DNA from: Deltaproteobacteria bacterium
GTDB taxonomy: Bacteria > Desulfobacterota > Binatia > UBA12015
NCBI GenBank assembly: GCA_016874795.1
Contig: VGTG01000006.1
Coordinates: forward strand, 1 to 64,000
Length of the DNA stretch: 64,000 nt
Direction of reading: 5' to 3'
Below the pieces are notes generated by a model. It worked only from the letters and a program-made list of their open reading frames with translations. It ran no database searches and was not told where the DNA came from. This document shows positions 1 through 64,000 of this stretch, piece after piece. The number at the start of each line of letters is the position of its first letter. The stretch's first letter is position 1. The translations under genes and the position numbers were made by a program.

Positions 1-134
1 CACGATCACGATCACGCCGCGCACGATCACGATCACGCCACGCACGATCACGATCACGCCACGCACGCGCACGATCACGCCGCGCACGACCACGATCGCG
101 AGCACGCCGCTCACGATCACGCGCACGGCGGCCG
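1..134 (+). repeat. Imperfect 21-bp tandem repeat CACGATCACGATCACGCCRCG encoding His-Asp-rich segment
   Basis: Near-identical 21-bp units visible at the window start, inside the larC frame. Confidence 0.85.
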
Positions 135-1140
135 CGCCTACCGCGAGATCCGCACCCTTCTCGCGAGCGCCCGCCTCCGGCCTCGCGTCCGCGAGCGCGC
201 CGAGCGGATCTTCCAGGCCCTCGCCACCGCCGAGGCCCGCGTCCACGCCTGCGAGGTCGACGACGTGCACTTCCACGAGGTGGGAGCGCTCGACGCCATC
301 GTCGACGTCATCGGCACCGCGATCGCTCTCGAGCACTTCGCCGTCGAGAGGATCTACGTCTCGCCCCTCCCGCTCGGCAGCGGGATCACGCGCTCGCTGC
401 ATGGTCGCATCCCCGTCCCGGCGCCGGCGACCCTCGAGCTGCTGCGCGGCTTTCCGACGCGCCCCGAGGACGGCGACGTCGAGCTCGTAACGCCGACCGG
501 AGCGGCGATCCTCGCAGCTCTCGCGACGCCGGGCCCGGCGCCTGCCCTCGTCCCGCTCGCGATCGGCTACGGAGCGGGCGATCGCGAGCTCGCGGACCGT
601 CCGAACCTCCTCCGCGTCGTCCTGGCCGAGCCCGCACCGGCCGAGGCGGTGGCGCGGCCGTCGGCCGTCGCGCAGGTCGCATCGCCCGCGCTCGAGCAGG
701 ACGAGATGGTCGTGATCGAGGCGAACATCGACGACATGAACCCCGAGCTCTTCGAGGCGGCGATCGAGGCTCTCTTCGCCGCGGGCGCGCGCGACGTCTC
801 GCTGTCGCCGATCACGATGAAGCGGGGAAGGCCCGGCACCCTCCTCCGGCTGATCGGCGATCCCGCCGACGCCGAGCGGCTCTCGGAAGCCGTCCTCAGG
901 GAGACGACCACGATCGGCGTGCGACAGCACACCGTGACGCGCCGGAAGCTGCCGCGGGAACGACGCTCCGTCGCGACCCGCTTCGGGTCGATCGACGTGA
1001 AGGAGGTCGCCCTACCCGACGGCACTCGCCGCATCACTCCCGAGTATGCCCAGTGCCAGCGGGCGGCCAAGGAGCACGGCGTTCCGGTCGGCGCGGTGTA
1101 CGAGGAAACCCTCCGCAAGGCGTGGGGCGCCCCGGCCTGA
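1..1140 (+). CDS. larC: LarC-type nickel pincer cofactor biosynthesis protein (5' truncated by window), with His-rich HDHDHA repeat segment
   Basis: Frame 1 is open from base 1; contains VDDVHFHEVGALDAIVDVIGTA, VELVTPTGAAIL and EANIDDMNPELFEAAIEALFAAGARDVSLSPITMKRGRPG, characteristic of the LarC/DUF111 family. Confidence 0.9.
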   Translation, partial: HDHDHAAHDHDHATHDHDHATHAHDHAAHDHDREHAAHDHAHGGRAYREIRTLLASARLRPRVRERAERIFQALATAEARVHACEVDDVHFHEVGALDAIVDVIGTAIALEHFAVERIYVSPLPLGSGITRSLHGRIPVPAPATLELLRGFPTRPEDGDVELVTPTGAAILAALATPGPAPALVPLAIGYGAGDRELADRPNLLRVVLAEPAPAEAVARPSAVAQVASPALEQDEMVVIEANIDDMNPELFEAAIEALFAAGARDVSLSPITMKRGRPGTLLRLIGDPADAERLSEAVLRETTTIGVRQHTVTRRKLPRERRSVATRFGSIDVKEVALPDGTRRITPEYAQCQRAAKEHGVPVGAVYEETLRKAWGAPA

Positions 1141-1210
1141 GACGAATTCGGCCTTCTCGCAAATACCTGTTTTGCTGCAGCCTGGCGGCCGTGGTACCTC
1201 CGGAGGGACG

Positions 1211-2965
1211 ATGAACCGGCGGGTCATTACGGTTGCCGTGCTCGCGGTGGTTGTGGTGGCATGCGGCCCGCCGCGCGGGACCGTCCGCACGCGCGCTCCC
1301 GCTCCCGCCGTCGCGAGCGCCCCCGAGCTTCAGCTCTCGCCGCAGGCGCGCGCGATGGGCCCGTTCCTTCGCGGCGAGGTCGCGTTCCAGGAAGGCGACT
1401 TCGATGCGGCGCTCGAAGCCTACGAGCGCGCCGCGAAGCTCGATCCGAACGAGCCGCGGCTGCGCGCGCGGCTCGCTCACCTCCACCTCCGGCAGGGCGA
1501 CCTCGAGCGCGCCCGCGAGGAGGCGGCCTTCGCCGTCTCGCGCCGTCCCGACGACGTCGAGACGCGCATGATCCTCGCCGGGACGCTGATGGGTCTCGGT
1601 CAGGAGAAGGAAGCCGGCAGCCAGTACGAGGAAGTCGTCGAGCTCGATCCGGCGGACGACGAGGCGTATCTCTACCTCGCTTCCGTGCAGATGAAGCAGG
1701 GCCAGTCCGACAAGGCGCGCGTCATCCTCGAAAAGCTGCTCGCCGAGAACTCGAACTCGGTGATGGGCTACTACTACCTCGGCCGCCTGCACACGAAGGC
1801 CGGCCGGCTCGACGACGCTCGCGAGCAGTTCAAGCAGGCGCTCCGCCGGAACTCTCGATCGGCTCTGATCCTCGGCGATCTCGCGCTCGTGGAGGAGATG
1901 CGCGGAGATCCGCGCTCCGCGAGCACGCTGTATCGGCGCATCCTCGCCGTCGATCCCGACAACGAGCTCGCACACCGCAGGATCGCCGCCCTCGCGAGCG
2001 AAGTGGACCAGCGCGAAGCCGCCGTGAAGGAGTTTCGCCGCACGGAGCAGATCGAGGCGGACCCGACCGAGACGCGCCTGAAGATCGGGCTGATCCATCT
2101 CGAGAAGGGCGACTACGAGCGCGCCGCGACGGAGCTCAATCTCGTACGCGCGACCGAGTCGAAGGATACCGGCGATCCCGTCTCCTACTACCTCGGCATC
2201 GTGTACTCGGAGACGGGCGAGCTCGCCCGCGCGCGCGAGATGCTCGAGGAAGTCCCGCCGGAATCGGCGCTCTATCCCGAGGCGCAGCTCCAGCTCGCGT
2301 TCCTCGCGCAACGCGACGAGGACCTCGGCGCCGCCGTGGAGCACGCGAATGCGGCCCTCGCGAAGCGTCCCGACTCGACCGGGATCATCGAGTTCCTGAT
2401 CGCCGTCGAGCGCGATCGCGAGCGCATGCCTGCCGCGGTCGAGCTCGCCGAGCGGCTCGTCGAGACCGCACCGCAGAACGACCGCTACCGCTTCATGCTC
2501 GGCGCGCTGTACGACGAGTCCGGCGATCGCCCCGCCGCTCTCGCGGAGATGCGGCGCTCGATCGAGATCAACGGGGAGAACGCCGCGGCGCTGAACTACC
2601 TCGGCTACTCGCTCGCCGAGGAGGGACGCGACCTCGACGAAGCGGAAGACCTGATCCTCCGCGCGCTCGCCGTCGACCCGAACGACGGGTTCTACATCGA
2701 CAGCCTCGGCTGGGTGTACTATCAGCGCGGCGAGTACGCTCGCGCCGTCGAGCAGCTCGAGCGCGCGGTCGAGCTGACGGGCGACGATCCGACGATCAAC
2801 GAGCACCTCGCGGACGCGTATCGGATGACCGGCCGCGAGCTCGAAGCGCTGCAGCTGTATCGCGAGGCGCTCGCCGGGACGGCCGACACGAATCAGAAGC
2901 GGCGCCTCGAGGGCAAGGTGCACGCCGTCGAGCAGGCGGGCGGCCGCATCGATCCCTCGCTCTGA
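1211..2965 (+). CDS. Tetratricopeptide-repeat lipoprotein
   Basis: ATG at 1211 in ORF 1046..2965; signal peptide/lipobox VVVVACGPP; multiple TPR units (ALEAYERAAKLDPNEPRLRARLAHLHL etc.). Confidence 0.85.
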   Translation: MNRRVITVAVLAVVVVACGPPRGTVRTRAPAPAVASAPELQLSPQARAMGPFLRGEVAFQEGDFDAALEAYERAAKLDPNEPRLRARLAHLHLRQGDLERAREEAAFAVSRRPDDVETRMILAGTLMGLGQEKEAGSQYEEVVELDPADDEAYLYLASVQMKQGQSDKARVILEKLLAENSNSVMGYYYLGRLHTKAGRLDDAREQFKQALRRNSRSALILGDLALVEEMRGDPRSASTLYRRILAVDPDNELAHRRIAALASEVDQREAAVKEFRRTEQIEADPTETRLKIGLIHLEKGDYERAATELNLVRATESKDTGDPVSYYLGIVYSETGELARAREMLEEVPPESALYPEAQLQLAFLAQRDEDLGAAVEHANAALAKRPDSTGIIEFLIAVERDRERMPAAVELAERLVETAPQNDRYRFMLGALYDESGDRPAALAEMRRSIEINGENAAALNYLGYSLAEEGRDLDEAEDLILRALAVDPNDGFYIDSLGWVYYQRGEYARAVEQLERAVELTGDDPTINEHLADAYRMTGRELEALQLYREALAGTADTNQKRRLEGKVHAVEQAGGRIDPSL

Positions 2966-2985
2966 GCCACGGCGGCAACGGCTTC

Positions 2986-3873
2986 GTGAGCGGTTCGAAG
3001 GTCGCCGCGCTCCTCGCGCTCGTGGCAGCCGTCGGGCTTTTCGGCTGCGCGCGCATGGCGAGGCGAGCCGCGCCCGTTCCGCCGTCGCTCGGCGCGGCGT
3101 CCGCCGACTCTCTTCTCGGCCGCATCGAGGATCGGGCCGAGGAGATCCGCTCGCTTCGCGCCGTCGCGAAGGTGCGCATCCAGTTCGAGCCGGAGCCCGG
3201 CGAGGACGAGGGCGAGAGCTTCAGCACGACGCAGGCGGTGCTCGCCGCAGCGCCGGCTTCCTTCCGGCTCGACTCGCTGTCGCCGTTCGGCGTGAGCTAC
3301 GCGGCGGTCAGCGACGGCCAGTCGCTCGCGGTGCTGACGCCGGAGGAAGGAACGATCTATCGCGGCCGCGCGACTCCGCGGTCCGTCTCGAGCGCGACCG
3401 GAGTCGAAGCGAGCCCCGCCGACGTCGCCCGGCTCTTGCTCGGACAGGTTCCGATGCCGCGCGTGCAGGACCGTCTCGCCTGGGTGTCCGCTGCACCGGG
3501 CAACGCGAGCGTCGGCGGAACGCGGGAGGTCCCGCCCCAGGTTTACCTTCACGTCCCGAGCGCCGACGTCGCGGGCGAGACGATCGTCGTCGGCTTCTCG
3601 CGCCCCGCCGGCGGCAACGGCGAAGCGTTGCCGGTGGTGTTCGAGCGGATCGACGCTCAGGGCGACGTTCGCTTTCGCGCGGATTTCGCGGAGCACCGCG
3701 CCTTCGGCGAGCACGTGGTTCCAACGCGCATCGACGTGAAGGCTCCGCGGTCGGGAGCGACGCTCACGTATCGCGACGTCGAGCTCAACCCGGAGCTCGA
3801 ACCGCGAAGCTTCCACCTGGCCACACCGCCGGGCATGCGCGACCTCCCGCTGGAGGCACGCGCCGATCCATGA
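2986..3873 (+). CDS. Outer-membrane lipoprotein, LolB/DUF4292-like
   Basis: GTG at 2986 in ORF 1261..3873; lipobox GLFGCARM; FRLDSLSPFGVSYAAVSDGQSLAVLTPEEGTIYRG typical of LolB-like proteins. Confidence 0.6.
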   Translation: MSGSKVAALLALVAAVGLFGCARMARRAAPVPPSLGAASADSLLGRIEDRAEEIRSLRAVAKVRIQFEPEPGEDEGESFSTTQAVLAAAPASFRLDSLSPFGVSYAAVSDGQSLAVLTPEEGTIYRGRATPRSVSSATGVEASPADVARLLLGQVPMPRVQDRLAWVSAAPGNASVGGTREVPPQVYLHVPSADVAGETIVVGFSRPAGGNGEALPVVFERIDAQGDVRFRADFAEHRAFGEHVVPTRIDVKAPRSGATLTYRDVELNPELEPRSFHLATPPGMRDLPLEARADP

Positions 3874-3889
3874 CGACGCCCCTCGACCT

Positions 3890-3983
3890 CCGCGCGCGGA
3901 GCGCGCGGCCGAGCCACAGCGAGCGGGGTGAGGAGGCGCAGCTCAGGCTTTGCCGCGTGGAGGAGAGGGGCAGCGCCCCTCTC
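3890..3983. repeat. Dispersed intergenic multi-hairpin element, copy 1
   Basis: CCGCGCGC-gga-GCGCGCGG hairpin, then GGCCGAGC..GAGCGGGG..GGCTTTGCCGCGTGGAG, then GAGAGGGGC-agc-GCCCCTCTC hairpin; shared with 48370 and 61624. Confidence 0.8.
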
Positions 3984-4033
3984 GAGAGATAGCCCGCATC
4001 GACATCTCGGCGAGAGCACGTTAGTTCCTGGCC

Positions 4034-5170
4034 ATGCCGCGAGTTCGTCTGCTGCAGACGTCGGACGTGCACCTCCGGCGCGATCGTCCGGAGCGGGAGC
4101 GAGCACTGGCGCTCGCTTTCGATCTCGCCCGGACCCGCAGCGCGGACGCGATCTTGATCGCCGGAGACCTCTTCGATCGCGGCCAGGACGCGGTCGGTCA
4201 GCGCGCCGTCGTCCGTCAGCTCGTGGAGAGCGTCGCGCCGCGCCCGGTCGTCTTCGTCCCCGGGAACCACGACGAGTCGTGCTACGGGCAGGACGCCGAC
4301 TACGGCGCGAACGCGATCGTTCTCGCGGAGCGTCCCTGGTCCCGCGCGACCGTGTGCGGCCTCGAGATCGTCGGCATCCCGTACCAGCACGGCAAGACGG
4401 CGGCCGAGTGCTTGACGGGACTCGCGTGCGAGCCGCGGCACACGGTCCTCGTCTCGCACGGCACGATCATGGACCCGGTCGCGGCCTCGTTCGCGGGAGA
4501 CGGGGAAGACGGCGCCTACATGCCGATCTTCCTGAGCGACCTGCTGAAGCGCTCGTGCTACGCGGCGCTAGGCCACCTCCACTCGGGGCGGAACTTGATC
4601 CACCGCGACGGCGAGCGGCTCGTCGCCTACGCGGGCTCGCCCGTCGTCACGAGCCGGCGTGAGATCGGCCATCGCGGGGTCCTCGTCGTCGATTTCGAGA
4701 CGGGCGCGGGCGTGCTCGCGCACGAGCTCGTCCCGCTCGCGACGCCGTACCACGAGAAGGTCGAGGCGCGCTGCTCGCCGGGTGCGGAGCTCGAGGCGAT
4801 CGAGCATCTCGCGCGCGAAGCCGTGGCGCGGAAGAAGCCGGGAGCGCGCGTCCTCGCGCGACTCGAAGGCGTCTCCCTCGTTCCGGAGAAGGAGCTGCGC
4901 GAGACCGCCGAGCGGACGCTGTCGCGCGCCTTCGCGGGAGCGGGGACCGTCCCCGTCACGGAAGCGACTCATCCCGACGATCCCGAGGCGTCGTACCCGA
5001 TCCTCGAGCTCGCGACGAGCTCCTACGCTTCGCTCGCCGAGACTCCCGTCGTCACCGAGTTCGTCGAGCGGCTCGAAGCGTGCGCGCGGGCGGAAGGCAT
5101 CGACGATCCGGCCATGCTGCAGACGGCGCTTCGTCTCGGCCTGGAAGCGTTCCTGGAGGCGCTCCCGTGA
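4034..5170 (+). CDS. SbcD/Mre11/YhaO-like metallophosphoesterase (DNA exonuclease family)
   Basis: MPRVRLLQTSDVHLRRD, ADAILIAGDLFDRG, VVFVPGNHDE, GHLHSG phosphoesterase motifs. Confidence 0.85.
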   Translation: MPRVRLLQTSDVHLRRDRPERERALALAFDLARTRSADAILIAGDLFDRGQDAVGQRAVVRQLVESVAPRPVVFVPGNHDESCYGQDADYGANAIVLAERPWSRATVCGLEIVGIPYQHGKTAAECLTGLACEPRHTVLVSHGTIMDPVAASFAGDGEDGAYMPIFLSDLLKRSCYAALGHLHSGRNLIHRDGERLVAYAGSPVVTSRREIGHRGVLVVDFETGAGVLAHELVPLATPYHEKVEARCSPGAELEAIEHLAREAVARKKPGARVLARLEGVSLVPEKELRETAERTLSRAFAGAGTVPVTEATHPDDPEASYPILELATSSYASLAETPVVTEFVERLEACARAEGIDDPAMLQTALRLGLEAFLEALP

Positions 5171-7401
5171 GCGTGCGGATCGAGCGTCTCTCGATCCGCG
5201 ACTTCGGGCCTCTTCGCGATCTGGTGCTGATGCCCGGCGACATCACCGTCGTCTACGGGCAGAACGAGGCCGGCAAGACGTCGTGCATCGACGCTCTGGC
5301 GCAAGCGCTGCGCGAGCGCGTGCGCCCCGGCAACCGCAAGATGATCGAGAACCTCCGCGAGGGGCCGGGGTTCCGCGGCGAGATCGACCTCGTCCTGTCG
5401 CCCGACGACGGCGGTCCCGTCATCGAGCTGCTGCGCGAGCACCCGTCCCTCGCTCGCCTCTTCATCGTGCGCGACGCGGACGCGTCCCTCGAAGGCGGAC
5501 GAAGCTGGCTCAACGCGATCCGCGGACGCTTGATCGGGATCGACCTGAACCGCGTCGCGGACCGCGTCCGTCAGTCCGCTTCGCTCACGCCGAGCGGCGT
5601 CGCGCGCGCGGCGCGAGAGGACGAGCGCCAGCGCCTGTCCGAGAGGCTGTCGCGGCTCGACGGATTTCTCGCCGATCTTCCCGCGATCGGCCGGCTGATG
5701 GAGGAGGTCCACCAGACCGAGCGGCGCCGCGAGACCGCGCGCGCACGCATCGACCGCCTGCGGACCGCGGAGCGCCACGAGCGCTACCGGCTCGCACAGC
5801 GCGCAGGCGAGACGATCGAGGCCGCTCGGCGCGACCTCGCCGAGCTCGAGCGCTACGGCGATCAGGACCTCGCGGCATGGCGCGAAGCCGTCGCGGCCGT
5901 TCGCGAGACGGCGGCGGTTGCGAAATCTGCGGAGCACGAGACGCATCGCCTTCGCGACGACCAGACGCTCGCCGCCGAGGAGCAGCGGAAGCGCGAGATC
6001 GCCGCCGACCGCGCCCGCGCGCAGCTCGCCGATTGCACGAGCCGCGACCTCGACGGCGTGGTCGAGCGCGCGCGGCTCGCACGCGCCGGAGCGCGCCTGT
6101 GGACTCTCTGGCGGACGCCGCTCGCGATCGCCGGAACGCTGCTGCTCGTCCTCGCGATCGGTCTCGCCGTCGAAGCGACCGCACGCGAAGCCGCGCTCCG
6201 CGCCGGCGTGCCGCTCGGTCTCGTCGCCGGAGCCGCCGCCGTGATCGGTCTCGCCGGTGCCGGCCTCTCGATCTTCGCGACGAGCCGGACGCGCGCCGCG
6301 AAGGCCCTCGAGGAGCGCGCGCTCGCGGCGTGCGGAACGGTGCTGACGCGCGCGACGACGCTCGACGAGTGCGTCGCGCAGCTCGCGACCGTGGTGGGAG
6401 GAGCGGAGCGCGCCGAGGCCGAGCGAGTCGCGGCCGTCGATCGGCAGCGCCAGATCGCGGAGGCGCTCGCGGCTTCGCAGCGCGCGGAGGCCGATCGCGT
6501 GCGGCGCCTCGAGGAAGCGCAGCGACTCGTTGCCGACGTCCGTGAACGGGTGCGTCTCGCGAGCATCGATCAGCTCGAGGAGAAGCTTCGCCTGCGGACG
6601 CGGTTCTCCTCGACGCTCGACGAGGCGCGGCGCACGCTGCTCGGCATCGTCGGCGGAGAGGAAGGCGGGATCCCGCTCGAGCGGCGGATCGAAGCGCTCG
6701 CCGTCCCCGATCCCGGAACGCCGCCCGACCCGCACGAGCTCGCGAGCCTCGAGCGCGAGGTCGAGAACCTCGACGAGCGCCTCCTCGTTCTGCGCAGCGA
6801 GCTCGCGGACCGGCGCGAGCGTCCGCTCGCGAACGTCGGGCTACCGGATCTCGGCGCCGCCGAGGCCGAGCGCGAGCGTCTTTGCGAGGGCATCCGGACG
6901 ATCGATCGGGAGACGCGCGCGGGCCAGCTCTGCGTCCAGGCGCTCCGCGAGCTCGCGCAGGACATCGACCGACCGCTGCGCGAAGCGCTCGGCCCCGGAC
7001 CGGGCGCGGCCGGGTCGTACTTGACGCGTCTCACCAGCGGTCGCTACCACGCGGTCGTCCTCGACGGCGAGGGCAAGCTCGCAGTCGAGCGCGACGACGG
7101 GACGCGCTTCGGCGCCGACGCGCTGAGCCGCGGCGCCCGCGATCAGCTCGCTCTCGCCGTGCGCGTCGCCCTCGTACGCCGCCTGCTCGGCGAGCCGGGC
7201 TTCCTCGCGCTCGACGACGCCTTCCTGAGCTCCGATCCGGGGCGACGCGAGGCACTCGCCAACGCGTTCACGGATCTCGCCGAGGAAGGCTGGCAGATCC
7301 TCTACTTCACGTTCGACCCGGCGCTTCGCGACCGGCTCGCGAACCGCGGCGCGCGCGTGATCGAGCTTCCGGCGCCGCAGCGGAAGGCCGACGCCGCCTG
7401 A
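5167..7401 (+). CDS. SbcC/YhaN-like SMC-type ATPase with internal membrane segments
   Basis: GTG at 5167 overlapping the upstream stop (GTGA); MSVRIERLSIRDFGPLRDLVL, Walker A YGQNEAGKTS, coiled coil, SRGARDQLALAVRVAL signature, LALDDAFLSSD Walker B. Confidence 0.85.
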   Translation: MSVRIERLSIRDFGPLRDLVLMPGDITVVYGQNEAGKTSCIDALAQALRERVRPGNRKMIENLREGPGFRGEIDLVLSPDDGGPVIELLREHPSLARLFIVRDADASLEGGRSWLNAIRGRLIGIDLNRVADRVRQSASLTPSGVARAAREDERQRLSERLSRLDGFLADLPAIGRLMEEVHQTERRRETARARIDRLRTAERHERYRLAQRAGETIEAARRDLAELERYGDQDLAAWREAVAAVRETAAVAKSAEHETHRLRDDQTLAAEEQRKREIAADRARAQLADCTSRDLDGVVERARLARAGARLWTLWRTPLAIAGTLLLVLAIGLAVEATAREAALRAGVPLGLVAGAAAVIGLAGAGLSIFATSRTRAAKALEERALAACGTVLTRATTLDECVAQLATVVGGAERAEAERVAAVDRQRQIAEALAASQRAEADRVRRLEEAQRLVADVRERVRLASIDQLEEKLRLRTRFSSTLDEARRTLLGIVGGEEGGIPLERRIEALAVPDPGTPPDPHELASLEREVENLDERLLVLRSELADRRERPLANVGLPDLGAAEAERERLCEGIRTIDRETRAGQLCVQALRELAQDIDRPLREALGPGPGAAGSYLTRLTSGRYHAVVLDGEGKLAVERDDGTRFGADALSRGARDQLALAVRVALVRRLLGEPGFLALDDAFLSSDPGRREALANAFTDLAEEGWQILYFTFDPALRDRLANRGARVIELPAPQRKADAA

Positions 7402-7511
7402 TCTCACCTCGACGAGGTCACGGTCGCTCTCGTCGGCGGATCGCGAAGCAGTTCGGCCTCGACGAGAAGGCGCTCTTCTCGACGTCGGTGCGCCGCAAGC
7501 GCAGAATCGGG

Positions 7512-8480
7512 TCAGGGCTCGTGAACGCGCTCGGGAAACGACTTGTCCCCGCGCGTGAGGCGCCCCGCCGGTAGCGACTCGAGCGGACCGCCGGTCCGCC
7601 ACATCCAGCACGTCGACTGCGCGCGCCCCGCTCCGGGAGAGGGACGCTCGCCCGAGTGCGGGAGGTGCACGAACGCCTGCGTCGCGACGGCGCTCAGCGC
7701 GAGCGCGAGGTCGAGGATCTCGTCCGTCCCCGCAAGCGAGCCGAGCCGTTCCAGCGCTGCACGCGCGAAGCCGGCGAAGAGCGGCACGTCCGTCAGAGCC
7801 GCGGCCGACTCCGCGTGCGGCTCGAGGTCCGGCACGGCGCATGCGACGACGTCGCGGAGCTTCATCTCGTCGTTCGTCGCTGTGAACGCGAGACGGGCCC
7901 GGCGAAGATCGCCCGGCGCGCGCCGCTCCCAGAGAAGAGCGTGGAAGCGCACCTTCCGCTCCCCCGCGGACGAAGCCGAGATCTCGACGACGCGGCTCCG
8001 CGGCTCCGATCGGGGCTCCGGCTCCTCGACTGCCGAGAGGATCACCGGGACCGCCGCGAGGACGAGGCTCGTCAGGTGATAGCAGCCGCGCTCGCGTCCG
8101 ATCGCGCTCCGGATCGAGGCGACGAGCTTCTCGTCGATCGGCGCACCGACGAGGTCCGCGAAGTTCGGCAGGATGTCGCGACACGTCTCGCCTCGCGTGA
8201 TCGGCGAGGGATGGAACGCCGGCAGCGCCATCGCGCCCTCGGCCGCGGCGACGCGCCGCGCGGCCACGTCGACCGAGAGCCGCGCGCTCATGTCGTGGAT
8301 CGGTCCCGGTCCGATCGCCTGCGCTCCGGCGACCGTGAAGCCGTGCAGGCGGCGGTCGACGATGCGCGCGCGGAGCTCGCGCCGGCCGCCCTCCTCGGCG
8401 CCGAGGTCGATCTCGAGGGAGCGGCGGTGGATCGGCTCTCCGGCGGGAACCAGATCGGCGGAATCGGCGGAATCGGACAT
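7512..8480 (-). CDS. DUF2889-like protein
   Basis: HRRSLEIDL, RIVDRRLHGFTV, GPIHDMSARLSVD, RGCYHLTSLVLA resemble the DUF2889 pattern. Confidence 0.55.
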   Translation of the reverse strand: MSDSADSADLVPAGEPIHRRSLEIDLGAEEGGRRELRARIVDRRLHGFTVAGAQAIGPGPIHDMSARLSVDVAARRVAAAEGAMALPAFHPSPITRGETCRDILPNFADLVGAPIDEKLVASIRSAIGRERGCYHLTSLVLAAVPVILSAVEEPEPRSEPRSRVVEISASSAGERKVRFHALLWERRAPGDLRRARLAFTATNDEMKLRDVVACAVPDLEPHAESAAALTDVPLFAGFARAALERLGSLAGTDEILDLALALSAVATQAFVHLPHSGERPSPGAGRAQSTCWMWRTGGPLESLPAGRLTRGDKSFPERVHEP

Positions 8481-8502
8481 CGCTTCCGCGCCGGCGGTGC
8501 GC

Positions 8503-9108
8503 CTACGCGCTCGCCCTCTGGAGGGCCGGCCGCTCCAGCAGTCGTCCGAGGTACGCTTCGACGTTCGGGAAGCGCGCGTCGAGGATTCCGGTCATCTTCG
8601 CGCCGTTGACGGTGTAGCCCATCATCACGTCGGCCGCGGAGAACTCGTCGCCGAGGAGGTACTTGCGGTTCTTCAGGTGGTCGTCGAGGAGCTGCAGCCA
8701 CTTCGCGATCGTGCCCTTCGCCTCCTCGACGACGGCGGGAATGCGCTGCGGCTCGGGCTTGATGAACGCGTTCTGGAAGAACGCGCCGACCGGCGGCATC
8801 GCCGTCGCCTCGGAGAAGTGCACCCACTGGAGGAACTCGCCGCGCTTGGGCGATCCCGGCGGCGGAGCGAGCTTGCCGAACTTCTCGCACAGGAGCTCGA
8901 CCATCGCGCCCGACTCCCAGAGCGTCGTGCCGTCGACCTCGAGCGTCGGAACCTTTCCGAGCGGATGCTTCGCGAGGTAGTCGGCCTTCTGCAGGTCGCC
9001 GCCCATGAAATCGAGAGCGACGATCTCGTAATCGGCGCCGAGCTCCTCGAGGAGCCAGCGGACGCGCAGCGAGCGCGTGAGCGGAGCGTGATAGAGCCGG
9101 ATCGACAT
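8503..9108 (-). CDS. Glutathione S-transferase family protein
   Basis: MSIRLYHAPLTRSLRVRWLLEELGADYEIV; HPLGKVPTLEVDGTTLWESGAMVELL. Confidence 0.9.
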   Translation of the reverse strand: MSIRLYHAPLTRSLRVRWLLEELGADYEIVALDFMGGDLQKADYLAKHPLGKVPTLEVDGTTLWESGAMVELLCEKFGKLAPPPGSPKRGEFLQWVHFSEATAMPPVGAFFQNAFIKPEPQRIPAVVEEAKGTIAKWLQLLDDHLKNRKYLLGDEFSAADVMMGYTVNGAKMTGILDARFPNVEAYLGRLLERPALQRASA

Positions 9109-9178
9109 CGTTCGTTCCTCCTTCGGGGAGGGAAGCGAACGGAGAAGCGCCGGTCAACGTCGCTCGGTGTACCCGCGC

Positions 9179-9622
9179 TCACTCCGCCGGCGCGACGAGG
9201 AAGAGGGGCGAGCCGTACTCGACCGGGGAGCCGTTCTCGGCCGGGATCGCGACGATGCGGCCGGCGACCTCGGCGACGATCTCGTTCATCATCTTCATCG
9301 CCTCGATGATGCAGAGCACCTGGCCGATCTCGACGACGTCGCCCTCGCTCACGAACGGCGCCGCGCCCGGAGTCGCGGAGCGGTAGAACGTGCCGACGAT
9401 CGGTGAGGTCACCGTGACCGTCGGCGCACCGCCCGAAGGCAAGGCGCCGCCCGCTTCGAAGCCGGCACCGTCCTCGAGCGTGCCGCGCCTCGACGGCGCG
9501 CCTCCTTCCGCGGCGCGGCCGCGGACGAGCCTCACCTTGCCCGCTTCGTCCTCGATCTCGAGCTCGACGAGGCCCTTCTCCTCCATCAGCTCGGCGAGCC
9601 GTCTCAGGCGCTCGAGATCCAC
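9179..9622 (-). CDS. accB: Acetyl-CoA carboxylase biotin carboxyl carrier protein
   Basis: [41 protein letters not shown] biotinyl domain. Confidence 0.93.
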
Positions 9623-9636
9623 CTCGGTCGCCCGGC

Positions 9637-10155
9637 CTACCGCCGCGTTCCTATCGCCAGCTCCACGGCCGCGCGCAGGCCGAGTCGGTAGCTCTCCGCG
9701 CCGAAGCCCGAGATCTGCCCCGCCGCGATCGGCGCGATCAACGAGCGGTGCCGGAACTCCTCGCGCGCGTACAGGTTCGAGAGATGGACCTCGACGACCG
9801 GGCCATCCGCGGCGGCGAGCGCGTCGCGAAGCGACACGCTCGTGTGCGTGAGCCCACCCGCGTTCACGACGTACGCCGCGGCAGAGCCGCGCGCCGCCTG
9901 GATGCGGTCGATCAGCGCGCCCTCGTGATTCGACTGAAAGCTCTCGACCTCGACACCGAGCTCGGTTGCGAGCGCCACGAGGCTCTCGTCGATCTCCGCG
10001 AGCGTCGTCCGTCCGTAGATCCGCGGCTCGCGCACCCCGAGGAAGTTCAGATTCGGCCCGTGCAGGACGAGCACGCGGAGCGGCCCTCGCGCCGCGCGCC
10101 GCGCGCTCGCTCCGCGCCCCTTGGCAGCGGCTCGCGTCGTACGCTTCTTCTTCAT
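9637..10155 (-). CDS. aroQ: Type II 3-dehydroquinate dehydratase
   Basis: [55 protein letters not shown]. Confidence 0.95.
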
Positions 10156-10288
10156 CGCTCCTCCGCCCGAGTCTGCCGGTCGCTAGCCCGCTTCGGACGA
10201 AACGTCAATCGAATCTCGCGCCGCTCGCCGACGCCACGAACCACGCAACTTTCTTGCCCCAGTGGGAGCGATGTTCTAGCCTCGCTGC

Positions 10289-10720
10289 ATGTCCCGATTG
10301 CGCCTCGTTCTCGTCGTCAAGGGCACGTTCACGCTCGTGGTGCTCGCGCTGCCGCTCCTCTTCATGCCGCTCGAGGGCATCCAGCTGATCGGCTTCCCGG
10401 AGTACGACGAGCCGGCGTCGTTCTTCATTCGCTTGCTCGGCGCGACGCTCGTGCCTCTCGCGACGTTCCAGCTCTGGACGGCGATCGACGTGGGACACCG
10501 AAAGGGCGGCATCTTCGCGACGCTCGTGGAGTGCGTGATGACGCTGCTCGTCCTCTGGCACTTCGTCTGGTACGGCGGCATGGCCACCTGGCCGATCCGC
10601 GGCAAGCTCGTCGCGATCGGCTTCGGGATGCTGCAGGCGGGCTTCGCCGCGGCCATCCTCGTCACGGGCTGGGAAGCGCTCCTCGGGCGCGGCGAATCGC
10701 GCTCGCCAGACGCCGCCTGA
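10289..10720 (+). CDS. Hypothetical small integral membrane protein
   Basis: MSRLRLVLVVKGTFTLVVLALPLLFMP with several hydrophobic segments. Confidence 0.6.
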   Translation: MSRLRLVLVVKGTFTLVVLALPLLFMPLEGIQLIGFPEYDEPASFFIRLLGATLVPLATFQLWTAIDVGHRKGGIFATLVECVMTLLVLWHFVWYGGMATWPIRGKLVAIGFGMLQAGFAAAILVTGWEALLGRGESRSPDAA

Positions 10721-10764
10721 TCTCCGCCCGCGCGGAACGACGCGGAACGGCGCTGGGCGAAGCA

Positions 10765-10799
10765 GGCGCCGCCTGCAGAACGAATCTGCAGACGGCGCC
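10765..10799. terminator. Hairpin between convergent genes (bidirectional terminator candidate)
   Basis: GGCGCCGCCTGCAGA-acgaa-TCTGCAGACGGCGCC, one internal mismatch, between convergent stops; no T-tract. Confidence 0.45.
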
Positions 10800-10807
10800 A
10801 CTCCGGT

Positions 10808-13237
10808 CTACGGGACGACGACCGTGATCGAGCGCGTGTTCGGCGTCCCCGCGTTGTCGGTGATCAGGATCTGGCCGTTCGTCGGAATGCCCGGGGCGTT
10901 GTACGTGAACGTCCCCGGCGCCGGCAGCGGGCTGCCGCCGATGACGCCGATGAGCCCGCCCGTGAGCATGATCGTGTACGGCGGAACGCCGCCGCCGGTG
11001 ATCGTGATCGGCTGCGAGCCGTTCAGCGGAACGTTGATCGGGCCCGGCTCGTCGACCTGGATGGCGGAGCCGGCCGTGTTCGTCACCATCGCACTGTCGA
11101 CCTGGCCGTTCGAGTCGCTGACGACGATCGTGAAGGAGCCCGGCGCGGTCGCCGTGTAGTTGAAGGCCCCGCCCGAGTCCGGAACGGTCGTCGGCGTCGC
11201 CGTGCCGCCGCTCGGGACGACGGTGTACGGAGGCACGCCGCCGCTGATCACGAACGCCTGCGACTGCCCGACGTTCAGGTTCGCCGCGGCCGGCAGGATC
11301 GAGGGTGGACCCGGCGTCGGCGTGGGATTCGGCGGAGGCGCCGGCGTCGGCGTCGGCGCGGCCGGCGGGGCCGGCAGCCGGAACGCCGTGTTCGTCGTGA
11401 TGTTCGTCCCCGCGACGGTCGCACGGACGCTCGCGAGCTGACCCGCGAGATCCGCGTCGAAGGTGAAGCACGTCGTCGCGGTGCCGGGCTGCGGCGAGAT
11501 CGTCAGCAGCGTCCCCTGATCCCGGCACTCGGCGCGATACTGGGAAACGTCGCACGGAGCCGCCGAGTTGGTGAAGCTCGGGCTCACGACCTCCGCGCGC
11601 GCGACCGGCGTGGCCGGGCCCCAGTTCACCTGGACTCCCGTCGCGACGGGGTTGTTGTTCTCGTCGCTGACGAGCGCCGTGATGATTGCCGTCAGCGTTC
11701 CGTCCTGGTTCAGCTGGCAAGCATCCTGCCGCAGCACCGCCGCGGAGATGTGATCCGGATCGCCGGCGGGCCCCGTGGTCTGCGAGGTGATGCCGACCTG
11801 TCCGTCGCCGCTGATGCCGTTATCGGTCTCCGCCGTGATGATGATGAACTGCGGCGGCGTTCCCGCGGGAACGGTCAGCGTCGTCGAGACCTGTCCGTTG
11901 GAGTCGCTGATCCCGGTCAGGATCGAGAGCGACGGGATCTCCGGCGTCGGCGTGCCGACCTGTCCCGGCAGCGTCCACACGACCGGCACTCCCGCGATCG
12001 GGTTGAAGTTCTGATCGAGGACCGTCGCGGTGATCAGCGACGTGCCGCCGTCCGGTCCGTTCAGCGTCGGCGGCGAAGCGCCCACGAGCACGCGGGCCGC
12101 TTCGAGCGATGCCGTGGGCACCGGCGTCGGACCGCCGCCGCCCGTCGGGCTCGGCAGCGGATCGATGTTGACGGTCGCCGTCACGACCTGGCCGCTCTGG
12201 TCGTTGCAGAGGATGTTGAAGGTCGCCGAGAGCGGAACCTCGCTCGCCGTGAAGGTGAACGTGCCACCGCGCTCGTTGACGACCATCGGCGAGATCGTCC
12301 CGCCGCTCGCCGAGCAGGTGTACGGCGGAACGCCGCCGGAGAGCGCGAAGACCTGGCTCGCCCCGACGAGGAGAGTCGCCGTCGTCGGCGTGATCTCGAG
12401 CTCGGTGAACTCGACCGTGACCGAGGCCGTCGCGGAGTGGCCTTCGGAGTCGAGGATCGTGAAGGTGTGCGTACCCGCGACCTTGCCGCTCAGCGTGTAG
12501 AGGATCGTCGCCGGGAAGGTGCCGTCGAAGAGCTGCTCGGCCGTGCCGACGCCGCTGTCGGGGTTCTGCAGCACGTACGGCTCGTCGACGCTGCCCGGAT
12601 CCTGGTCCGTGAAGGGCACGCCGCCGAGGATCGCGAACTCGAGAGTCGTCCCGGGCGAAGGATCGGTGACCATGATCTCGCTCGGGATGACGACGACGAT
12701 GTCGTCTTCCGTCGGGACGAAGCCGACGTCGAAGACTTGCACGAACATCAGCGCCGACAATCCCATGTTCCGGGCCGTCTGCGCCGTGATCGCCATGCGG
12801 CCGGGCGTCGACGGAGCTTGAAGCGTCGTCACCGCGACGCCGTTCCCGTCGGTGAAGGCGATGCCCGCCGGGAAGCCGAGCTGGCGGAAGATGTCGAACG
12901 CGAAATCGTCGGGCAGCGGCGGGATGAAGTTCGCGTCGGGGAACTGCGCCTGGAAAAGGATCGGGATGCCGGCGAGCGGACGGCCCGCAGGATCGAGGGC
13001 CTGCGCGAAAACGTCGATCCGATCCGCACGGTTCGCGTCGATGCTCTCGCGCGAAACGCCGATGATCATCGACCCCGCGTTGCTCGTCGTGCCGACGGGG
13101 TTGAGCACGAACTGCTGCGTCGGCGGCGTCGGCGACGAGTTGGTGCTGTTCGTCCCACCGCCGCAGCTCCAAAGACCGAAGGCACCGCTCAGCATCGCGA
13201 GCGCCACCACCCCACTCCACCCCACATGCCTCTTCAT
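10808..13237 (-). CDS. Large lipoprotein with invasin/Big_1-like domains and SGGVPPY-type Ig repeats
   Basis: MKRHVGWSGVVALAMLSGAFGLWSCGGG lipobox; repeats ATLLVGASQVFALSGGVPPYT, ANLNVGQSQAFVISGGVPPYT, VPLNGSQPITITGGGVPPYT; Big_1-like DQNFNPIAGVPVVWTLPG; PT-rich linkers. Confidence 0.75.
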   Translation of the reverse strand: MKRHVGWSGVVALAMLSGAFGLWSCGGGTNSTNSSPTPPTQQFVLNPVGTTSNAGSMIIGVSRESIDANRADRIDVFAQALDPAGRPLAGIPILFQAQFPDANFIPPLPDDFAFDIFRQLGFPAGIAFTDGNGVAVTTLQAPSTPGRMAITAQTARNMGLSALMFVQVFDVGFVPTEDDIVVVIPSEIMVTDPSPGTTLEFAILGGVPFTDQDPGSVDEPYVLQNPDSGVGTAEQLFDGTFPATILYTLSGKVAGTHTFTILDSEGHSATASVTVEFTELEITPTTATLLVGASQVFALSGGVPPYTCSASGGTISPMVVNERGGTFTFTASEVPLSATFNILCNDQSGQVVTATVNIDPLPSPTGGGGPTPVPTASLEAARVLVGASPPTLNGPDGGTSLITATVLDQNFNPIAGVPVVWTLPGQVGTPTPEIPSLSILTGISDSNGQVSTTLTVPAGTPPQFIIITAETDNGISGDGQVGITSQTTGPAGDPDHISAAVLRQDACQLNQDGTLTAIITALVSDENNNPVATGVQVNWGPATPVARAEVVSPSFTNSAAPCDVSQYRAECRDQGTLLTISPQPGTATTCFTFDADLAGQLASVRATVAGTNITTNTAFRLPAPPAAPTPTPAPPPNPTPTPGPPSILPAAANLNVGQSQAFVISGGVPPYTVVPSGGTATPTTVPDSGGAFNYTATAPGSFTIVVSDSNGQVDSAMVTNTAGSAIQVDEPGPINVPLNGSQPITITGGGVPPYTIMLTGGLIGVIGGSPLPAPGTFTYNAPGIPTNGQILITDNAGTPNTRSITVVVP

Positions 13238-13287
13238 GGACTTCCTCCCCGGCCTCTCCACCGCTCAGCTTCCCGCGGTCTTCCGGG

Positions 13288-13923
13288 TCACAGGATCGTC
13301 AACGTGTAGCCGACCGTGTTCGAAGCGTAGCGAATGCCGGTGTCGGACTGGCTGTTGGCGTAGATGTAGACGTTCATCGTGAACGGCCTCGCGGGAAGTC
13401 GGTTCACGTTCTGGTTCAAGAACTCGACCATCGTGCGCGGTACGATCTGGCCGACCATCGGAATGTAGACGAGGTTCACCTGCCCGCTCGGCGCCTCGAG
13501 ATCGGACGTCGGCGGCAGGATCGTCTGTCCGGTTCGCATCGAGTGGTCGTCGATCGGGATTCCCGCGCCCGGGATCTCGTACTCGAGCACGATCTCCGTC
13601 ACGTTGATCGACTGCGTCGACAGGTTGTTCTGCAGCGCCAGGTAGCCGCCGCAGGGATCGGCGAACGCGTCGTTCCGATCCGGGAAGTCCTCGATCGTCG
13701 TGATGTCGATCGTGTACGACGTGTCGACGATCGCGCTCTCCACCGTCGGCTCCGTGCAGCGGATCTCCGCCTCGTCGATCGACTCGAGGCCGCGGAACAT
13801 GCCCGTCGCGCGGAAGACGATGCCCTGATCGTTGCTCCCGTCCGGACCGCCCGACCCACAACCGAGCCCGAGCGCGCCGATCACGGCCGCACCGAGCAAC
13901 CCACTCCACGTCCACCCACGCAT
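13288..13923 (-). CDS. Hypothetical secreted lipoprotein
   Basis: MRGWTWSGLLGAAVIGALGLGCGSGG signal peptide and lipobox. Confidence 0.65.
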   Translation of the reverse strand: MRGWTWSGLLGAAVIGALGLGCGSGGPDGSNDQGIVFRATGMFRGLESIDEAEIRCTEPTVESAIVDTSYTIDITTIEDFPDRNDAFADPCGGYLALQNNLSTQSINVTEIVLEYEIPGAGIPIDDHSMRTGQTILPPTSDLEAPSGQVNLVYIPMVGQIVPRTMVEFLNQNVNRLPARPFTMNVYIYANSQSDTGIRYASNTVGYTLTIL

Positions 13924-13963
13924 CGAAACCCCTCCCCACCGCGGCGCCACGCGCCGGAGGCCA

Positions 13964-15052
13964 CTAATCGCTGCGAAGCGCTTCTTCGATCTCCGTCGTC
14001 GAGAGCAGCTCGAAGCGTGTCCGGCCGAGCTCCTCGACTTCCACGAACTTCACGCGGCTCTCGTCTCGCTTCTTGTCCGTCTCGACGGCGCGCGCGAGCT
14101 CGCCCGAGTCGAGCTCGGCCGGAATGCCGACCGGAAGCCCGAACCGCTCGAGGAGCCGCGCCACGCGCTTCTCCGACTCGGGCGCGAACCCCGACCGCAG
14201 CCGGGAGACGCGCGAGGCGAAGACCATCCCGATCGAGACGGCCTCGCCGTGCAGAAAGCGCCGATACTCCGTGACCGCCTCGATCGCGTGGCCGAGCGTG
14301 TGACCGAAGTTGAGGATCGCGCGACGGTCGCTTTCCTTCTCGTCCTCCATCACGACCTGCGCTTTCAAAGCGGCGCAGCGGTGCACGACGTCGGCGAGGA
14401 CCGTCCGGTCGTGCGCGTTCAGGGCGTCGGCGTTCTTCTCGAGGAGCGCGAACAGGTCCGGCGAGAGGATCACCGCGTACTTCACGACCTCGGCCATGCC
14501 GGCGCGGAGCTCGCGCGGCGGCAGCGAGGCGAGCGTCTCGACGTCCGCGAGGACGAAGCGCGGCTGGTGGAACGCGCCGACGAGGTTCTTTCCCGACTTC
14601 AGGTTGACGCCGGTCTTCCCGCCGATCGACGAGTCGACCTGCGCGAGGAGCGTCGTCGGGACCTGCACGACGTCGATGCCGCGCAGGAACGTCGCGGCCG
14701 CGAAGCCCGTCAGATCGCCGATCACGCCGCCGCCGACGGCGACGAGCGCCGACTTCCGCTCGATGCGCGCGGCGGCGAGCGCCTCGTGCACGCGCTCGAG
14801 CTGGGTCAGGCTCTTGTGCTCCTCGCCCGAAGGGACGACGACGCGCGTGTGCGAAAAGCCCGCGCTCGTGAGCGAGGACCGCACCTTCTCGCCGTAGAGG
14901 CCGTCGACGATCGGATCCGTGATGACCGCGATCTTCCGGCTCTTGAGGAGCGGCGCGAGGTGCTCCCCGAGCTTCCCGAGCGAGCCGGCGCCGACGCGGA
15001 TCTCGTACGAGCGATCGGCGAGCGACACGACGATCGGGTCGAGCTCGCTCAC
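13964..15052 (-). CDS. aroB: 3-dehydroquinate synthase
   Basis: GTG at 15052 overlapping aroK stop; VAVGGGVIGDLTGFAAATFLRGIDVVQVPTTLLAQVDSSIGGKTGVN. Confidence 0.95.
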   Translation of the reverse strand: MSELDPIVVSLADRSYEIRVGAGSLGKLGEHLAPLLKSRKIAVITDPIVDGLYGEKVRSSLTSAGFSHTRVVVPSGEEHKSLTQLERVHEALAAARIERKSALVAVGGGVIGDLTGFAAATFLRGIDVVQVPTTLLAQVDSSIGGKTGVNLKSGKNLVGAFHQPRFVLADVETLASLPPRELRAGMAEVVKYAVILSPDLFALLEKNADALNAHDRTVLADVVHRCAALKAQVVMEDEKESDRRAILNFGHTLGHAIEAVTEYRRFLHGEAVSIGMVFASRVSRLRSGFAPESEKRVARLLERFGLPVGIPAELDSGELARAVETDKKRDESRVKFVEVEELGRTRFELLSTTEIEEALRSD

Positions 15053-15597
15053 GCGGAGGCTCCTCCCGCGCCGCGTCCCGCCGCGGTCCGCGCGCTCTCG
15101 ATCTCGATCTCGATCCGCTCGACGACCTGGTCCGGCGAGAGATCGGACGTGTCGATCTTCCGCGCGATCCGCTGATAGGCGGGCGCACGCTGCGCGAGCA
15201 GGTCCCGGATGCGCGCGATCAAGTCCGGATGGCCGCGCAGCAGAGGACGCGTCTCGACGGAGTCGCCGACGCGCTTGGCGATCGCGTCCGGGCGCGCGAC
15301 CAGGCAGAGGAGGAGCCCCGCCTTCTCGAAGGCGACGCGATTGTCGTCGTCGAGCACGGTCCCGCCCCCCGCGGCGATCACGGCGTCGCTTCCGCGGCAC
15401 ACCTCGCGGACGGCCTCCTTCTCGAGCGCGCGGAAGCGCACCTCGCCGTCCCGCGCGAAGATCTCGGCTACGGACATGCCGGCGCGCTCCTCGATCCAGG
15501 CATCGAGATCGATGAACGGGAGCCCACGGCGCGCCGCAAGGCGGCGCCCGACGGCGCTCTTTCCCGTTCCCATGAAGCCGGCCAGCACGATCCGCAT
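15049..15597 (-). CDS. aroK: Shikimate kinase
   Basis: MRIVLAGFMGTGKSAVGRRLAARRGLPFIDLDAWIEERAG. Confidence 0.95.
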   Translation of the reverse strand: MRIVLAGFMGTGKSAVGRRLAARRGLPFIDLDAWIEERAGMSVAEIFARDGEVRFRALEKEAVREVCRGSDAVIAAGGGTVLDDDNRVAFEKAGLLLCLVARPDAIAKRVGDSVETRPLLRGHPDLIARIRDLLAQRAPAYQRIARKIDTSDLSPDQVVERIEIEIESARTAAGRGAGGASA

Positions 15598-15607
15598 CGC
15601 TCCTTCA

Positions 15608-17986
15608 TCATCCGGGGATCGAGGTCATTGGGGAAGGCGGCTGCTGCGAGGGCTCGGTCGGCGGGGTGAGAACCTCGTAGGCGCTCTTGTCCCGCTCCTT
15701 CCACAGATCCGCGGCGCTCGGCAGCCGGGTCGGCTCGACCGTCCGCCAGATCACCCGCGGAGTGATGAACACGAGGAGCTCCTGTCGACGGTCCTCCACC
15801 GACTGGTTCTTGAAGAGCCAGCCGAAGACGGGGACCGTCCGGAACCAGGGGACTCCGGCCTCCGAGGTGTTCGCCTGCTGCCGGTACACGCCGCCGATGA
15901 CCACCGTCTCGCCGTCGCGGACGAGGACCTGCGAGGTCGCTTGGCGGCTGATCTCGTTCGGGATCTCGTCGGTCTCGGCGGTGCTGGGCACGCTCGACTT
16001 CACGAACATCTGCAGCAGGATGTAGCCGTCGTTGGACACCTGCGGCGTGACCCGCAGGATGATGCCGGTGTCGATCGCCTGCGTCGCCACGGTGTTCGCG
16101 CCGGCGACGCCGCCCGCACCCGTGTTGATGACCGTGCCGGTCGACGGGAGGCGGACGCGCAGGATCTCGAGGCTCTGGATCTGCGCCTCGGCGTTGTTCA
16201 GCGTGATGACCTTCGGGCGCGAGATGACCTTGCCCTTGCCGGCGTTCTCGATCGCCGTGATCTGGGCGTCGATCTGCGTGCTGCCGTCGAGCGAGCCGAG
16301 GAGGAGACCGAGCGTGCTGCCGGCGCCCGCCGTCACGCCCTTCGCCGGGAAATCGACGAGGATCGGGGCGCCCGTGGCTTCTTCGCCGCCCTCGCCGTCC
16401 ACGACGTCGCGCGGACCGCCGCCGCCGATGCCGATCCGGCCCGGGAAGTTCTTGCCGGTCGGATTCCCCGTCTCGGGGCTCGCTATGTAGCTCGCGCCCC
16501 AGCGCACGCCGAGGTCGCGGGCCATGTCGGTGTCGGCTTCGAAGATGAGGCCCTGGATCGCGACCTGCGGGGTCTGCACGTCGAGGCGCCGCACGAGCTC
16601 GCGCGCATTGAAGATGCCGTCGGAGATGTCGCGCACGATCAGAGTGTTCGTCGCGTCGTTGACCATGACCGTGCCGCGGCTCGAGAGAAGCCCGATCCGC
16701 TGTCCGGCGTCCTCACCGGCGACCGCCTCGACCGCATTCACGTTCGCGTTCGAAGTGGTCGATCCACCGTTCAAGAGGAGAGCGAGGTCGCGAGCTTTGA
16801 CGTAGTTGATCTTGAGATAGGCCGTCTGGAGGGGCTCGAGCTGCTGGCCCGCCTGGCGGGCGGCGAGACGCGCGCGGCGCTCTTCCTCGAGCCGCTTCGA
16901 GGTCGAGATCGTGATGACGTCGTCGTACTCGACCATCTCGAGACCGGTCGACTTCAAGAGGATGTCGAGCGCCTGGTCCCAGGGAACGTCGTAGAGGACG
17001 ATCGTGACGCGGCCGGTGACGTCGTCCGTCGCGACGATGTTTCGGTGCGCGACGTCCGCGATGATGCGGAGCACGTTCAGGATGTCCGCGTCCTTGAACT
17101 CGAGCGAGATCCGGCGGCCGTTGTAGGTCTTCCGCGTCGGCGAATCGACGAGGTCCGGGAGGCGCTCCTCCGGTCCTGCGTGCGCGACCGGCGCCGCTCC
17201 GACCTGCACACCCGGCGGGATCGCCGGATCTGTCATCGGATCGGGCTCCGCACGCGCCGGAGGCGGAGGCAGAGGCTTCCTCGCGGCCGCCTGCTCGATC
17301 GGCGGAAGCGAATCCGCTTGCAAAGCCGCATCCAGCCCGGCCGTCGAGCCTTCGAGCGCGAGCGCCGCATGCGCGTGCGCTCCCGGCGGGACGTCGTAGG
17401 ATTGCCACACCTGGCTCACCGTCGCGCCGCTCGGATTCTCTCCGAGGCCGACGACGACCGCGCTTTCCTTCACCGAGACGTCGCAGGTGCCGGCCATCGC
17501 GGCCGACGCCTCGACGACGAGGCGAAGTCGATCCGGGTACTGTCCGACGCGCACCCGCGGCGCCAGGGGATCAGCCGTCTTGACGGTGCTCGGTCCGAAG
17601 TTCTTGGCGGTCGCACCGTTCACGTCGACCACGCAGCGCGTCGGCGCCTTCAGCTCCTGGGACGTCCACTTGTCCGGCGAGCGCGACAGCTGCACGACCA
17701 TGCGCGTGCCGTCCATGTCGCCGGTGCGCGACACCTCGAGCACGCGTAGCGTCGCCTCTTCGGTGAAGCTCCCCGCGTCGAGAGCGTCGGCGACGTCGCC
17801 GGTCGCTTCGTCGGCTGCGCCCGCGCCGGCCGGCCCGTCGGTCTGGCCTTCGGCCTCGACCACTCCGTCGCCGCTGATGTGCGTCTCGTAGTCGCGGCCG
17901 ACGATCTCCGGCTTGGGCCGCTGCCCCGCGCAGCTCAGAAGCAAGACGGCCAGGGACAGCCACAGCCCCGGACCGACACACGTCAC
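15608..17986 (-). CDS. pilQ: Type IV pilus secretin PilQ
   Basis: GTG at 17986; AMIN-like N-terminus, ISLEFKDADILNVLRIIADVAHRNIVATDDVTGRVT, secretin domain VGGVYRQQ...GWLFKN...LLVFITPRV. Confidence 0.93.
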   Translation of the reverse strand: MTCVGPGLWLSLAVLLLSCAGQRPKPEIVGRDYETHISGDGVVEAEGQTDGPAGAGAADEATGDVADALDAGSFTEEATLRVLEVSRTGDMDGTRMVVQLSRSPDKWTSQELKAPTRCVVDVNGATAKNFGPSTVKTADPLAPRVRVGQYPDRLRLVVEASAAMAGTCDVSVKESAVVVGLGENPSGATVSQVWQSYDVPPGAHAHAALALEGSTAGLDAALQADSLPPIEQAAARKPLPPPPARAEPDPMTDPAIPPGVQVGAAPVAHAGPEERLPDLVDSPTRKTYNGRRISLEFKDADILNVLRIIADVAHRNIVATDDVTGRVTIVLYDVPWDQALDILLKSTGLEMVEYDDVITISTSKRLEEERRARLAARQAGQQLEPLQTAYLKINYVKARDLALLLNGGSTTSNANVNAVEAVAGEDAGQRIGLLSSRGTVMVNDATNTLIVRDISDGIFNARELVRRLDVQTPQVAIQGLIFEADTDMARDLGVRWGASYIASPETGNPTGKNFPGRIGIGGGGPRDVVDGEGGEEATGAPILVDFPAKGVTAGAGSTLGLLLGSLDGSTQIDAQITAIENAGKGKVISRPKVITLNNAEAQIQSLEILRVRLPSTGTVINTGAGGVAGANTVATQAIDTGIILRVTPQVSNDGYILLQMFVKSSVPSTAETDEIPNEISRQATSQVLVRDGETVVIGGVYRQQANTSEAGVPWFRTVPVFGWLFKNQSVEDRRQELLVFITPRVIWRTVEPTRLPSAADLWKERDKSAYEVLTPPTEPSQQPPSPMTSIPG

Positions 17987-18453
17987 TGAAGCGGCTCTTC
18001 TTCGTCGTCGGCGGGCAGCTCGAGTACGTGCTCGGTGCGGTGCTTCTCGCCAATCACGTCCGTTTGCCATTCCTCCACCACCACCTCCCGCGGTCGGATC
18101 TCCGTCACGACTCCACCGTTCGGCCCCACGGGCGTTCCGGGCGTCAGGATGAACCCGAGCCCAGCGCTGTCCTCGACCATCGCGCGCGGCGGCGCAAGCT
18201 GGAGCACCACGCCGACCAGCTTCAGCTGGCCGATCTCGTAGCGCTCGAGCGGCGTCAGCGGCTCGCGCTGCTCGGGACCTCCATCCCGTAGGAGCGACAG
18301 GGGGCGGAAAGGATCCCGCTTCCCCGCCGGGTCGTACGCGTATCCGTCGCGTCCCTCCCCCGCGTCCGACGACGGCCCCTCGACCGCCGCCAGGGCGACC
18401 TCGACCCCCAGCAGAAGCACCATAAATGCCAGGGAAATCGCGGCGCGCCTCAC
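17983..18453 (-). CDS. pilP: Type IV pilus lipoprotein/assembly protein PilP
   Basis: YDPAGKRDPFRPL...PLERYEIGQLKLVGVV...GFILTPGTPVGPNGGVV. Confidence 0.9.
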   Translation of the reverse strand: MRRAAISLAFMVLLLGVEVALAAVEGPSSDAGEGRDGYAYDPAGKRDPFRPLSLLRDGGPEQREPLTPLERYEIGQLKLVGVVLQLAPPRAMVEDSAGLGFILTPGTPVGPNGGVVTEIRPREVVVEEWQTDVIGEKHRTEHVLELPADDEEEPLQ

Positions 18454-19070
18454 CTCTTGTCTCCCTTGATCTTCTTTTGCTCGATCAAGCGCTCGCGCTC
18501 GTTGTCCGATAGAAAGCGAAAGGTCGTCACCGTCGAGTTGGCCTCCAGGAAGAGATCATCGTCGACGACCTTAGGATCCCTTAGCGTGATGTTCGAGACG
18601 TTGACGATCCGGTCGAGCCTTCCCACCTCGTCGAAGAAGGACGCGACCTGGTGGTAGGTGCCGCGCACCTGCATGTCGACGGGGACCTCGGCGTAGAACT
18701 CCTGGTACCCCTCCGGCTTCTGGCGGAAGATCAGGATGTCGAGGCCCGAGTCCCGGCCGAGGTTCGAGATCGAGCTCAGGAGATCGGGGATCTCCTGCTG
18801 ATCGGGCAGGCGGGTGATCGCGAGCTTCAGCTGGCGATCGAGCTCGGCCACCTCCTGCTCCCGGTCCTGCATGCGTGCGGTCTCGAGCGTCTTCCGATCC
18901 CGCTCCTCCAGCATCTCGCTGATGCGCGCACGGAGCTGCTCGGTGCGGGTCATGCGCGGTCCGAGGAGGAAGAAGTAGTAGCCGAGCAGCAGCAGGACCG
19001 GGACCGCGATCGCGACCACCAGCTTCCGGCTCGGCTCGAGGTTCTGAAAGTACTCGAAGGCGGCGTTCAC
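18450..19070 (-). CDS. pilO: Type IV pilus inner-membrane protein PilO
   Basis: GTG at 19070; LEPSRKLVVAIAVPVLLLLGYYFF, coiled coil, PVDMQVRGTYHQVASFFDEVGRLDRIVNVSNI. Confidence 0.9.
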   Translation of the reverse strand: MNAAFEYFQNLEPSRKLVVAIAVPVLLLLGYYFFLLGPRMTRTEQLRARISEMLEERDRKTLETARMQDREQEVAELDRQLKLAITRLPDQQEIPDLLSSISNLGRDSGLDILIFRQKPEGYQEFYAEVPVDMQVRGTYHQVASFFDEVGRLDRIVNVSNITLRDPKVVDDDLFLEANSTVTTFRFLSDNERERLIEQKKIKGDKR

Positions 19071-19696
19071 GACTCCTCCTTCGCCTTCCCCGCGTCGGTC
19101 GCCGCGGTCTCGTCCTTCTTCTCCTCCGGGCCCGGTGCGGGCGGCGGAGTCCGTCCAGCGTAGAGCACCCTGCTGCGGATCGAGAACTCCTTGTACTTGG
19201 CCTTTCCTTCTTCGACCTGCTTCGTCTCGACGAGCTCGACGTTGTCGAAGTAGGGCGAGGTCTCGAGGTTGCGCATGAAGAGCGCGACGGTCTGATTGTC
19301 GAGTCCCCGGCCGCTCAGGACCGCAGCCCCGCCGGCCTCGCGCATCTCGGTGAGCCAGAGCTTCTCCGGCGTCGCGATGCCGAGATCGTCGAGGACGTGC
19401 ACCGGCCCGCGACGCTGCCGCTCGAGGACGGAGATCGTCTTGAGCTTCGCTTCGAGCTCGTCGCGCTTCCGCTCGAGGATCACCGTCTGCTGGTACTTCT
19501 TCGTGAGCTCGGCGAGCTGCTCCTGGTAGACGTCGGCTTCGGCCTGGACCTCGTCGGCCTCGCCTCGCGTGACGATCTCGGCGAGGAGGATCACGGCGGC
19601 GAGCGTGGAAACGATGACGACGCCGATCTGCTTGTCGCGACGCTTCGCGGCCAGCCGCCGCGCTTCGTCGCGCGGCACCAGATTGATGCGAATCAT
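19067..19696 (-). CDS. pilN: Type IV pilus assembly protein PilN
   Basis: MIRINLVPRDEARRLAAKRRDKQ, TM segment, coiled coil, GRGLDNQTVALFMRNLETSPYFDNVEL. Confidence 0.9.
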   Translation of the reverse strand: MIRINLVPRDEARRLAAKRRDKQIGVVIVSTLAAVILLAEIVTRGEADEVQAEADVYQEQLAELTKKYQQTVILERKRDELEAKLKTISVLERQRRGPVHVLDDLGIATPEKLWLTEMREAGGAAVLSGRGLDNQTVALFMRNLETSPYFDNVELVETKQVEEGKAKYKEFSIRSRVLYAGRTPPPAPGPEEKKDETAATDAGKAKEES

Positions 19697-20802
19697 GCGT
19701 CCCCCGGACGGCGCGTTCCGAGACCGACGGCCACGCCGAGCGACGGGCCCATCTCCTCGAGCGCCACGGCATCGAGGTGGCGGCCCACCTGGACGCGAGC
19801 AAAGGGGTTCGCCATCTCGACCGGGGTCTCGAGCCGCGCTCCCAGACGGTCGATGAGACCCGGAATGCGCGCTCCGCCGCCCGTGACGAAGACGGCCTGC
19901 AGCGGATCGTCGCTCGCCGTCCGGCAAAGGAAGCGAAGCGACTGGTTGATCGCGTCGGCGAGCTCGTCGACGCCTCTCTCGACGATCGCCTTCACCTTCG
20001 GATCGAGCTCGGCGCCGAGCGACTCGCCCGCCTGGGCGCGCTCGGCGTCGTCATAGGAAAGCCCGAGGCTCGAAACGAGAGTGTCCGTGATCTCGTGCCC
20101 GCCGGCCTGGACGTCGCCCGTCGTGGTGGAGACGCCTCCCTTGACGATGTTGATCGACGAGTAGCGCGAGCCGACGTTGACCAGACCGACGACGTCGTCG
20201 GGCCCGCTCTCGTAGTTCAGCTCGTACATGTTCTCGAGCGCGAAGTAGTCGACGTCGACGATCGTCGGCTCGAGACCCGCGTCGCTGATCGCCATCGTGA
20301 AGCCGGCGAGGATGTCCTTCCGCACTGCGACGAGCAGGACCTCGACCTCCGTCTCCTCATGACGGATGACCTGATAGTCGAGGCTGACGTTGTCGATGCT
20401 CTCGGGGATGAAGTTTGCCGCCTCGATCATCAACAGCGTCTCGAGGTCCTCGTCGGGACGGACCTGCAGACGCGCTTTTTTGATGATGACGGACGGACCC
20501 GGCACGGCCGTGACGACCTGGCGCGCGCTGACGCCGAGACCCTCGACGAGCCTGCGGATCACCTCCGAGACGGCGACGACGTCCTGGACCGTGTTGTTCT
20601 GCAGCGCTCCTTCGGGAACGGGAGCAAGTCCCGCGCGCAGGATCTCCGGACTGCCGCCGGGCCCCCGCACCTCGAGCAGCTTGATGGAGCTGGAGCCGAC
20701 GTCAAGAGCAATATAACTTCCGGAGCCCCGACCCGTCAGCTTCGACCAGGTGCCGCCCAGGCCACCGAGCCGCCCCGATTTCCTTCTTCCACTGCGAGCC
20801 AC
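19693..20802 (-). CDS. pilM: Type IV pilus assembly ATPase PilM
   Basis: GSYIALDVGSSSIKLLEV, VSLDYQVI, ILAGFTMAISDAGLEPTIVDVDYFALENMYE, VFVTGGGARIPGL; start chosen at GTG 20802 (uncertain). Confidence 0.88.
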   Translation of the reverse strand: MARSGRRKSGRLGGLGGTWSKLTGRGSGSYIALDVGSSSIKLLEVRGPGGSPEILRAGLAPVPEGALQNNTVQDVVAVSEVIRRLVEGLGVSARQVVTAVPGPSVIIKKARLQVRPDEDLETLLMIEAANFIPESIDNVSLDYQVIRHEETEVEVLLVAVRKDILAGFTMAISDAGLEPTIVDVDYFALENMYELNYESGPDDVVGLVNVGSRYSSINIVKGGVSTTTGDVQAGGHEITDTLVSSLGLSYDDAERAQAGESLGAELDPKVKAIVERGVDELADAINQSLRFLCRTASDDPLQAVFVTGGGARIPGLIDRLGARLETPVEMANPFARVQVGRHLDAVALEEMGPSLGVAVGLGTRRPGDA

Positions 20803-21076
20803 CAAACCCACCTCGACCCCCGCCCCTCCATATCGGAGCCTCGCTCCGATGGCGGTGGAAACTGCTGCGCCGCTCGTCCCCACGAGCGGCCCCGACAAGA
20901 TGGCCCCCGGGCCTAGTGGTGTCAATGCAGGGGAGCGCGTGTCGAGCGCGCTCGACGGTGCAGGGAGCGCTTCTCGCGCGAGTCGATTGCCTGCTGCGGC
21001 GCGTCGCGCGGCGGTCGACACAGCATCGAAATGCCTCGGGGACAATTGCCTGACAGAGGGCTAAGACTCTGCTCGG

Positions 21077-23635
21077 ATGGCGAAGTCGGATGCGCCCGAG
21101 CCGGCGCGGCGCGAAGAAGCGACGGCACGACGGGTCGATGTCGCGGTCGTCGCGAGCCGCGGCGGCGGTACGACCCTCGTCTACGCCGTTCCCGAACACC
21201 TGTACGACGCTGTCGTGCCCGGCGCCGCGGTCTCCGTTCCGCTCGGCGGAAGGCGCGTCACCGGAATCGTCGTCGGCGAGTCGAGCGACGCTCCGCCCAG
21301 GGGCATAAAGCCGATCGGCGAGGTTCTTCCCGCCTCGGGCCTCCCCGCGGAGCTGCTCGAGCTGACGACGTGGGCCGCGCGCTACTATCAGACCGCCCAC
21401 GTGCAGCTCCTGCGCGCGGTCCTGCCGCCGCACGTCCGGCTGCGCACGCGGCGGCTCGTGCGGCCCACCGTGCCGCCGAATGAAAACGGTACGGAGGACG
21501 CCGCCACGGCGGGCGAGCAGGGAGTCCTCCTTCCCGCGCTCGAAGCGGAAGAGAGCGACGGCCGCACGCCTCTCGCGGAGCGCATTCTCGCGCGGCTTCC
21601 CGAGCGCGGGCTCGACCTGGGACAGCTCCGCCGCGACTTCGGCGCCGGAGCCGACGCGGCGATCCGGCGGCTCGCCGCGCGCGGTGCGGTCGTCGTCGAG
21701 GACGTCGAGATCGCGCGTCGCGGCGAAGTGCGGGCGCTCGTCGCTCTCGAAGCGGACAAGGCGACGCTCGCGCGCACGCCGCGCCAGGCGGTGCTGCATC
21801 GCTTCGTCCGCGAGCGCGCGCCACACGCGGTCTCCCGCGAGGAGATCGAGCAGCGCTTCCCCGGCTCCGGCGAGGCGGTGCGGCGCCTCGTCGCTCGCGG
21901 CCTCCTTTGCGAAGCGCCCGACGGCGGGTCGACGGGCTTCCCCGAAGCCGTCCGACCGTCGCTCGCGCTCGGCGCGGAGCAGGCCGAGGCAGTCCGAGCG
22001 CTCGAGGGCGCGCTCGGCGGCTTCGCCACGTTCCTCCTGTTCGGCGTCACCGCGAGCGGCAAGACGGAGGTCTATCTGCGCGCCGCCGCCGCCGCGCGCG
22101 CCGCGGGGCGAAGCGTCCTCTTCCTCGTGCCGGAGATCGGTCTCACGCCGCAGCTCGTCGATCTGGCGCGGCTCCGCTTCCCCGGCGAGATCGCCGTCCT
22201 GCACAGCGGCCTCACCGAGATCGAGCGGGCCCGCGCGTGGCACGACGTCGCCGCGGGGCGATCGCCGGTCGTGATCGGCGTCCGCTCCGCCGTGTTCGCG
22301 CCCGTGCCGCGGCTCGGGCTGATCGTCGTCGACGAGGAGCACGACGCCGCCTACAAGCAGGAGGAGTCGCCTCGCTACCACGGCCGCGACGTCGCCGTGA
22401 TGCGCGGGAAGCTTGCCGACGTTCCGGTCGTCCTCGCTTCGGCGACGCCCTCGCTCGAGAGCTATCACGCGGCGCGAACGGGCCGGTACCGCCTTCTCGA
22501 GCTGCCGGCGCGCGTCCGCGCGGTGCCGCTGCCCACGGTCGAGCGGATCGACCTGCGCGATCCGAAGATCCGCTTTCGCGACCTCCCTTCTCTGGCCACC
22601 GAGCACGGCACGCCGGAGGAGCGGAAGCGCTCGGTTCCGGCTCCCGCGCTGTCGCCGCCGCTCGAGGAGGCGATCGTCGCGAACTACCGCGCCGGCGAGC
22701 AGACCCTGCTCTTCCTGAACCGCCGCGGCTTCGCGCGCTTCCTCCAGTGCGAGGACTGCGGTCACGTCGAGGAGTGCCCGCATTGCAGCGTCAGCTTGAC
22801 CGTGCACCGCGCGAAGAACCTGGCCGCGTGCCATCACTGCGGCTTCACCCGAGCCGCGAGCCCGTGGTGCTCGGACTGCTCGGGCAGGGCGATCGGGAGA
22901 ACCTATGGAACGGAGAAAATCGAGGCCGCCGTGCGCACCCTCCTTCCCTCCGCGCGCATCGCGCGGCTCGATCGCGACACCGGCGCTTCGCCGGGGTTCG
23001 TCGGCGCGACGCTCGCTTCGTGGCGCGCGGGCGATCTCGACGTGCTCGTCGGAACGCAGATGATCGCGAAGGGACACGACGCTCCGGGCGTCACGTTGAT
23101 CGGCGTCATCCTCGCGGACGCCTCGCTGCACTTCCCCGATTTCCGCGCCGCGGAGCGGACGTTTCAGCTCTTGACGCAGGTCGCGGGGCGCGCCGGCCGC
23201 GGCGACAAGGCCGGACGCGTCCTCGTGCAGACGCGACACCCGGATCATCCGAGTCTCGTCGCGGCTTCGCGGCACGACTTCCGCGCCTTCGCGGAGGTCG
23301 AGCTGCGCTCGCGCGCGGAGCTCGACTATCCGCCGTTCGGCCGTCTCGCGCGCATCGTGCTCGAGGGCGAAGCGGCGGCGACGGAGCGCGCCGCGGAGCG
23401 GATCGCGACACGACTTCGCGCTTCGGCCGGGAGCGGCGAGGGCGTGCAGGTCCTGGGCCCCGCCCCTGCGCCGATCGAGCGGCTGCGCGGCCGGCATCGC
23501 GTGCAGCTCCTCGTCAAGGCTCGAGAGAGCCGCCGGCTCGCGCAGATCGTCGGCACGCTTCGCGGCGCGGGTGCGGAGACACGCGCGACCGGCACGCGGC
23601 TCATCGTTGATGTCGATCCGATCAGCATGTTATGA
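21077..23635 (+). CDS. priA: Primosomal protein N' (replication restart helicase)
   Basis: LFGVTASGKTEVYLRAA, VVDEEHDAAYKQEESPRYHGRDVAVMR, Zn-binding CEDCGHVEECPHCSVSL..CHHCGF, VGTQMIAKGHD. Confidence 0.95.
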   Translation: MAKSDAPEPARREEATARRVDVAVVASRGGGTTLVYAVPEHLYDAVVPGAAVSVPLGGRRVTGIVVGESSDAPPRGIKPIGEVLPASGLPAELLELTTWAARYYQTAHVQLLRAVLPPHVRLRTRRLVRPTVPPNENGTEDAATAGEQGVLLPALEAEESDGRTPLAERILARLPERGLDLGQLRRDFGAGADAAIRRLAARGAVVVEDVEIARRGEVRALVALEADKATLARTPRQAVLHRFVRERAPHAVSREEIEQRFPGSGEAVRRLVARGLLCEAPDGGSTGFPEAVRPSLALGAEQAEAVRALEGALGGFATFLLFGVTASGKTEVYLRAAAAARAAGRSVLFLVPEIGLTPQLVDLARLRFPGEIAVLHSGLTEIERARAWHDVAAGRSPVVIGVRSAVFAPVPRLGLIVVDEEHDAAYKQEESPRYHGRDVAVMRGKLADVPVVLASATPSLESYHAARTGRYRLLELPARVRAVPLPTVERIDLRDPKIRFRDLPSLATEHGTPEERKRSVPAPALSPPLEEAIVANYRAGEQTLLFLNRRGFARFLQCEDCGHVEECPHCSVSLTVHRAKNLAACHHCGFTRAASPWCSDCSGRAIGRTYGTEKIEAAVRTLLPSARIARLDRDTGASPGFVGATLASWRAGDLDVLVGTQMIAKGHDAPGVTLIGVILADASLHFPDFRAAERTFQLLTQVAGRAGRGDKAGRVLVQTRHPDHPSLVAASRHDFRAFAEVELRSRAELDYPPFGRLARIVLEGEAAATERAAERIATRLRASAGSGEGVQVLGPAPAPIERLRGRHRVQLLVKARESRRLAQIVGTLRGAGAETRATGTRLIVDVDPISML

Positions 23636-23683
23636 ATCGAGACACCGCACGGGCGCTCGCTCGCCCTCCGCGGTCACCCGCAG

Positions 23684-24244
23684 ATGTCGATTCGCAAGAT
23701 CCTCACGTACCCCAACCCGTTTCTCCGCGAGTCGGCGCAGGACGTCGCCAACATCACCGGTGACACGGTCCAGTGGATCGACGACATGGTGCAGACGATG
23801 TACGCGGCGCCCGGCGTCGGACTCGCCGCTCTGCAGGTCGGTCTCGACGAGCGGATCATCGTCGTCGACGTCGGCGAAGCGGAGGAAGAGGAAGCGGAGC
23901 GCGGCAAGCATCTGATTCGCATCGTCAATCCGGTGATCGTCGAAGCCGAGGGCGAGGTCGTGTGGGAGGAAGGCTGCCTCTCCGTGATCGACTTCAAGGC
24001 GGAGGTCACGCGCGCGAATCACATTCTCGTGAAGGGCTACGATCCCGACCAGAAGGAGGTCGCGATCGAGGCCGAAGGGCTCCTCGCGGTCGCGCTGCAG
24101 CATGAGATCGACCACCTCGACGGCCGGCTGTTCATCGACCACCTGAGCCGCCTGAAGCGCGACATGTACACGAAGCGGGTGCGGAAGGCCCTGCGCGAAG
24201 GTCGTCCGATCGCACGCGATCGCGACGAGGACGGGGAAGACTGA
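23684..24244 (+). CDS. def: Peptide deformylase
   Basis: GVGLAALQVG, EEGCLSV, LQHEIDHLDG motifs. Confidence 0.95.
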   Translation: MSIRKILTYPNPFLRESAQDVANITGDTVQWIDDMVQTMYAAPGVGLAALQVGLDERIIVVDVGEAEEEEAERGKHLIRIVNPVIVEAEGEVVWEEGCLSVIDFKAEVTRANHILVKGYDPDQKEVAIEAEGLLAVALQHEIDHLDGRLFIDHLSRLKRDMYTKRVRKALREGRPIARDRDEDGED

Positions 24245-25230
24245 CGGTCCGAGCGCTGGCGGCACTACCTCCGGCACCGCTCCGCATCGCGTTCTTCGGG
24301 ACCCCCGACTTCGCTGCGCGCGTCCTGCGTCCGATGCTCGCGCGCGAGGATCCGGTCGTCGGCGTGTTCACGCGGCCGGACGCGGCCCGCGGACGGGGAC
24401 TCGCCGTCGTCTCGCCGCCGGTCAAGCAGCTCGCGGAGGAGCACGGGATCCCGGTCGTGCAGCCGCGCACCTGGAAGGACGGAACGGCGCTCGAGACGTT
24501 CGCGAGCTTCCGCCCCGACCTCGCGATCGTCGCGGCCTACGGACGGCTCCTGCCGCAGGCCGCCCTCGACCTGCCGCGCTTCGGCTGCATCAACGTACAC
24601 GGATCCCTCTTGCCGCGCTGGCGCGGCGCGGATCCGATCCGCCGCGCGCTGCTCGAAGGCGACGCGGAGACCGGCGTCACGATCATGCGGATGGTCCTCG
24701 AGATGGACGCGGGTCCGATGCTCTGGAAGCGAAGCACGCGGATCGAGCCCGACGACACGGGCGGCGGCCTCGAGCTCCGTCTCGCCGAGCTCGGCGGCGA
24801 AGCGCTCGTCGAGGCGCTCGACCGCTGGCGCGCGGGGACGCTCGGGGAGCACGAGCAGGATGCGGCCGCGGTCACGTACGCACCGCCGCTCCAGAAGGAG
24901 GACGGACGCGTCGACTGGACGCGCACCGCGGCCGAGATCGAGCGCGCGGCGCGCGCGTTCTCCCCCTGGCCCGGTGCTTCGACGTTGCGCCGCGGAGCGC
25001 CGCTGCAGATCTGGCGCGCTCTCGTCGTCGATGCGAGCCCCGCCGCCAGCGGATCGAGCGGCACGGCAGCGCCCGGAACCGTCCTCGCGACCGAAGCGGC
25101 AGGTCCGCTCGTCGCGACGGGACGCGGCTCCCTTCGCCTCCTCGAGGTGCAAGCCGCCGGGAAGCGTCGCATGGCCGCGTCCGACTGGTCGCGCGGCGCG
25201 CGGCTCGAGATCGGAGAGCGGCTCGGGTGA
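24241..25230 (+). CDS. fmt: Methionyl-tRNA formyltransferase; start codon probably CTG (24241) in a CTGA overlap with def
   Basis: RIAFFGTPDFAARVLRPML and INVHGSLLPRWRGADPIRRALLEGDAETGVTIMRM; no ATG/GTG/TTG in frame between the TGA at 24103 and the conserved N-terminus. Confidence 0.9.
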   Translation: MTVRALAALPPAPLRIAFFGTPDFAARVLRPMLAREDPVVGVFTRPDAARGRGLAVVSPPVKQLAEEHGIPVVQPRTWKDGTALETFASFRPDLAIVAAYGRLLPQAALDLPRFGCINVHGSLLPRWRGADPIRRALLEGDAETGVTIMRMVLEMDAGPMLWKRSTRIEPDDTGGGLELRLAELGGEALVEALDRWRAGTLGEHEQDAAAVTYAPPLQKEDGRVDWTRTAAEIERAARAFSPWPGASTLRRGAPLQIWRALVVDASPAASGSSGTAAPGTVLATEAAGPLVATGRGSLRLLEVQAAGKRRMAASDWSRGARLEIGERLG

Positions 25231-25237
25231 GGGTCGG

Positions 25238-26563
25238 ATGAAGGACGCGCGCCGCGAAGCGCTTGCGGCCCTCGTCCGCGTCGAGGAGGGCGCGTTTCTC
25301 GACGCCCTCGTCGGACGAGCGCTCGAGCGCGGCGGCTACGCTTCGCGCGACGCCGCCCTTCTCACGCGCCTCGCGTACGGCGTCGAGACGTGGCGCGGAC
25401 GTCTCGACTGGACGCTCGCACCGATGGTCCAGCGCGGGCTCGAGTCGCTCGAGCCGATCGTGCGTGCCGCGCTCCGCCTCGGGCTCTTCCAGATCCTGTT
25501 TCTCGATCGCGTCCCGCGGCACGCCGCGGTCGACACGAGCGTCGAGATGGTGAAGCGCGCCTCGGCGGGCGGAGCGCGCCTCGTGAACGCGGTGCTGCGG
25601 CGCGCGACGCGAGAGGGCGAGCGTCCGCTGCCGAGCGCTGCTTCGGATCTCGCGTCGCATCTCGCGGTGCGCTGGTCGCACCCGCGCTGGCTCGTACAGC
25701 GCTGGATCGACGGGTACGGCGCCGAGCGCACCGTGACGCTCCTCGAAGCGAACGACGCACCCGGCGCGTCCGCCTTCCGCGTCGACCTGCGGCGGAAGAG
25801 CCGCTCCGAAGCGCTCGCGCTCCTCGCCGAGCGAAGCGTGCCGGCGCGCGCGAGCGCGTGCGCGCCGAGCGGGATCGTCGTGGACGGTCCGGTCTCGGCG
25901 GTCGCGAGCTTCGATTGGCTACGACCGCAGGGGATCGCTTCGCAGCTCGTCGCGGAGATGGTCGCGCCGCGCGCGGGTGAGCGCATCCTCGACGCGTGCG
26001 CCGCTCCCGGCGGAAAGGCGCTGGCGCTCGCCGAGCGCGACGGCGTGACGATCTTCGCCGCGGACGTCTCGCGCCGCGGTCTGCCGCGAGCCGCACGCAC
26101 GGCTTCCGGAGCGATCGCCGCGATCGTGGCCGACGCGACGGAGCCGCCGTTCGCTCCGGCCCGCTTCGACGCGATCCTCGTCGACGCGCCGTGCTCCGGG
26201 CTCGGCACGTTGCGCTCGCATCCCGAGCTCCGCTGGCGCCGCCAGCCGGAGGACCTCCCGCGGCTCGGCGAGCTGCAAGGCCGCCTCCTCGAATCGCTCG
26301 CGCCGCTCGCGCGCGCCGGAGGACGGCTCGTGTTCGCGACGTGCACGCTCGCGCGCGAGGAGAACGACGACGTCGTCGAACGGTTCCTCGCGTCGCATCC
26401 GGAATGGAAGCGTGAGCATGCGGGACGTCTCCTTCCCGAGACGGCTTCGTCGCTCGTCGACGAGAGCGGCGCGCTGCGCACCGCGCCCGACCTCGGCGCG
26501 GCGGACGGCGGGCTCGACGGCTTCTACGCGGTGAGCTTGAGAAACGACGCCGGGGGGGTATGA
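25238..26563 (+). CDS. rsmB: 16S rRNA (cytosine-967-C5)-methyltransferase RsmB/Sun
   Basis: ATG at 25238; NusB-like N-terminus; ILDACAAPGGKALALAE, ILVDAPCSGLGTLRSHPELRWRR. Confidence 0.9.
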   Translation: MKDARREALAALVRVEEGAFLDALVGRALERGGYASRDAALLTRLAYGVETWRGRLDWTLAPMVQRGLESLEPIVRAALRLGLFQILFLDRVPRHAAVDTSVEMVKRASAGGARLVNAVLRRATREGERPLPSAASDLASHLAVRWSHPRWLVQRWIDGYGAERTVTLLEANDAPGASAFRVDLRRKSRSEALALLAERSVPARASACAPSGIVVDGPVSAVASFDWLRPQGIASQLVAEMVAPRAGERILDACAAPGGKALALAERDGVTIFAADVSRRGLPRAARTASGAIAAIVADATEPPFAPARFDAILVDAPCSGLGTLRSHPELRWRRQPEDLPRLGELQGRLLESLAPLARAGGRLVFATCTLAREENDDVVERFLASHPEWKREHAGRLLPETASSLVDESGALRTAPDLGAADGGLDGFYAVSLRNDAGGV

Positions 26564-26570
26564 CCCGATC

Positions 26571-27224
26571 ATGTCGCACCCGGTTCGCATCGCCCCGAGC
26601 ATCCTCTCCGCGGACTTCGCGCGCCTCGGCGACGAGATCCGCGCGGTCGAGGCGGCCGGCGCGGATCTGATCCACGTCGACGTGATGGACGGGCACTTCG
26701 TCCCGAACCTCACGATGGGCCCGCCGATCCTCGAGCGCGTCCGCCCGGTGACGAAGCTCGAGTTCGACGTGCATCTGATGATCGACAAGCCATGGGAGCT
26801 CTTGCAGTCGTTCGTCGACGCGGGAGCCGACTCGATCACCGTGCACGTCGAGGCCTGCCCGGACCCCGCGCACACGATCGGCCGCATCCACGAGCTCGGC
26901 GTCCGCTCCGGCTTGACGCTGAGCCCGCCGACGCCGGTCGAGGCGATCGAGCCGTTCGTCGGCCTCGTCGATCGCGTGCTCATCATGAGCGTGCACCCGG
27001 GCTTCGGCGGCCAGAAGTACATGCCGGAGATGGTCCACAAGATCGAAGCGGTCGCGCGTTGGCGGCAGGAGCACGGCCACCGCTACGACATCGAGATCGA
27101 CGGCGGCATCAAGGCCGACAACGCCGGCGAGGTGATCGCGGCCGGCGCCGGGGTGCTGGTCGCGGGCTCGGCCGTCTTCGGCAGCAAGGACTACGCGGCC
27201 GCCATCCGCGGCCTCCGCGGCTGA
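26571..27224 (+). CDS. rpe: Ribulose-phosphate 3-epimerase
   Basis: IAPSILSADFARLGDEI, HVDVMDGHFVPNLTMGPPILE, SVHPGFGGQKYMPEM, IEIDGGIKADNAGEVIAAGA. Confidence 0.96.
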   Translation: MSHPVRIAPSILSADFARLGDEIRAVEAAGADLIHVDVMDGHFVPNLTMGPPILERVRPVTKLEFDVHLMIDKPWELLQSFVDAGADSITVHVEACPDPAHTIGRIHELGVRSGLTLSPPTPVEAIEPFVGLVDRVLIMSVHPGFGGQKYMPEMVHKIEAVARWRQEHGHRYDIEIDGGIKADNAGEVIAAGAGVLVAGSAVFGSKDYAAAIRGLRG

Positions 27225-27239
27225 GCCGCAGTCGCAATA

Positions 27240-27574
27240 GGACCGGGCCTTCCGCTCATCGGCCGCGAGCACGAGCGCGTCCTGGCCCTCTGCGACGAAG
27301 CCGCGACTGCGGCGCGACACGCGGGCGATACCGGCGCGCTCGCGATGGCGCTTCTCGGAACCTACTACGCCTCGGCGCTCCGCCTGCGCCCGCGTTCCAG
27401 CGAAGCGACGCCGCGGCGGCGCGTTCCAGCGAAGCGACGCCGCGGCGGCGCGTTCCGAGCACGCGCGAGATCCCGGAAGCGGCGGAAGCCGCGGGCGAGC
27501 CCGTCGACTCCTACCTCGCGCGCTGCAACGCTCGTCCGGCGCTCGCGCGCGCTCGCGCGAAGGACGGCGCCTGA
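27240..27574 (+). pseudogene. Small reading frame split by a 29-bp tandem duplication (probable pseudogene or decayed ORF)
   Basis: Frame 0 reads GPGLPLIGREHERVLALCDEAATAARHAGDTGALAMALLGTYYASALRLRP up to the duplication; deleting one 29-bp unit joins it to STREIPEAAEAAGEPVDSYLARCNARPALARARAKDGA-stop; no ATG/GTG/TTG start upstream of 27345. Confidence 0.4.
27391..27456. repeat. 29-bp direct tandem repeat (2.3 copies) CGCGTTCCAGCGAAGCGACGCCGCGGCGG
   Basis: Identical units 27391-27419 and 27420-27448, partial third unit 27449-27456. Confidence 0.92.
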
Positions 27575-30276
27575 AGCGAGGCCGCGTCGCACGCCTCGGT
27601 CGAAAGCCCGTCCTCGGGAGCGGAGCGCACCCAGACGCGGAACGTCGAGCCCTCGCCGAGGGCGCTCTCGAGCGAAACGGTTCCGCCGAGCACCTGCACG
27701 AGCTGTCGCACGATGTAGAGCCCGAGCCCGACGCCGCCGTGGCGTCGCGTCGTCGAGCCGTCTCCCTGGCGGAACGACTCGAAGATCGCCTCGTGCAGCT
27801 CCGGCGGGATCCCGGGCCCCGTGTCGCCGACCGCGAACTCCACTCCGTCGTCGCGGCGTCGTACGTCGAGCGTGACGCGACCCGCGGCCGTGAAGTTGAA
27901 CGCGTTGGCGAGCAAGTTTCCCACGACGACTTTGAGCTTGCCCGGGTCCGTCCGGAGGACTCCGACGTCCGGCGCGACCGTGCCCACGAGCTCCGGCGCG
28001 TCTCCGCCGCGTCCGTCGGCCGTCTCGAGGACGAGCGATTCGACGAGATCCGCGACGGGTACGTCGCTCGGGTCGAGCGGGATCCGCCCGGATTCGAGGC
28101 GGCTCAGATCGAGCGTCGCGTTGACGAGCCGGTAGAGATTCCCGGCGCTCCGCGCGATGCGGCGTAGCGTGTCGGTCTGTCGCGCGTTCAGCGGCTCGTA
28201 GGCGCCGTCGAGAAGAAGATCCGAGTAGCCGAGGATCGCGTTCAGCGGCGTCCGGAGCTCGTGCGACATCGTTGCGACGAACTGGCTCTTGAGCTGGCTC
28301 GCGCTCTCGAGGCGGCTGAACAGCTGCGCGTTGGCGAGCCCGAGCGAAGCGAGCGCGCCGATGCGCCGCGCCATGCGCTCGTCGGCGGCGTCGAACGGCG
28401 CGTCCGCGGCGCGGCGGCCGACGCTCAGCGTGCCGATGAGACTGCTGCCGCGCCGGAGACCGACGAGCATGCCGTTCGAGATCCCGTACGCCGCCATCAG
28501 CCCACCGAGGATCTCGTCGTCGGCCACGACGTGGATCACGCCGTCCTGCTCCAGCCGCGCGACCCGCTCGGCGACGCTCGCGCGCGTCACGCGAAGCGCG
28601 CGGAGCGCTTCCCACGGCGTCGCGGTGTCGCCGTCGCCCGCCATCGGGAGGAACTCGTCCGTCTCCTCCTCGTAGAGGTAGGTGTGCGCGATGTCGCACT
28701 GCAGCGCCTCGCGCGTGACACGACAGAGCCGCTCGAGCAGCACCGGCGCGTCGAGCGACGAGACCATCTCCTCCCCGAGACGCGCGAGGCTCGCCTCGAT
28801 CCGGCTCTCCTCGTGCTTCCGCTGGTAGAGCTCGACGGCGCCCACGGCACTGGTCAAGAGGCCCGCGATCCCTTCGCAGAGCCGGACCTCCTCCGCGTCG
28901 AACGGGCGCGACGTGCGGCGGGCCGCGACCAAGCCGCCGAAGTAGTGCCCGCGCGCGGTCAGCGAAGTGGCGATCATCGTCCCGACGCCGAGCGGGTTCA
29001 GGACGCCGTTCGCGAGCTCGGACGAGTCGACCGGATCCTGGAGGACGATCGTCTCGCCGGCGGGGAGCCGTCCCTGGAACACGCTGCCGCGTGGGAAGCG
29101 CAGCGCGCGCACGAATGCTTCCTCGCCCGGATCGAGGCCGACCTGCGCGATCGCGCGGCTCACCAGGGTCGTGGGATCTTCCTGGAAGACGAGGACGGCG
29201 TCGCACTCGAGCGCTTCGCGGCTCCGGTGGAGGCCGCGCTCGAGGACGGTGTGCAGGTCGAGCGTCCCGGTGACGTCGCGCGCGATCTCGAGAAGAGCGC
29301 GCGTCCGTGCCTCGGCACGCACGCGCTCGGTGACGTCACGTCCCACGCCGATCGTGCCGACGAAAGCGCCGCCGACGCGGCGACCGGAAGCGCGGAACTC
29401 GCCGACGCGCCACCCTCCCGAGCTGTCGCGGATGCGGAACTCGGCGGCGGCGGACGTCGCGCCCTGCAGGATCTGCTGCTGCACCGCGGCGGCACGAGCG
29501 ATATCGTCGGGGTGCACGAACTCGGAGAAGTGCTTGCCGACCCACTCCTCGCGCTTCCACCCGAGCCGGCGCTCGAAAGCCTGGTTGAGCGACGCCACCC
29601 GGCCGTCCGGCTCGACGAAGCAGAGCACGTCTTCCATGCTCTCGACGAGGTCCTGGTAACGCTGCTCCGAATCGCGGAGGGAGGACTCCGCGCTGAGGCG
29701 CTCGGCCGCTTCGAGAGCGAGCGTCAGGAGGTCCGCGAGGGAGCGCGCGAAGCGCTGCTCGTCGCGGGTCCAGAACCGCACGGAGCCCCGGTGCTCGAGC
29801 CGCAGCACGCCGACGACGCGGCCATGGCGCCGGATCGGCGCGTGCATCGCGGCCACCGACTCGCCGCCTCGGGCGCTGAGCTCGAACGTTCGCGGATCGC
29901 GGTGACAGTCGCGGACCGCGACGACCGGCTCGATCTCGAGCGCCGCGAGATAGCGCGGGTGTGCCGCGGCGAGAAGCGGCTCGACGGCGCTTGCCTCCTC
30001 GCGGCCGCGCTCGAGGCGATGCTCGCAGTCGAGCCGAGCGCGCGTCGCATCGAAGAGCCAGACACCGACACGCGCGACCTCGAGCGCGTCCGCGGCGACG
30101 CGCGCCAGCTCCGCGGCGAAGCCCGCGCGGTCGCCGCGTGCGAGGGCGGGGCTCCTCCAGAGCTCTCCGAGGGCCCGATCCTGGCGTGCGACGCGGATCT
30201 CGTCGCGGGGAAGGCCGGGGACGTCCTCGTCCGTCGCGACGGCTTCACCGACGCGTGCTCCGATCTCACCCTGCAA
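27511..30276 (-). CDS. Multidomain GAF/PAS sensor histidine kinase
   Basis: SEQRYQDLVESMEDVLCFVEPDGRVASLNQAFERRLGW (PAS), GAF-like regions, FVATMSHELRTPLNAILGYSDLLL (HisKA), VGNLLANAFNFT...DTGPGIPPE...GVGLGLYIVRQL (HATPase). Confidence 0.92.
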   Translation of the reverse strand: MQGEIGARVGEAVATDEDVPGLPRDEIRVARQDRALGELWRSPALARGDRAGFAAELARVAADALEVARVGVWLFDATRARLDCEHRLERGREEASAVEPLLAAAHPRYLAALEIEPVVAVRDCHRDPRTFELSARGGESVAAMHAPIRRHGRVVGVLRLEHRGSVRFWTRDEQRFARSLADLLTLALEAAERLSAESSLRDSEQRYQDLVESMEDVLCFVEPDGRVASLNQAFERRLGWKREEWVGKHFSEFVHPDDIARAAAVQQQILQGATSAAAEFRIRDSSGGWRVGEFRASGRRVGGAFVGTIGVGRDVTERVRAEARTRALLEIARDVTGTLDLHTVLERGLHRSREALECDAVLVFQEDPTTLVSRAIAQVGLDPGEEAFVRALRFPRGSVFQGRLPAGETIVLQDPVDSSELANGVLNPLGVGTMIATSLTARGHYFGGLVAARRTSRPFDAEEVRLCEGIAGLLTSAVGAVELYQRKHEESRIEASLARLGEEMVSSLDAPVLLERLCRVTREALQCDIAHTYLYEEETDEFLPMAGDGDTATPWEALRALRVTRASVAERVARLEQDGVIHVVADDEILGGLMAAYGISNGMLVGLRRGSSLIGTLSVGRRAADAPFDAADERMARRIGALASLGLANAQLFSRLESASQLKSQFVATMSHELRTPLNAILGYSDLLLDGAYEPLNARQTDTLRRIARSAGNLYRLVNATLDLSRLESGRIPLDPSDVPVADLVESLVLETADGRGGDAPELVGTVAPDVGVLRTDPGKLKVVVGNLLANAFNFTAAGRVTLDVRRRDDGVEFAVGDTGPGIPPELHEAIFESFRQGDGSTTRRHGGVGLGLYIVRQLVQVLGGTVSLESALGEGSTFRVWVRSAPEDGLSTEACDAASLQAPSFARARASAGRALQRAR

Positions 30277-30490
30277 GCGACCTCCTGGCTGGTTCGAGGG
30301 GCGCCGGACCCACCGACGCGTCTGCGCAACGAAAAGGCGGCCCCCCTGGACGGCGATCAGCTTGCCCGTCGGCGCGAGCTGAAACTACTGCCGGGAGGGT
30401 ACCTGGGCGTCCTTCAACTTGCGCAGGCAGGCGCCTGTGCTAGGCCGGACCACGCCGCGCTTTCGAGCCGCGGTGCGACGTTTTCCTCGT

Positions 30491-30564
30491 CGGGGTGTAG
30501 CTCAGACTGGTAGAGCACTGCGTTCGGGACGCAGGGGCCGCAGGTTCAAATCCTGTCACCCCGA
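30491..30564 (+). tRNA. tRNA-Pro(CGG)
   Basis: Cloverleaf: acceptor CGGGGTG/CACCCCG, D-arm GCTC..GAGC, anticodon stem CTGCG-TTCGGGA-CGCAG, T-arm GCAGG-TTCAAAT-CCTGT; no encoded CCA. Confidence 0.95.
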
Positions 30565-30662
30565 CTCGTCATGCCTTCGGCGTGCGTTGGGCGTGCTCCG
30601 AATCCGGAGCACCCGCGCGCGCGGCTTGCGAGCGCGAAGCATGGTGGTATAGGGCGGCCACC

Positions 30663-31094
30663 TTGCGTCGCGCGAGCCTCGTCCGTGGTGCCGTGCTGGC
30701 GCTCCTGCTGCTTCCGAGCGCCGCCTCGGCGGCGCCGGCACGCTCGCCGGCCCCGGAAGCCACGAGCGTCGTCGCGTTCGAGGCGAACCTGTCCCCCGAG
30801 ATGGCCGTTCTCCGCGAGGAGATCGCCGACCTCCGCGAGCGCGTCGATGCGGTTCGCGAGGGGACCGAGCCTCCGGCGTGGGCGGCAAGGGCCTATGAGC
30901 GCCTCGGTCACCGCGTGGAGCGGCTGAATCAGCTCCTCGAGCGGCTCGCGGCGCGCGTCGAGACGCCGGTGCCGCGCCTCGACGAGCCGTTCACGCTGCT
31001 GACGGTCGCCGCGTGCATGCTGATCCTCGGCTTTCTCGCAGGACGGACGATGCAGCGTCGTTCCGGCCGGAAGGACCCGCGCTTCCGGCTATGA
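30663..31094 (+). CDS. Hypothetical protein with signal peptide/coiled coil and C-terminal TM segment
   Basis: Probable TTG start at 30663 in ORF 30582..31094; LRRASLVRGAVLALLLLPSAASA; LREEIADLRERVDAV; LLTVAACMLILGFLAGRTM; overlaps plsY by ATGA. Confidence 0.5.
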   Translation: MRRASLVRGAVLALLLLPSAASAAPARSPAPEATSVVAFEANLSPEMAVLREEIADLRERVDAVREGTEPPAWAARAYERLGHRVERLNQLLERLAARVETPVPRLDEPFTLLTVAACMLILGFLAGRTMQRRSGRKDPRFRL

Positions 31095-31711
31095 GCGAGC
31101 TCCTGGGCGTCGCTCTGATCTCCTACCTGATCGGATCGGTGCCCTGGGGCTACCTCCTCGGGCGCTGGTACGGGCTCGACGTCCGCCGCTCCGGCAGCGG
31201 GAACATCGGCGCGACGAACGTCGCACGGTCGCTCGGCCGGCGCGTCGGCCTCCTCACGCTCGCGCTCGATGCCGCGAAGGGCGCATTGCCGGTGCTGCTC
31301 GCGGCGAACGCCTCTCTCTGGCCAAGCGCGGAGACGAGCCCGGAGACGCGCGCGGCGATCGCGGCGCTCGGCGCCGTCGCGGGGCACGTCTTCTCGATCT
31401 TCCTCCGCTTCCAGGGCGGAAAGGGCGTCGCGACGGCGGCCGGAGCGCTTCTCGCACTCGCTCCGGGAGCAGCGCTGATCGCTCTCGCGGTCTTCGCAGC
31501 CCTGCTCCTTGCGAAAAGGATCGTGTCCCTCGCCTCGCTCGGCGCGGTCGCGACCGCCCCGGTCGGCATGGCCCTCAGCGGCGAGCCGCGCGCGGCCGTT
31601 CTCGCGGGCGTCGGGGTCGCCGCGCTCATCTTCGTCCGGCACCGCGACAATCTCGCCCGTCTCCGGGCGGGGACGGAGCCGAGGCTCGACGAGCGCCCTC
31701 GTACGCGCTAG
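31091..31711 (+). CDS. plsY: Glycerol-3-phosphate acyltransferase PlsY
   Basis: ISYLIGSVPWGYLLGRWYGLDVRRSGSGNIGATNVARSLG, FLRFQGGKGVATAAG. Confidence 0.94.
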   Translation: MSELLGVALISYLIGSVPWGYLLGRWYGLDVRRSGSGNIGATNVARSLGRRVGLLTLALDAAKGALPVLLAANASLWPSAETSPETRAAIAALGAVAGHVFSIFLRFQGGKGVATAAGALLALAPGAALIALAVFAALLLAKRIVSLASLGAVATAPVGMALSGEPRAAVLAGVGVAALIFVRHRDNLARLRAGTEPRLDERPRTR

Positions 31712-31823
31712 GGGTGGCTCCCCATCCGGGTCGATGCCGCTGATTTCGTAGGCAACGACCAAGTATTGAGCAGTCTGCCTGTTCGTGAAACGAGCAAGCG
31801 CGCGGCGTTCTAGTGAGCCGACG

Positions 31824-31840
31824 ACGGCATCCACCTTGCT
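31824..31840 (+). promoter_or_regulatory. Candidate sigma-54 (-24/-12) promoter upstream of amt
   Basis: GACGGCATCCACCTTGCTG: GG (31826) and GC (31838) spaced 12 bp as in TGGCAC-N5-TTGC; short leader, weak -24 match. Confidence 0.3.
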
Positions 31841-31861
31841 GACCGGCTCTGGAGGAAGTCC

Positions 31862-33202
31862 ATGGTAAAGATGCGTCCAGCAGCTTCGGGAGCCGGTCGG
31901 GCTCTCGGAGGCAGCGCCCTTGCCCTCGCGGCGTGCACCTTCGCCGATCCGGCGTGGGCCCAGGACTCTCCGCCGCCGGCGATCGACAGCGGCGACACCG
32001 CCTGGATGCTGATCTCGACCGCCCTCGTCCTGATGATGACCGCGCCCGGGCTCGCCCTCTTCTACGGCGGGCTCGTCCGGCGGAGCAACGTCCTGAGCAT
32101 CCTGATGCAGTGCCTGACGTGCATGGCGGTGCTCAGCATCGTCTGGGTGCTGATCGGATTCACCCTCGCGTTCGACGCGGGCGGCCCCCTGATCGGCGGC
32201 TTTTCGATGCTCGGCTTGAAGGGCCTCGGCGTCGAGCCGTTCGGGACCGGGACGATCCCCGGCCTCCTCTTCATGATGTTCCAGGGGACCTTCGCGATCA
32301 TCACGCCGGCGCTGATCGTCGGTGCGTACGCGGAGCGGATGCGCTTCAGCGCGTTCCTGATCTTCACCGTTCTCTGGTCGATCCTGATCTACTCGCCGCT
32401 TTGCCACTGGGTCTGGGGCGGCGGCTGGCTCGGCGCGCGCGGCGCGCTCGACTTCGCCGGCGGCACCGTCGTGCACATCAGCTCCGGCATCTCGGCGCTC
32501 GCGGCGGCGCTCTTGATCGGCGAGCGGATCGGCTACGGCGCGGAGCCTCTGCCGCCGCACAACCTGCCGTTCACGGTCGCGGGCGCGGCGCTTCTCTGGA
32601 TCGGCTGGTTCGGCTTCAACGCCGGCAGCGCTCTCGCCGCGAACGGGCTCGCAGCGGTCGCGTTCGTCACCACGAACACCGCCGCGGCCGCAGCGGCGAT
32701 CGGCTGGATAACGATCGAGTGGCTGACGCGCGGGAAGCCGACGGTCCTCGGAGCGGCTTCGGGCGTCGTCGCGGGTCTCGTCGCGATCACGCCGGCGGCC
32801 GGCTTCGTGACACCGATGTCCTCGATCGGGATCGGCTTCGCCGCCGGGATCCTCTGCTTCTACGGAATTCGCTTGAAGGAGATGTTCGGCGCGGACGACG
32901 CGCTCGACGTCGTCGGAATCCACGGCGTCGGTGGAACGTGGGGCGCGATCGCGACGGGGATCTTCGCCGACGCCGCGATCGGCGGGAAAGACGGACTCCT
33001 CACGGGCAATCCCGGTCAGGTGTGGCTCCAATTCGAAGGCGTTCTCGCGACGATCGTCTTCTGCTTCGTCGGCTCGATCATTCTCTTGAAATTGACGGAC
33101 CTCATCGTCGGACTTCGCGTCGACGACGAGGAGGAGCTGGCGGGCCTCGATCTCAGCCAGCACCGCGAACGCGGTTACGTGCTCGGGTCGGTCGCCGAGT
33201 AG
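31862..33202 (+). CDS. amt: Ammonium transporter
   Basis: DTAWMLISTALVLMMTAPGLALFYGGLVRRSNVLSILMQ; VVHISSGISALAAAL; GIHGVGGTWGAIATGIF. Confidence 0.95.
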   Translation: MVKMRPAASGAGRALGGSALALAACTFADPAWAQDSPPPAIDSGDTAWMLISTALVLMMTAPGLALFYGGLVRRSNVLSILMQCLTCMAVLSIVWVLIGFTLAFDAGGPLIGGFSMLGLKGLGVEPFGTGTIPGLLFMMFQGTFAIITPALIVGAYAERMRFSAFLIFTVLWSILIYSPLCHWVWGGGWLGARGALDFAGGTVVHISSGISALAAALLIGERIGYGAEPLPPHNLPFTVAGAALLWIGWFGFNAGSALAANGLAAVAFVTTNTAAAAAAIGWITIEWLTRGKPTVLGAASGVVAGLVAITPAAGFVTPMSSIGIGFAAGILCFYGIRLKEMFGADDALDVVGIHGVGGTWGAIATGIFADAAIGGKDGLLTGNPGQVWLQFEGVLATIVFCFVGSIILLKLTDLIVGLRVDDEEELAGLDLSQHRERGYVLGSVAE

Positions 33203-33238
33203 TCCCAGTCCACGGCAGGCCGACCGACCTGCCCTTGA

Positions 33239-33610
<372 letters not shown>

Positions 33611-33787
33611 GCCGCTGAGCACGTTTTCATTCCCAGCGTCGTGAACCATGGTCGAGCCCGTCCGGGCCCGACGCGAGCTCCTTCGACGCTGCATCCCAGT
33701 CCACGAGATCCAACCCGGTTCCGGGGGAGCACGTCGGGGCAATCCCGGCGTAGACCAGCAACGCAGAGAAGATAGGAGAAGCTTTCG

Positions 33788-35203
33788 ATGACCGCGAAGG
33801 ACGCGCTCGAATACGCAAAGAAGAACAACGCCGTCGCCTGTGACATCAAGTTCATGGACTTCCTCGGAACGTGGCAGCACTTCACGATTCCGATGTCCGA
33901 GTATGACGAAGCCCTGTTCGAGGAAGGAAGCGGCTTCGACGGCAGCTCGATCCGCGGCTGGCAGGCCATCGACGCTTCGGACATGCTCGTCGTTCCCGAC
34001 CCGAAGACGGCGCGCATGGATCCGTTCTGCGAGGAGCCGACCGTCTCGCTGATCGGCAACATCATCGATCCGATCACGAAGGAGGAGTACTCCCGCGATC
34101 CGCGCAACATCGCGATGAAGGCCGAGGCGTACCTGAAGACGACCGGTATCGGCGACGTCGCGTACTTCGGCCCGGAGCCGGAGTTCTTCGTGTTCGACGA
34201 CGTGCGCTACTCGATCAGCCAGCAGCACAGCTTCTTCCACATCGACTCGCGCGAGGCGGGCTGGAACTCCGGCCGCGAGGAGGAGTTCGGCAACCTCGGC
34301 TACAAGGTACGGAACAAGGAAGGCTACTTCCCGGTTCCGCCGACCGACACGATGCAGGACCTCCGCACCGAGATGGTGCGCTTGATGGAGCAGGTCGGCA
34401 TCCGCGTCGAGAAGCACCACCACGAGGTGGCGACAGCCGGCCAGGCCGAGATCGACATGCGCTTCCTGCCGCTCGTCGAGATGGCCGACTCGCTGAAGTG
34501 GTTCAAGTACATCGTCAAGAACGTCGCGCGGAAGCACGGCATGACCGCGACGTTCATGCCGAAGCCGCTCTTCGGCGACAACGGCACGGGCATGCACACG
34601 CACCAGTCGATCTGGAAGGACGGCAAGCCGCTGTTCGCCGGTGACGGCTACGCCGGCATGTCGCAGCTCGCGATGCACTACATCGGCGGAATCCTGAAGC
34701 ACGCGCCGGCCCTGGCCGCGTTCACCAACCCGACGCTGAACTCCTACCGTCGCCTGGTGCCGGGCTTCGAGGCGCCGGTGAACCTCGCCTACTCGTCGCG
34801 GAATCGCTCCGCGGCGGTACGCATCCCGATGTACTCGCCCTCGCCGAAGGCGAAGCGAATCGAGGTGCGCTTCCCCGATCCGGCGTGCAACGGGTACATC
34901 GCGTTCGCGGCCATGCTGATGGCGGGCCTCGACGGCATCCAGAAGAAGATGGATCCGAAGCAGCCGCTCGACAAGGACATCTACTCGCTCAGCCCGGAAG
35001 AGCTGAAGGACGTCCCGTCGATGCCGGGCTCGCTCGAGGCGGCTCTCGACAACCTGGCGAAGGACCACGAGTTCCTGCTCCAGGGAGACGTCTTCACGAA
35101 GGACGTCGTCGAGACCTGGATCGAGTACAAGACGACCAACGAGGTCGATCAGATGCGGCTCCGTCCGCATCCGTACGAGTTCCAGCTGTACTTCGACGCC
35201 TGA
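33788..35203 (+). CDS. glnA: Type I glutamine synthetase
   Basis: [89 protein letters not shown]. Confidence 0.96.
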
Positions 35204-35246
35204 GCGGCGTCGTTCGCACGGTGGCGGGCTTCGGCTCGCCGCGAGC

Positions 35247-35282
35247 GGGGCGGATCGGGTTTCCGATCCGCCCCGTTTTTTT
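35247..35282 (+). terminator. Rho-independent terminator of the amt-glnB-glnA cluster
   Basis: GGGGCGGATCGG-gttt-CCGATCCGCCCC-G-TTTTTTT. Confidence 0.93.
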
Positions 35283-35414
35283 CTCGTGGCGCACGGCGCG
35301 GATTGTCGCGCGTGACAAGGTTTCGCGCCGCTTCCTTCCGCCCGACGCTCGCGCAGCCGTATCTCGGCTTCGCGCCGGCACGACGCCGGCCGCGAACGGG
35401 AAAGGCGGGCGACG

Positions 35415-36230
35415 ATGCGCTTCTCGGAGATCGACGGTGGGACTCGGGGCTTCTCGGGGAGGATCGCGAAGGCGGCGACGCTCGTCGCGCTCGCGACGCT
35501 CGCAGCGTTCGCGGCAGTGCTCCTCAGCGCTTGCGGCGGCGCGAGCGAAACGGCGGACGCGGGCGAAGTGCTATTCGCCGGCCGCCCGGGAGAGCTTTCG
35601 CCGCACGATGTGGGCAGCACGGCGCGCTTCCGCATCGAAGCGAGGAGCGGCAGCGAGAGCACGTCCGCCACACGGACGACGGTCGTCCTGAGCGAGGGAC
35701 CGGACGGCGAGTTCCTCCTCGAGACCTCGACCGACACCGGCATCCGGCAGCGCCTTCGCGCGCGAGAGACGCCGGACGAGGTGCGCGTCGAGGCGATCGC
35801 CGTCGACGACGGCAGCGGCTTCGCGTGGCGCGATCTCGATCCGGCCGCGGTCCTCGTGCGCGTGCCCGTCGTGGCGGGAGCGACCCTGGAAGCGGAATTC
35901 GCCCGCACGATCGACCTTCGCATCGAGAGCGGCGGCGCCTCGACGGTGCGAAGCCTCGTCGTCACCGGCGAGTCGCGGCGTCGCGCCGTCGGCTGGGAGG
36001 ATCTCGTGCTCGGCGGGGAGACCCTGCGCGCGATCCGCTGGGAGATCGAAGGTGAGAGCCGCACCGAGACGATCGTCCTCGGCGGCGAGTCGCTCGAGAT
36101 CCGTGCGCAGCTCCGCGGCGTCGAGCACCGCGCACCGGGGCTCGGTCTCGTGCGCGAGGAGGCGGACCTCGAGATCTCCGTCGGCGGCGCGACGACCGCC
36201 GTGCACCTCGTCGCCGAGCGCGAGACCTAG
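35415..36230 (+). CDS. Hypothetical lipoprotein
   Basis: AFAAVLLSACGGASE lipobox; acidic secreted body. Confidence 0.6.
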   Translation: MRFSEIDGGTRGFSGRIAKAATLVALATLAAFAAVLLSACGGASETADAGEVLFAGRPGELSPHDVGSTARFRIEARSGSESTSATRTTVVLSEGPDGEFLLETSTDTGIRQRLRARETPDEVRVEAIAVDDGSGFAWRDLDPAAVLVRVPVVAGATLEAEFARTIDLRIESGGASTVRSLVVTGESRRRAVGWEDLVLGGETLRAIRWEIEGESRTETIVLGGESLEIRAQLRGVEHRAPGLGLVREEADLEISVGGATTAVHLVAERET

Positions 36231-36324
36231 CGCGGAGGAATGCCGCGTTTGGATCTGCCCGCGCTCGACATCGCCGGAGAGATCTCGCTAGGCTTCGTCC
36301 CCTCGTGGCTCTCGTTCGCTCCCC

Positions 36325-38148
36325 ATGAGACGAATCTCGATCGCGCTCGCCGCAGGCGGGCTGGTCGCTGGCTTCCTGTTGCGAGCCTGGAGCTGGGAGT
36401 GGAACGACCAGCTCCAGGGAGACGTCAACCTTTTCGCGCTGACCGCACGGGAATTCGCCGAGAGCGGCTCTCTCCGATACCCGATCAAGTACGAATTCAG
36501 CGATCGTGTCGACTACTGCGAGACACGGTCGGTCGCGTCTCAGCATCCGCCGCTGTTTCCGCTCGCGGCAGGGCTTCTCGCGAAGGCACTCGGCACGGAC
36601 GAAACGTATCCGCTTCTGAAGCTACTTTCGGAGCTCGGCGGGTTCGCGTTGCTCGCCCTGCTCGCGGCCCGCGGTGCGTCCGCGAGCGACTCCGGCGCTT
36701 CGACCGCGCTCCTCCTGGCCGCGGTGTCGCCGATGCTGGTCGACTTCTCCGGCAACGGGAGCCCGTACGCCTGGAGCGGGTTGCTCTTGCTCGTGGCGAC
36801 CCTCCTGGTGTGGAGGCTCCGCGCGGGTCGCGCGCTCGACTTCGTCCTGGCCGGGGCCGTTGCCGGAGTCGCGCCACAGATCCATCCGGCACTGCTCGCG
36901 ATCCCGGCGAGCTTGGCTCTCGTCGCGATGCTCCGATGGCGTCGGGTGCCGCCGCGCTGCGCGCTGGCGTTCGCCGGAGTCGGAGGCATCGTCGCGGCTC
37001 CTTGGCTCGCCTGGAACCTGCGGCACTTCGGCTCGCCGTTCTACTCGTACAATCCGCACGTCTTGTGGACCAACCTCGGCGCGGCACAGGAAGGCATCTA
37101 CGGCGACGTCGTCACCTGGCGCTGGAGCGAGGCGAGCTGGGGCGTCGTGGCGTCGAATGCATGGGATACCGCGCTCCGGAGCGGAATCGAGATGCTCGGC
37201 GGCATTCTGATGGATGGAGGGCCGGGCGCGTTCGTTCTCGCGTCGCTGACGATCTGGTCGGTGCTGACCACGGCCCCGCGGAAAGCCCTCGAAAGTGCGC
37301 TTCCGGCGCTCCTGTATCTGGCACTCGTGCTTCCCTTCGAGTTTCGCGATCGATTCGTCGTCCCTCTCCTTCCCGTCTTCTATCTCGCGGCCGGCCGCGG
37401 CTTCGCGATCGCTTCTCGATCGGGCCGTCGATCGCTCGGGGGTCTCTGCGTCGTGACGTCACTCGCGTGGATGGCGCCCGCGTACTTCGAGTCACCCCCC
37501 GCCCGGTACTACTCCGACGATGCCGCGCGGCGGAACGCGAATGCGCTGATGGTGCCCGTCGCGGAGAGCCTGGCGCGGCTCGAGGACGGACCGGTCCTCG
37601 GCTACTCGCGCGTTCTGGATGGCGGCATCGACGCGGTCTACTACCACCGGAAGCTCCTGATTCGCGGCATGGCGCACGGCCGACCGCGCCAGGAGCACTT
37701 CGGAGATCTGGCGCGGAAGCTCGCTCGAGATTTTCGAGTGCGCTACGTGTGGACCGATCTCTTCCTGAAGCCGGAGGTCGAATTGATCTTTCCCGGCGCG
37801 CGCACGGTTCTCGGAAATGGGGGATTCTTCGTGTTCGAGCTCCCGCAGGGGCGCGACCCGGCCGGCGTCTGCGACAGAACGAAGCCCGCGGCCGTCTCGA
37901 AGCCTCACGCGGTTCGGTCGAGGAGATCCCGCAGCGCCGCGCGGCGCACCTTGCCCGCGCTCGTGCGCGGAAACGAGTCGACGCGGACGAGCGCCCGCGG
38001 CAGCTTGAACCCCGCGAGGTGCAGGCGCGCGAACTCCCGCAGCTCCTCGACCGTGACTTCGGCGCGTGCGATCACCGCGACCGTCACCTGCTCGCCCCAG
38101 CGCTCGTGCGGCGTCCCGAAGACGACCGCCTCGATCACCGCCGGATGA
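36325..38148 (+). CDS. Integral membrane glycosyltransferase (GT39/ArnT-like); 3' end overlaps the convergent ligase gene
   Basis: GDVNLFALTAREFAESGSLRYPIKYEFSDR..SVASQHPPLFPLAAGLLAK, many TM segments; last ~80 aa are low-complexity Arg/Ser-rich and antisense to the next gene. Confidence 0.65.
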   Translation: MRRISIALAAGGLVAGFLLRAWSWEWNDQLQGDVNLFALTAREFAESGSLRYPIKYEFSDRVDYCETRSVASQHPPLFPLAAGLLAKALGTDETYPLLKLLSELGGFALLALLAARGASASDSGASTALLLAAVSPMLVDFSGNGSPYAWSGLLLLVATLLVWRLRAGRALDFVLAGAVAGVAPQIHPALLAIPASLALVAMLRWRRVPPRCALAFAGVGGIVAAPWLAWNLRHFGSPFYSYNPHVLWTNLGAAQEGIYGDVVTWRWSEASWGVVASNAWDTALRSGIEMLGGILMDGGPGAFVLASLTIWSVLTTAPRKALESALPALLYLALVLPFEFRDRFVVPLLPVFYLAAGRGFAIASRSGRRSLGGLCVVTSLAWMAPAYFESPPARYYSDDAARRNANALMVPVAESLARLEDGPVLGYSRVLDGGIDAVYYHRKLLIRGMAHGRPRQEHFGDLARKLARDFRVRYVWTDLFLKPEVELIFPGARTVLGNGGFFVFELPQGRDPAGVCDRTKPAAVSKPHAVRSRRSRSAARRTLPALVRGNESTRTSARGSLNPARCRRANSRSSSTVTSARAITATVTCSPQRSCGVPKTTASITAG

Positions 38149-39368
38149 CGAGCAAGCACCGCCTCGACCTCCTCCGGGCTCACGTTCTCGCCGCCGGTGA
38201 TGATGATCTCCTTCAGCCGCCCGGTGACGTAGAGGCGTCCGTCGCCGTCGAGGCGGCCCAGGTCGCCCGTGTGCAGCCAGCCGTCGCGCAGCGCCGCCGC
38301 AGTCGCTTCGGGATCCCCGAGGTATCCACGCATCACCGTCGGTCCGCGCACGACGATCTCGCCCTGGCGGCCGCGCGGGAGGAACGTGCCGTCCGGCGCA
38401 CGGATCGCGAGGCGAAACGGGGCGTGCGGACGACCGACGGTTCCGGGATGCTCGAGCGCTTCGCGTCCGACGGTCATCGTGAGGCCGTCGGCGCTCTCCG
38501 TCTGCCCGTACGCTTCGAGGATCTCGGCGGCGGGGAAGCGCTCCGCGAGCGCTTGCTTGACGGACATCGGCGTCATCGCGCTGCCGACGGTCACCTTCGT
38601 GAGGCTCGCGAGACCGCCCTGATCCCGCGACTCGAGGAGCGGGCCCGTCATCGCAGGAACGAGCGGAAGGTCGGTCACGCCGTGCTCGCGGATGAGCCGT
38701 GGGATCTGCTCGGGATCGAAGCTACCGAGAAGGAGCACCGTCCCGCCGCTCACGAGCCGCGCGAGGTAGTGCGAGACGAAGATCGGAACGTGGCAGAGCG
38801 GGCTCACCACCGCCGCGACGGAAGCCGGGCCGTCGCGTCGCGTCTGCACGACCGCCTCGGCCGCACGAAGGAGATGCGCGTGCGTCAGGAGGACGCCCTT
38901 CGGACGACCCGTCGTTCCCGAGGTATAGGCGACGACCGCTTCCGCGTCCTCGCCCTCTCCCTCGGGAAGAGGTGCCGCGGACCCCACGGAGGCGTCCCGC
39001 CGCCGGACGCGCGCCGAACCATCCTCGTCGATCTCGAGCCACGCGGCGGCGCCGGCGTGCCGTACGAGCCCTTCCGCTTCGCCCTCGGTGAGGCGCGGGT
39101 CGAGAGGAATCGCGGACGCACCGGCGCGCCAGATCCCGAAGAGGCCGGCGACGTGCGCGACCGTGTTGGCGACGCGAAAGCCGATCCGCGTTCCGGCGCC
39201 GCATCCGGCGCGGGCCAGCTCGCGCGCGACGTTGCTCGCAGCCGCGTCGAGACGTGCGACCTCGTGACGCGTGCCTCCCTCGAGGATCGGGGCCCACGCC
39301 GCACCGCGCTCTCGCGCCGCCGCGAGCGCAGCCGCGAGCGTAGCCGCGAGGTCGTGGCGCCGCTCCAT
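37905..39368 (-). CDS. AMP-dependent acyl-CoA synthetase/ligase
   Basis: VVAYTSGTTGRPKGVLLTHAHLL, EAYGQTESADGLTM, GWLHTGDLGRLDGDGRLYVTGRLKEIIITGGENVSPEEVE. Confidence 0.9.
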   Translation of the reverse strand: MERRHDLAATLAAALAAARERGAAWAPILEGGTRHEVARLDAAASNVARELARAGCGAGTRIGFRVANTVAHVAGLFGIWRAGASAIPLDPRLTEGEAEGLVRHAGAAAWLEIDEDGSARVRRRDASVGSAAPLPEGEGEDAEAVVAYTSGTTGRPKGVLLTHAHLLRAAEAVVQTRRDGPASVAAVVSPLCHVPIFVSHYLARLVSGGTVLLLGSFDPEQIPRLIREHGVTDLPLVPAMTGPLLESRDQGGLASLTKVTVGSAMTPMSVKQALAERFPAAEILEAYGQTESADGLTMTVGREALEHPGTVGRPHAPFRLAIRAPDGTFLPRGRQGEIVVRGPTVMRGYLGDPEATAAALRDGWLHTGDLGRLDGDGRLYVTGRLKEIIITGGENVSPEEVEAVLARHPAVIEAVVFGTPHERWGEQVTVAVIARAEVTVEELREFARLHLAGFKLPRALVRVDSFPRTSAGKVRRAALRDLLDRTA

Positions 39369-39395
39369 CGCCGCTCGCCGCTCCGCGCAGGGCCG

Positions 39396-41003
39396 CTACG
39401 AGCGGATCTCGAGCGCGCCTTCCGCGAGACGCGCGCGAAGCACCTTCTTGTCGAACTTCCCGACGCTCGTCTTCGGGACCTCCGCGACGAACGACCAGCG
39501 CTCCGGCACCCACCAGCGCGCGACGCGCGACTCGAGGAAGCTCTTCATCGCCTCCGGATCCGCGGCGGCTCCCGGCCGCAGCACGACGCAGGCGAGCGGC
39601 CTCTCCTGCCAGCGGTCGTCCGGAACGCCGATCACCGCGGCCTCGACGACGTCGGGGTGTGCCATGATCTCGTTCTCGAGCTCGACGGACGAGATCCACT
39701 CGCCGCCCGACTTGATCACGTCCTTGGCGCGATCGGTGATCTGCACGAAGCCACGGTCGTCGACGTTGCCGACGTCGCCCGTGCGGAGCCAGCCGCGGTC
39801 GAACTTCTCGCCCGAATCGTCGCCGTAGTACGAGCCCGTGATCCACGGTCCGCGCACCTGGATCTCGCCGACGGAGTCGCCGTCCCAGGGAAGCTCCTCG
39901 CCCTGGTCGTCGACGATGCGGAGCTCGACCCCGGCGCAGACGCGGCCGGTCTTCGAGCGCCACGCCATCTCCTCGGAAGGATCGGCGCCGTCTGGCGGCA
40001 GCGCGATCGCGCCGAGCGGGCTCGTCTCCGTCATGCCCCACGCCTGGATGATGCGCACGCCGTAGCGCTCCTGGAAGCGCTCCATCAGGACGCGCGGCAC
40101 CGCGGAGCCGCCGCAGACGATCATGCGGAACGACGAGAGGTCGATCGGCGTCGTCTCGCCGTGCCGGAAGACGTCGGCCCAGATCGTCGGGACCGCGCCG
40201 GAGAAGGTCGGACGCTCGCGCGCGATCAGGCGGCAGAGCGGCTCGGCCTGAAGATGTCTCTCCACCATCACGAGGTCCGATCCCACCATCCACGCGGCGT
40301 ACGGGAGCCCCCAGGCGTTCGCGTGAAACATCGGCACGATGAGAAGGACGCGGTCGCGGTCGCTCAGCGAGTAGCAAGCGCCCGAGGTCACGCCGAACGA
40401 ATGCAGAAAGGTCGAGCGGTGGCTGTAGACGACGCCCTTCGGGTTGCCCGTCGTGCCGCTCGTGTAGCACATCGCCGCCGCGTCGCGTTCGTCGAGATCG
40501 GGCCACGCGTAGCCGAGCTTCTCCGTGGCGAGGAGAGCCTCGTACGCGAGCACCTCGCCGAGCGGCGAAGCGTCCTCCTTGCCCATGACGACGACGTGCT
40601 CGACCGTCCGGAGCTCCGGCCGGATCTTCGCGAAGAGCGGCACGAGCGAGGAGTCGACGAGGACGACGCGGTCCTCGGCGTGATTGACGATGTAGACGAG
40701 CTGCTCCGGGAAGAGGCGGATGTTCAGCGTGTGCAGCACGGCACCCATGCTCGGCACCGCGAGGTACGCCTCCATGTGCTCCTGGGTGTTCCAGGAGAAC
40801 GTGCCGACGCGGTCGCCCGGCCGGACGCCGAGCCGTCGCAGCGCCGCGGCGAGTCGCTCCGCGCGCTCCGCGACCTCGCGGAACGTTGCGCGACGCACGT
40901 CCGTGCCGTCGAACGTCGAGATCGTGCTCGTCGCGTGGACGCGGCGTCCGTGCTCGAGGAGCGCCGCCACGGTGAGCGGCCGGTCCTGCATCGTGCTCTT
41001 CAT
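39396..41003 (-). CDS. Long-chain fatty-acid--CoA ligase family protein
   Basis: AMCYTSGTTGNPKGVVYSHRST, QAWGMTETSPLGAI, GWLRTGDVGNVDDRGFVQITDRAKDVIKSGGEWISSVELE. Confidence 0.93.
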   Translation of the reverse strand: MKSTMQDRPLTVAALLEHGRRVHATSTISTFDGTDVRRATFREVAERAERLAAALRRLGVRPGDRVGTFSWNTQEHMEAYLAVPSMGAVLHTLNIRLFPEQLVYIVNHAEDRVVLVDSSLVPLFAKIRPELRTVEHVVVMGKEDASPLGEVLAYEALLATEKLGYAWPDLDERDAAAMCYTSGTTGNPKGVVYSHRSTFLHSFGVTSGACYSLSDRDRVLLIVPMFHANAWGLPYAAWMVGSDLVMVERHLQAEPLCRLIARERPTFSGAVPTIWADVFRHGETTPIDLSSFRMIVCGGSAVPRVLMERFQERYGVRIIQAWGMTETSPLGAIALPPDGADPSEEMAWRSKTGRVCAGVELRIVDDQGEELPWDGDSVGEIQVRGPWITGSYYGDDSGEKFDRGWLRTGDVGNVDDRGFVQITDRAKDVIKSGGEWISSVELENEIMAHPDVVEAAVIGVPDDRWQERPLACVVLRPGAAADPEAMKSFLESRVARWWVPERWSFVAEVPKTSVGKFDKKVLRARLAEGALEIRS

Positions 41004-41015
41004 CGAGAATGCTCC

Positions 41016-41999
41016 TTAGCGGACTTGGAGAATCACCTTGCCGACGTGCGCGCTCGACTCGACCCGGCGGTGCGCCTCCGGCGCCTCCGCGATCGGCAGT
41101 ACGCGGTCGACGACCGGACGGATTCGTCCCGCGGCGAGCGCCGCGCCGAACCGCTGCTCGAAGCCGCGGACGATCGCCGCCTTCTCGTCGACGGGACGCG
41201 CACGCAGCGTCGAGCCGATGATCTCGAGACGACGCAGCATCAGCCCGGCGAGGTTCAGCTCCGCCTTCGCGCCGCCCGTCAAGCCGATCACGACGAGCCT
41301 GCCGCCCATGCCGAGCGAGGCGAGGTTCCCTTCGAGGTAGGGGCCGCCGATGCTGTCGAGCACGACGTCGACGCCCTTCCCGCCCGTCAGCTCCTGGATC
41401 CGCTCCGCGAACTTCTCGGTGCGGTAGTTGATCGCCGCGGCCGCGCCGAGCTCGACGCAGCGCCGGCACTTCTCGTCGCTGCCGGCGGTGACGTAGCAGC
41501 GGCCGCCGGCCTCGTTCACGAGCTGGATCGCCGCGGTGCCGACGCCGCTTCCGCCGCCGTGGACGAGGAGCGAGCCGCCGTCGGGAAAGCGTCCGTACTG
41601 GAAGACGTTCGAGAAGACGGTGAGGTACACCTCGGGGACGCCGCCCGCGTGAACGAGATCGAGCGCCTCCGGCACGCGCAGCACCGAGCCGTGGTGCGCG
41701 ACCGCTTCCGCCGCGTATCCGCCGCCGGGAAGGAGAGCCATCACGCGGTCGCCGCGCGCGAAGCCGGAGGGGACCTTCGCGCCGACCTCGAGGACCTCGC
41801 CCGCGCACTCGAGGCCGAGGATCGGCGAAGCGCCCGGCGGCGGCGGATAGAAGCCGCGGCGTTGCAGGAGGTCCGCGCGGTTGACGGCCGTCGCGACGAC
41901 GGCGATGCGGACGTCCTCCGGTCCGAGCGCGGGTGCCGGCGCCTCGTCCCAGCGCATCACGTTCTCGTCTCCCGGCTGGTCGATGATGATGGCTTTCAA
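41016..41999 (-). CDS. NAD(P)H:quinone oxidoreductase (zinc-free MDR family)
   Basis: TTG start at 41999; MKAIIIDQPGDENVMRWDEAPAPALGPEDV, VNRADLLQRRGFYPPPPGASPILGLECAGEV, LVHGGGSGVGTAAIQLV. Confidence 0.92.
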   Translation of the reverse strand: MKAIIIDQPGDENVMRWDEAPAPALGPEDVRIAVVATAVNRADLLQRRGFYPPPPGASPILGLECAGEVLEVGAKVPSGFARGDRVMALLPGGGYAAEAVAHHGSVLRVPEALDLVHAGGVPEVYLTVFSNVFQYGRFPDGGSLLVHGGGSGVGTAAIQLVNEAGGRCYVTAGSDEKCRRCVELGAAAAINYRTEKFAERIQELTGGKGVDVVLDSIGGPYLEGNLASLGMGGRLVVIGLTGGAKAELNLAGLMLRRLEIIGSTLRARPVDEKAAIVRGFEQRFGAALAAGRIRPVVDRVLPIAEAPEAHRRVESSAHVGKVILQVR

Positions 42000-42115
42000 A
42001 GCTCGTCTCCTCCGGCGAAGCGTGCTGCCGCGAGCGAGTCTGCCATTTGGGCCGGTCCTCTCGCCACCCGGGGCGCGCCCTTCGCGAGCAGCGCACGGCG
42101 GAGAGGAGTGGGCGC

Positions 42116-43906
42116 TCACTCGTTCGGCGGAACCCCATCTGCTGCTCGAGGAGCCCAGACGCCCTTCAAGGATCCGCAGGTGATGTTCTCATCATGGAGC
42201 CGGCGCGAGATTGCCCGCTCCACGCCGCCGGCATAGGACGCGAATTCACGCCGCCGCCTCGCCTCCGGGATGCGATCGAGGCGAACGAGATCGAAGCCCA
42301 GCACGCTCTGGAAGAGGACGAGATAGTCTCCCTCGCGGTTCAGCCGGGCCGCAGCGTCGATCAGGCGCTGTCTTCCCGCCCCGAACTCGGGCGGATAGAA
42401 CCAGTCGAGCGGAAGCGCGTTCTCGACCTCGAGCGCGGGATAGACCCAAGCGTTGTCCGGAAGGACGGTGACGCGCCGCGCCGGATGGCGGCGTATGCAG
42501 TCCACGAGCTCGGCGACGGATGCCGCCGTCCGTGGGTTCGTTCGCAGCGCGCCGAATGCGGGAACGATCGGCCCGAGCGAGGTCGTCATCCCCTCCGGCG
42601 GGCCATCGTAGTACGGGTGCGCGCGCGCGATCGAGAACACGCTCACCGTCCAGCCGAAGGCGAGCACCGTCACGGCCAGCGCAGCGGCGTGAAGCGGAGG
42701 TGCGAGTGCTCCCACGGGGCGCGGTGCGCCTTCCCAGAGGAGCGTGAGGGCCGCGAGAGCGAGCGATCCCCCGACCAGATTCGCGTTGGGGTATCCCCAC
42801 GACAATGTCGTCATCCAACCGAGCACGAGCAACGCGAGCGCCGCACCGGAGGCGCGCCGCTCGGTGATCCCTTGCCAGAGCACCAGCACAGCCAGCACCC
42901 ACACGAGCATCGTGCCCCAGTCGTTGGCGTCGCCAGCCCACGTCAGTTGCCGCCCCAGCGCCAGACGAAGAATCACGTAGGTTGCCACCGCGCGGAGCGC
43001 CCAGGAGCAACCGATCGCGAGCCCGGTTTGGAGGATCTTCCGGCGCGCGGCCATGTCGACCGCGGTCACCGCGACGAGAAGCACACCGAGGTCGAGAACC
43101 CTGCCGTACCGGGTGCCGATGGCCTGAAGCAGCGCATCGCCCCATACCGGCCTCGCACCGAGGATCTGGTCGAGCATCGCACGGAAGCCGCCCGCCCAGG
43201 CCACGACGGCAACGTAGAGGAATCCCGGGATCGCGCCGGTCGCGAGAGCAGTGATCGCGATGCGAATCCGTTCCCGCATCGCCATCGCCGGGAGAGAGAC
43301 AAGGAGCCACACGAGACCGAGCAGCGGCGCCGCGAAGTAGCTCTGCTTCATGAGCGGCACCGCGCCGAGCAAGAAGAATCCGAGCGCGACTCGTCCTCGC
43401 CTCGCCGATCGCGCGCCCACATCGACCAGAACGAGCCCGAGGGCGACGAGCAGGATCGCGTCGATGGTGCACTAAGCCATCAGCGGGAAGCTGTGCACGT
43501 TGATCAGGACCGACGCGGCCCACGCAATCGTCTCGACAGGACGCCAACGTCCGGGACCGCGGCGGAAGACGAGCGTCGCAAGAGCGGTCGAGTAGAGGAC
43601 GACCTCGAGCAGCCCGATCAGCCGCGACGCTTCGAGCAGCGGGAGCGGCACGAGGAAGTCCAACGCGTGGAACGCGGCCGAGCCGACCGGTCGAGGTGAA
43701 ATGAAATCGCGATGCGGAAACTCGCCGTTCAGCAGCCGCCACGTCTGCGCCAGGAAGTAGCCTTCGTCGGTCGGACAAAACCCCAGCAGGCAGGCCGAGT
43801 AGAACGCCCATCCGGTGAGGATCAGAGCGACTGCGAGGAAACGGAGGGGCACTCCGGACGGCTCGCTTGGCTCTCGAGCTGGTTCGAAGGAGGAAGACGG
43901 GTCCAT
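42116..43906 (-). pseudogene. Polytopic membrane glycosyltransferase-like gene interrupted by an in-frame amber codon (43472-43474)
   Basis: ORFs 43472..43906 and 42116..43420 share one frame; reading ...VLINVHSFPLMA-TAG-CTIDAILLVALGLVLVDVGARSARRG... is continuous hydrophobic protein across the stop. Confidence 0.7.
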
Positions 43907-43964
43907 ACGGAGCGGGAAGACTCGCGCAAACGAGAATACACTGCTGCCGGGACGCCGCTAGACC

Positions 43965-44258
43965 CTAGCGGCCGCGGGCGCGGCGGAGGGAGACGCCGGC
44001 CTCGCGAAGGCAGAGCGTCGCCGCCTCCTCCGGGGTCGCCGCCGCGAGGAACGCTTGCACCTGCGGGTCCTCCTTCTCGACGGCTCGGGCGTAGTAGCGC
44101 GCCGCAGGATCCGAAGCACGGAGGTCCTCGAAGACCGTCAAGCGAAACCAGCCGCGCGCCTTCTCGCCGAACTCGATCACGAATTCCGCCTCGCCCACGA
44201 CGCGCGCGGCCTCGACGACCGCGTCGGCCAACGGGATCTGCTGCCAATCCATCGTCAC
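43965..44258 (-). CDS. Hypothetical protein
   Basis: 97-aa ORF with GTG start overlapping upstream stop (GTGA). Confidence 0.5.
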   Translation of the reverse strand: MTMDWQQIPLADAVVEAARVVGEAEFVIEFGEKARGWFRLTVFEDLRASDPAARYYARAVEKEDPQVQAFLAAATPEEAATLCLREAGVSLRRARGR

Positions 44259-45202
44259 GACCTCCCTCCGTCACGACCTCGATCCGGGCTCGCGGGAACG
44301 AACGGCCAGAGCCACCACTCGCTCGGCCAGCGCTCGACGAAGCCGCGCATGACGTCGACGAGCTGCCCACAGGTCGCGTCCGCTTCGCCGGGCTCGACGA
44401 GCGGTCCGTACTCGACGCGAAGGCGGCCGTTCTCGCGCAAGCCGACGAACGGCCGGAGCGGGACGCGCGTCAGCCGCGCGAGCGTCGTCACCCCGGCGGC
44501 GAAGCGCACGCGCTCGCCGCCGATCTCCACGTCCGCCGCGCGATCGACGACGTCGCCCGGCACGTCGACGACCGCATAGAGCGAGCGTCCCTCGACCAGC
44601 TCCGCGCGCGCCTGCAGGAGACCGTCGCCCGCGGAGTCGAGGAGCGGCCGTCCCGCGAGCGACTCGAGCCACGCGACCTTCGCCGTGCCGAAGACGCGCT
44701 TCGCCGCCGGCATCGGATTCGAAGCGTCGAGACGCCGTCCGACCGCGTGCAGGTTCAACCCGCGCACGCGACAGAGGTGCAGATAGGCGAGGATCGGGCT
44801 CCCGAAATGGAGCCCGGCGTAGATCACCGGCCCCGTCTCCATCGGCGCGTCGCCGCCGGCGCCGAGGAAGCGCGCGAGCGCTTCCGGCCTGCGCATGAAG
44901 TACGCGGCGTCCGCTTCCTCGCGCGCCTCGGACGAGAGAGCAGCGTGATACACCCACGCCGCGTCCGCGGCGGGCTTCCCGAGCCAGGCCGAGATGCGAT
45001 TGACGGCCGTCTCCCGCCGGCGCGCGTCGCGACCGTACTCGATCGAAGCGACGACGCGCGCGTATGCCGCTCCGCACGCGAAGCTTCTCGCCGCGAGGGG
45101 CAGCAGCACGCGATAGCGAAGCTCCGTCCAGGAAGCGGATCCCGCTCGCGAGCCCGGCGCGCCGCGATTCCCGTCGCGCGTCACGCGCGTCACCCGCGTC
45201 AC
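44255..45202 (-). CDS. LpxL/HtrB-like lysophospholipid acyltransferase
   Basis: GPVIYAGLHFGSPILAYLHLCRVRGLNLHAVGRR, DVPGDVVDRAADVEIGGERVRFAAGVTTLARLTRVPLRPFVG; three in-frame GTG candidates near 45202. Confidence 0.65.
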   Translation of the reverse strand: MTRVTRVTRDGNRGAPGSRAGSASWTELRYRVLLPLAARSFACGAAYARVVASIEYGRDARRRETAVNRISAWLGKPAADAAWVYHAALSSEAREEADAAYFMRRPEALARFLGAGGDAPMETGPVIYAGLHFGSPILAYLHLCRVRGLNLHAVGRRLDASNPMPAAKRVFGTAKVAWLESLAGRPLLDSAGDGLLQARAELVEGRSLYAVVDVPGDVVDRAADVEIGGERVRFAAGVTTLARLTRVPLRPFVGLRENGRLRVEYGPLVEPGEADATCGQLVDVMRGFVERWPSEWWLWPFVPASPDRGRDGGRS

Positions 45203-45209
45203 CCGTCGC

Positions 45210-46271
45210 TCAGGGGCGAAGCTCGAGGACCATGTGGAAGCGCGTCTGCGTGGCGCGCCGGAAGCTCCGGAAGCCGGCCGCCTCTGCGACCTCGCGCAGA
45301 CGACCCTCGCCGGCTTGCGCGCCGAGCGCCTCCGCACCGGCGCCCTGCGACATCGCCGAAGGCGTGCAGACGAGCGTCGAGGCGGCATAGTAGACGCGGC
45401 CGACGGGCGTCAGGTTCTCCTCGACGCGATCGCTCGCGAGCGGCTCGACGAGCATCCACGTCCCGTCCGGCGCGAGGGACTGGCGCACGTGCTTCGCGAC
45501 GCCGACCGGATCGCCCATGTCGTGCAGGCAGTCGAAGAACGTGACGAGATCGTAGCCGGCGCCGGGATAGGAGGCTGCCGGTGCGACCTCGAAGCGGCAC
45601 GTCTCCGCGAGTCCCTCGCGAGAGGCCGCTTCGCGCGCCGTCTCGATCGACGGTCCGTGATCGTCGAAGCCGACGACCTGCGCGCGCGGGAACGCGCGAG
45701 AGAGGAGACGCGCGGAGTGACCGACGCCGCAGCCGACGTCCGCGACGCGCCCGCCGCCCTCGAGCTTCGCGACGACGCCGTCGAGCGACGGAAGCCACGT
45801 GCGCACGAGATGGTTCGCGTACGCGGGGCGGAAGAAGCGCGCCGTCCCCTCGAACACGCCGGGATGGTGCGCGCTCCACGGAATGCCGTCGCCGCTCCGG
45901 AACGCCTCGGTCAAGCTCTCGTCGGCGCGCGCGGCGGAGATGCCGAGGAGAAACCCGCCGAGCATGCAGACCGGGCTCGCCTCGTCCGCGAGTGCTGCCG
46001 CCTGCTCCTCCGTGAGCGCGTAGCGATCGGTCGCAGCGTCGTACGCGACGTAGCCCGCCGCGGCCTGCGCGCGAAGCCACTCGCGCACCGGGCGCTCCTT
46101 GGTCCCGGTCCGCTCGGCGAGCTCCGCGGAGGTCGTCGGCCCGGCCGCCGCCATCGCCCGGTAGAGACCGAGCCGATCTCCGACGACGACGAGCGCGCTC
46201 GTCAAGCAGGCGCCGACGTCGGCGAGAGCGCGGTCGAGGAACGCCTGCATCCGTTCGCGGTCGATCGCCAC
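45210..46271 (-). CDS. SAM-dependent methyltransferase (winged-helix N-terminus)
   Basis: SAELAERTGTKERPVREWLRAQAAAGYVAYD; VADVGCGVGHSARLLSRAFPRAQVVGFD. Confidence 0.85.
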   Translation of the reverse strand: MAIDRERMQAFLDRALADVGACLTSALVVVGDRLGLYRAMAAAGPTTSAELAERTGTKERPVREWLRAQAAAGYVAYDAATDRYALTEEQAAALADEASPVCMLGGFLLGISAARADESLTEAFRSGDGIPWSAHHPGVFEGTARFFRPAYANHLVRTWLPSLDGVVAKLEGGGRVADVGCGVGHSARLLSRAFPRAQVVGFDDHGPSIETAREAASREGLAETCRFEVAPAASYPGAGYDLVTFFDCLHDMGDPVGVAKHVRQSLAPDGTWMLVEPLASDRVEENLTPVGRVYYAASTLVCTPSAMSQGAGAEALGAQAGEGRLREVAEAAGFRSFRRATQTRFHMVLELRP

Positions 46272-46355
46272 GTCTGGCCCGCGCTACCACCTGACCGGCA
46301 CGGTCACAACCCGCCGCACTGGCGAAAGGGCCTCAAACCAGCGACCATCCTGCCG

Positions 46356-47543
46356 ATGCCGGCCTCCGGAGCACCGACGCGCCCTCTCCCGGGACAGCTC
46401 GATCCGCCACTCCCGAGCGAGGAGCACCGCATGCTCCGCGACCTCGTGCGCGGCTTCGCCGCCGAGGAGGTCGAGCCGCAGGCGAGCGCGAACGATCACG
46501 CCGGCACGCTGAACGTCCCGCTCCTGCGGCGCGCCGGCGAGCTCGGGCTTCTCGGCGTCACGGTCCCGTCGGAGGACGGCGGAGCCGGCCTCGACGCGAC
46601 GGCCGCCGTCATCGTGCACCACGAGCTCTCGAAGTGCGATCCGGGCTTCACCCTCGCGTACCTCGCGCACGCGATCCTCTTCGTGAACAACCTCCATCAC
46701 GCCGCGAATCCCGCTCAGCGCGCGCGCTTCATCCCGAAGGCGATCTCGGGCGAGTGGATCGGCGCGATGGGCATGACGGAGCCCGGCGCGGGCACCGACG
46801 TGCTCGGCATGCAGACGACCGCGCGCCGGAGCGGCGACGGCTACGTGCTGCAGGGTCGGAAGACGTTCATCACGAACGCGCCCGACGCGACCTGCTTCCT
46901 CGTCTACGCGAAGGTCGACGGGAAGATCACGGCCTTCCTCGTCGAGCGCTCCTACGAAGGCTTCGCGAGCGGGCCGCCGATCGAGAAGATGGGCATGCGC
47001 GCCGCACCGATGTCCGAGCTGATCTTCGAGGGCTGCTTCGTGCCGGCCGAGAACCTCCTCGGCGCGGAAGGCGCCGGCATGGTGCACATGATGCGGAACC
47101 TCGAGATCGAGCGGCTCTGCCTCGCCGCGATGAGCCTCGGGATCGCGGATCGCTGCGTCGCGACGATGGCGCACTACAGCATCGAGCGCGAAGCCTTCGG
47201 CAAGCCGATCGCGGAGTTCGGCCAGATCCAGCGCTACGTCGCCGACTCCTTCGCGAAGACGGAGGCCGCGCGCACGCTGATCTACGCGGTCGCGGCCGAC
47301 GTCGCCGCCGAGCGCCGGAACCGGATCGGCACCGACGCCGCGAAGCTCTTCGCGGCCCCCGTCGGCAAGGAGGTCGCGGACAACGCGATGCAGGTGCTCG
47401 GCGGCTGGGGGTACTGCTCGGAGTTCACGGTCGAGCGGCTCCTGCGCGACGCGAAGCTCCTCGAGATTGGCGGCGGCACGCTCGAGTCCCACCAGAAGAA
47501 CCTGACCCGCGATCTCACCCGGGCACTGGCGCGCTCGGCATGA
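46356..47543 (+). CDS. Acyl-CoA dehydrogenase
   Basis: GAMGMTEPGAGTDVLGMQTTARRSGDGYVLQGRKTFITNAPDA; YSIEREAFGKPIAEFGQIQ; QVLGGWGYCSEFTVERLLRDAKLLEIGGGT. Confidence 0.95.
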   Translation: MPASGAPTRPLPGQLDPPLPSEEHRMLRDLVRGFAAEEVEPQASANDHAGTLNVPLLRRAGELGLLGVTVPSEDGGAGLDATAAVIVHHELSKCDPGFTLAYLAHAILFVNNLHHAANPAQRARFIPKAISGEWIGAMGMTEPGAGTDVLGMQTTARRSGDGYVLQGRKTFITNAPDATCFLVYAKVDGKITAFLVERSYEGFASGPPIEKMGMRAAPMSELIFEGCFVPAENLLGAEGAGMVHMMRNLEIERLCLAAMSLGIADRCVATMAHYSIEREAFGKPIAEFGQIQRYVADSFAKTEAARTLIYAVAADVAAERRNRIGTDAAKLFAAPVGKEVADNAMQVLGGWGYCSEFTVERLLRDAKLLEIGGGTLESHQKNLTRDLTRALARSA

Positions 47544-48337
47544 CGGACTCGACCCTGCTCGTCCGCGCGACGCTGGCCCTGTACGCGGACGCGCTTCGCC
47601 AGAGCACGTACGCCCTCGGCCGGCACGTCTGGATCGTCGGTCTCGTGCCCGCGTACACGCTCGGGCTCGGCGTCGTCACGGGCCTCGGACAGCAGCTCGG
47701 GTTCCTCGGCGGCTTCCTCGTCTTCCTCGCCGTCGCCGCGTGCGCGAGCTCGTTCCTCGCGGTGATCAGCGAGGCGATCGCGAACCAGCGGTTCCGGATC
47801 GAGAACCTGGGTCAGACGTTCGGGCGCTTCTTCTCGCGCGTCGTGACGGTCTTCTTCGTGTTCTGGATCATCCAGCTCCTGCTCGCGATGATCGTGTCGG
47901 AGAACCCGAACCTCCTCTGGCTCCTGATCGCGGTGAACGCGGGCATCTTCCTCTTGTTCAACCCCGTTCCGGAGCTGATCTACCAGGGGACGACGGACGG
48001 GATGGCGCTCCTGAACGATGCCGTCCAGTTCATGCGCGACAACCTCGTCGAGTGGCTCGTACCGCTCGCGATCCTCCTCGCGCCGTTCTTCCTGATCGAT
48101 CCGCGGCTCGGCTTCGTCGCGATGGCGCGCATCGACGTGACGAACGGTCTCGAGGTGGTGATCGGGGTCGTCCACGAGTGGATCCCTCTCGGCGAGCCCG
48201 CGGGAACGCTCGTCGCGACGACGATCGCGAGCTTCCTGATCGTCTGGGCGATGCTCTTCCGCGGCTACCTCTTCCGCGCGCTCGCGCGCTCGGGCCGCCG
48301 CCAGCGCATCTTCGACGCGCGCGTGCGCGGCCTCTGA
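47540..48337 (+). CDS. Hypothetical polytopic membrane protein
   Basis: ATG in ATGA overlap with the acyl-CoA dehydrogenase; several long hydrophobic segments. Confidence 0.7.
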   Translation: MTDSTLLVRATLALYADALRQSTYALGRHVWIVGLVPAYTLGLGVVTGLGQQLGFLGGFLVFLAVAACASSFLAVISEAIANQRFRIENLGQTFGRFFSRVVTVFFVFWIIQLLLAMIVSENPNLLWLLIAVNAGIFLLFNPVPELIYQGTTDGMALLNDAVQFMRDNLVEWLVPLAILLAPFFLIDPRLGFVAMARIDVTNGLEVVIGVVHEWIPLGEPAGTLVATTIASFLIVWAMLFRGYLFRALARSGRRQRIFDARVRGL

Positions 48338-48369
48338 GCGTTGATGGACGTCGATCGAGCATCGAACCT

Positions 48370-48465
48370 CCGCGCGCCGAAGGCGCGCGGCCGAGCGCAA
48401 GCGAGCGGGGAGAGGAGGCTCCTCGCGGCTTTGCCGCGTGGAGGAGAGGGGCGGCGCCCCTCTCC
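48370..48465. repeat. Dispersed intergenic multi-hairpin element, copy 2
   Basis: CCGCGCGCC-gaa-GGCGCGCGG; GCGGCttTGCCGC; GGAGAGGGGC-ggc-GCCCCTCTCC. Confidence 0.85.
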
Positions 48466-48471
48466 GTGAAG

Positions 48472-49677
48472 ATGTTTCGGGCGCTGCGGTCGCGGAACTT
48501 CGCGCTCCTCCTCGCCGGATCGTTCGCGGCGAACGTCGGCATCTGGATGCAGAGCGTCGCGCTCGGCTGGCTGATCTACAGCCTGACGAGCTCCGCTTCG
48601 TGGCTCGGCCGGATCGGCTTCGCGCAGTCACTGCCGACGCTCGTCTTCGGGTTCGTCGGCGCGGCCTTGATCGAGCACCTCGACCGGAAGCGCGTGATGG
48701 CGGCTTCCGCGCTGCTCTACGCCGGTTCCGCGTTCGCGCTCGCCTTCCTGACGATCACGCATCTGGTCGAGATCTGGATGGTGATCGCGCTCTCGTTCGT
48801 GACCGGCGTCGCGACGGCGCTCTACATGCCGGTCTTCCAGGCCTCGATTCCGAGCCTCGTCCCGCCCGAGGACCTGATGAACGCGATCTCGCTCAACTCC
48901 CTGTCGTTCAACGTCGCCCGGGTGATCGGCCCGCTGGTCGCCGGAGCCGTGATGACGGCCGCGGGCGAGGGGTGGTGCTTCGCGGCGAACGGCATGGGCT
49001 TCCTGGTCCTCGTCGCGACGATCCTCGCGATGCGGATGCCGAGCCGGCAGACGGGCCGCACCGGACCCCTCGGGCGCTCGCTGGTCGCCGGCCTCGACTA
49101 CGCGCGGCGCCATCCGGTGATCCGCGCGATGCTGCTCCTCTGCTTCACGCTGAGCCTCTTCGGCTTCCCATTCGTCGTGCTGATGCCGGCGCTCGCGAAG
49201 GACGTGCTCGGCCAGGGCGCCGACGGGTTCACGCACCTCTTCTCCTCGGTCGGCGCCGGCGCCGTCGTCGGCGGCCTCGGTCTCGCCCTCGCGGGAGACG
49301 TGCGCCGGAAAGGGGACCTGATCGTCGGCTGCGCCCTCGCCTTCGGCCTGCTCCTGGTCGTCGTCGCGAACAGCGCGAGCTTCGTCGGTGCGGCGGTCGC
49401 CTTCGGCTTCGTCGGCGCGGCGATGATCATCTGCATCGCCTCGCTGAACACGCTCGTGCAGATGACGGTCGACGAGAACATGCGGACGCGCGTGATGAGC
49501 ATGGTGACCGTGTCGCTCTTCGGGCTGCCGACGCTCGGCGCCTGGATGCTCGGCGCGATCGGCGACCGGATCGGCATCCCGGCCGCGCTTTCGCTCGGCG
49601 GCGGAATGGTCGCGACCGCGGCCGTCGCGGTCTTCCTCTTCGCACCGGAGGTGCGCGAGGTCGGAGCGAAGGCGTGA
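48472..49677 (+). CDS. MFS transporter (MFS_3/enterobactin-exporter-like)
   Basis: MFRALRSRNFALLLAGSFAANVGIWMQSVALGWLIYSLT; NAISLNSLSFNVARVIGPLVAG. Confidence 0.9.
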   Translation: MFRALRSRNFALLLAGSFAANVGIWMQSVALGWLIYSLTSSASWLGRIGFAQSLPTLVFGFVGAALIEHLDRKRVMAASALLYAGSAFALAFLTITHLVEIWMVIALSFVTGVATALYMPVFQASIPSLVPPEDLMNAISLNSLSFNVARVIGPLVAGAVMTAAGEGWCFAANGMGFLVLVATILAMRMPSRQTGRTGPLGRSLVAGLDYARRHPVIRAMLLLCFTLSLFGFPFVVLMPALAKDVLGQGADGFTHLFSSVGAGAVVGGLGLALAGDVRRKGDLIVGCALAFGLLLVVVANSASFVGAAVAFGFVGAAMIICIASLNTLVQMTVDENMRTRVMSMVTVSLFGLPTLGAWMLGAIGDRIGIPAALSLGGGMVATAAVAVFLFAPEVREVGAKA

Positions 49678-50867
49678 CGACGCGCGCGCTGGACGACGTC
49701 CGGGTGCTCGAGCTCGGACAGGTCTACAACGCGCCGTACTGCGGGCTCCTTCTCGCCGCGCAGGGCGCGGACGTCATCAAGGTCGAGCCGCCGGGCGGCG
49801 AGATCATCCGAAGGCCCGCGGTCTCGCCCGGAGGGGCGAGCTATTCGTTCCTGATGCTGAACGCCGACAAGCGCGGCGTGACGCTCGATCTGAAGAAGCC
49901 GGAGGGACGCGAGCTCTTCCTTCGCCTCGTCGAGAAGGCGGACGTGGTCCTCGAGAACTTCAGCGAGGGCGCGCTCGCGCGTCTCGGCCTCGCCTACGAT
50001 GTGCTCGCGGCGTGCAACCCGCGCATCGTGCTCGCGTCCGGGCGCGGCTACCGGCCGGGCAGCCCGTACGAGTCCTTCGCCGCGATGGACTTCACGATCC
50101 AGGCGATCTCCGGGCACATGGCGATCACGGGATTCCCCGACAGCCCGCCGGTGAAGGCCGGCGCGACGTTCTGCGACATGCTCGGCGCGACGCACCTCTT
50201 CGCCGCGATCCTCCTCGCGCTGCGCGAGCGCGAGCGCACCGGCCGCGGGCGCGCGCTCGAGGTCGCGATGCTCGACGCGACGTTCCCGTCGCTGATGTCG
50301 TACGCTTCGCCCTATCTCGAGACCGGAAACGATCCCGGCCGCGTCGGCAACCGGCACGCGGTACCGGGCTCGGCGCCGTACGGGAGCTTTCCGACGAAGG
50401 ACGGCTGGGTGGCGATCATGTGCGTGACGGACGAGCACTGGGCGAGCTTCTGCGAGGTCTGTCCGGATCCGCTGCTCGCAGACGACGAGTCGCTTCGGCG
50501 GATGCCGAACCGCGGCCCGCGGCGCGACTGGATCGAGGAGCGCGTCGCCGCGTGGACGCGCGACCTGCCGCGCGTGGAGCTCCTCGATCTCCTCGTGCCG
50601 AAGGGGATTCCGTGCGCTCCGGTGCGCTCGCTCGGCGAAGCGCTCGACGATCCGTACAACGTCGCGCAGGGCCTCCTTCGACCGGTCGCGGTCGAGGGAC
50701 GCGGCGAGGTGCGCGTGCTCGGGAGCCCGATCCGGCTCGAGGACGAGGTCTCTACGCCGCGCCGTCCGCCGCCCAGGCTCGGCGAGCACAACCGCGAGGT
50801 GTACGGCGGGCTCCTCGGGCTCGCGGACGACGAGCTCGAGAGGCTCGTGCGCGGCGGCGTGCTGTAG
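49674..50867 (+). CDS. CaiB/BaiF family CoA-transferase
   Basis: GTG at 49674 (GTGA overlap); VRVLELGQVYNAPYCGLLLAAQGADVIKVEPPGGEIIRR; NADKRGVTLDLKKPEGRELFLRLVEKADVVLENFSEG. Confidence 0.94.
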   Translation: MTTRALDDVRVLELGQVYNAPYCGLLLAAQGADVIKVEPPGGEIIRRPAVSPGGASYSFLMLNADKRGVTLDLKKPEGRELFLRLVEKADVVLENFSEGALARLGLAYDVLAACNPRIVLASGRGYRPGSPYESFAAMDFTIQAISGHMAITGFPDSPPVKAGATFCDMLGATHLFAAILLALRERERTGRGRALEVAMLDATFPSLMSYASPYLETGNDPGRVGNRHAVPGSAPYGSFPTKDGWVAIMCVTDEHWASFCEVCPDPLLADDESLRRMPNRGPRRDWIEERVAAWTRDLPRVELLDLLVPKGIPCAPVRSLGEALDDPYNVAQGLLRPVAVEGRGEVRVLGSPIRLEDEVSTPRRPPPRLGEHNREVYGGLLGLADDELERLVRGGVL

Positions 50868-51058
50868 GCGCGTTGTCGCAACCGGCGACGCGACATCCAG
50901 GAATCCTTGGTGCGTCCGATGGAGCTCCGAGCGCTCGCCGCCGGATGGCCAAAGACCACCGTGGCTCGCACGTGTGCGGTGGCGACGACATGGCCTCATC
51001 GATCCTGCGGGCGTACCCGGGTACGGAGCGCGGCTCGCGAGGCCCTTCGCGGGCGCAC

Positions 51059-51391
51059 TCAAGCGATCTCTTCGGACTCCGTGCCGCGGCGGAGGGCCAG
51101 GATCATCGTGCTCGTCTCGAGCATCTCCTCGCCGAGGATCACCAGAGCGAGAAGGACGACCCACTCGGTCGACAGCATCCAGCCGATGCCGAAGCCGATC
51201 ACGCAGAGGCCGAGGATGATCCGCCGGCCGCTCCGCGCGATCGCGAGCGCCCGCGCCGGGTCGCGGAGCTCCGCAGGGAGACCGCGCCAGCGACGGACTG
51301 CGCGTGCGACGAGCCACGCTCCCAGGAGCACCAGGAGCCAGGCCGGTCCGGTCCGCCAGGGTGTCGTCAAAAGCGCTTCCACGTTCCTCAC
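51059..51391 (-). CDS. Hypothetical small membrane protein
   Basis: GTG at 51391; TGPAWLLVLLGAWLVARAVRRWRG and GRRIILGLCVIGFGIGWMLSTEWVVLLALVILGEE hydrophobic segments. Confidence 0.5.
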   Translation of the reverse strand: MRNVEALLTTPWRTGPAWLLVLLGAWLVARAVRRWRGLPAELRDPARALAIARSGRRIILGLCVIGFGIGWMLSTEWVVLLALVILGEEMLETSTMILALRRGTESEEIA

Positions 51392-51641
51392 CTCGCTCTC
51401 TCGTCGAATCACGGCAGCAAGCTCCAGACCAGGCGGAAGAGCCGAGATCTCGCAGCGGCGCGTGGCGACCTCATGCGCAGCGTCGCGAGCGTGCAACGCC
51501 GCGTGGCGTGCCCGCGGCGAAGGAACGAGTGCGCTCCCCGGAGACCTTGGAAAACCAGGCTCGACCGTGGACACTTCCGCCGGCATGAAACACGCTCTGA
51601 AGAGCGTCCGGCGGCGCTCGGGCCGCACCAAGGAGGCGACG

Positions 51642-52412
51642 ATGCTGCAGCTCTTCGATCACCCACTCAGCCCGTACGCGCTGAAGGTGCGCATTCTCCT
51701 CTACGAGAAGGGGCTCGAGTTCGAGAAGAAGGAGATCCGCCGTCACGACCAGCGCGACGAGCTCCTGCGCCTGAACCCGCGCGGCGAGGTACCGGCGCTC
51801 CGCGACGGCGACGTCGTCATCTACGACTCGCGTGTCATCGCCGAGTACGTCGAGGATCGCTGGCCGACGCCCCCGATGCTCCCGCCCGATCCCGCCGGTC
51901 GCGCGCGTGCCCGCGCGATCGAGCTCGTCGCCGACACGCAGGTCGACGCGTGCGCGGTCGGCGTCGCGCTCTTCGGCTTCTTCCGGCCGGCGCTGAAGGA
52001 GACGCACCCCGAGGCGCTCGCTCGCACGACCGAGCTTCTCCGGAAGCACCACGAGAACCTCGACCGCGAGCTCGCCGGCCGCGAGCACTTCGCCGGACCG
52101 TTCTCGCGCGCGGACATCGCCGTGCTCCCGCACGTCGCGATGCCCGCGGCGATCGGCTTCGGCGTCCCTCCCGAGTGCACGAGGTTGACGGCGTGGCTCG
52201 AGCGCGTGCAGTCGCGGCCGAGCGCGCAGCGCGCGATGCAGGACGCCTTCGCGGCGTTCGCGGAGTCCCAGGAGGAGAAGGACCCGTTCTTCGCGCACGA
52301 CCGGTTGCACTGGCGAAACGACCGCATCGAGTACCTGCTCCGCGTCGGCCTCGGGCCGTGGCTCCTGGACGAGCTGCGCGCGGACCGCGCGTTCTTCTCG
52401 CCGGTGCCTTGA
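51642..52412 (+). CDS. Glutathione S-transferase family protein
   Basis: MLQLFDHPLSPYALKVRILLYEKGLEFEKKEI; LNPRGEVPALRDGDVVIYDSRVIAEYVED. Confidence 0.92.
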   Translation: MLQLFDHPLSPYALKVRILLYEKGLEFEKKEIRRHDQRDELLRLNPRGEVPALRDGDVVIYDSRVIAEYVEDRWPTPPMLPPDPAGRARARAIELVADTQVDACAVGVALFGFFRPALKETHPEALARTTELLRKHHENLDRELAGREHFAGPFSRADIAVLPHVAMPAAIGFGVPPECTRLTAWLERVQSRPSAQRAMQDAFAAFAESQEEKDPFFAHDRLHWRNDRIEYLLRVGLGPWLLDELRADRAFFSPVP

Positions 52413-52484
52413 CGACGAGGACGAAGCCGAACGTGCGTCGACACTCGTCGACGAGGACGAAGCCGAACGTGCGTTGACACTCGT
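52413..52484. repeat. 36-bp tandem repeat (2 copies plus degenerate third) CGACGAGGACGAAGCCGAACGTGCGTYGACACTCGT
   Basis: 52413-52448 and 52449-52484 differ by one base. Confidence 0.9.
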
Positions 52485-52495
52485 CGACGCGGCCG

Positions 52496-52720
52496 AACAC
52501 CGTTCCCTTCGTCAGCATCCCCGCGAACCTCCTCTACACGGGCGGCGTGCGTGATCGTCGATGGACGCTCGAGGCGCTCGACTGGGAGACGGGGGAGTCG
52601 GCGTTCCACGACGTCCTCGGAAGCAGCCGCTACGAGGGCTTCTTCTCGGGCGTGGCGCTCGACCGGAGCGGGCACCTGATCCTCGGCGCGCCGTTCGGGA
52701 AGTTCCGGATCGAGCGGCTG
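52496..52720 (+). pseudogene. C-terminal remnant of a secreted/beta-propeller-like protein
   Basis: Frame reads NTVPFVSIPANLLYTGGVRDRRWTLEALDWETGESAFHDVLGSSRYEGFFSGVALDRSGHLILGAPFGKFRIER with an upstream in-frame TGA (52475) and no room for an N-terminus. Confidence 0.45.
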
Positions 52721-52729
52721 CCCTGGGCC

Positions 52730-53149
52730 CTACTCGTCCTTCGCAGGCTCCCAGACGGGCAGCGTCACCGCGTCGTTCAATCGCTCGAAGACGACGCGCA
52801 CGCGCAGGCCGAGCCGCATCTCCTGCGGCCAGCAGCGCACCATGTACCCGACGAGGCGCGGTCCCTCGTCGAGCTCGACCACGACGAGGATCAACGGAAG
52901 CAGGTGCCGGAACGCCGGCAGGAACGGCTCCTGCGCGACGACCCACGTGTAGACGCTGCCCAAGCCCGATGCCTCCACCCACTCGAGCCGGCCGCCCTTC
53001 CAGTACGCGGGCTTCGGCGGCCAATGGTACGCACCGGTCTCGCGATCGCGCTGCACGAGGAGACGCTTCGCGACGCAGCCTTCCCAGAACGGCCTCGTCA
53101 CCGGATGCTCGACGTCGGGCAGCGGGTAGTCGGGATGAAGCTCCGTCAC
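52730..53149 (-). CDS. Zn-ribbon/OB-fold (DUF35) acyl-CoA-associated protein
   Basis: VTELHPDYPLPDVEHPVTRPFWEGCVAKRLLVQRDRETGAYHWPPKPAYWKGGRLEWVEASGLGSVYTWVVAQEPFLPAF; DUF35 pattern, although Cys positions are poorly conserved. Confidence 0.75.
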   Translation of the reverse strand: MTELHPDYPLPDVEHPVTRPFWEGCVAKRLLVQRDRETGAYHWPPKPAYWKGGRLEWVEASGLGSVYTWVVAQEPFLPAFRHLLPLILVVVELDEGPRLVGYMVRCWPQEMRLGLRVRVVFERLNDAVTLPVWEPAKDE

Positions 53150-53212
53150 GCTCCCTGCTTCGCCGAGCCGCGCGGGCGGCGCAAGGAGCGCCACCCGCGC
53201 GCTCGTATTGGA

Positions 53213-53326
53213 TCAGTATGCCCGGACCGCGGACACGCAGGTGTTGCCCGCGGCGAGCGTCACCGCTCGTGCCTCCGCTCCGACGCCGAGCATCAGCCCG
53301 GCCACCACGATGGTTCTGATCCGCAT
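53213..53326 (-). CDS. Putative 37-aa secreted peptide
   Basis: AAGAAGATG start context; MRIRTIVVAGLMLGVGAEARAVTLAAGNTCVSAVRAY. Confidence 0.3.
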   Translation of the reverse strand: MRIRTIVVAGLMLGVGAEARAVTLAAGNTCVSAVRAY

Positions 53327-53448
53327 CTTCTTTTCCTTTCTCCGTTGGCTCCGTTGCAGTTTGCAGCGTGGGTCACCGGAGGAAAGGGCGGCCGGGAGCA
53401 GAGTGGGCCGGACCTTAGGAAACGTGTCGCGCCCTTTGCAAGGCCGCT

Positions 53449-53600
53449 TCACTCCACAAAGGATTCGAAGGCGTCCCGCAAACCGAAGTAGGCGGGCTTG
53501 CGGACGTAGCTCTCGTCCAGCGGCAGCGGATCGAGGTCGGGGCCGAGGGACGTGTCGAGCCACGTGTGCCGATCTCGTGAATCCCCAGAGCGTGAAACGC
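53449..53600 (-). pseudogene. C-terminal remnant resembling a GH10 endo-1,4-beta-xylanase
   Basis: DSRDRHTWLDTSLGPDLDPLPLDESYVRKPAYFGLRDAFESFVE resembles the conserved GH10 C-terminus (DrhSWl...PLPlDesYrpKPAyfgl). Confidence 0.5.
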
Positions 53601-53659
53601 GAAGTCGAAGACGCCGCGCGCGGGCTACGTCATGTCCCACTTCATCGCAGTCTCGGCGG

Positions 53660-54598
53660 TCAGCGAGTCGCGGAGAGAAGCGTGCGCACGCCGCGAGCGA
53701 TGATCACGTCCTCGCGCGCGGCGACGACCTCGACACGGAAGTCGCCGAGGAAGCGCACGCGCGTCACCACGGCTTCGCGCACGTCGGCGCGGTTCTCGCC
53801 GACGCCGCCGCTGAACACGATCACGTCGAGGCCCGCGAGTGCCGCCGCCATCGCCGCGACCGCCTGCGCGACCCGGTACGTGTAGACGCCGAAGCCGAGC
53901 GGCGTATCGAGCCCACCGAGCGCCGCGAGCCCCGACTCCTTCTCGAGCGCGCGATCGAGCTCTTCCACGGAGAGCCCGTGCTCGCGCATCAGATAGAGAA
54001 GCGCGCCCGGATCGACCGATCCCGAGCGTGTCGCCATCGGCACGCCTTCGAGCGGGCTGAAGCCCATCGTCGTGTCGACGGAGCGTCCGTCGCGCACCGC
54101 GCTCACCGAGCAGCCGCCGCCGAGGTGACAGACGACGAGGCGCGGCACCCGGATCTGCGAAGCCGCCCACGCGACCGATAGGCCGTGGAAGCCGTACCGG
54201 CGGACGCCGAACGAATCGCGCCAGCGCCGCGGGAGCGCGTACGTCGCCGCTTCTTCCGGGATCGTCGCGTGGAACGCGGTGTCGAAAACGGCGACGTGCG
54301 GGACGTCCGGCAAGCGTCGCCGCGCTTCGGCGATGCCGTCGAGCGCCACCCGGTTGTGCAGCGGAGCGAGCGGCTCCAGCTCGTGCAGAGCGCGCTTCAC
54401 GTCGTCGTCGACGACGACGGGCTCGCGAAAGCGGCTCCCGCCGTGCACCACGCGGTGACCGACCGCGCCGACGCCCGACGGAACCGCTTGGAGAGACTCG
54501 ACCTTCGTCGACGCCTCGCCCGCGTCGACGACCGAGAGCTTGAGGCTCGTCGAGCCCGCGTTGACGACCAGCACTCCCGCGCAACTCGAAGGCGGCAC
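53660..54598 (-). CDS. ackA: Acetate kinase family protein (short form)
   Basis: VLVVNAGSTSLKLSVVD, VGHRVVHGGSRF, PHVAVFDTAFHATIPEEAATYALP, RRYGFHGLSV, VCHLGGGCSVSAVRDGRSVDTTMGFSPLEGVPMATRSGSVDPG, VFSGGVGENRADVRE. Confidence 0.92.
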   Translation of the reverse strand: MPPSSCAGVLVVNAGSTSLKLSVVDAGEASTKVESLQAVPSGVGAVGHRVVHGGSRFREPVVVDDDVKRALHELEPLAPLHNRVALDGIAEARRRLPDVPHVAVFDTAFHATIPEEAATYALPRRWRDSFGVRRYGFHGLSVAWAASQIRVPRLVVCHLGGGCSVSAVRDGRSVDTTMGFSPLEGVPMATRSGSVDPGALLYLMREHGLSVEELDRALEKESGLAALGGLDTPLGFGVYTYRVAQAVAAMAAALAGLDVIVFSGGVGENRADVREAVVTRVRFLGDFRVEVVAAREDVIIARGVRTLLSATR

Positions 54599-54600
54599 GG

Positions 54601-55092
54601 CTACCCCGCCCGGTACATGAACTCCTCTCGGACGATCTTGCCGTTCTTCACGGTGTAGACGCCGATCTCCTCCATCGACTCGCGCTGGCCGGTCGACTTC
54701 GTCTCGATGCCCATCTTGAAGCGCACGGAGAATCCGGTCGCGCCGACGAACGGGCCCTCGACCTCGGCGCCGTGCACGACGTGATCGGCTTCCCAGGTCG
54801 CGTTCTTCTGCAGAACGGACTTTCGACCGCTCCACTCCATCGACATGCCGAGGCCCTCGACGGAGACGACGCCCGGCGCCCACCACTTCGCGTAGACCTC
54901 GTCGCCCTTGCCGGAGCGGACGAGCTTCACGAGGTCGTTCCCGACCTCGAGCGGCGAAGCGCCCTTCCCGGTCTTTACCTGCTTCGGCGCAGCGCTCTTC
55001 GCCTTCGGGCTCCCGGCCTTCTTCTTGGCCTTCTTGTCCGATTTCGCCTTGGCCTTGCCCGCCTTCTTCTTGCCCTTCTTCTTGGTCGCCAT
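54601..55092 (-). CDS. SnoaL/NTF2-like protein with Lys/Ala-rich N-terminal tail
   Basis: MATKKKGKKKAGKAKAKSDKKAKKKAGSPKAKSA tail then VGNDLVKLVRSGKGDEVYAKWWAPGVVSVEG. Confidence 0.7.
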   Translation of the reverse strand: MATKKKGKKKAGKAKAKSDKKAKKKAGSPKAKSAAPKQVKTGKGASPLEVGNDLVKLVRSGKGDEVYAKWWAPGVVSVEGLGMSMEWSGRKSVLQKNATWEADHVVHGAEVEGPFVGATGFSVRFKMGIETKSTGQRESMEEIGVYTVKNGKIVREEFMYRAG

Positions 55093-55174
55093 CGCTTCCG
55101 CTCTCCTCTCGTTCGTTCTCCGCCCACTCTGCGCAAACCAGAAAGCCAACCGTGTGTCTACGGGCCCCGATCCG

Positions 55175-56359
55175 TCACTCCGCGCGCACGATCATCGCGC
55201 TCGTCGCGACGCCGGAGGCCCCGGTGACGAGCACCGCCTCGCAGCCGTCGACCTGCGACGTCGACGTTCCGCGGACTTGACGCACGGCCTCGAGGATCAG
55301 GTTGAAGCCGTGGACGTACGCTTCGCTCAGGCCGCCCCCGGACGTGAGCACCGGCAGGTCGCCGCCCAGCTCGATCCGCCCGCCTTCCGTGAACGGTCCG
55401 CCCTCGCCGCGCGCGCAGAAGCCGTAGTCCTCGAGGCCGAGGATCACGAGCGGCGTGAACGCGTCGTAGATCTGCGCGCAGTCGATGTCCTTCGGCCCGA
55501 TCGCGGAGCGCGCCCAGAGCTGGCGCGCGCACGGGACCGCCGTCGTCTCCATGTCCGGCACGTTGTAGTTGGCGAGGTGGACCGGATTCGGTCCCGACGC
55601 CTGCGCGGCGGAGTGCACGAGGACCGGCTTCCGGCGGAGGTCGCGTGCTCTCTCGACCGTCGTGACGACACACGCGAGCGCGCCGTCCGTCTCGAGGCAG
55701 CAATCGTAGAGCGTCAGCGGATAGCCGATCACGCGTCCACCGAGATACGTCTCCATGTCGAGCGGACGATCCTGCATCATCGCGCCGGGGTTGCGGTTCG
55801 CGTGCTTTCGCGCGGCGATGGCGACGTTGCCGAGATGCTCGCGCTTCGTCCCGTAGAGGAGCATGTGCCGGTGCGCCCACATGCCGATCACGTCGACGGG
55901 CCGGATCAGGCCCCACGGGACGTGCAGCGCCTTGTCCTCGGTGACGAGCTCGCGCTCCTGCGCCCAGGGGCGCGAAGCCTTGCCGCCGCGGTTCCGTGCG
56001 CGATGGCAGACGACCGTCGTCGCGAGCCCGCAAGCGATCGCCGCGGCGGCGTGCAGGATCGTCGCGCACGAGGCTCCGCCGCCGTACGAGATCTTGTCCC
56101 ACCACTGCAGGTTCGAGACGCCGAGACCGCGCGCGAGCGTCACCTCGTGCGTGTGCTCCAGGTCGAACATCGAGATGCCGTCGACGTCCTCGGCGGCGAG
56201 GCCGGCGTCGTCGAGGGCGAGCTGGATCGCCTCGATCGCCGTGTCCGAGATCGGGCGTCCGACGTCCTTCGCGAACGGAAGCTGTCCGATGCCGACGATC
56301 GCGACGCGATCGCGGATCCGCGCGAAGAGATCCTCGTCGACGGTCTTCGGCGACGCCAT
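55175..56359 (-). CDS. Thiolase-like/lipid-transfer protein (acetyl-CoA acetyltransferase family)
   Basis: VAIVGIGQLPFAKDVGRPISDTAIEAIQLALDDAGLAAEDVDGI; SYGGGASCATILHAAAAIACG; CAQIYDAFTPLVILGLEDYGFC. Confidence 0.9.
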   Translation of the reverse strand: MASPKTVDEDLFARIRDRVAIVGIGQLPFAKDVGRPISDTAIEAIQLALDDAGLAAEDVDGISMFDLEHTHEVTLARGLGVSNLQWWDKISYGGGASCATILHAAAAIACGLATTVVCHRARNRGGKASRPWAQERELVTEDKALHVPWGLIRPVDVIGMWAHRHMLLYGTKREHLGNVAIAARKHANRNPGAMMQDRPLDMETYLGGRVIGYPLTLYDCCLETDGALACVVTTVERARDLRRKPVLVHSAAQASGPNPVHLANYNVPDMETTAVPCARQLWARSAIGPKDIDCAQIYDAFTPLVILGLEDYGFCARGEGGPFTEGGRIELGGDLPVLTSGGGLSEAYVHGFNLILEAVRQVRGTSTSQVDGCEAVLVTGASGVATSAMIVRAE

Positions 56360-56411
56360 GGCTCGGCGTTGCCATACCGGAGCGAGCCGGTCCTCGCGAC
56401 GGGAGGGCGGG

Positions 56412-57404
56412 TCAGGCTGCGGCGGACGTCAGCCGTTCCTCGCGGGGTGCGACGACGGTGTTCTCCTGTACGCCGAGATCGATCGCCCCGTCGTCGGTGC
56501 GGATCGCCGCCTTCACGCGGTCGCCCGGACGGAGGAAGCGCGGATTGCCGGCATTCATCTTGACGAAGTTCGCCCACTTCACGTGATCCGGGAGGAGCTT
56601 GCCGACGAGGAGCGCGAGCCCGCCCGGCGCGCGCAGCGCGCAGCCGCCCGGCGTGCCAGTCGCGATCAAGTCGCCGGTCGAGAGGTCCTGCAACGCGGAG
56701 AGCTCCGTCAGCGTCGGCGCGGGCGTGAAGATCATGTCCTCGGCGAGGCTGTCCTGACGGATCTCGTCGTTCACCCGGAGCGAGAGCCGAAGGGACGCGA
56801 AGCGAGCGAGGTCCGCCGCGTCGACCAGCGTCAAGTAGGGTCCGACGGGGCCGAACGTGCGGTAGCTCTTCCCCTTGTAGAACTGCGTCTGCAGGAGCTG
56901 CACGTCGCGCGCGCTGACGTCGTTCACGAGGACGAGGGCCGCCACGTAGTGGTGCAGATTTTCCTCGGTCACCGCGACGGGGCCGTCGAGATCGCGTCCG
57001 ACGACGAGCCCGATCTCGACCTCGTAGTCGAGGAGACGGACGTGCGCCGGCCGCACGATGTCCGTGTCCGCCGGCGCGAGGCAGGAGGACGCCTTCCGGA
57101 AGATCATGTTGAAGGACGCGCGCTCAGGATCGAGCCCGGATTCGCGCATGTGGCTCCGGTAGTTGATCCCCTGACAGATGAACTGCTGGTTCCGCGTGAT
57201 CGGGCAGAGAAGCTCGACGCTTCGGGGCGAGAGCGCCTCGCCCACGGGGAGACGCGCTGCCACCGCGCGCGCCTCAGCGGCTCCTTCGCGCAGGAAGTCG
57301 CGCGTCGTCGCGTACGAGCCCGGGATCGGGGTGATGCTTCCCGCGCGGGCCACGCCCCAGAGGGCTTCGCCGCCTTGACGATAGTGGATCACGTTGATGG
57401 CCAT
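56412..57404 (-). CDS. Fumarylacetoacetate hydrolase family protein
   Basis: CQGINYRSHMRESG, VRLLDYEVEIGLVVGRDL, YVAALVLVNDVSARDVQ, DLSTGDLIATGTPGG. Confidence 0.92.
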   Translation of the reverse strand: MAINVIHYRQGGEALWGVARAGSITPIPGSYATTRDFLREGAAEARAVAARLPVGEALSPRSVELLCPITRNQQFICQGINYRSHMRESGLDPERASFNMIFRKASSCLAPADTDIVRPAHVRLLDYEVEIGLVVGRDLDGPVAVTEENLHHYVAALVLVNDVSARDVQLLQTQFYKGKSYRTFGPVGPYLTLVDAADLARFASLRLSLRVNDEIRQDSLAEDMIFTPAPTLTELSALQDLSTGDLIATGTPGGCALRAPGGLALLVGKLLPDHVKWANFVKMNAGNPRFLRPGDRVKAAIRTDDGAIDLGVQENTVVAPREERLTSAAA

Positions 57405-57426
57405 GAGAAACCTCCCCTTCCTCGCT

Positions 57427-58539
57427 CTAGCGGGAGAGCGCTTTCGCCACGCCGATCAGCTTGCCGAGGCTCAGGTCCTCGCTCTGGAACAGGGCGGAGA
57501 CGAGCTGGATCGCCTTCCGCGGGCTCATCGACGTGTCGAAGAAATCGCGCGGCAAGGGCGGCCCCCACTGCGCGAGGCTGCCGCGCCCGAACGGGCTCGT
57601 CGCCGTCGGAACGGACGCGTCGAAGAGGTCGCCGTCCGTGTAGTGCTCGTGCATCATCCCGTCGGGATCGCGCCAGTAGTCGAAGATCTGGCTGCCGAGG
57701 AGATGGCGCCCGACGCCCCAGGAGTGCTTCCACCCTCGACGACGGAGGTGCTCTCCGCCCATCGCGACCGCGTCGAGATCCTGCACCTCGAACGCGGCAT
57801 GCTCGAACGACTCGGCGAAGCCGGCTGCGACCGCGATCGTGTGGTGATCGGACGGCGTCTCGCCGCGATCGCAGCGCAGGAACGCGATCACCGGTCCCGC
57901 CTCGGGTCGGTCCGCGAGCGCCTGGTAGTCGGAGACGATCAGGCCGAACGTCCGCATCAGCCAGAGCAGCATGCGCGAGTGATGGCACGTCTGGAGCACG
58001 ACGTGTCCGAGACGATGCACCTGCGCCGGGGCGACGGGCGGACGCTGCGCGGCGTTCAGGCGAACCTTCTCCGAGACGAAGTTCGCGGAGAGAGGCGGAC
58101 GAATCGGCAGGCGCGGCGCCGCTTCGCGTCCGCAAACGACGTGCACCTCGAGGCCGTTCGGCGCCGTCGAGCGTACGCGCTGGCCGCCGCCCGGACCGTC
58201 GACGGGCTCGATCGGTGAAGCGCCCGCGTGCTCGACGAGGCGTCGCAGGTCATCGATGCTCGCCGCGCGGAGCCCGAAGCCTGCGAATCGCGGCGTGTCG
58301 CCGCGGCGCAGGACGTAGCAGTACGGGTCTTCGCCGTGGCCGCGCAGGTAGATCGCATCCTCGGTTCGCTCCACGCGGACGAGGCCGAAGTCCGTCAAGA
58401 AGCGCTCGCTCGCCTCGAGGTCGGGCTTCTCGAAGGTCACATACGCGAGCTCGAGGACGCGGACGAGCGGCTCGTCGGCGCGACCGCGAGCGAGCTCCGT
58501 CCGGTCTCGCTCGTTCAGCGGCTGCAGCTCGGTGCTCAT
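57427..58539 (-). CDS. Extradiol ring-cleavage dioxygenase (vicinal oxygen chelate, catechol 2,3-dioxygenase-like)
   Basis: VLELAYVTFEKPDLEASERFLTDFGL; VHRLGHVVLQTCHHSRMLLWLMRTFGLIVSDY; DHHTIAVAAGF..HAAFEVQDLDAV; FDYWRDPDGMMHEHYTDGD. Confidence 0.9.
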   Translation of the reverse strand: MSTELQPLNERDRTELARGRADEPLVRVLELAYVTFEKPDLEASERFLTDFGLVRVERTEDAIYLRGHGEDPYCYVLRRGDTPRFAGFGLRAASIDDLRRLVEHAGASPIEPVDGPGGGQRVRSTAPNGLEVHVVCGREAAPRLPIRPPLSANFVSEKVRLNAAQRPPVAPAQVHRLGHVVLQTCHHSRMLLWLMRTFGLIVSDYQALADRPEAGPVIAFLRCDRGETPSDHHTIAVAAGFAESFEHAAFEVQDLDAVAMGGEHLRRRGWKHSWGVGRHLLGSQIFDYWRDPDGMMHEHYTDGDLFDASVPTATSPFGRGSLAQWGPPLPRDFFDTSMSPRKAIQLVSALFQSEDLSLGKLIGVAKALSR

Positions 58540-58563
58540 CGTTTCGTCCTTCTCTTCTCCCGG

Positions 58564-60213
58564 CTACGCCGCCCGACGCGCGGATGCGGTGACGACTCCG
58601 CGGAGGAGGCTCTCGAACGCCGCCGTCGCCTCCACCGCCGCCCGTGGCTCGAGCTCCGCCGCGCAGAACCGATCCGGACGGACGGCGACGATCGAGCACG
58701 CCTTCCCGAACCACTCGGCGAGATGGCCGGTCTCGTCGATGATGGTACCGTCCGTCGCCTTCGCTCCGCGCGGGAGCACGTGCACGAGGCGCGCGCCGAG
58801 CCCGCGCCAGTACGCGAGCGTGCCGACGTCGAGCGTCTTCGCGGGGTCTGCGTCGTAGCCGACGACCGCGAATCCCGGACCGAGCACGTCGTCGAGCGGG
58901 ACCGTCTCGCCGCCGGAGGTGCGCACCTGCGGTTGGAAGATCATCTGTCCCGCGAGACGCGAAGCCTCGTCCCTCCCGCCTTCCGACGGGACGAAGACGC
59001 CGCGACGCATGCGCGGCGCGCGGAGCGAGCGCATCAGCGAGCGCTCGATGACTTGCTGGCCGCCGCGCACGACGCCAAGCACCGCGAAGACCGCATCCCG
59101 CAGCGCCGCCCGCACGCGGCTCGTCGGCTGGATCAGATCGCCGAGGCGATTGGCGAGAGCGGTCGCCGCCTTCACATGCGAGCGGCGCTCGACCTCGTAG
59201 CTGTCGAGGAGCGCCTGATCGGCGGCGCCGACGACGACGAGCGCGAGCTTCCACGCGAGATCGCGCGCGTCGCGAATTCCGCCGTTCATCCCCTGCCCCG
59301 CGAACGGCGGCATCATGTGCGCGGCGTCGCCGGCGAGGAGGACGCGCCCCTCCCGGTAGCGGTCGGCGACGAGGGAGTGGAAGGTGTAGACGCACTTCCG
59401 CTCGAGCTTCACCTGCTCCGGGCGAGTGTGCGGCGCGAGAAGACGCGCGATCATGCCGTCGTCGAGGAGGTCCTCCTCGCTCTCGCCGGGCATCAGCATC
59501 CACTCCCAGCGGCGCTTCGTCCCGCGCTTGCGGATCGACATCGCGGGCCGCCGCGGATCGCAGAAGAAGCGGCAATCGAACGCTCCGGCAAGGTGCGCGT
59601 CGATCGTGTCGATCACGAGCCACTTCTCCGGCGCAGTCGCTCCCGACATGCCGATCCCGAGCTGCTGCCGCATCGCCGAGCGGCCGCCGTCGCAGGCGAT
59701 CAGGTATTCCGCCTCGATCGAGAACGGTCGTCCGTCGCTGCTCGTTCCCCGGACGGAGACGCCGCTCGCGTCCTGCGAGAAGCCCTCCACGGCGTGCCCG
59801 AAGCGAACGTCGACGTGCGGGAACCGTTCGAGCCCGAGCCGAAGCGCCCGCTCGAAGATCGGCTGGTCGAAGGAGTTCTGCTGCGCATGCCCATATGGCG
59901 TCGGGCCGAGATCGATCGACAAGAGCGTGCGGCCACGGCCGTTCACGTAGTCGACGTGGAAGCCGAGAAGCGTGTCCGCCGCGACCTCCTCGTAGAGGCC
60001 GGCCGCCTGCATCGTGCGGAGCGATTCGGCGTCGATCGCGACGGCACGCGGCTCCGCGACCGTGGTCGCGTTCCGCTCGAGCAGCACCGTTCGGACGCCG
60101 TACACCCCGAGGAGGTTCGCGAGCGTCATCCCGACCGGACCGGCGCCGACGATCGCGACTTCCGCGCGCGCGGCGCTTCCGGAGCCGATCGTCTCGACGG
60201 TTCGCGGGATCAT
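58564..60213 (-). CDS. FAD-dependent aromatic monooxygenase (MhpA/PheA/TfdB family)
   Basis: EVAIVGAGPVGMTLANLLGVYGVRTVLLERN, LIACDGGRSAMRQQLGI, GRVLLAGDAAHMMPPFAGQGMNGGIRDARDLAWKLALV. Confidence 0.93.
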   Translation of the reverse strand: MIPRTVETIGSGSAARAEVAIVGAGPVGMTLANLLGVYGVRTVLLERNATTVAEPRAVAIDAESLRTMQAAGLYEEVAADTLLGFHVDYVNGRGRTLLSIDLGPTPYGHAQQNSFDQPIFERALRLGLERFPHVDVRFGHAVEGFSQDASGVSVRGTSSDGRPFSIEAEYLIACDGGRSAMRQQLGIGMSGATAPEKWLVIDTIDAHLAGAFDCRFFCDPRRPAMSIRKRGTKRRWEWMLMPGESEEDLLDDGMIARLLAPHTRPEQVKLERKCVYTFHSLVADRYREGRVLLAGDAAHMMPPFAGQGMNGGIRDARDLAWKLALVVVGAADQALLDSYEVERRSHVKAATALANRLGDLIQPTSRVRAALRDAVFAVLGVVRGGQQVIERSLMRSLRAPRMRRGVFVPSEGGRDEASRLAGQMIFQPQVRTSGGETVPLDDVLGPGFAVVGYDADPAKTLDVGTLAYWRGLGARLVHVLPRGAKATDGTIIDETGHLAEWFGKACSIVAVRPDRFCAAELEPRAAVEATAAFESLLRGVVTASARRAA

Positions 60214-60935
60214 CGACGCGTCTCCTTCCGCGAGGCAGCGGGTGCACTCTCGCCGACGAGCAGCGCCACGATCGCATCCGCGTGCGCCTCGATGCTCTCC
60301 GGCGAGAGCGGGTCCTGCCCCGTCAAGCGGCGGCACTCGGGCGCCACGACGAAGAGATGCGCAACCGCGCCGATCAGGATGTAGTGCAGGTGCACCGGCG
60401 GCACCTTCGGCGCGACGCCGTGCGCCTGCGCGGCGGCGATCAGGCCGGTCGAGAGCTCATAGAGCGGCCGCACGTGGTGGTCGACGAGCCACTGCATCCG
60501 CGGCCCGTCGTGCTTTCCCTCCTGCACCATCAGGCGGTGCAGCTCCGGACGCTGCGCGGCGAAGCGGACGTAGTGGCGAATCAGGAGGCGGAGCTGCGTC
60601 GCGGGGTCGGCGTCCTCGAGCGCGCGCACGCGCTCCGTGAAGGCGTCGCGGAGCTCGCCGAAGAGCTGCTCGACGACCGCCTGCCAGAGCGCGAGCTTGC
60701 TCGCGAAGTGATACGTGATCAGGCCCTGGTTCACGCCGGCCCGATCGGAGATGGCGCGCGTCGAGGCGCCGTCGAAGCCGAGCTCGGCGAAGGACTCGAG
60801 AGCGGCGGCGAGGATGCGCTCGCGCGTTCCGACGGCCCGGAGCCGCCGGCGATCGTCGGGCGCTCGGGCTCCGTCGGCTGCGGGTGCGGGCGCTCTCCCC
60901 AGCGGCGCCGCGCGCTTCGCTCGAGCCGTCCCCAT
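60210..60935 (-). CDS. TetR-family transcriptional regulator
   Basis: TRERILAAALESFAELGFDGASTRAISDRAGVNQGLITYHFASKLALWQAVVEQLF HTH. Confidence 0.93.
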   Translation of the reverse strand: MGTARAKRAAPLGRAPAPAADGARAPDDRRRLRAVGTRERILAAALESFAELGFDGASTRAISDRAGVNQGLITYHFASKLALWQAVVEQLFGELRDAFTERVRALEDADPATQLRLLIRHYVRFAAQRPELHRLMVQEGKHDGPRMQWLVDHHVRPLYELSTGLIAAAQAHGVAPKVPPVHLHYILIGAVAHLFVVAPECRRLTGQDPLSPESIEAHADAIVALLVGESAPAASRKETRR

Positions 60936-60945
60936 GAGCCCGTTC

Positions 60946-60993
60946 TTATTCGATCGAATGAGAGAGTCAAGGGATTTTTGTTCGATCGAACAA
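60946..60993. promoter_or_regulatory. Twin palindromic operators between tetR-type regulator and divergent FMN reductase
   Basis: ATTCGATCGAAT (60948-60959) and TTGTTCGATCGAACAA (60978-60993), perfect palindromes sharing TTCGATCGAA, centres 32 bp apart. Confidence 0.85.
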
Positions 60994-61018
60994 GAATTCC
61001 TCCGTGCTAGCCTCGCGC

Positions 61019-61591
61019 ATGGCGGATTCGTTGAGCTTGCTGGGAATCGTCGGAAGCCTGCGGAAGGCGTCCTACAACCGGTCGCTGCTGCGGGCGGCGG
61101 GCGAGGTCCTGCCGGAAGGGGTCGGGCTCACGATCTTCGAGAGCCTCGGGAACATCCCCCTGTACGACGGGGACGTCGAGGATGCGGGATTCCCCGAAGC
61201 CGTCGTGGCGCTGAAGGACGCGATCGCGCGCGCGGACGGGCTCCTGATCGCCACGCCGGAGTACAACTACGGCGTGCCGGGCGTGCTGAAGAACGCGATC
61301 GACTGGGCCTCGCGCCCTCCCGGCAAGACGCCGCTTCTGAAGAAGCCCGTCGGAATCATGGGCGCGACGCCGGGCGGCGGCGGGACGATCCGCGCGCAGT
61401 TGCAGATCCGGCAGTCGTTCGTGTTCCTCCAGATGCCGGCGCTGCTGCAGCCCGAGATGATGGTCTCTCGCGCGCACGAGCGCTTCGACGAGAGCGGCAA
61501 GCTCACCGACGACCGCACGCGCGAGCAGCTGAAGAAGTACCTCGCGGCTCTCTGCGACTTCGTCCGCAAGACCCGCGCGGCCGCGAGCTAG
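61019..61591 (+). CDS. NADPH-dependent FMN reductase
   Basis: LLGIVGSLRKASYNRSLLRAA, DGLLIATPEYNYGVPGVLKNAIDWASRP; alternative ATG at 61004. Confidence 0.92.
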   Translation: MADSLSLLGIVGSLRKASYNRSLLRAAGEVLPEGVGLTIFESLGNIPLYDGDVEDAGFPEAVVALKDAIARADGLLIATPEYNYGVPGVLKNAIDWASRPPGKTPLLKKPVGIMGATPGGGGTIRAQLQIRQSFVFLQMPALLQPEMMVSRAHERFDESGKLTDDRTREQLKKYLAALCDFVRKTRAAAS

Positions 61592-61612
61592 GAGCGCCGC
61601 GAGCTAGGAGCG
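61581..61612. repeat. 16-bp tandem duplication CCGCGAGCTAGGAGCG at the end of the FMN reductase gene
   Basis: 61581-61596 and 61597-61612 identical; contains the TAG stop. Confidence 0.9.
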
Positions 61613-62497
61613 AGGAGTCTTTTCCGCGCGCGCAGCGCGCGGCCGAGCGGAGGGCGAGCGCACGAGTGGAGCGGGTGCGGCTTCGCCGCGCCCGCGGCGA
61701 GGGGGCGGGCCCCCCTCGCTTATGTCGACCCCTACGGGGCAGTGGTCGGAGCCCGGGACGTGGTCCCAGATGAACGCGCTCCGCACGCGCGGCATCAGGT
61801 CGGCGGACGCGAGCACGAGGTCGATCCGCCAGCCGATGTTCTTCTCGCGCACGCCGAAGCGGCTGCTCCACCAGGAGTAGCGCACCTCCTCCGGAAAGAG
61901 CGCGCGGAACGTGTCGACGTAGCCGCGCTCGATGCAGCGCGCGAGCGCGCGGCGCTCCGCGGGGAGGAAGCCGCTGTTCTTCTCGTTGGCGCGCGGCCGT
62001 GCGAGGTCGATCGCCGCGGGAGCCGTGTTGTAGTCGCCGAGCACGAGCGCCGGTAGACCCGTGCGAGCACGCGCTTCGTCGACGACGTCGAACACGCGGC
62101 GCGTGAAGGCGAGCTTGTAGGGAACGCGGCTCAGGTCACGCTCCTTCCCGTTCCCGTTCGGGAAGTAGACGTTCGCGACGAGGAGGTCGTCGAAGCGCAC
62201 GAGCTGGAAGCGCCCCTCGCGGTCGAAGCGCGGCCGGCCGAGGTCGGTCACGATTTCGCGCGGCGCCTCGCGCGAGAAGAGCCCGACGCCACTGTACCCG
62301 AGCCGCGAGCGCGCCGCCGAAAGGAAGAAGTGCGGATAGCGCTTCGAGCGGCGGAGGTTCGCGGGCAGGAGCTCGTCGGTCACGCGCATCTCCTGCAGAC
62401 CGATGACGTCCGCGCCGCAGCGGCGCAGCCAGTCGACGAATCCGCGCGCGACGCAAGCGCGGATGCCGTTGACGTTCCACGAGACGATCCGACGCAT
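61604..62497 (-). CDS. xth: Exodeoxyribonuclease III; C-terminal tail encoded by the repeat element
   Basis: MRRIVSWNVNGIRACVARGFVDWLRRCGADVIGLQEMRV, VANVYFPNGN, VLGDYNTAP, SDHCPVGVDI; tail RGRGEAAPAPLVRSPSARPRAARAEKTPRS comes from the element. Confidence 0.92.
   Translation of the reverse strand: MRRIVSWNVNGIRACVARGFVDWLRRCGADVIGLQEMRVTDELLPANLRRSKRYPHFFLSAARSRLGYSGVGLFSREAPREIVTDLGRPRFDREGRFQLVRFDDLLVANVYFPNGNGKERDLSRVPYKLAFTRRVFDVVDEARARTGLPALVLGDYNTAPAAIDLARPRANEKNSGFLPAERRALARCIERGYVDTFRALFPEEVRYSWWSSRFGVREKNIGWRIDLVLASADLMPRVRSAFIWDHVPGSDHCPVGVDISEGGPPPRRGRGEAAPAPLVRSPSARPRAARAEKTPRS
61624..61719. repeat. Dispersed multi-hairpin element, copy 3 (overlaps xth 3' end)
   Basis: CCGCGCGC-gca-GCGCGCGG; GCGGCttcGCCGC; GCGAGGGGG-cgggc-CCCCCTCGC. 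Confidence 0.75.
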
Positions 62498-62627
62498 GAT
62501 CACCGAAGCGAGGGGGCGCGCGCTTCGCGCACGGAGGGTCTTGTAGAGACCGCCGGGCCCGTCGTGCAAGCCTGTCGCGCTCTTGCGCCGACGTTCGCAG
62601 CCGCTAAGTCAGGGCCGAACGTCCGCC

Positions 62628-63812
62628 ATGACGACCCGCGAGCCGATTCGTCCCGCGCGCGTGCTCGCCCTCTCCGAGGCGCCGATCCCTTCCGCCGTCC
62701 TCGGCGTGCACGCCGTCTTCGACGCTCTCGCGAGCGGTACGCGGCGTTGCGAGCTGCGCACGGGCTCGACGGTCACGCCGTCGAAGCACGATTTCGCGTG
62801 GGCGGACAGCGTCGTGCTCGTGCGCGGGGCTTCGCCGGGCGAGCGGCGGATCCTCGTCGAGGCGAAGCGTCTCGGGAAGCGCGTCGCGACGTACGTGGAC
62901 GACGACCTCGAGCGCGTCCCGGCCGAAGCACGAAGCGGGTACTTCTTCACCTCGGAGGAGGTGCGCCGGAACGTCGCGTTCATCGTCGCCCACGCGGACG
63001 ACGTGCTGGTGTGCAGCGATCGCCTCGCGGACGAGATCGTCCAGCGTCACCGGCGCCGCCCGCTGCGCGTGCTGCAGCCGCGGCCGCCGCGCCTTCCCGG
63101 AGAGACGGTGCCGCGTCCGGCGGCGTCGCCGACGCGGATCGGGTTCCTCGGGAGCGTCGACCACGCCGCGTTCCTCGACGCTCTCCTCGGCGACGTGCTT
63201 CGCGAGGTCCATGCGGAGCTCGGCGGGCGCGTGGAGTTCGTCTTCTGCGGCGCCGAGCCGAAGGTCGCTCTCGATCTCGAAGCGGAGCGCCATCCGTTCG
63301 AGATCGACTTCGGAGGGTGGCGCCGCCGCGCTCTGGGCCTCGGCATCGCGATCGGCCTCGCCCCGCTCCCGGAGAGCGACTTCCACCGCTTCAAGTACTG
63401 GAACAAGTACCTCGAGTACGGCTCGCTCGGGATCGCGGGCATCTACTCCGACGTGCCTCCGAGCCAGGACGTGGTGCGCGACGGCGCGACGGGGCTCCTG
63501 TGCGCGAACGATCCGGCGGCGTGGAAGGAGGCGATCCAACGGCTCGTCAGCGAGCCGGCGCTGCGCGATCGCATCGGACATGCCGCGTACCTCGACGTCG
63601 AGGCGCGCTTCTCCGTCGGAGCGCTCCTGCCGCACTGGACGACGGCGCTCGGACCGATCCTCGATCACCGCGCGCCGCCGTGCCGTCCGGAGGACGTGCA
63701 GCTCGTGTCGGGCCCGTTGCGCCACGCTCTCGACCGCCTCGCGATCTACGGCCCTCTGCGCTTCACCGAGCGCGTGCTCGGACGGCTCACGGGACGGTTC
63801 CGCTGGGGGTAG
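62628..63812 (+). CDS. Glycosyltransferase-like protein
   Basis: AKRLGKRVATYVDDDLERVP, DDVLVCSDRLADEIVQRH, RIGFLGSVDHAAFLDALL, FKYWNKYLEYGSLGIAGIYSDVPPSQDVVRDGATGLLCANDPAAWKEAI. Confidence 0.8.
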   Translation: MTTREPIRPARVLALSEAPIPSAVLGVHAVFDALASGTRRCELRTGSTVTPSKHDFAWADSVVLVRGASPGERRILVEAKRLGKRVATYVDDDLERVPAEARSGYFFTSEEVRRNVAFIVAHADDVLVCSDRLADEIVQRHRRRPLRVLQPRPPRLPGETVPRPAASPTRIGFLGSVDHAAFLDALLGDVLREVHAELGGRVEFVFCGAEPKVALDLEAERHPFEIDFGGWRRRALGLGIAIGLAPLPESDFHRFKYWNKYLEYGSLGIAGIYSDVPPSQDVVRDGATGLLCANDPAAWKEAIQRLVSEPALRDRIGHAAYLDVEARFSVGALLPHWTTALGPILDHRAPPCRPEDVQLVSGPLRHALDRLAIYGPLRFTERVLGRLTGRFRWG

Positions 63813-63857
63813 CATCGAAGACGGGCACCCTCGCCGATCCGGCGGGATGGGTCTGAA

Positions 63858-63937
63858 GGGGGTCCGGTTCGTTAGGCCGTATCTGCACCCAGGCTCGGGA
63901 GCCTGGGTGCAGATACGGCCTAACGAACCGGACCCCC
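63858..63937. repeat. Perfect 39-bp inverted repeat with 2-nt loop (terminator, REP-like element or artefact)
   Basis: GGGGGTCCGGTTCGTTAGGCCGTATCTGCACCCAGGCTC-gg-GAGCCTGGGTGCAGATACGGCCTAACGAACCGGACCCCC. Confidence 0.97.
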
Positions 63938-64000
63938 TACTGGGTCGTGTAGGCGTCGATCACGTCCTCGGCGCTGCCGTCCATGCGCACGAGGCCCTTC
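63937..64000 (-). CDS. 3' end of probable polysaccharide ABC transporter ATP-binding protein (truncated by window)
   Basis: Reverse strand reads KGLVRMDGSAEDVIDAYTTQ-stop, like the C-terminal end of Wzt/TagH-type ATPase domains. Confidence 0.4.
   Translation of the reverse strand, partial: KGLVRMDGSAEDVIDAYTTQ

Follow-up and report, generated by a model that had tools for sequence, protein, structure and literature searches.

A perfect palindrome at a stop codon belongs to a dispersed family that shares its ends with a Y1 transposase element

The 64,000-nt stretch of DNA analysed here (the window) carries near its right end a perfect palindrome that is very probably a mobile, non-autonomous, transposase-dependent element. 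Because the same arms flank an intact Y1 transposase gene on another contig of the genome, C66, the palindromes are best read, from their sequence, as internally deleted derivatives of that C66 element. The unusual part of the family is its position at stop codons.

Structure and setting of the window palindrome

The palindrome consists of a 40-bp left arm (63857-63896, + strand), an unstranded 2-nt GG loop (63897-63898) that differs between copies of the family in both length and sequence, and a 40-bp right arm (63899-63938, - strand) that is the reverse complement of the left, with zero mismatches over the 40 bp. The perfect pairing and 2-nt loop of the original prediction therefore stand, while its arm length of 39 bp is replaced by 40 bp. 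Among the 25 inverted repeats listed for the window, this is the longest and the only one with 100% complementarity. Folded as a single strand it reaches -94.4 kcal/mol, versus -42.6 kcal/mol (sd 4.0) for shuffled sequences (z = -13), and inspection of both strands found no T-tract beside it, as had been claimed. Each arm carries a near-invariant outer end, GGGGTCCGGTTCG (63859-63871, + strand; mirror copy 63924-63936), which is the putative recognition end for a transposase, and an inner variable stretch at arm positions 16-22 (63874-63880, + strand; mirror copy 63915-63921), where most of the changes common to both arms fall.

The two neighbouring genes are convergent. On the left lies a gene that reads as glycosyltransferase-like (62628-63812, + strand), whose end is separated from the GGGG edge of the palindrome by 46 nt, and on the right is the 3' end of a gene predicted to encode a polysaccharide-type ABC ATPase (63937-64000, - strand), which extends past the window. 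The palindrome had been described as ending inside the antisense stop of the latter gene (CTA, 63937-63939), and indeed the C and T of CTA, two bases of this TAG stop on the - strand, lie within the palindrome. The TAG aligns with a TGA in three congeners.

The palindrome belongs to a dispersed repeat family

BLAST against the genome returned at least 40 full copies of the palindrome, so a single-copy sequence, which the original prediction had named as an argument against a mobile family, is not what was found. The 15-mer GGGTCCGGTTCGTTA, allowing up to 2 mismatches, gave 135 matches (69 + 66), whereas its reversed control gave 1 (0 + 1). With tandem and shared copies merged, 62 loci bearing the arms were read, comprising the C66 element and 61 other palindromic or partial loci. 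In most copies the palindrome is near-perfect and spans about 78-93 bp; the arm consensus is A-N-GGGGTCCGGTTCGTTACGGCGCATCTGCACCCAGGCTC. The outer 13 bases are near-invariant across 46 complete copies, an invariance that is partly a product of searching with the same motif, while arm positions 16-22 are variable and hold most of the 39 both-arm changes seen in these copies; differences in one arm only are commoner (153). Perfect pairing over 36 bp was found in 7 of 46 measured copies, with a mean of 3.3 mismatches, and the window copy ranks among the perfect ones. As perfect arms are atypical of the family, the proposal that they reflect recent formation or arm-to-arm correction applies to the window copy and not to the family as a trait.

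The number and variety of these loci bear on the suggestion that the palindrome is a fold-back artefact of assembly. The genome is a 360-contig draft, and one palindrome copy is common to the ends of two contigs; it stands at the start of both C202 and C310 (L058 and L057), facing opposite ways, where the repeat has broken the assembly. However, dozens of loci spread over different contigs have arms with different variants, and different loops, which makes a fold-back so unlikely as to be nearly negligible.

Several structures adjoin the copies. At L082 (1000-1037) and L087 (1000-1063) shorter palindromes keep only the outer end of the arm. Beside the palindromes at L072, L075 (13486-13602), L085, L088, L064 and L038, short stretches of arm or flank are duplicated in tandem, which suggests replication slippage at the hairpin. 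A second dispersed element, about 190 bp long with near-identical copies and the ends CTAGCCTGCATTTCTCACCAGATC, is present at L079 (1030-1215), L046, L060, L071, L075, L019 and L093; it looks like another non-autonomous element, and at L079 it is inserted within a palindrome copy.

The same arms flank a Y1 transposase gene

The genome encodes 13 Y1_Tnp genes, of which the one on C66 scores best. This gene is intact and is bordered on both sides by 41-nt inverted repeats, forming a full element of left arm, transposase gene and right arm at about 15020-15875 (approximately 856 bp end to end), the one full element found in the genome. The original lead, a resemblance to long palindromes sometimes found near REP-associated tyrosine transposases (RAYTs), was borne out in that a Y1_Tnp gene flanked by the palindrome's own arms coexists with many copies of the palindrome. 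The 239-aa product matches Pfam Y1_Tnp (9e-15) and the solved structure of TnpAREP (PDB 4er8; 1.4e-4), and scores 71 bits against NCBIfam REP_Tyr_transpos, under the cut-off of 80; PHROGs gave one weak family only, of unknown function. Its HUH motif NHFH (residues 59-62, within MPNHFH) and YVERNP (residues 122-127) are both kept in relatives, and its C-terminal tail is partly conserved, with no HTH family at E<=0.001. Relatives with 44-55% identity occur in Planctomycetota, Nitrospira, Acidobacteria, Proteobacteria and others, where the transposase gene often lies between inverted repeats of 18-25 nt of similar design, e.g. AAAAGGGGACAGGCTACTTTT.

The 12 other Y1_Tnp genes are of a second type (contigs C162, C9, C118, C65, C136, C49, C207 and five more; L029-L035). 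Seven of these 12 were read; they show 70-77% DNA likeness among themselves and lack the flanking arms. Enzymes of the second type could in principle act on the palindrome ends.

A target-site duplication of at least 4 nt was found at 0 of 52 copies. Small size and terminal inverted repeats would also suit a MITE of a DDE-type insertion sequence, but the missing duplication and the presence of the same ends around a Y1 transposase gene make that origin very improbable. Under the favoured reading, a derivative of the C66 element, two terminal inverted repeats (TIRs) of about 40 bp from a Y1 element of the TIRtron kind would have become fused head to head with loss of the transposase gene. Judging from the shared ends, the transposase would work in trans: its substrate would be the hairpin that the element adopts as single-stranded DNA, and it would cut near the GGGG ends and join the element to new sites. 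Recognition would rest on the outer GGGGTCCGGTTCG; farther in, within the variable stretch, pairing of the arms may count for more than their sequence.

The family is confined to one species among the genomes compared

In 13 further genomes of the host's taxonomic family, three congeners among them, neither the arm motif (up to 1 mismatch) nor close relatives of the C66 transposase (E<=1e-30) are present; each congener has 0-1 Y1_Tnp genes. At the window locus the three congeners keep both genes in order with no palindrome between them, an empty site in what is a comparison between species. These sequence comparisons indicate that the palindrome family is recent and species-restricted among the 14 genomes of its taxonomic family. 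An exact-pattern scan of viral contigs and of contigs from GTDB genomes other than this one gave no matches, and Rfam returned only sub-threshold, microRNA-like hairpin matches without meaning here.

The empty sites also bear on a functional alternative, which sees mobility as no more than the origin of the palindrome and has the host selecting it, between convergent genes, as a terminator for both directions or as a stabiliser of mRNA 3' ends. The hairpin would be very stable in the transcript of either strand, many copies lie at gene 3' ends, and 24 of 60 classified copies are located between convergent genes. This 40% is nevertheless close to the expectation from the convergent share of intergenic length in the window (2677 of 6770 nt), and enrichment between convergent genes was dropped on this ground. 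Moreover, a T-tract is missing, some copies occupy divergent spacers and the congeners handle the same gene pair without the element. We consider host selection for such a role unlikely; a terminator or mRNA 3'-end effect, if any, is predicted to be secondary to mobility.

Palindrome borders coincide with stop codons

We examined 59 borders that face the 3' end of a gene, and an in-frame stop lay 0-3 nt from the GGGG in 35 of these and 4-119 nt away in 12. Counted by element, 23 of 50 (46%) had at least one border 0-3 nt from an in-frame stop, and 7 had both, versus 1.8% for random intergenic points or 2.9% when the A..T motif was required (binomial 1.7e-22); the border counts and the null both derive from the codon-bias gene calls of this analysis, and the exact numbers are uncertain accordingly. 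At four loci (the window, L041, L047 and L087) the stop at the border is aligned with that of the congeners' homologous gene; these stop positions are ancestral, so the genes there were not truncated. TAA makes up 14 of 35 border stops (40%) versus 8 of 146 elsewhere (5.5%; p about 1e-6), and at the three TAA loci compared the congeners have TGA or TAG, just as the window locus has TAG where they have TGA. The TAA enrichment and the congener differences fit a model in which the element edge supplies the last two bases of the stop, although a target preference for TAA could give the same pattern. On insertion at the stop of an intact gene, the A-rich edge (A-N-GGGG) would probably complete T|AA, T|GA or T|AG.

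Simple target motifs did not account for this placement. A palindromic target ANNT, suggested by a frequent A at -2 and T at +2, was rejected since the two sides are independent (39 observed versus 38.2 expected), and element-borne edges fit this independence better. As a cause of stop placement ANNT likewise fails, given the motif-conditioned null of 2.9% against the observed 46%. A strict T|A target with AAN element edges, checked by hand, failed at some double-border loci. At ends that do not adjoin genes the A at -4 recurs with no excess of T, so something beyond the junction sequence is needed to account for the preference for stops.

Either targeted insertion or selection could explain the placement. 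That the Y1 system itself prefers stop codons for insertion, with the edge A-N-GGGG re-forming the stop, is possible but doubtful; if true, copies could spread through a genome packed with genes and leave coding sequences undamaged, even where convergent genes almost touch. We give about an even chance to the alternative that the placement arose without transposase targeting, either through selection after random insertion or through palindrome-associated deletion eroding the spacer. The short duplications beside several copies suggest slippage near the palindrome, and the lack of a T preference at ends away from genes, despite the A at -4, means that the junction alone specifies no stop, both of which suit this alternative. 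Against it stand the sharp concentration of gene-end borders at 0-3 nt, with so few at 4-119 nt, and the gap between the observed frequency and the 2-3% expected from random intergenic points, whether or not the A..T motif is required. The placement thus poses a testable question, namely whether a single-strand transposase chooses stops or selection spares such insertions.

Comparison with known systems

The original comparison with palindromes near REP-associated transposases holds, with the refinement that the family is of the TIR/TIRYT type and not the GTAG-type REP. Like the present system, TIRYTs and TIRtrons have GGGG-bearing terminal inverted repeats around a Y1 transposase that is about 238 aa long and carries the motifs NH-x-H and Y---NP. 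Di Nocera et al. (2013; PMC3733652) described a motif, GGGGWSAS, common to some TIRs though not all; the ends found here, GGGGTCCG, fit this motif at 7 of 8 positions, with C for A. Such TIRs can build dispersed families, often as dimers, and the published families have been termed moderately abundant. Quentin et al. (2018; PMC6006769) placed most TIRYTs in TnpAY1 subclass 2.1, whose members are near 238 aa in length with a C-terminal HTH-like domain and YIELNP or Y[IV]HLNP motifs, from which the YVERNP found here differs slightly; they detected no REP-like sequences in the neighbourhood of genes of this subclass. The present family differs from known TIRtrons in that, at some 60 loci, its arms of about 40 bp have joined into palindromes that are close to perfect, and its exact stop-codon placement stands out.

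In IS200/IS605 elements an HUH/Y1 transposase likewise acts without target-site duplication, but these carry subterminal hairpins without terminal inverted repeats, whereas terminal inverted repeats are present here. An intrinsic terminator would share the hairpin, which here lacks the T-tract on both strands. GTAG REPs are also extragenic palindromes near gene ends, and their termini often supply the TAG stop of flanking ORFs (PMC3733652); the present ends are A-N-GGGGTCC, the arms are longer and TAA is the commonest border stop. REPINs (Bertels and Rainey 2011; PMC3116915) are similar in being non-autonomous inverted doublets that form a long hairpin with conserved ends, in their compensatory changes in the middle (here the 39 both-arm changes, mostly at positions 16-22) and in having a cognate Y1 transposase. 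In contrast to REPINs and GTAG REPs, the family has no 5' GT[AG]G (GTAG/GTGG) foot, its conserved ends being A-N-GGGGTCCGG, and its arms are predicted to form a hairpin together but, unlike those of REPINs, are not known to be REP hairpins singly. Taken together, these comparisons fit a family that belongs to the TIRtron kind and, by analogy, may work like a REPIN. It offers a clear case of a TIRYT-type Y1 transposase accompanied by some 60 miniature palindromes that share its ends, in a transposase group for which this link was previously reported as moderate or absent.
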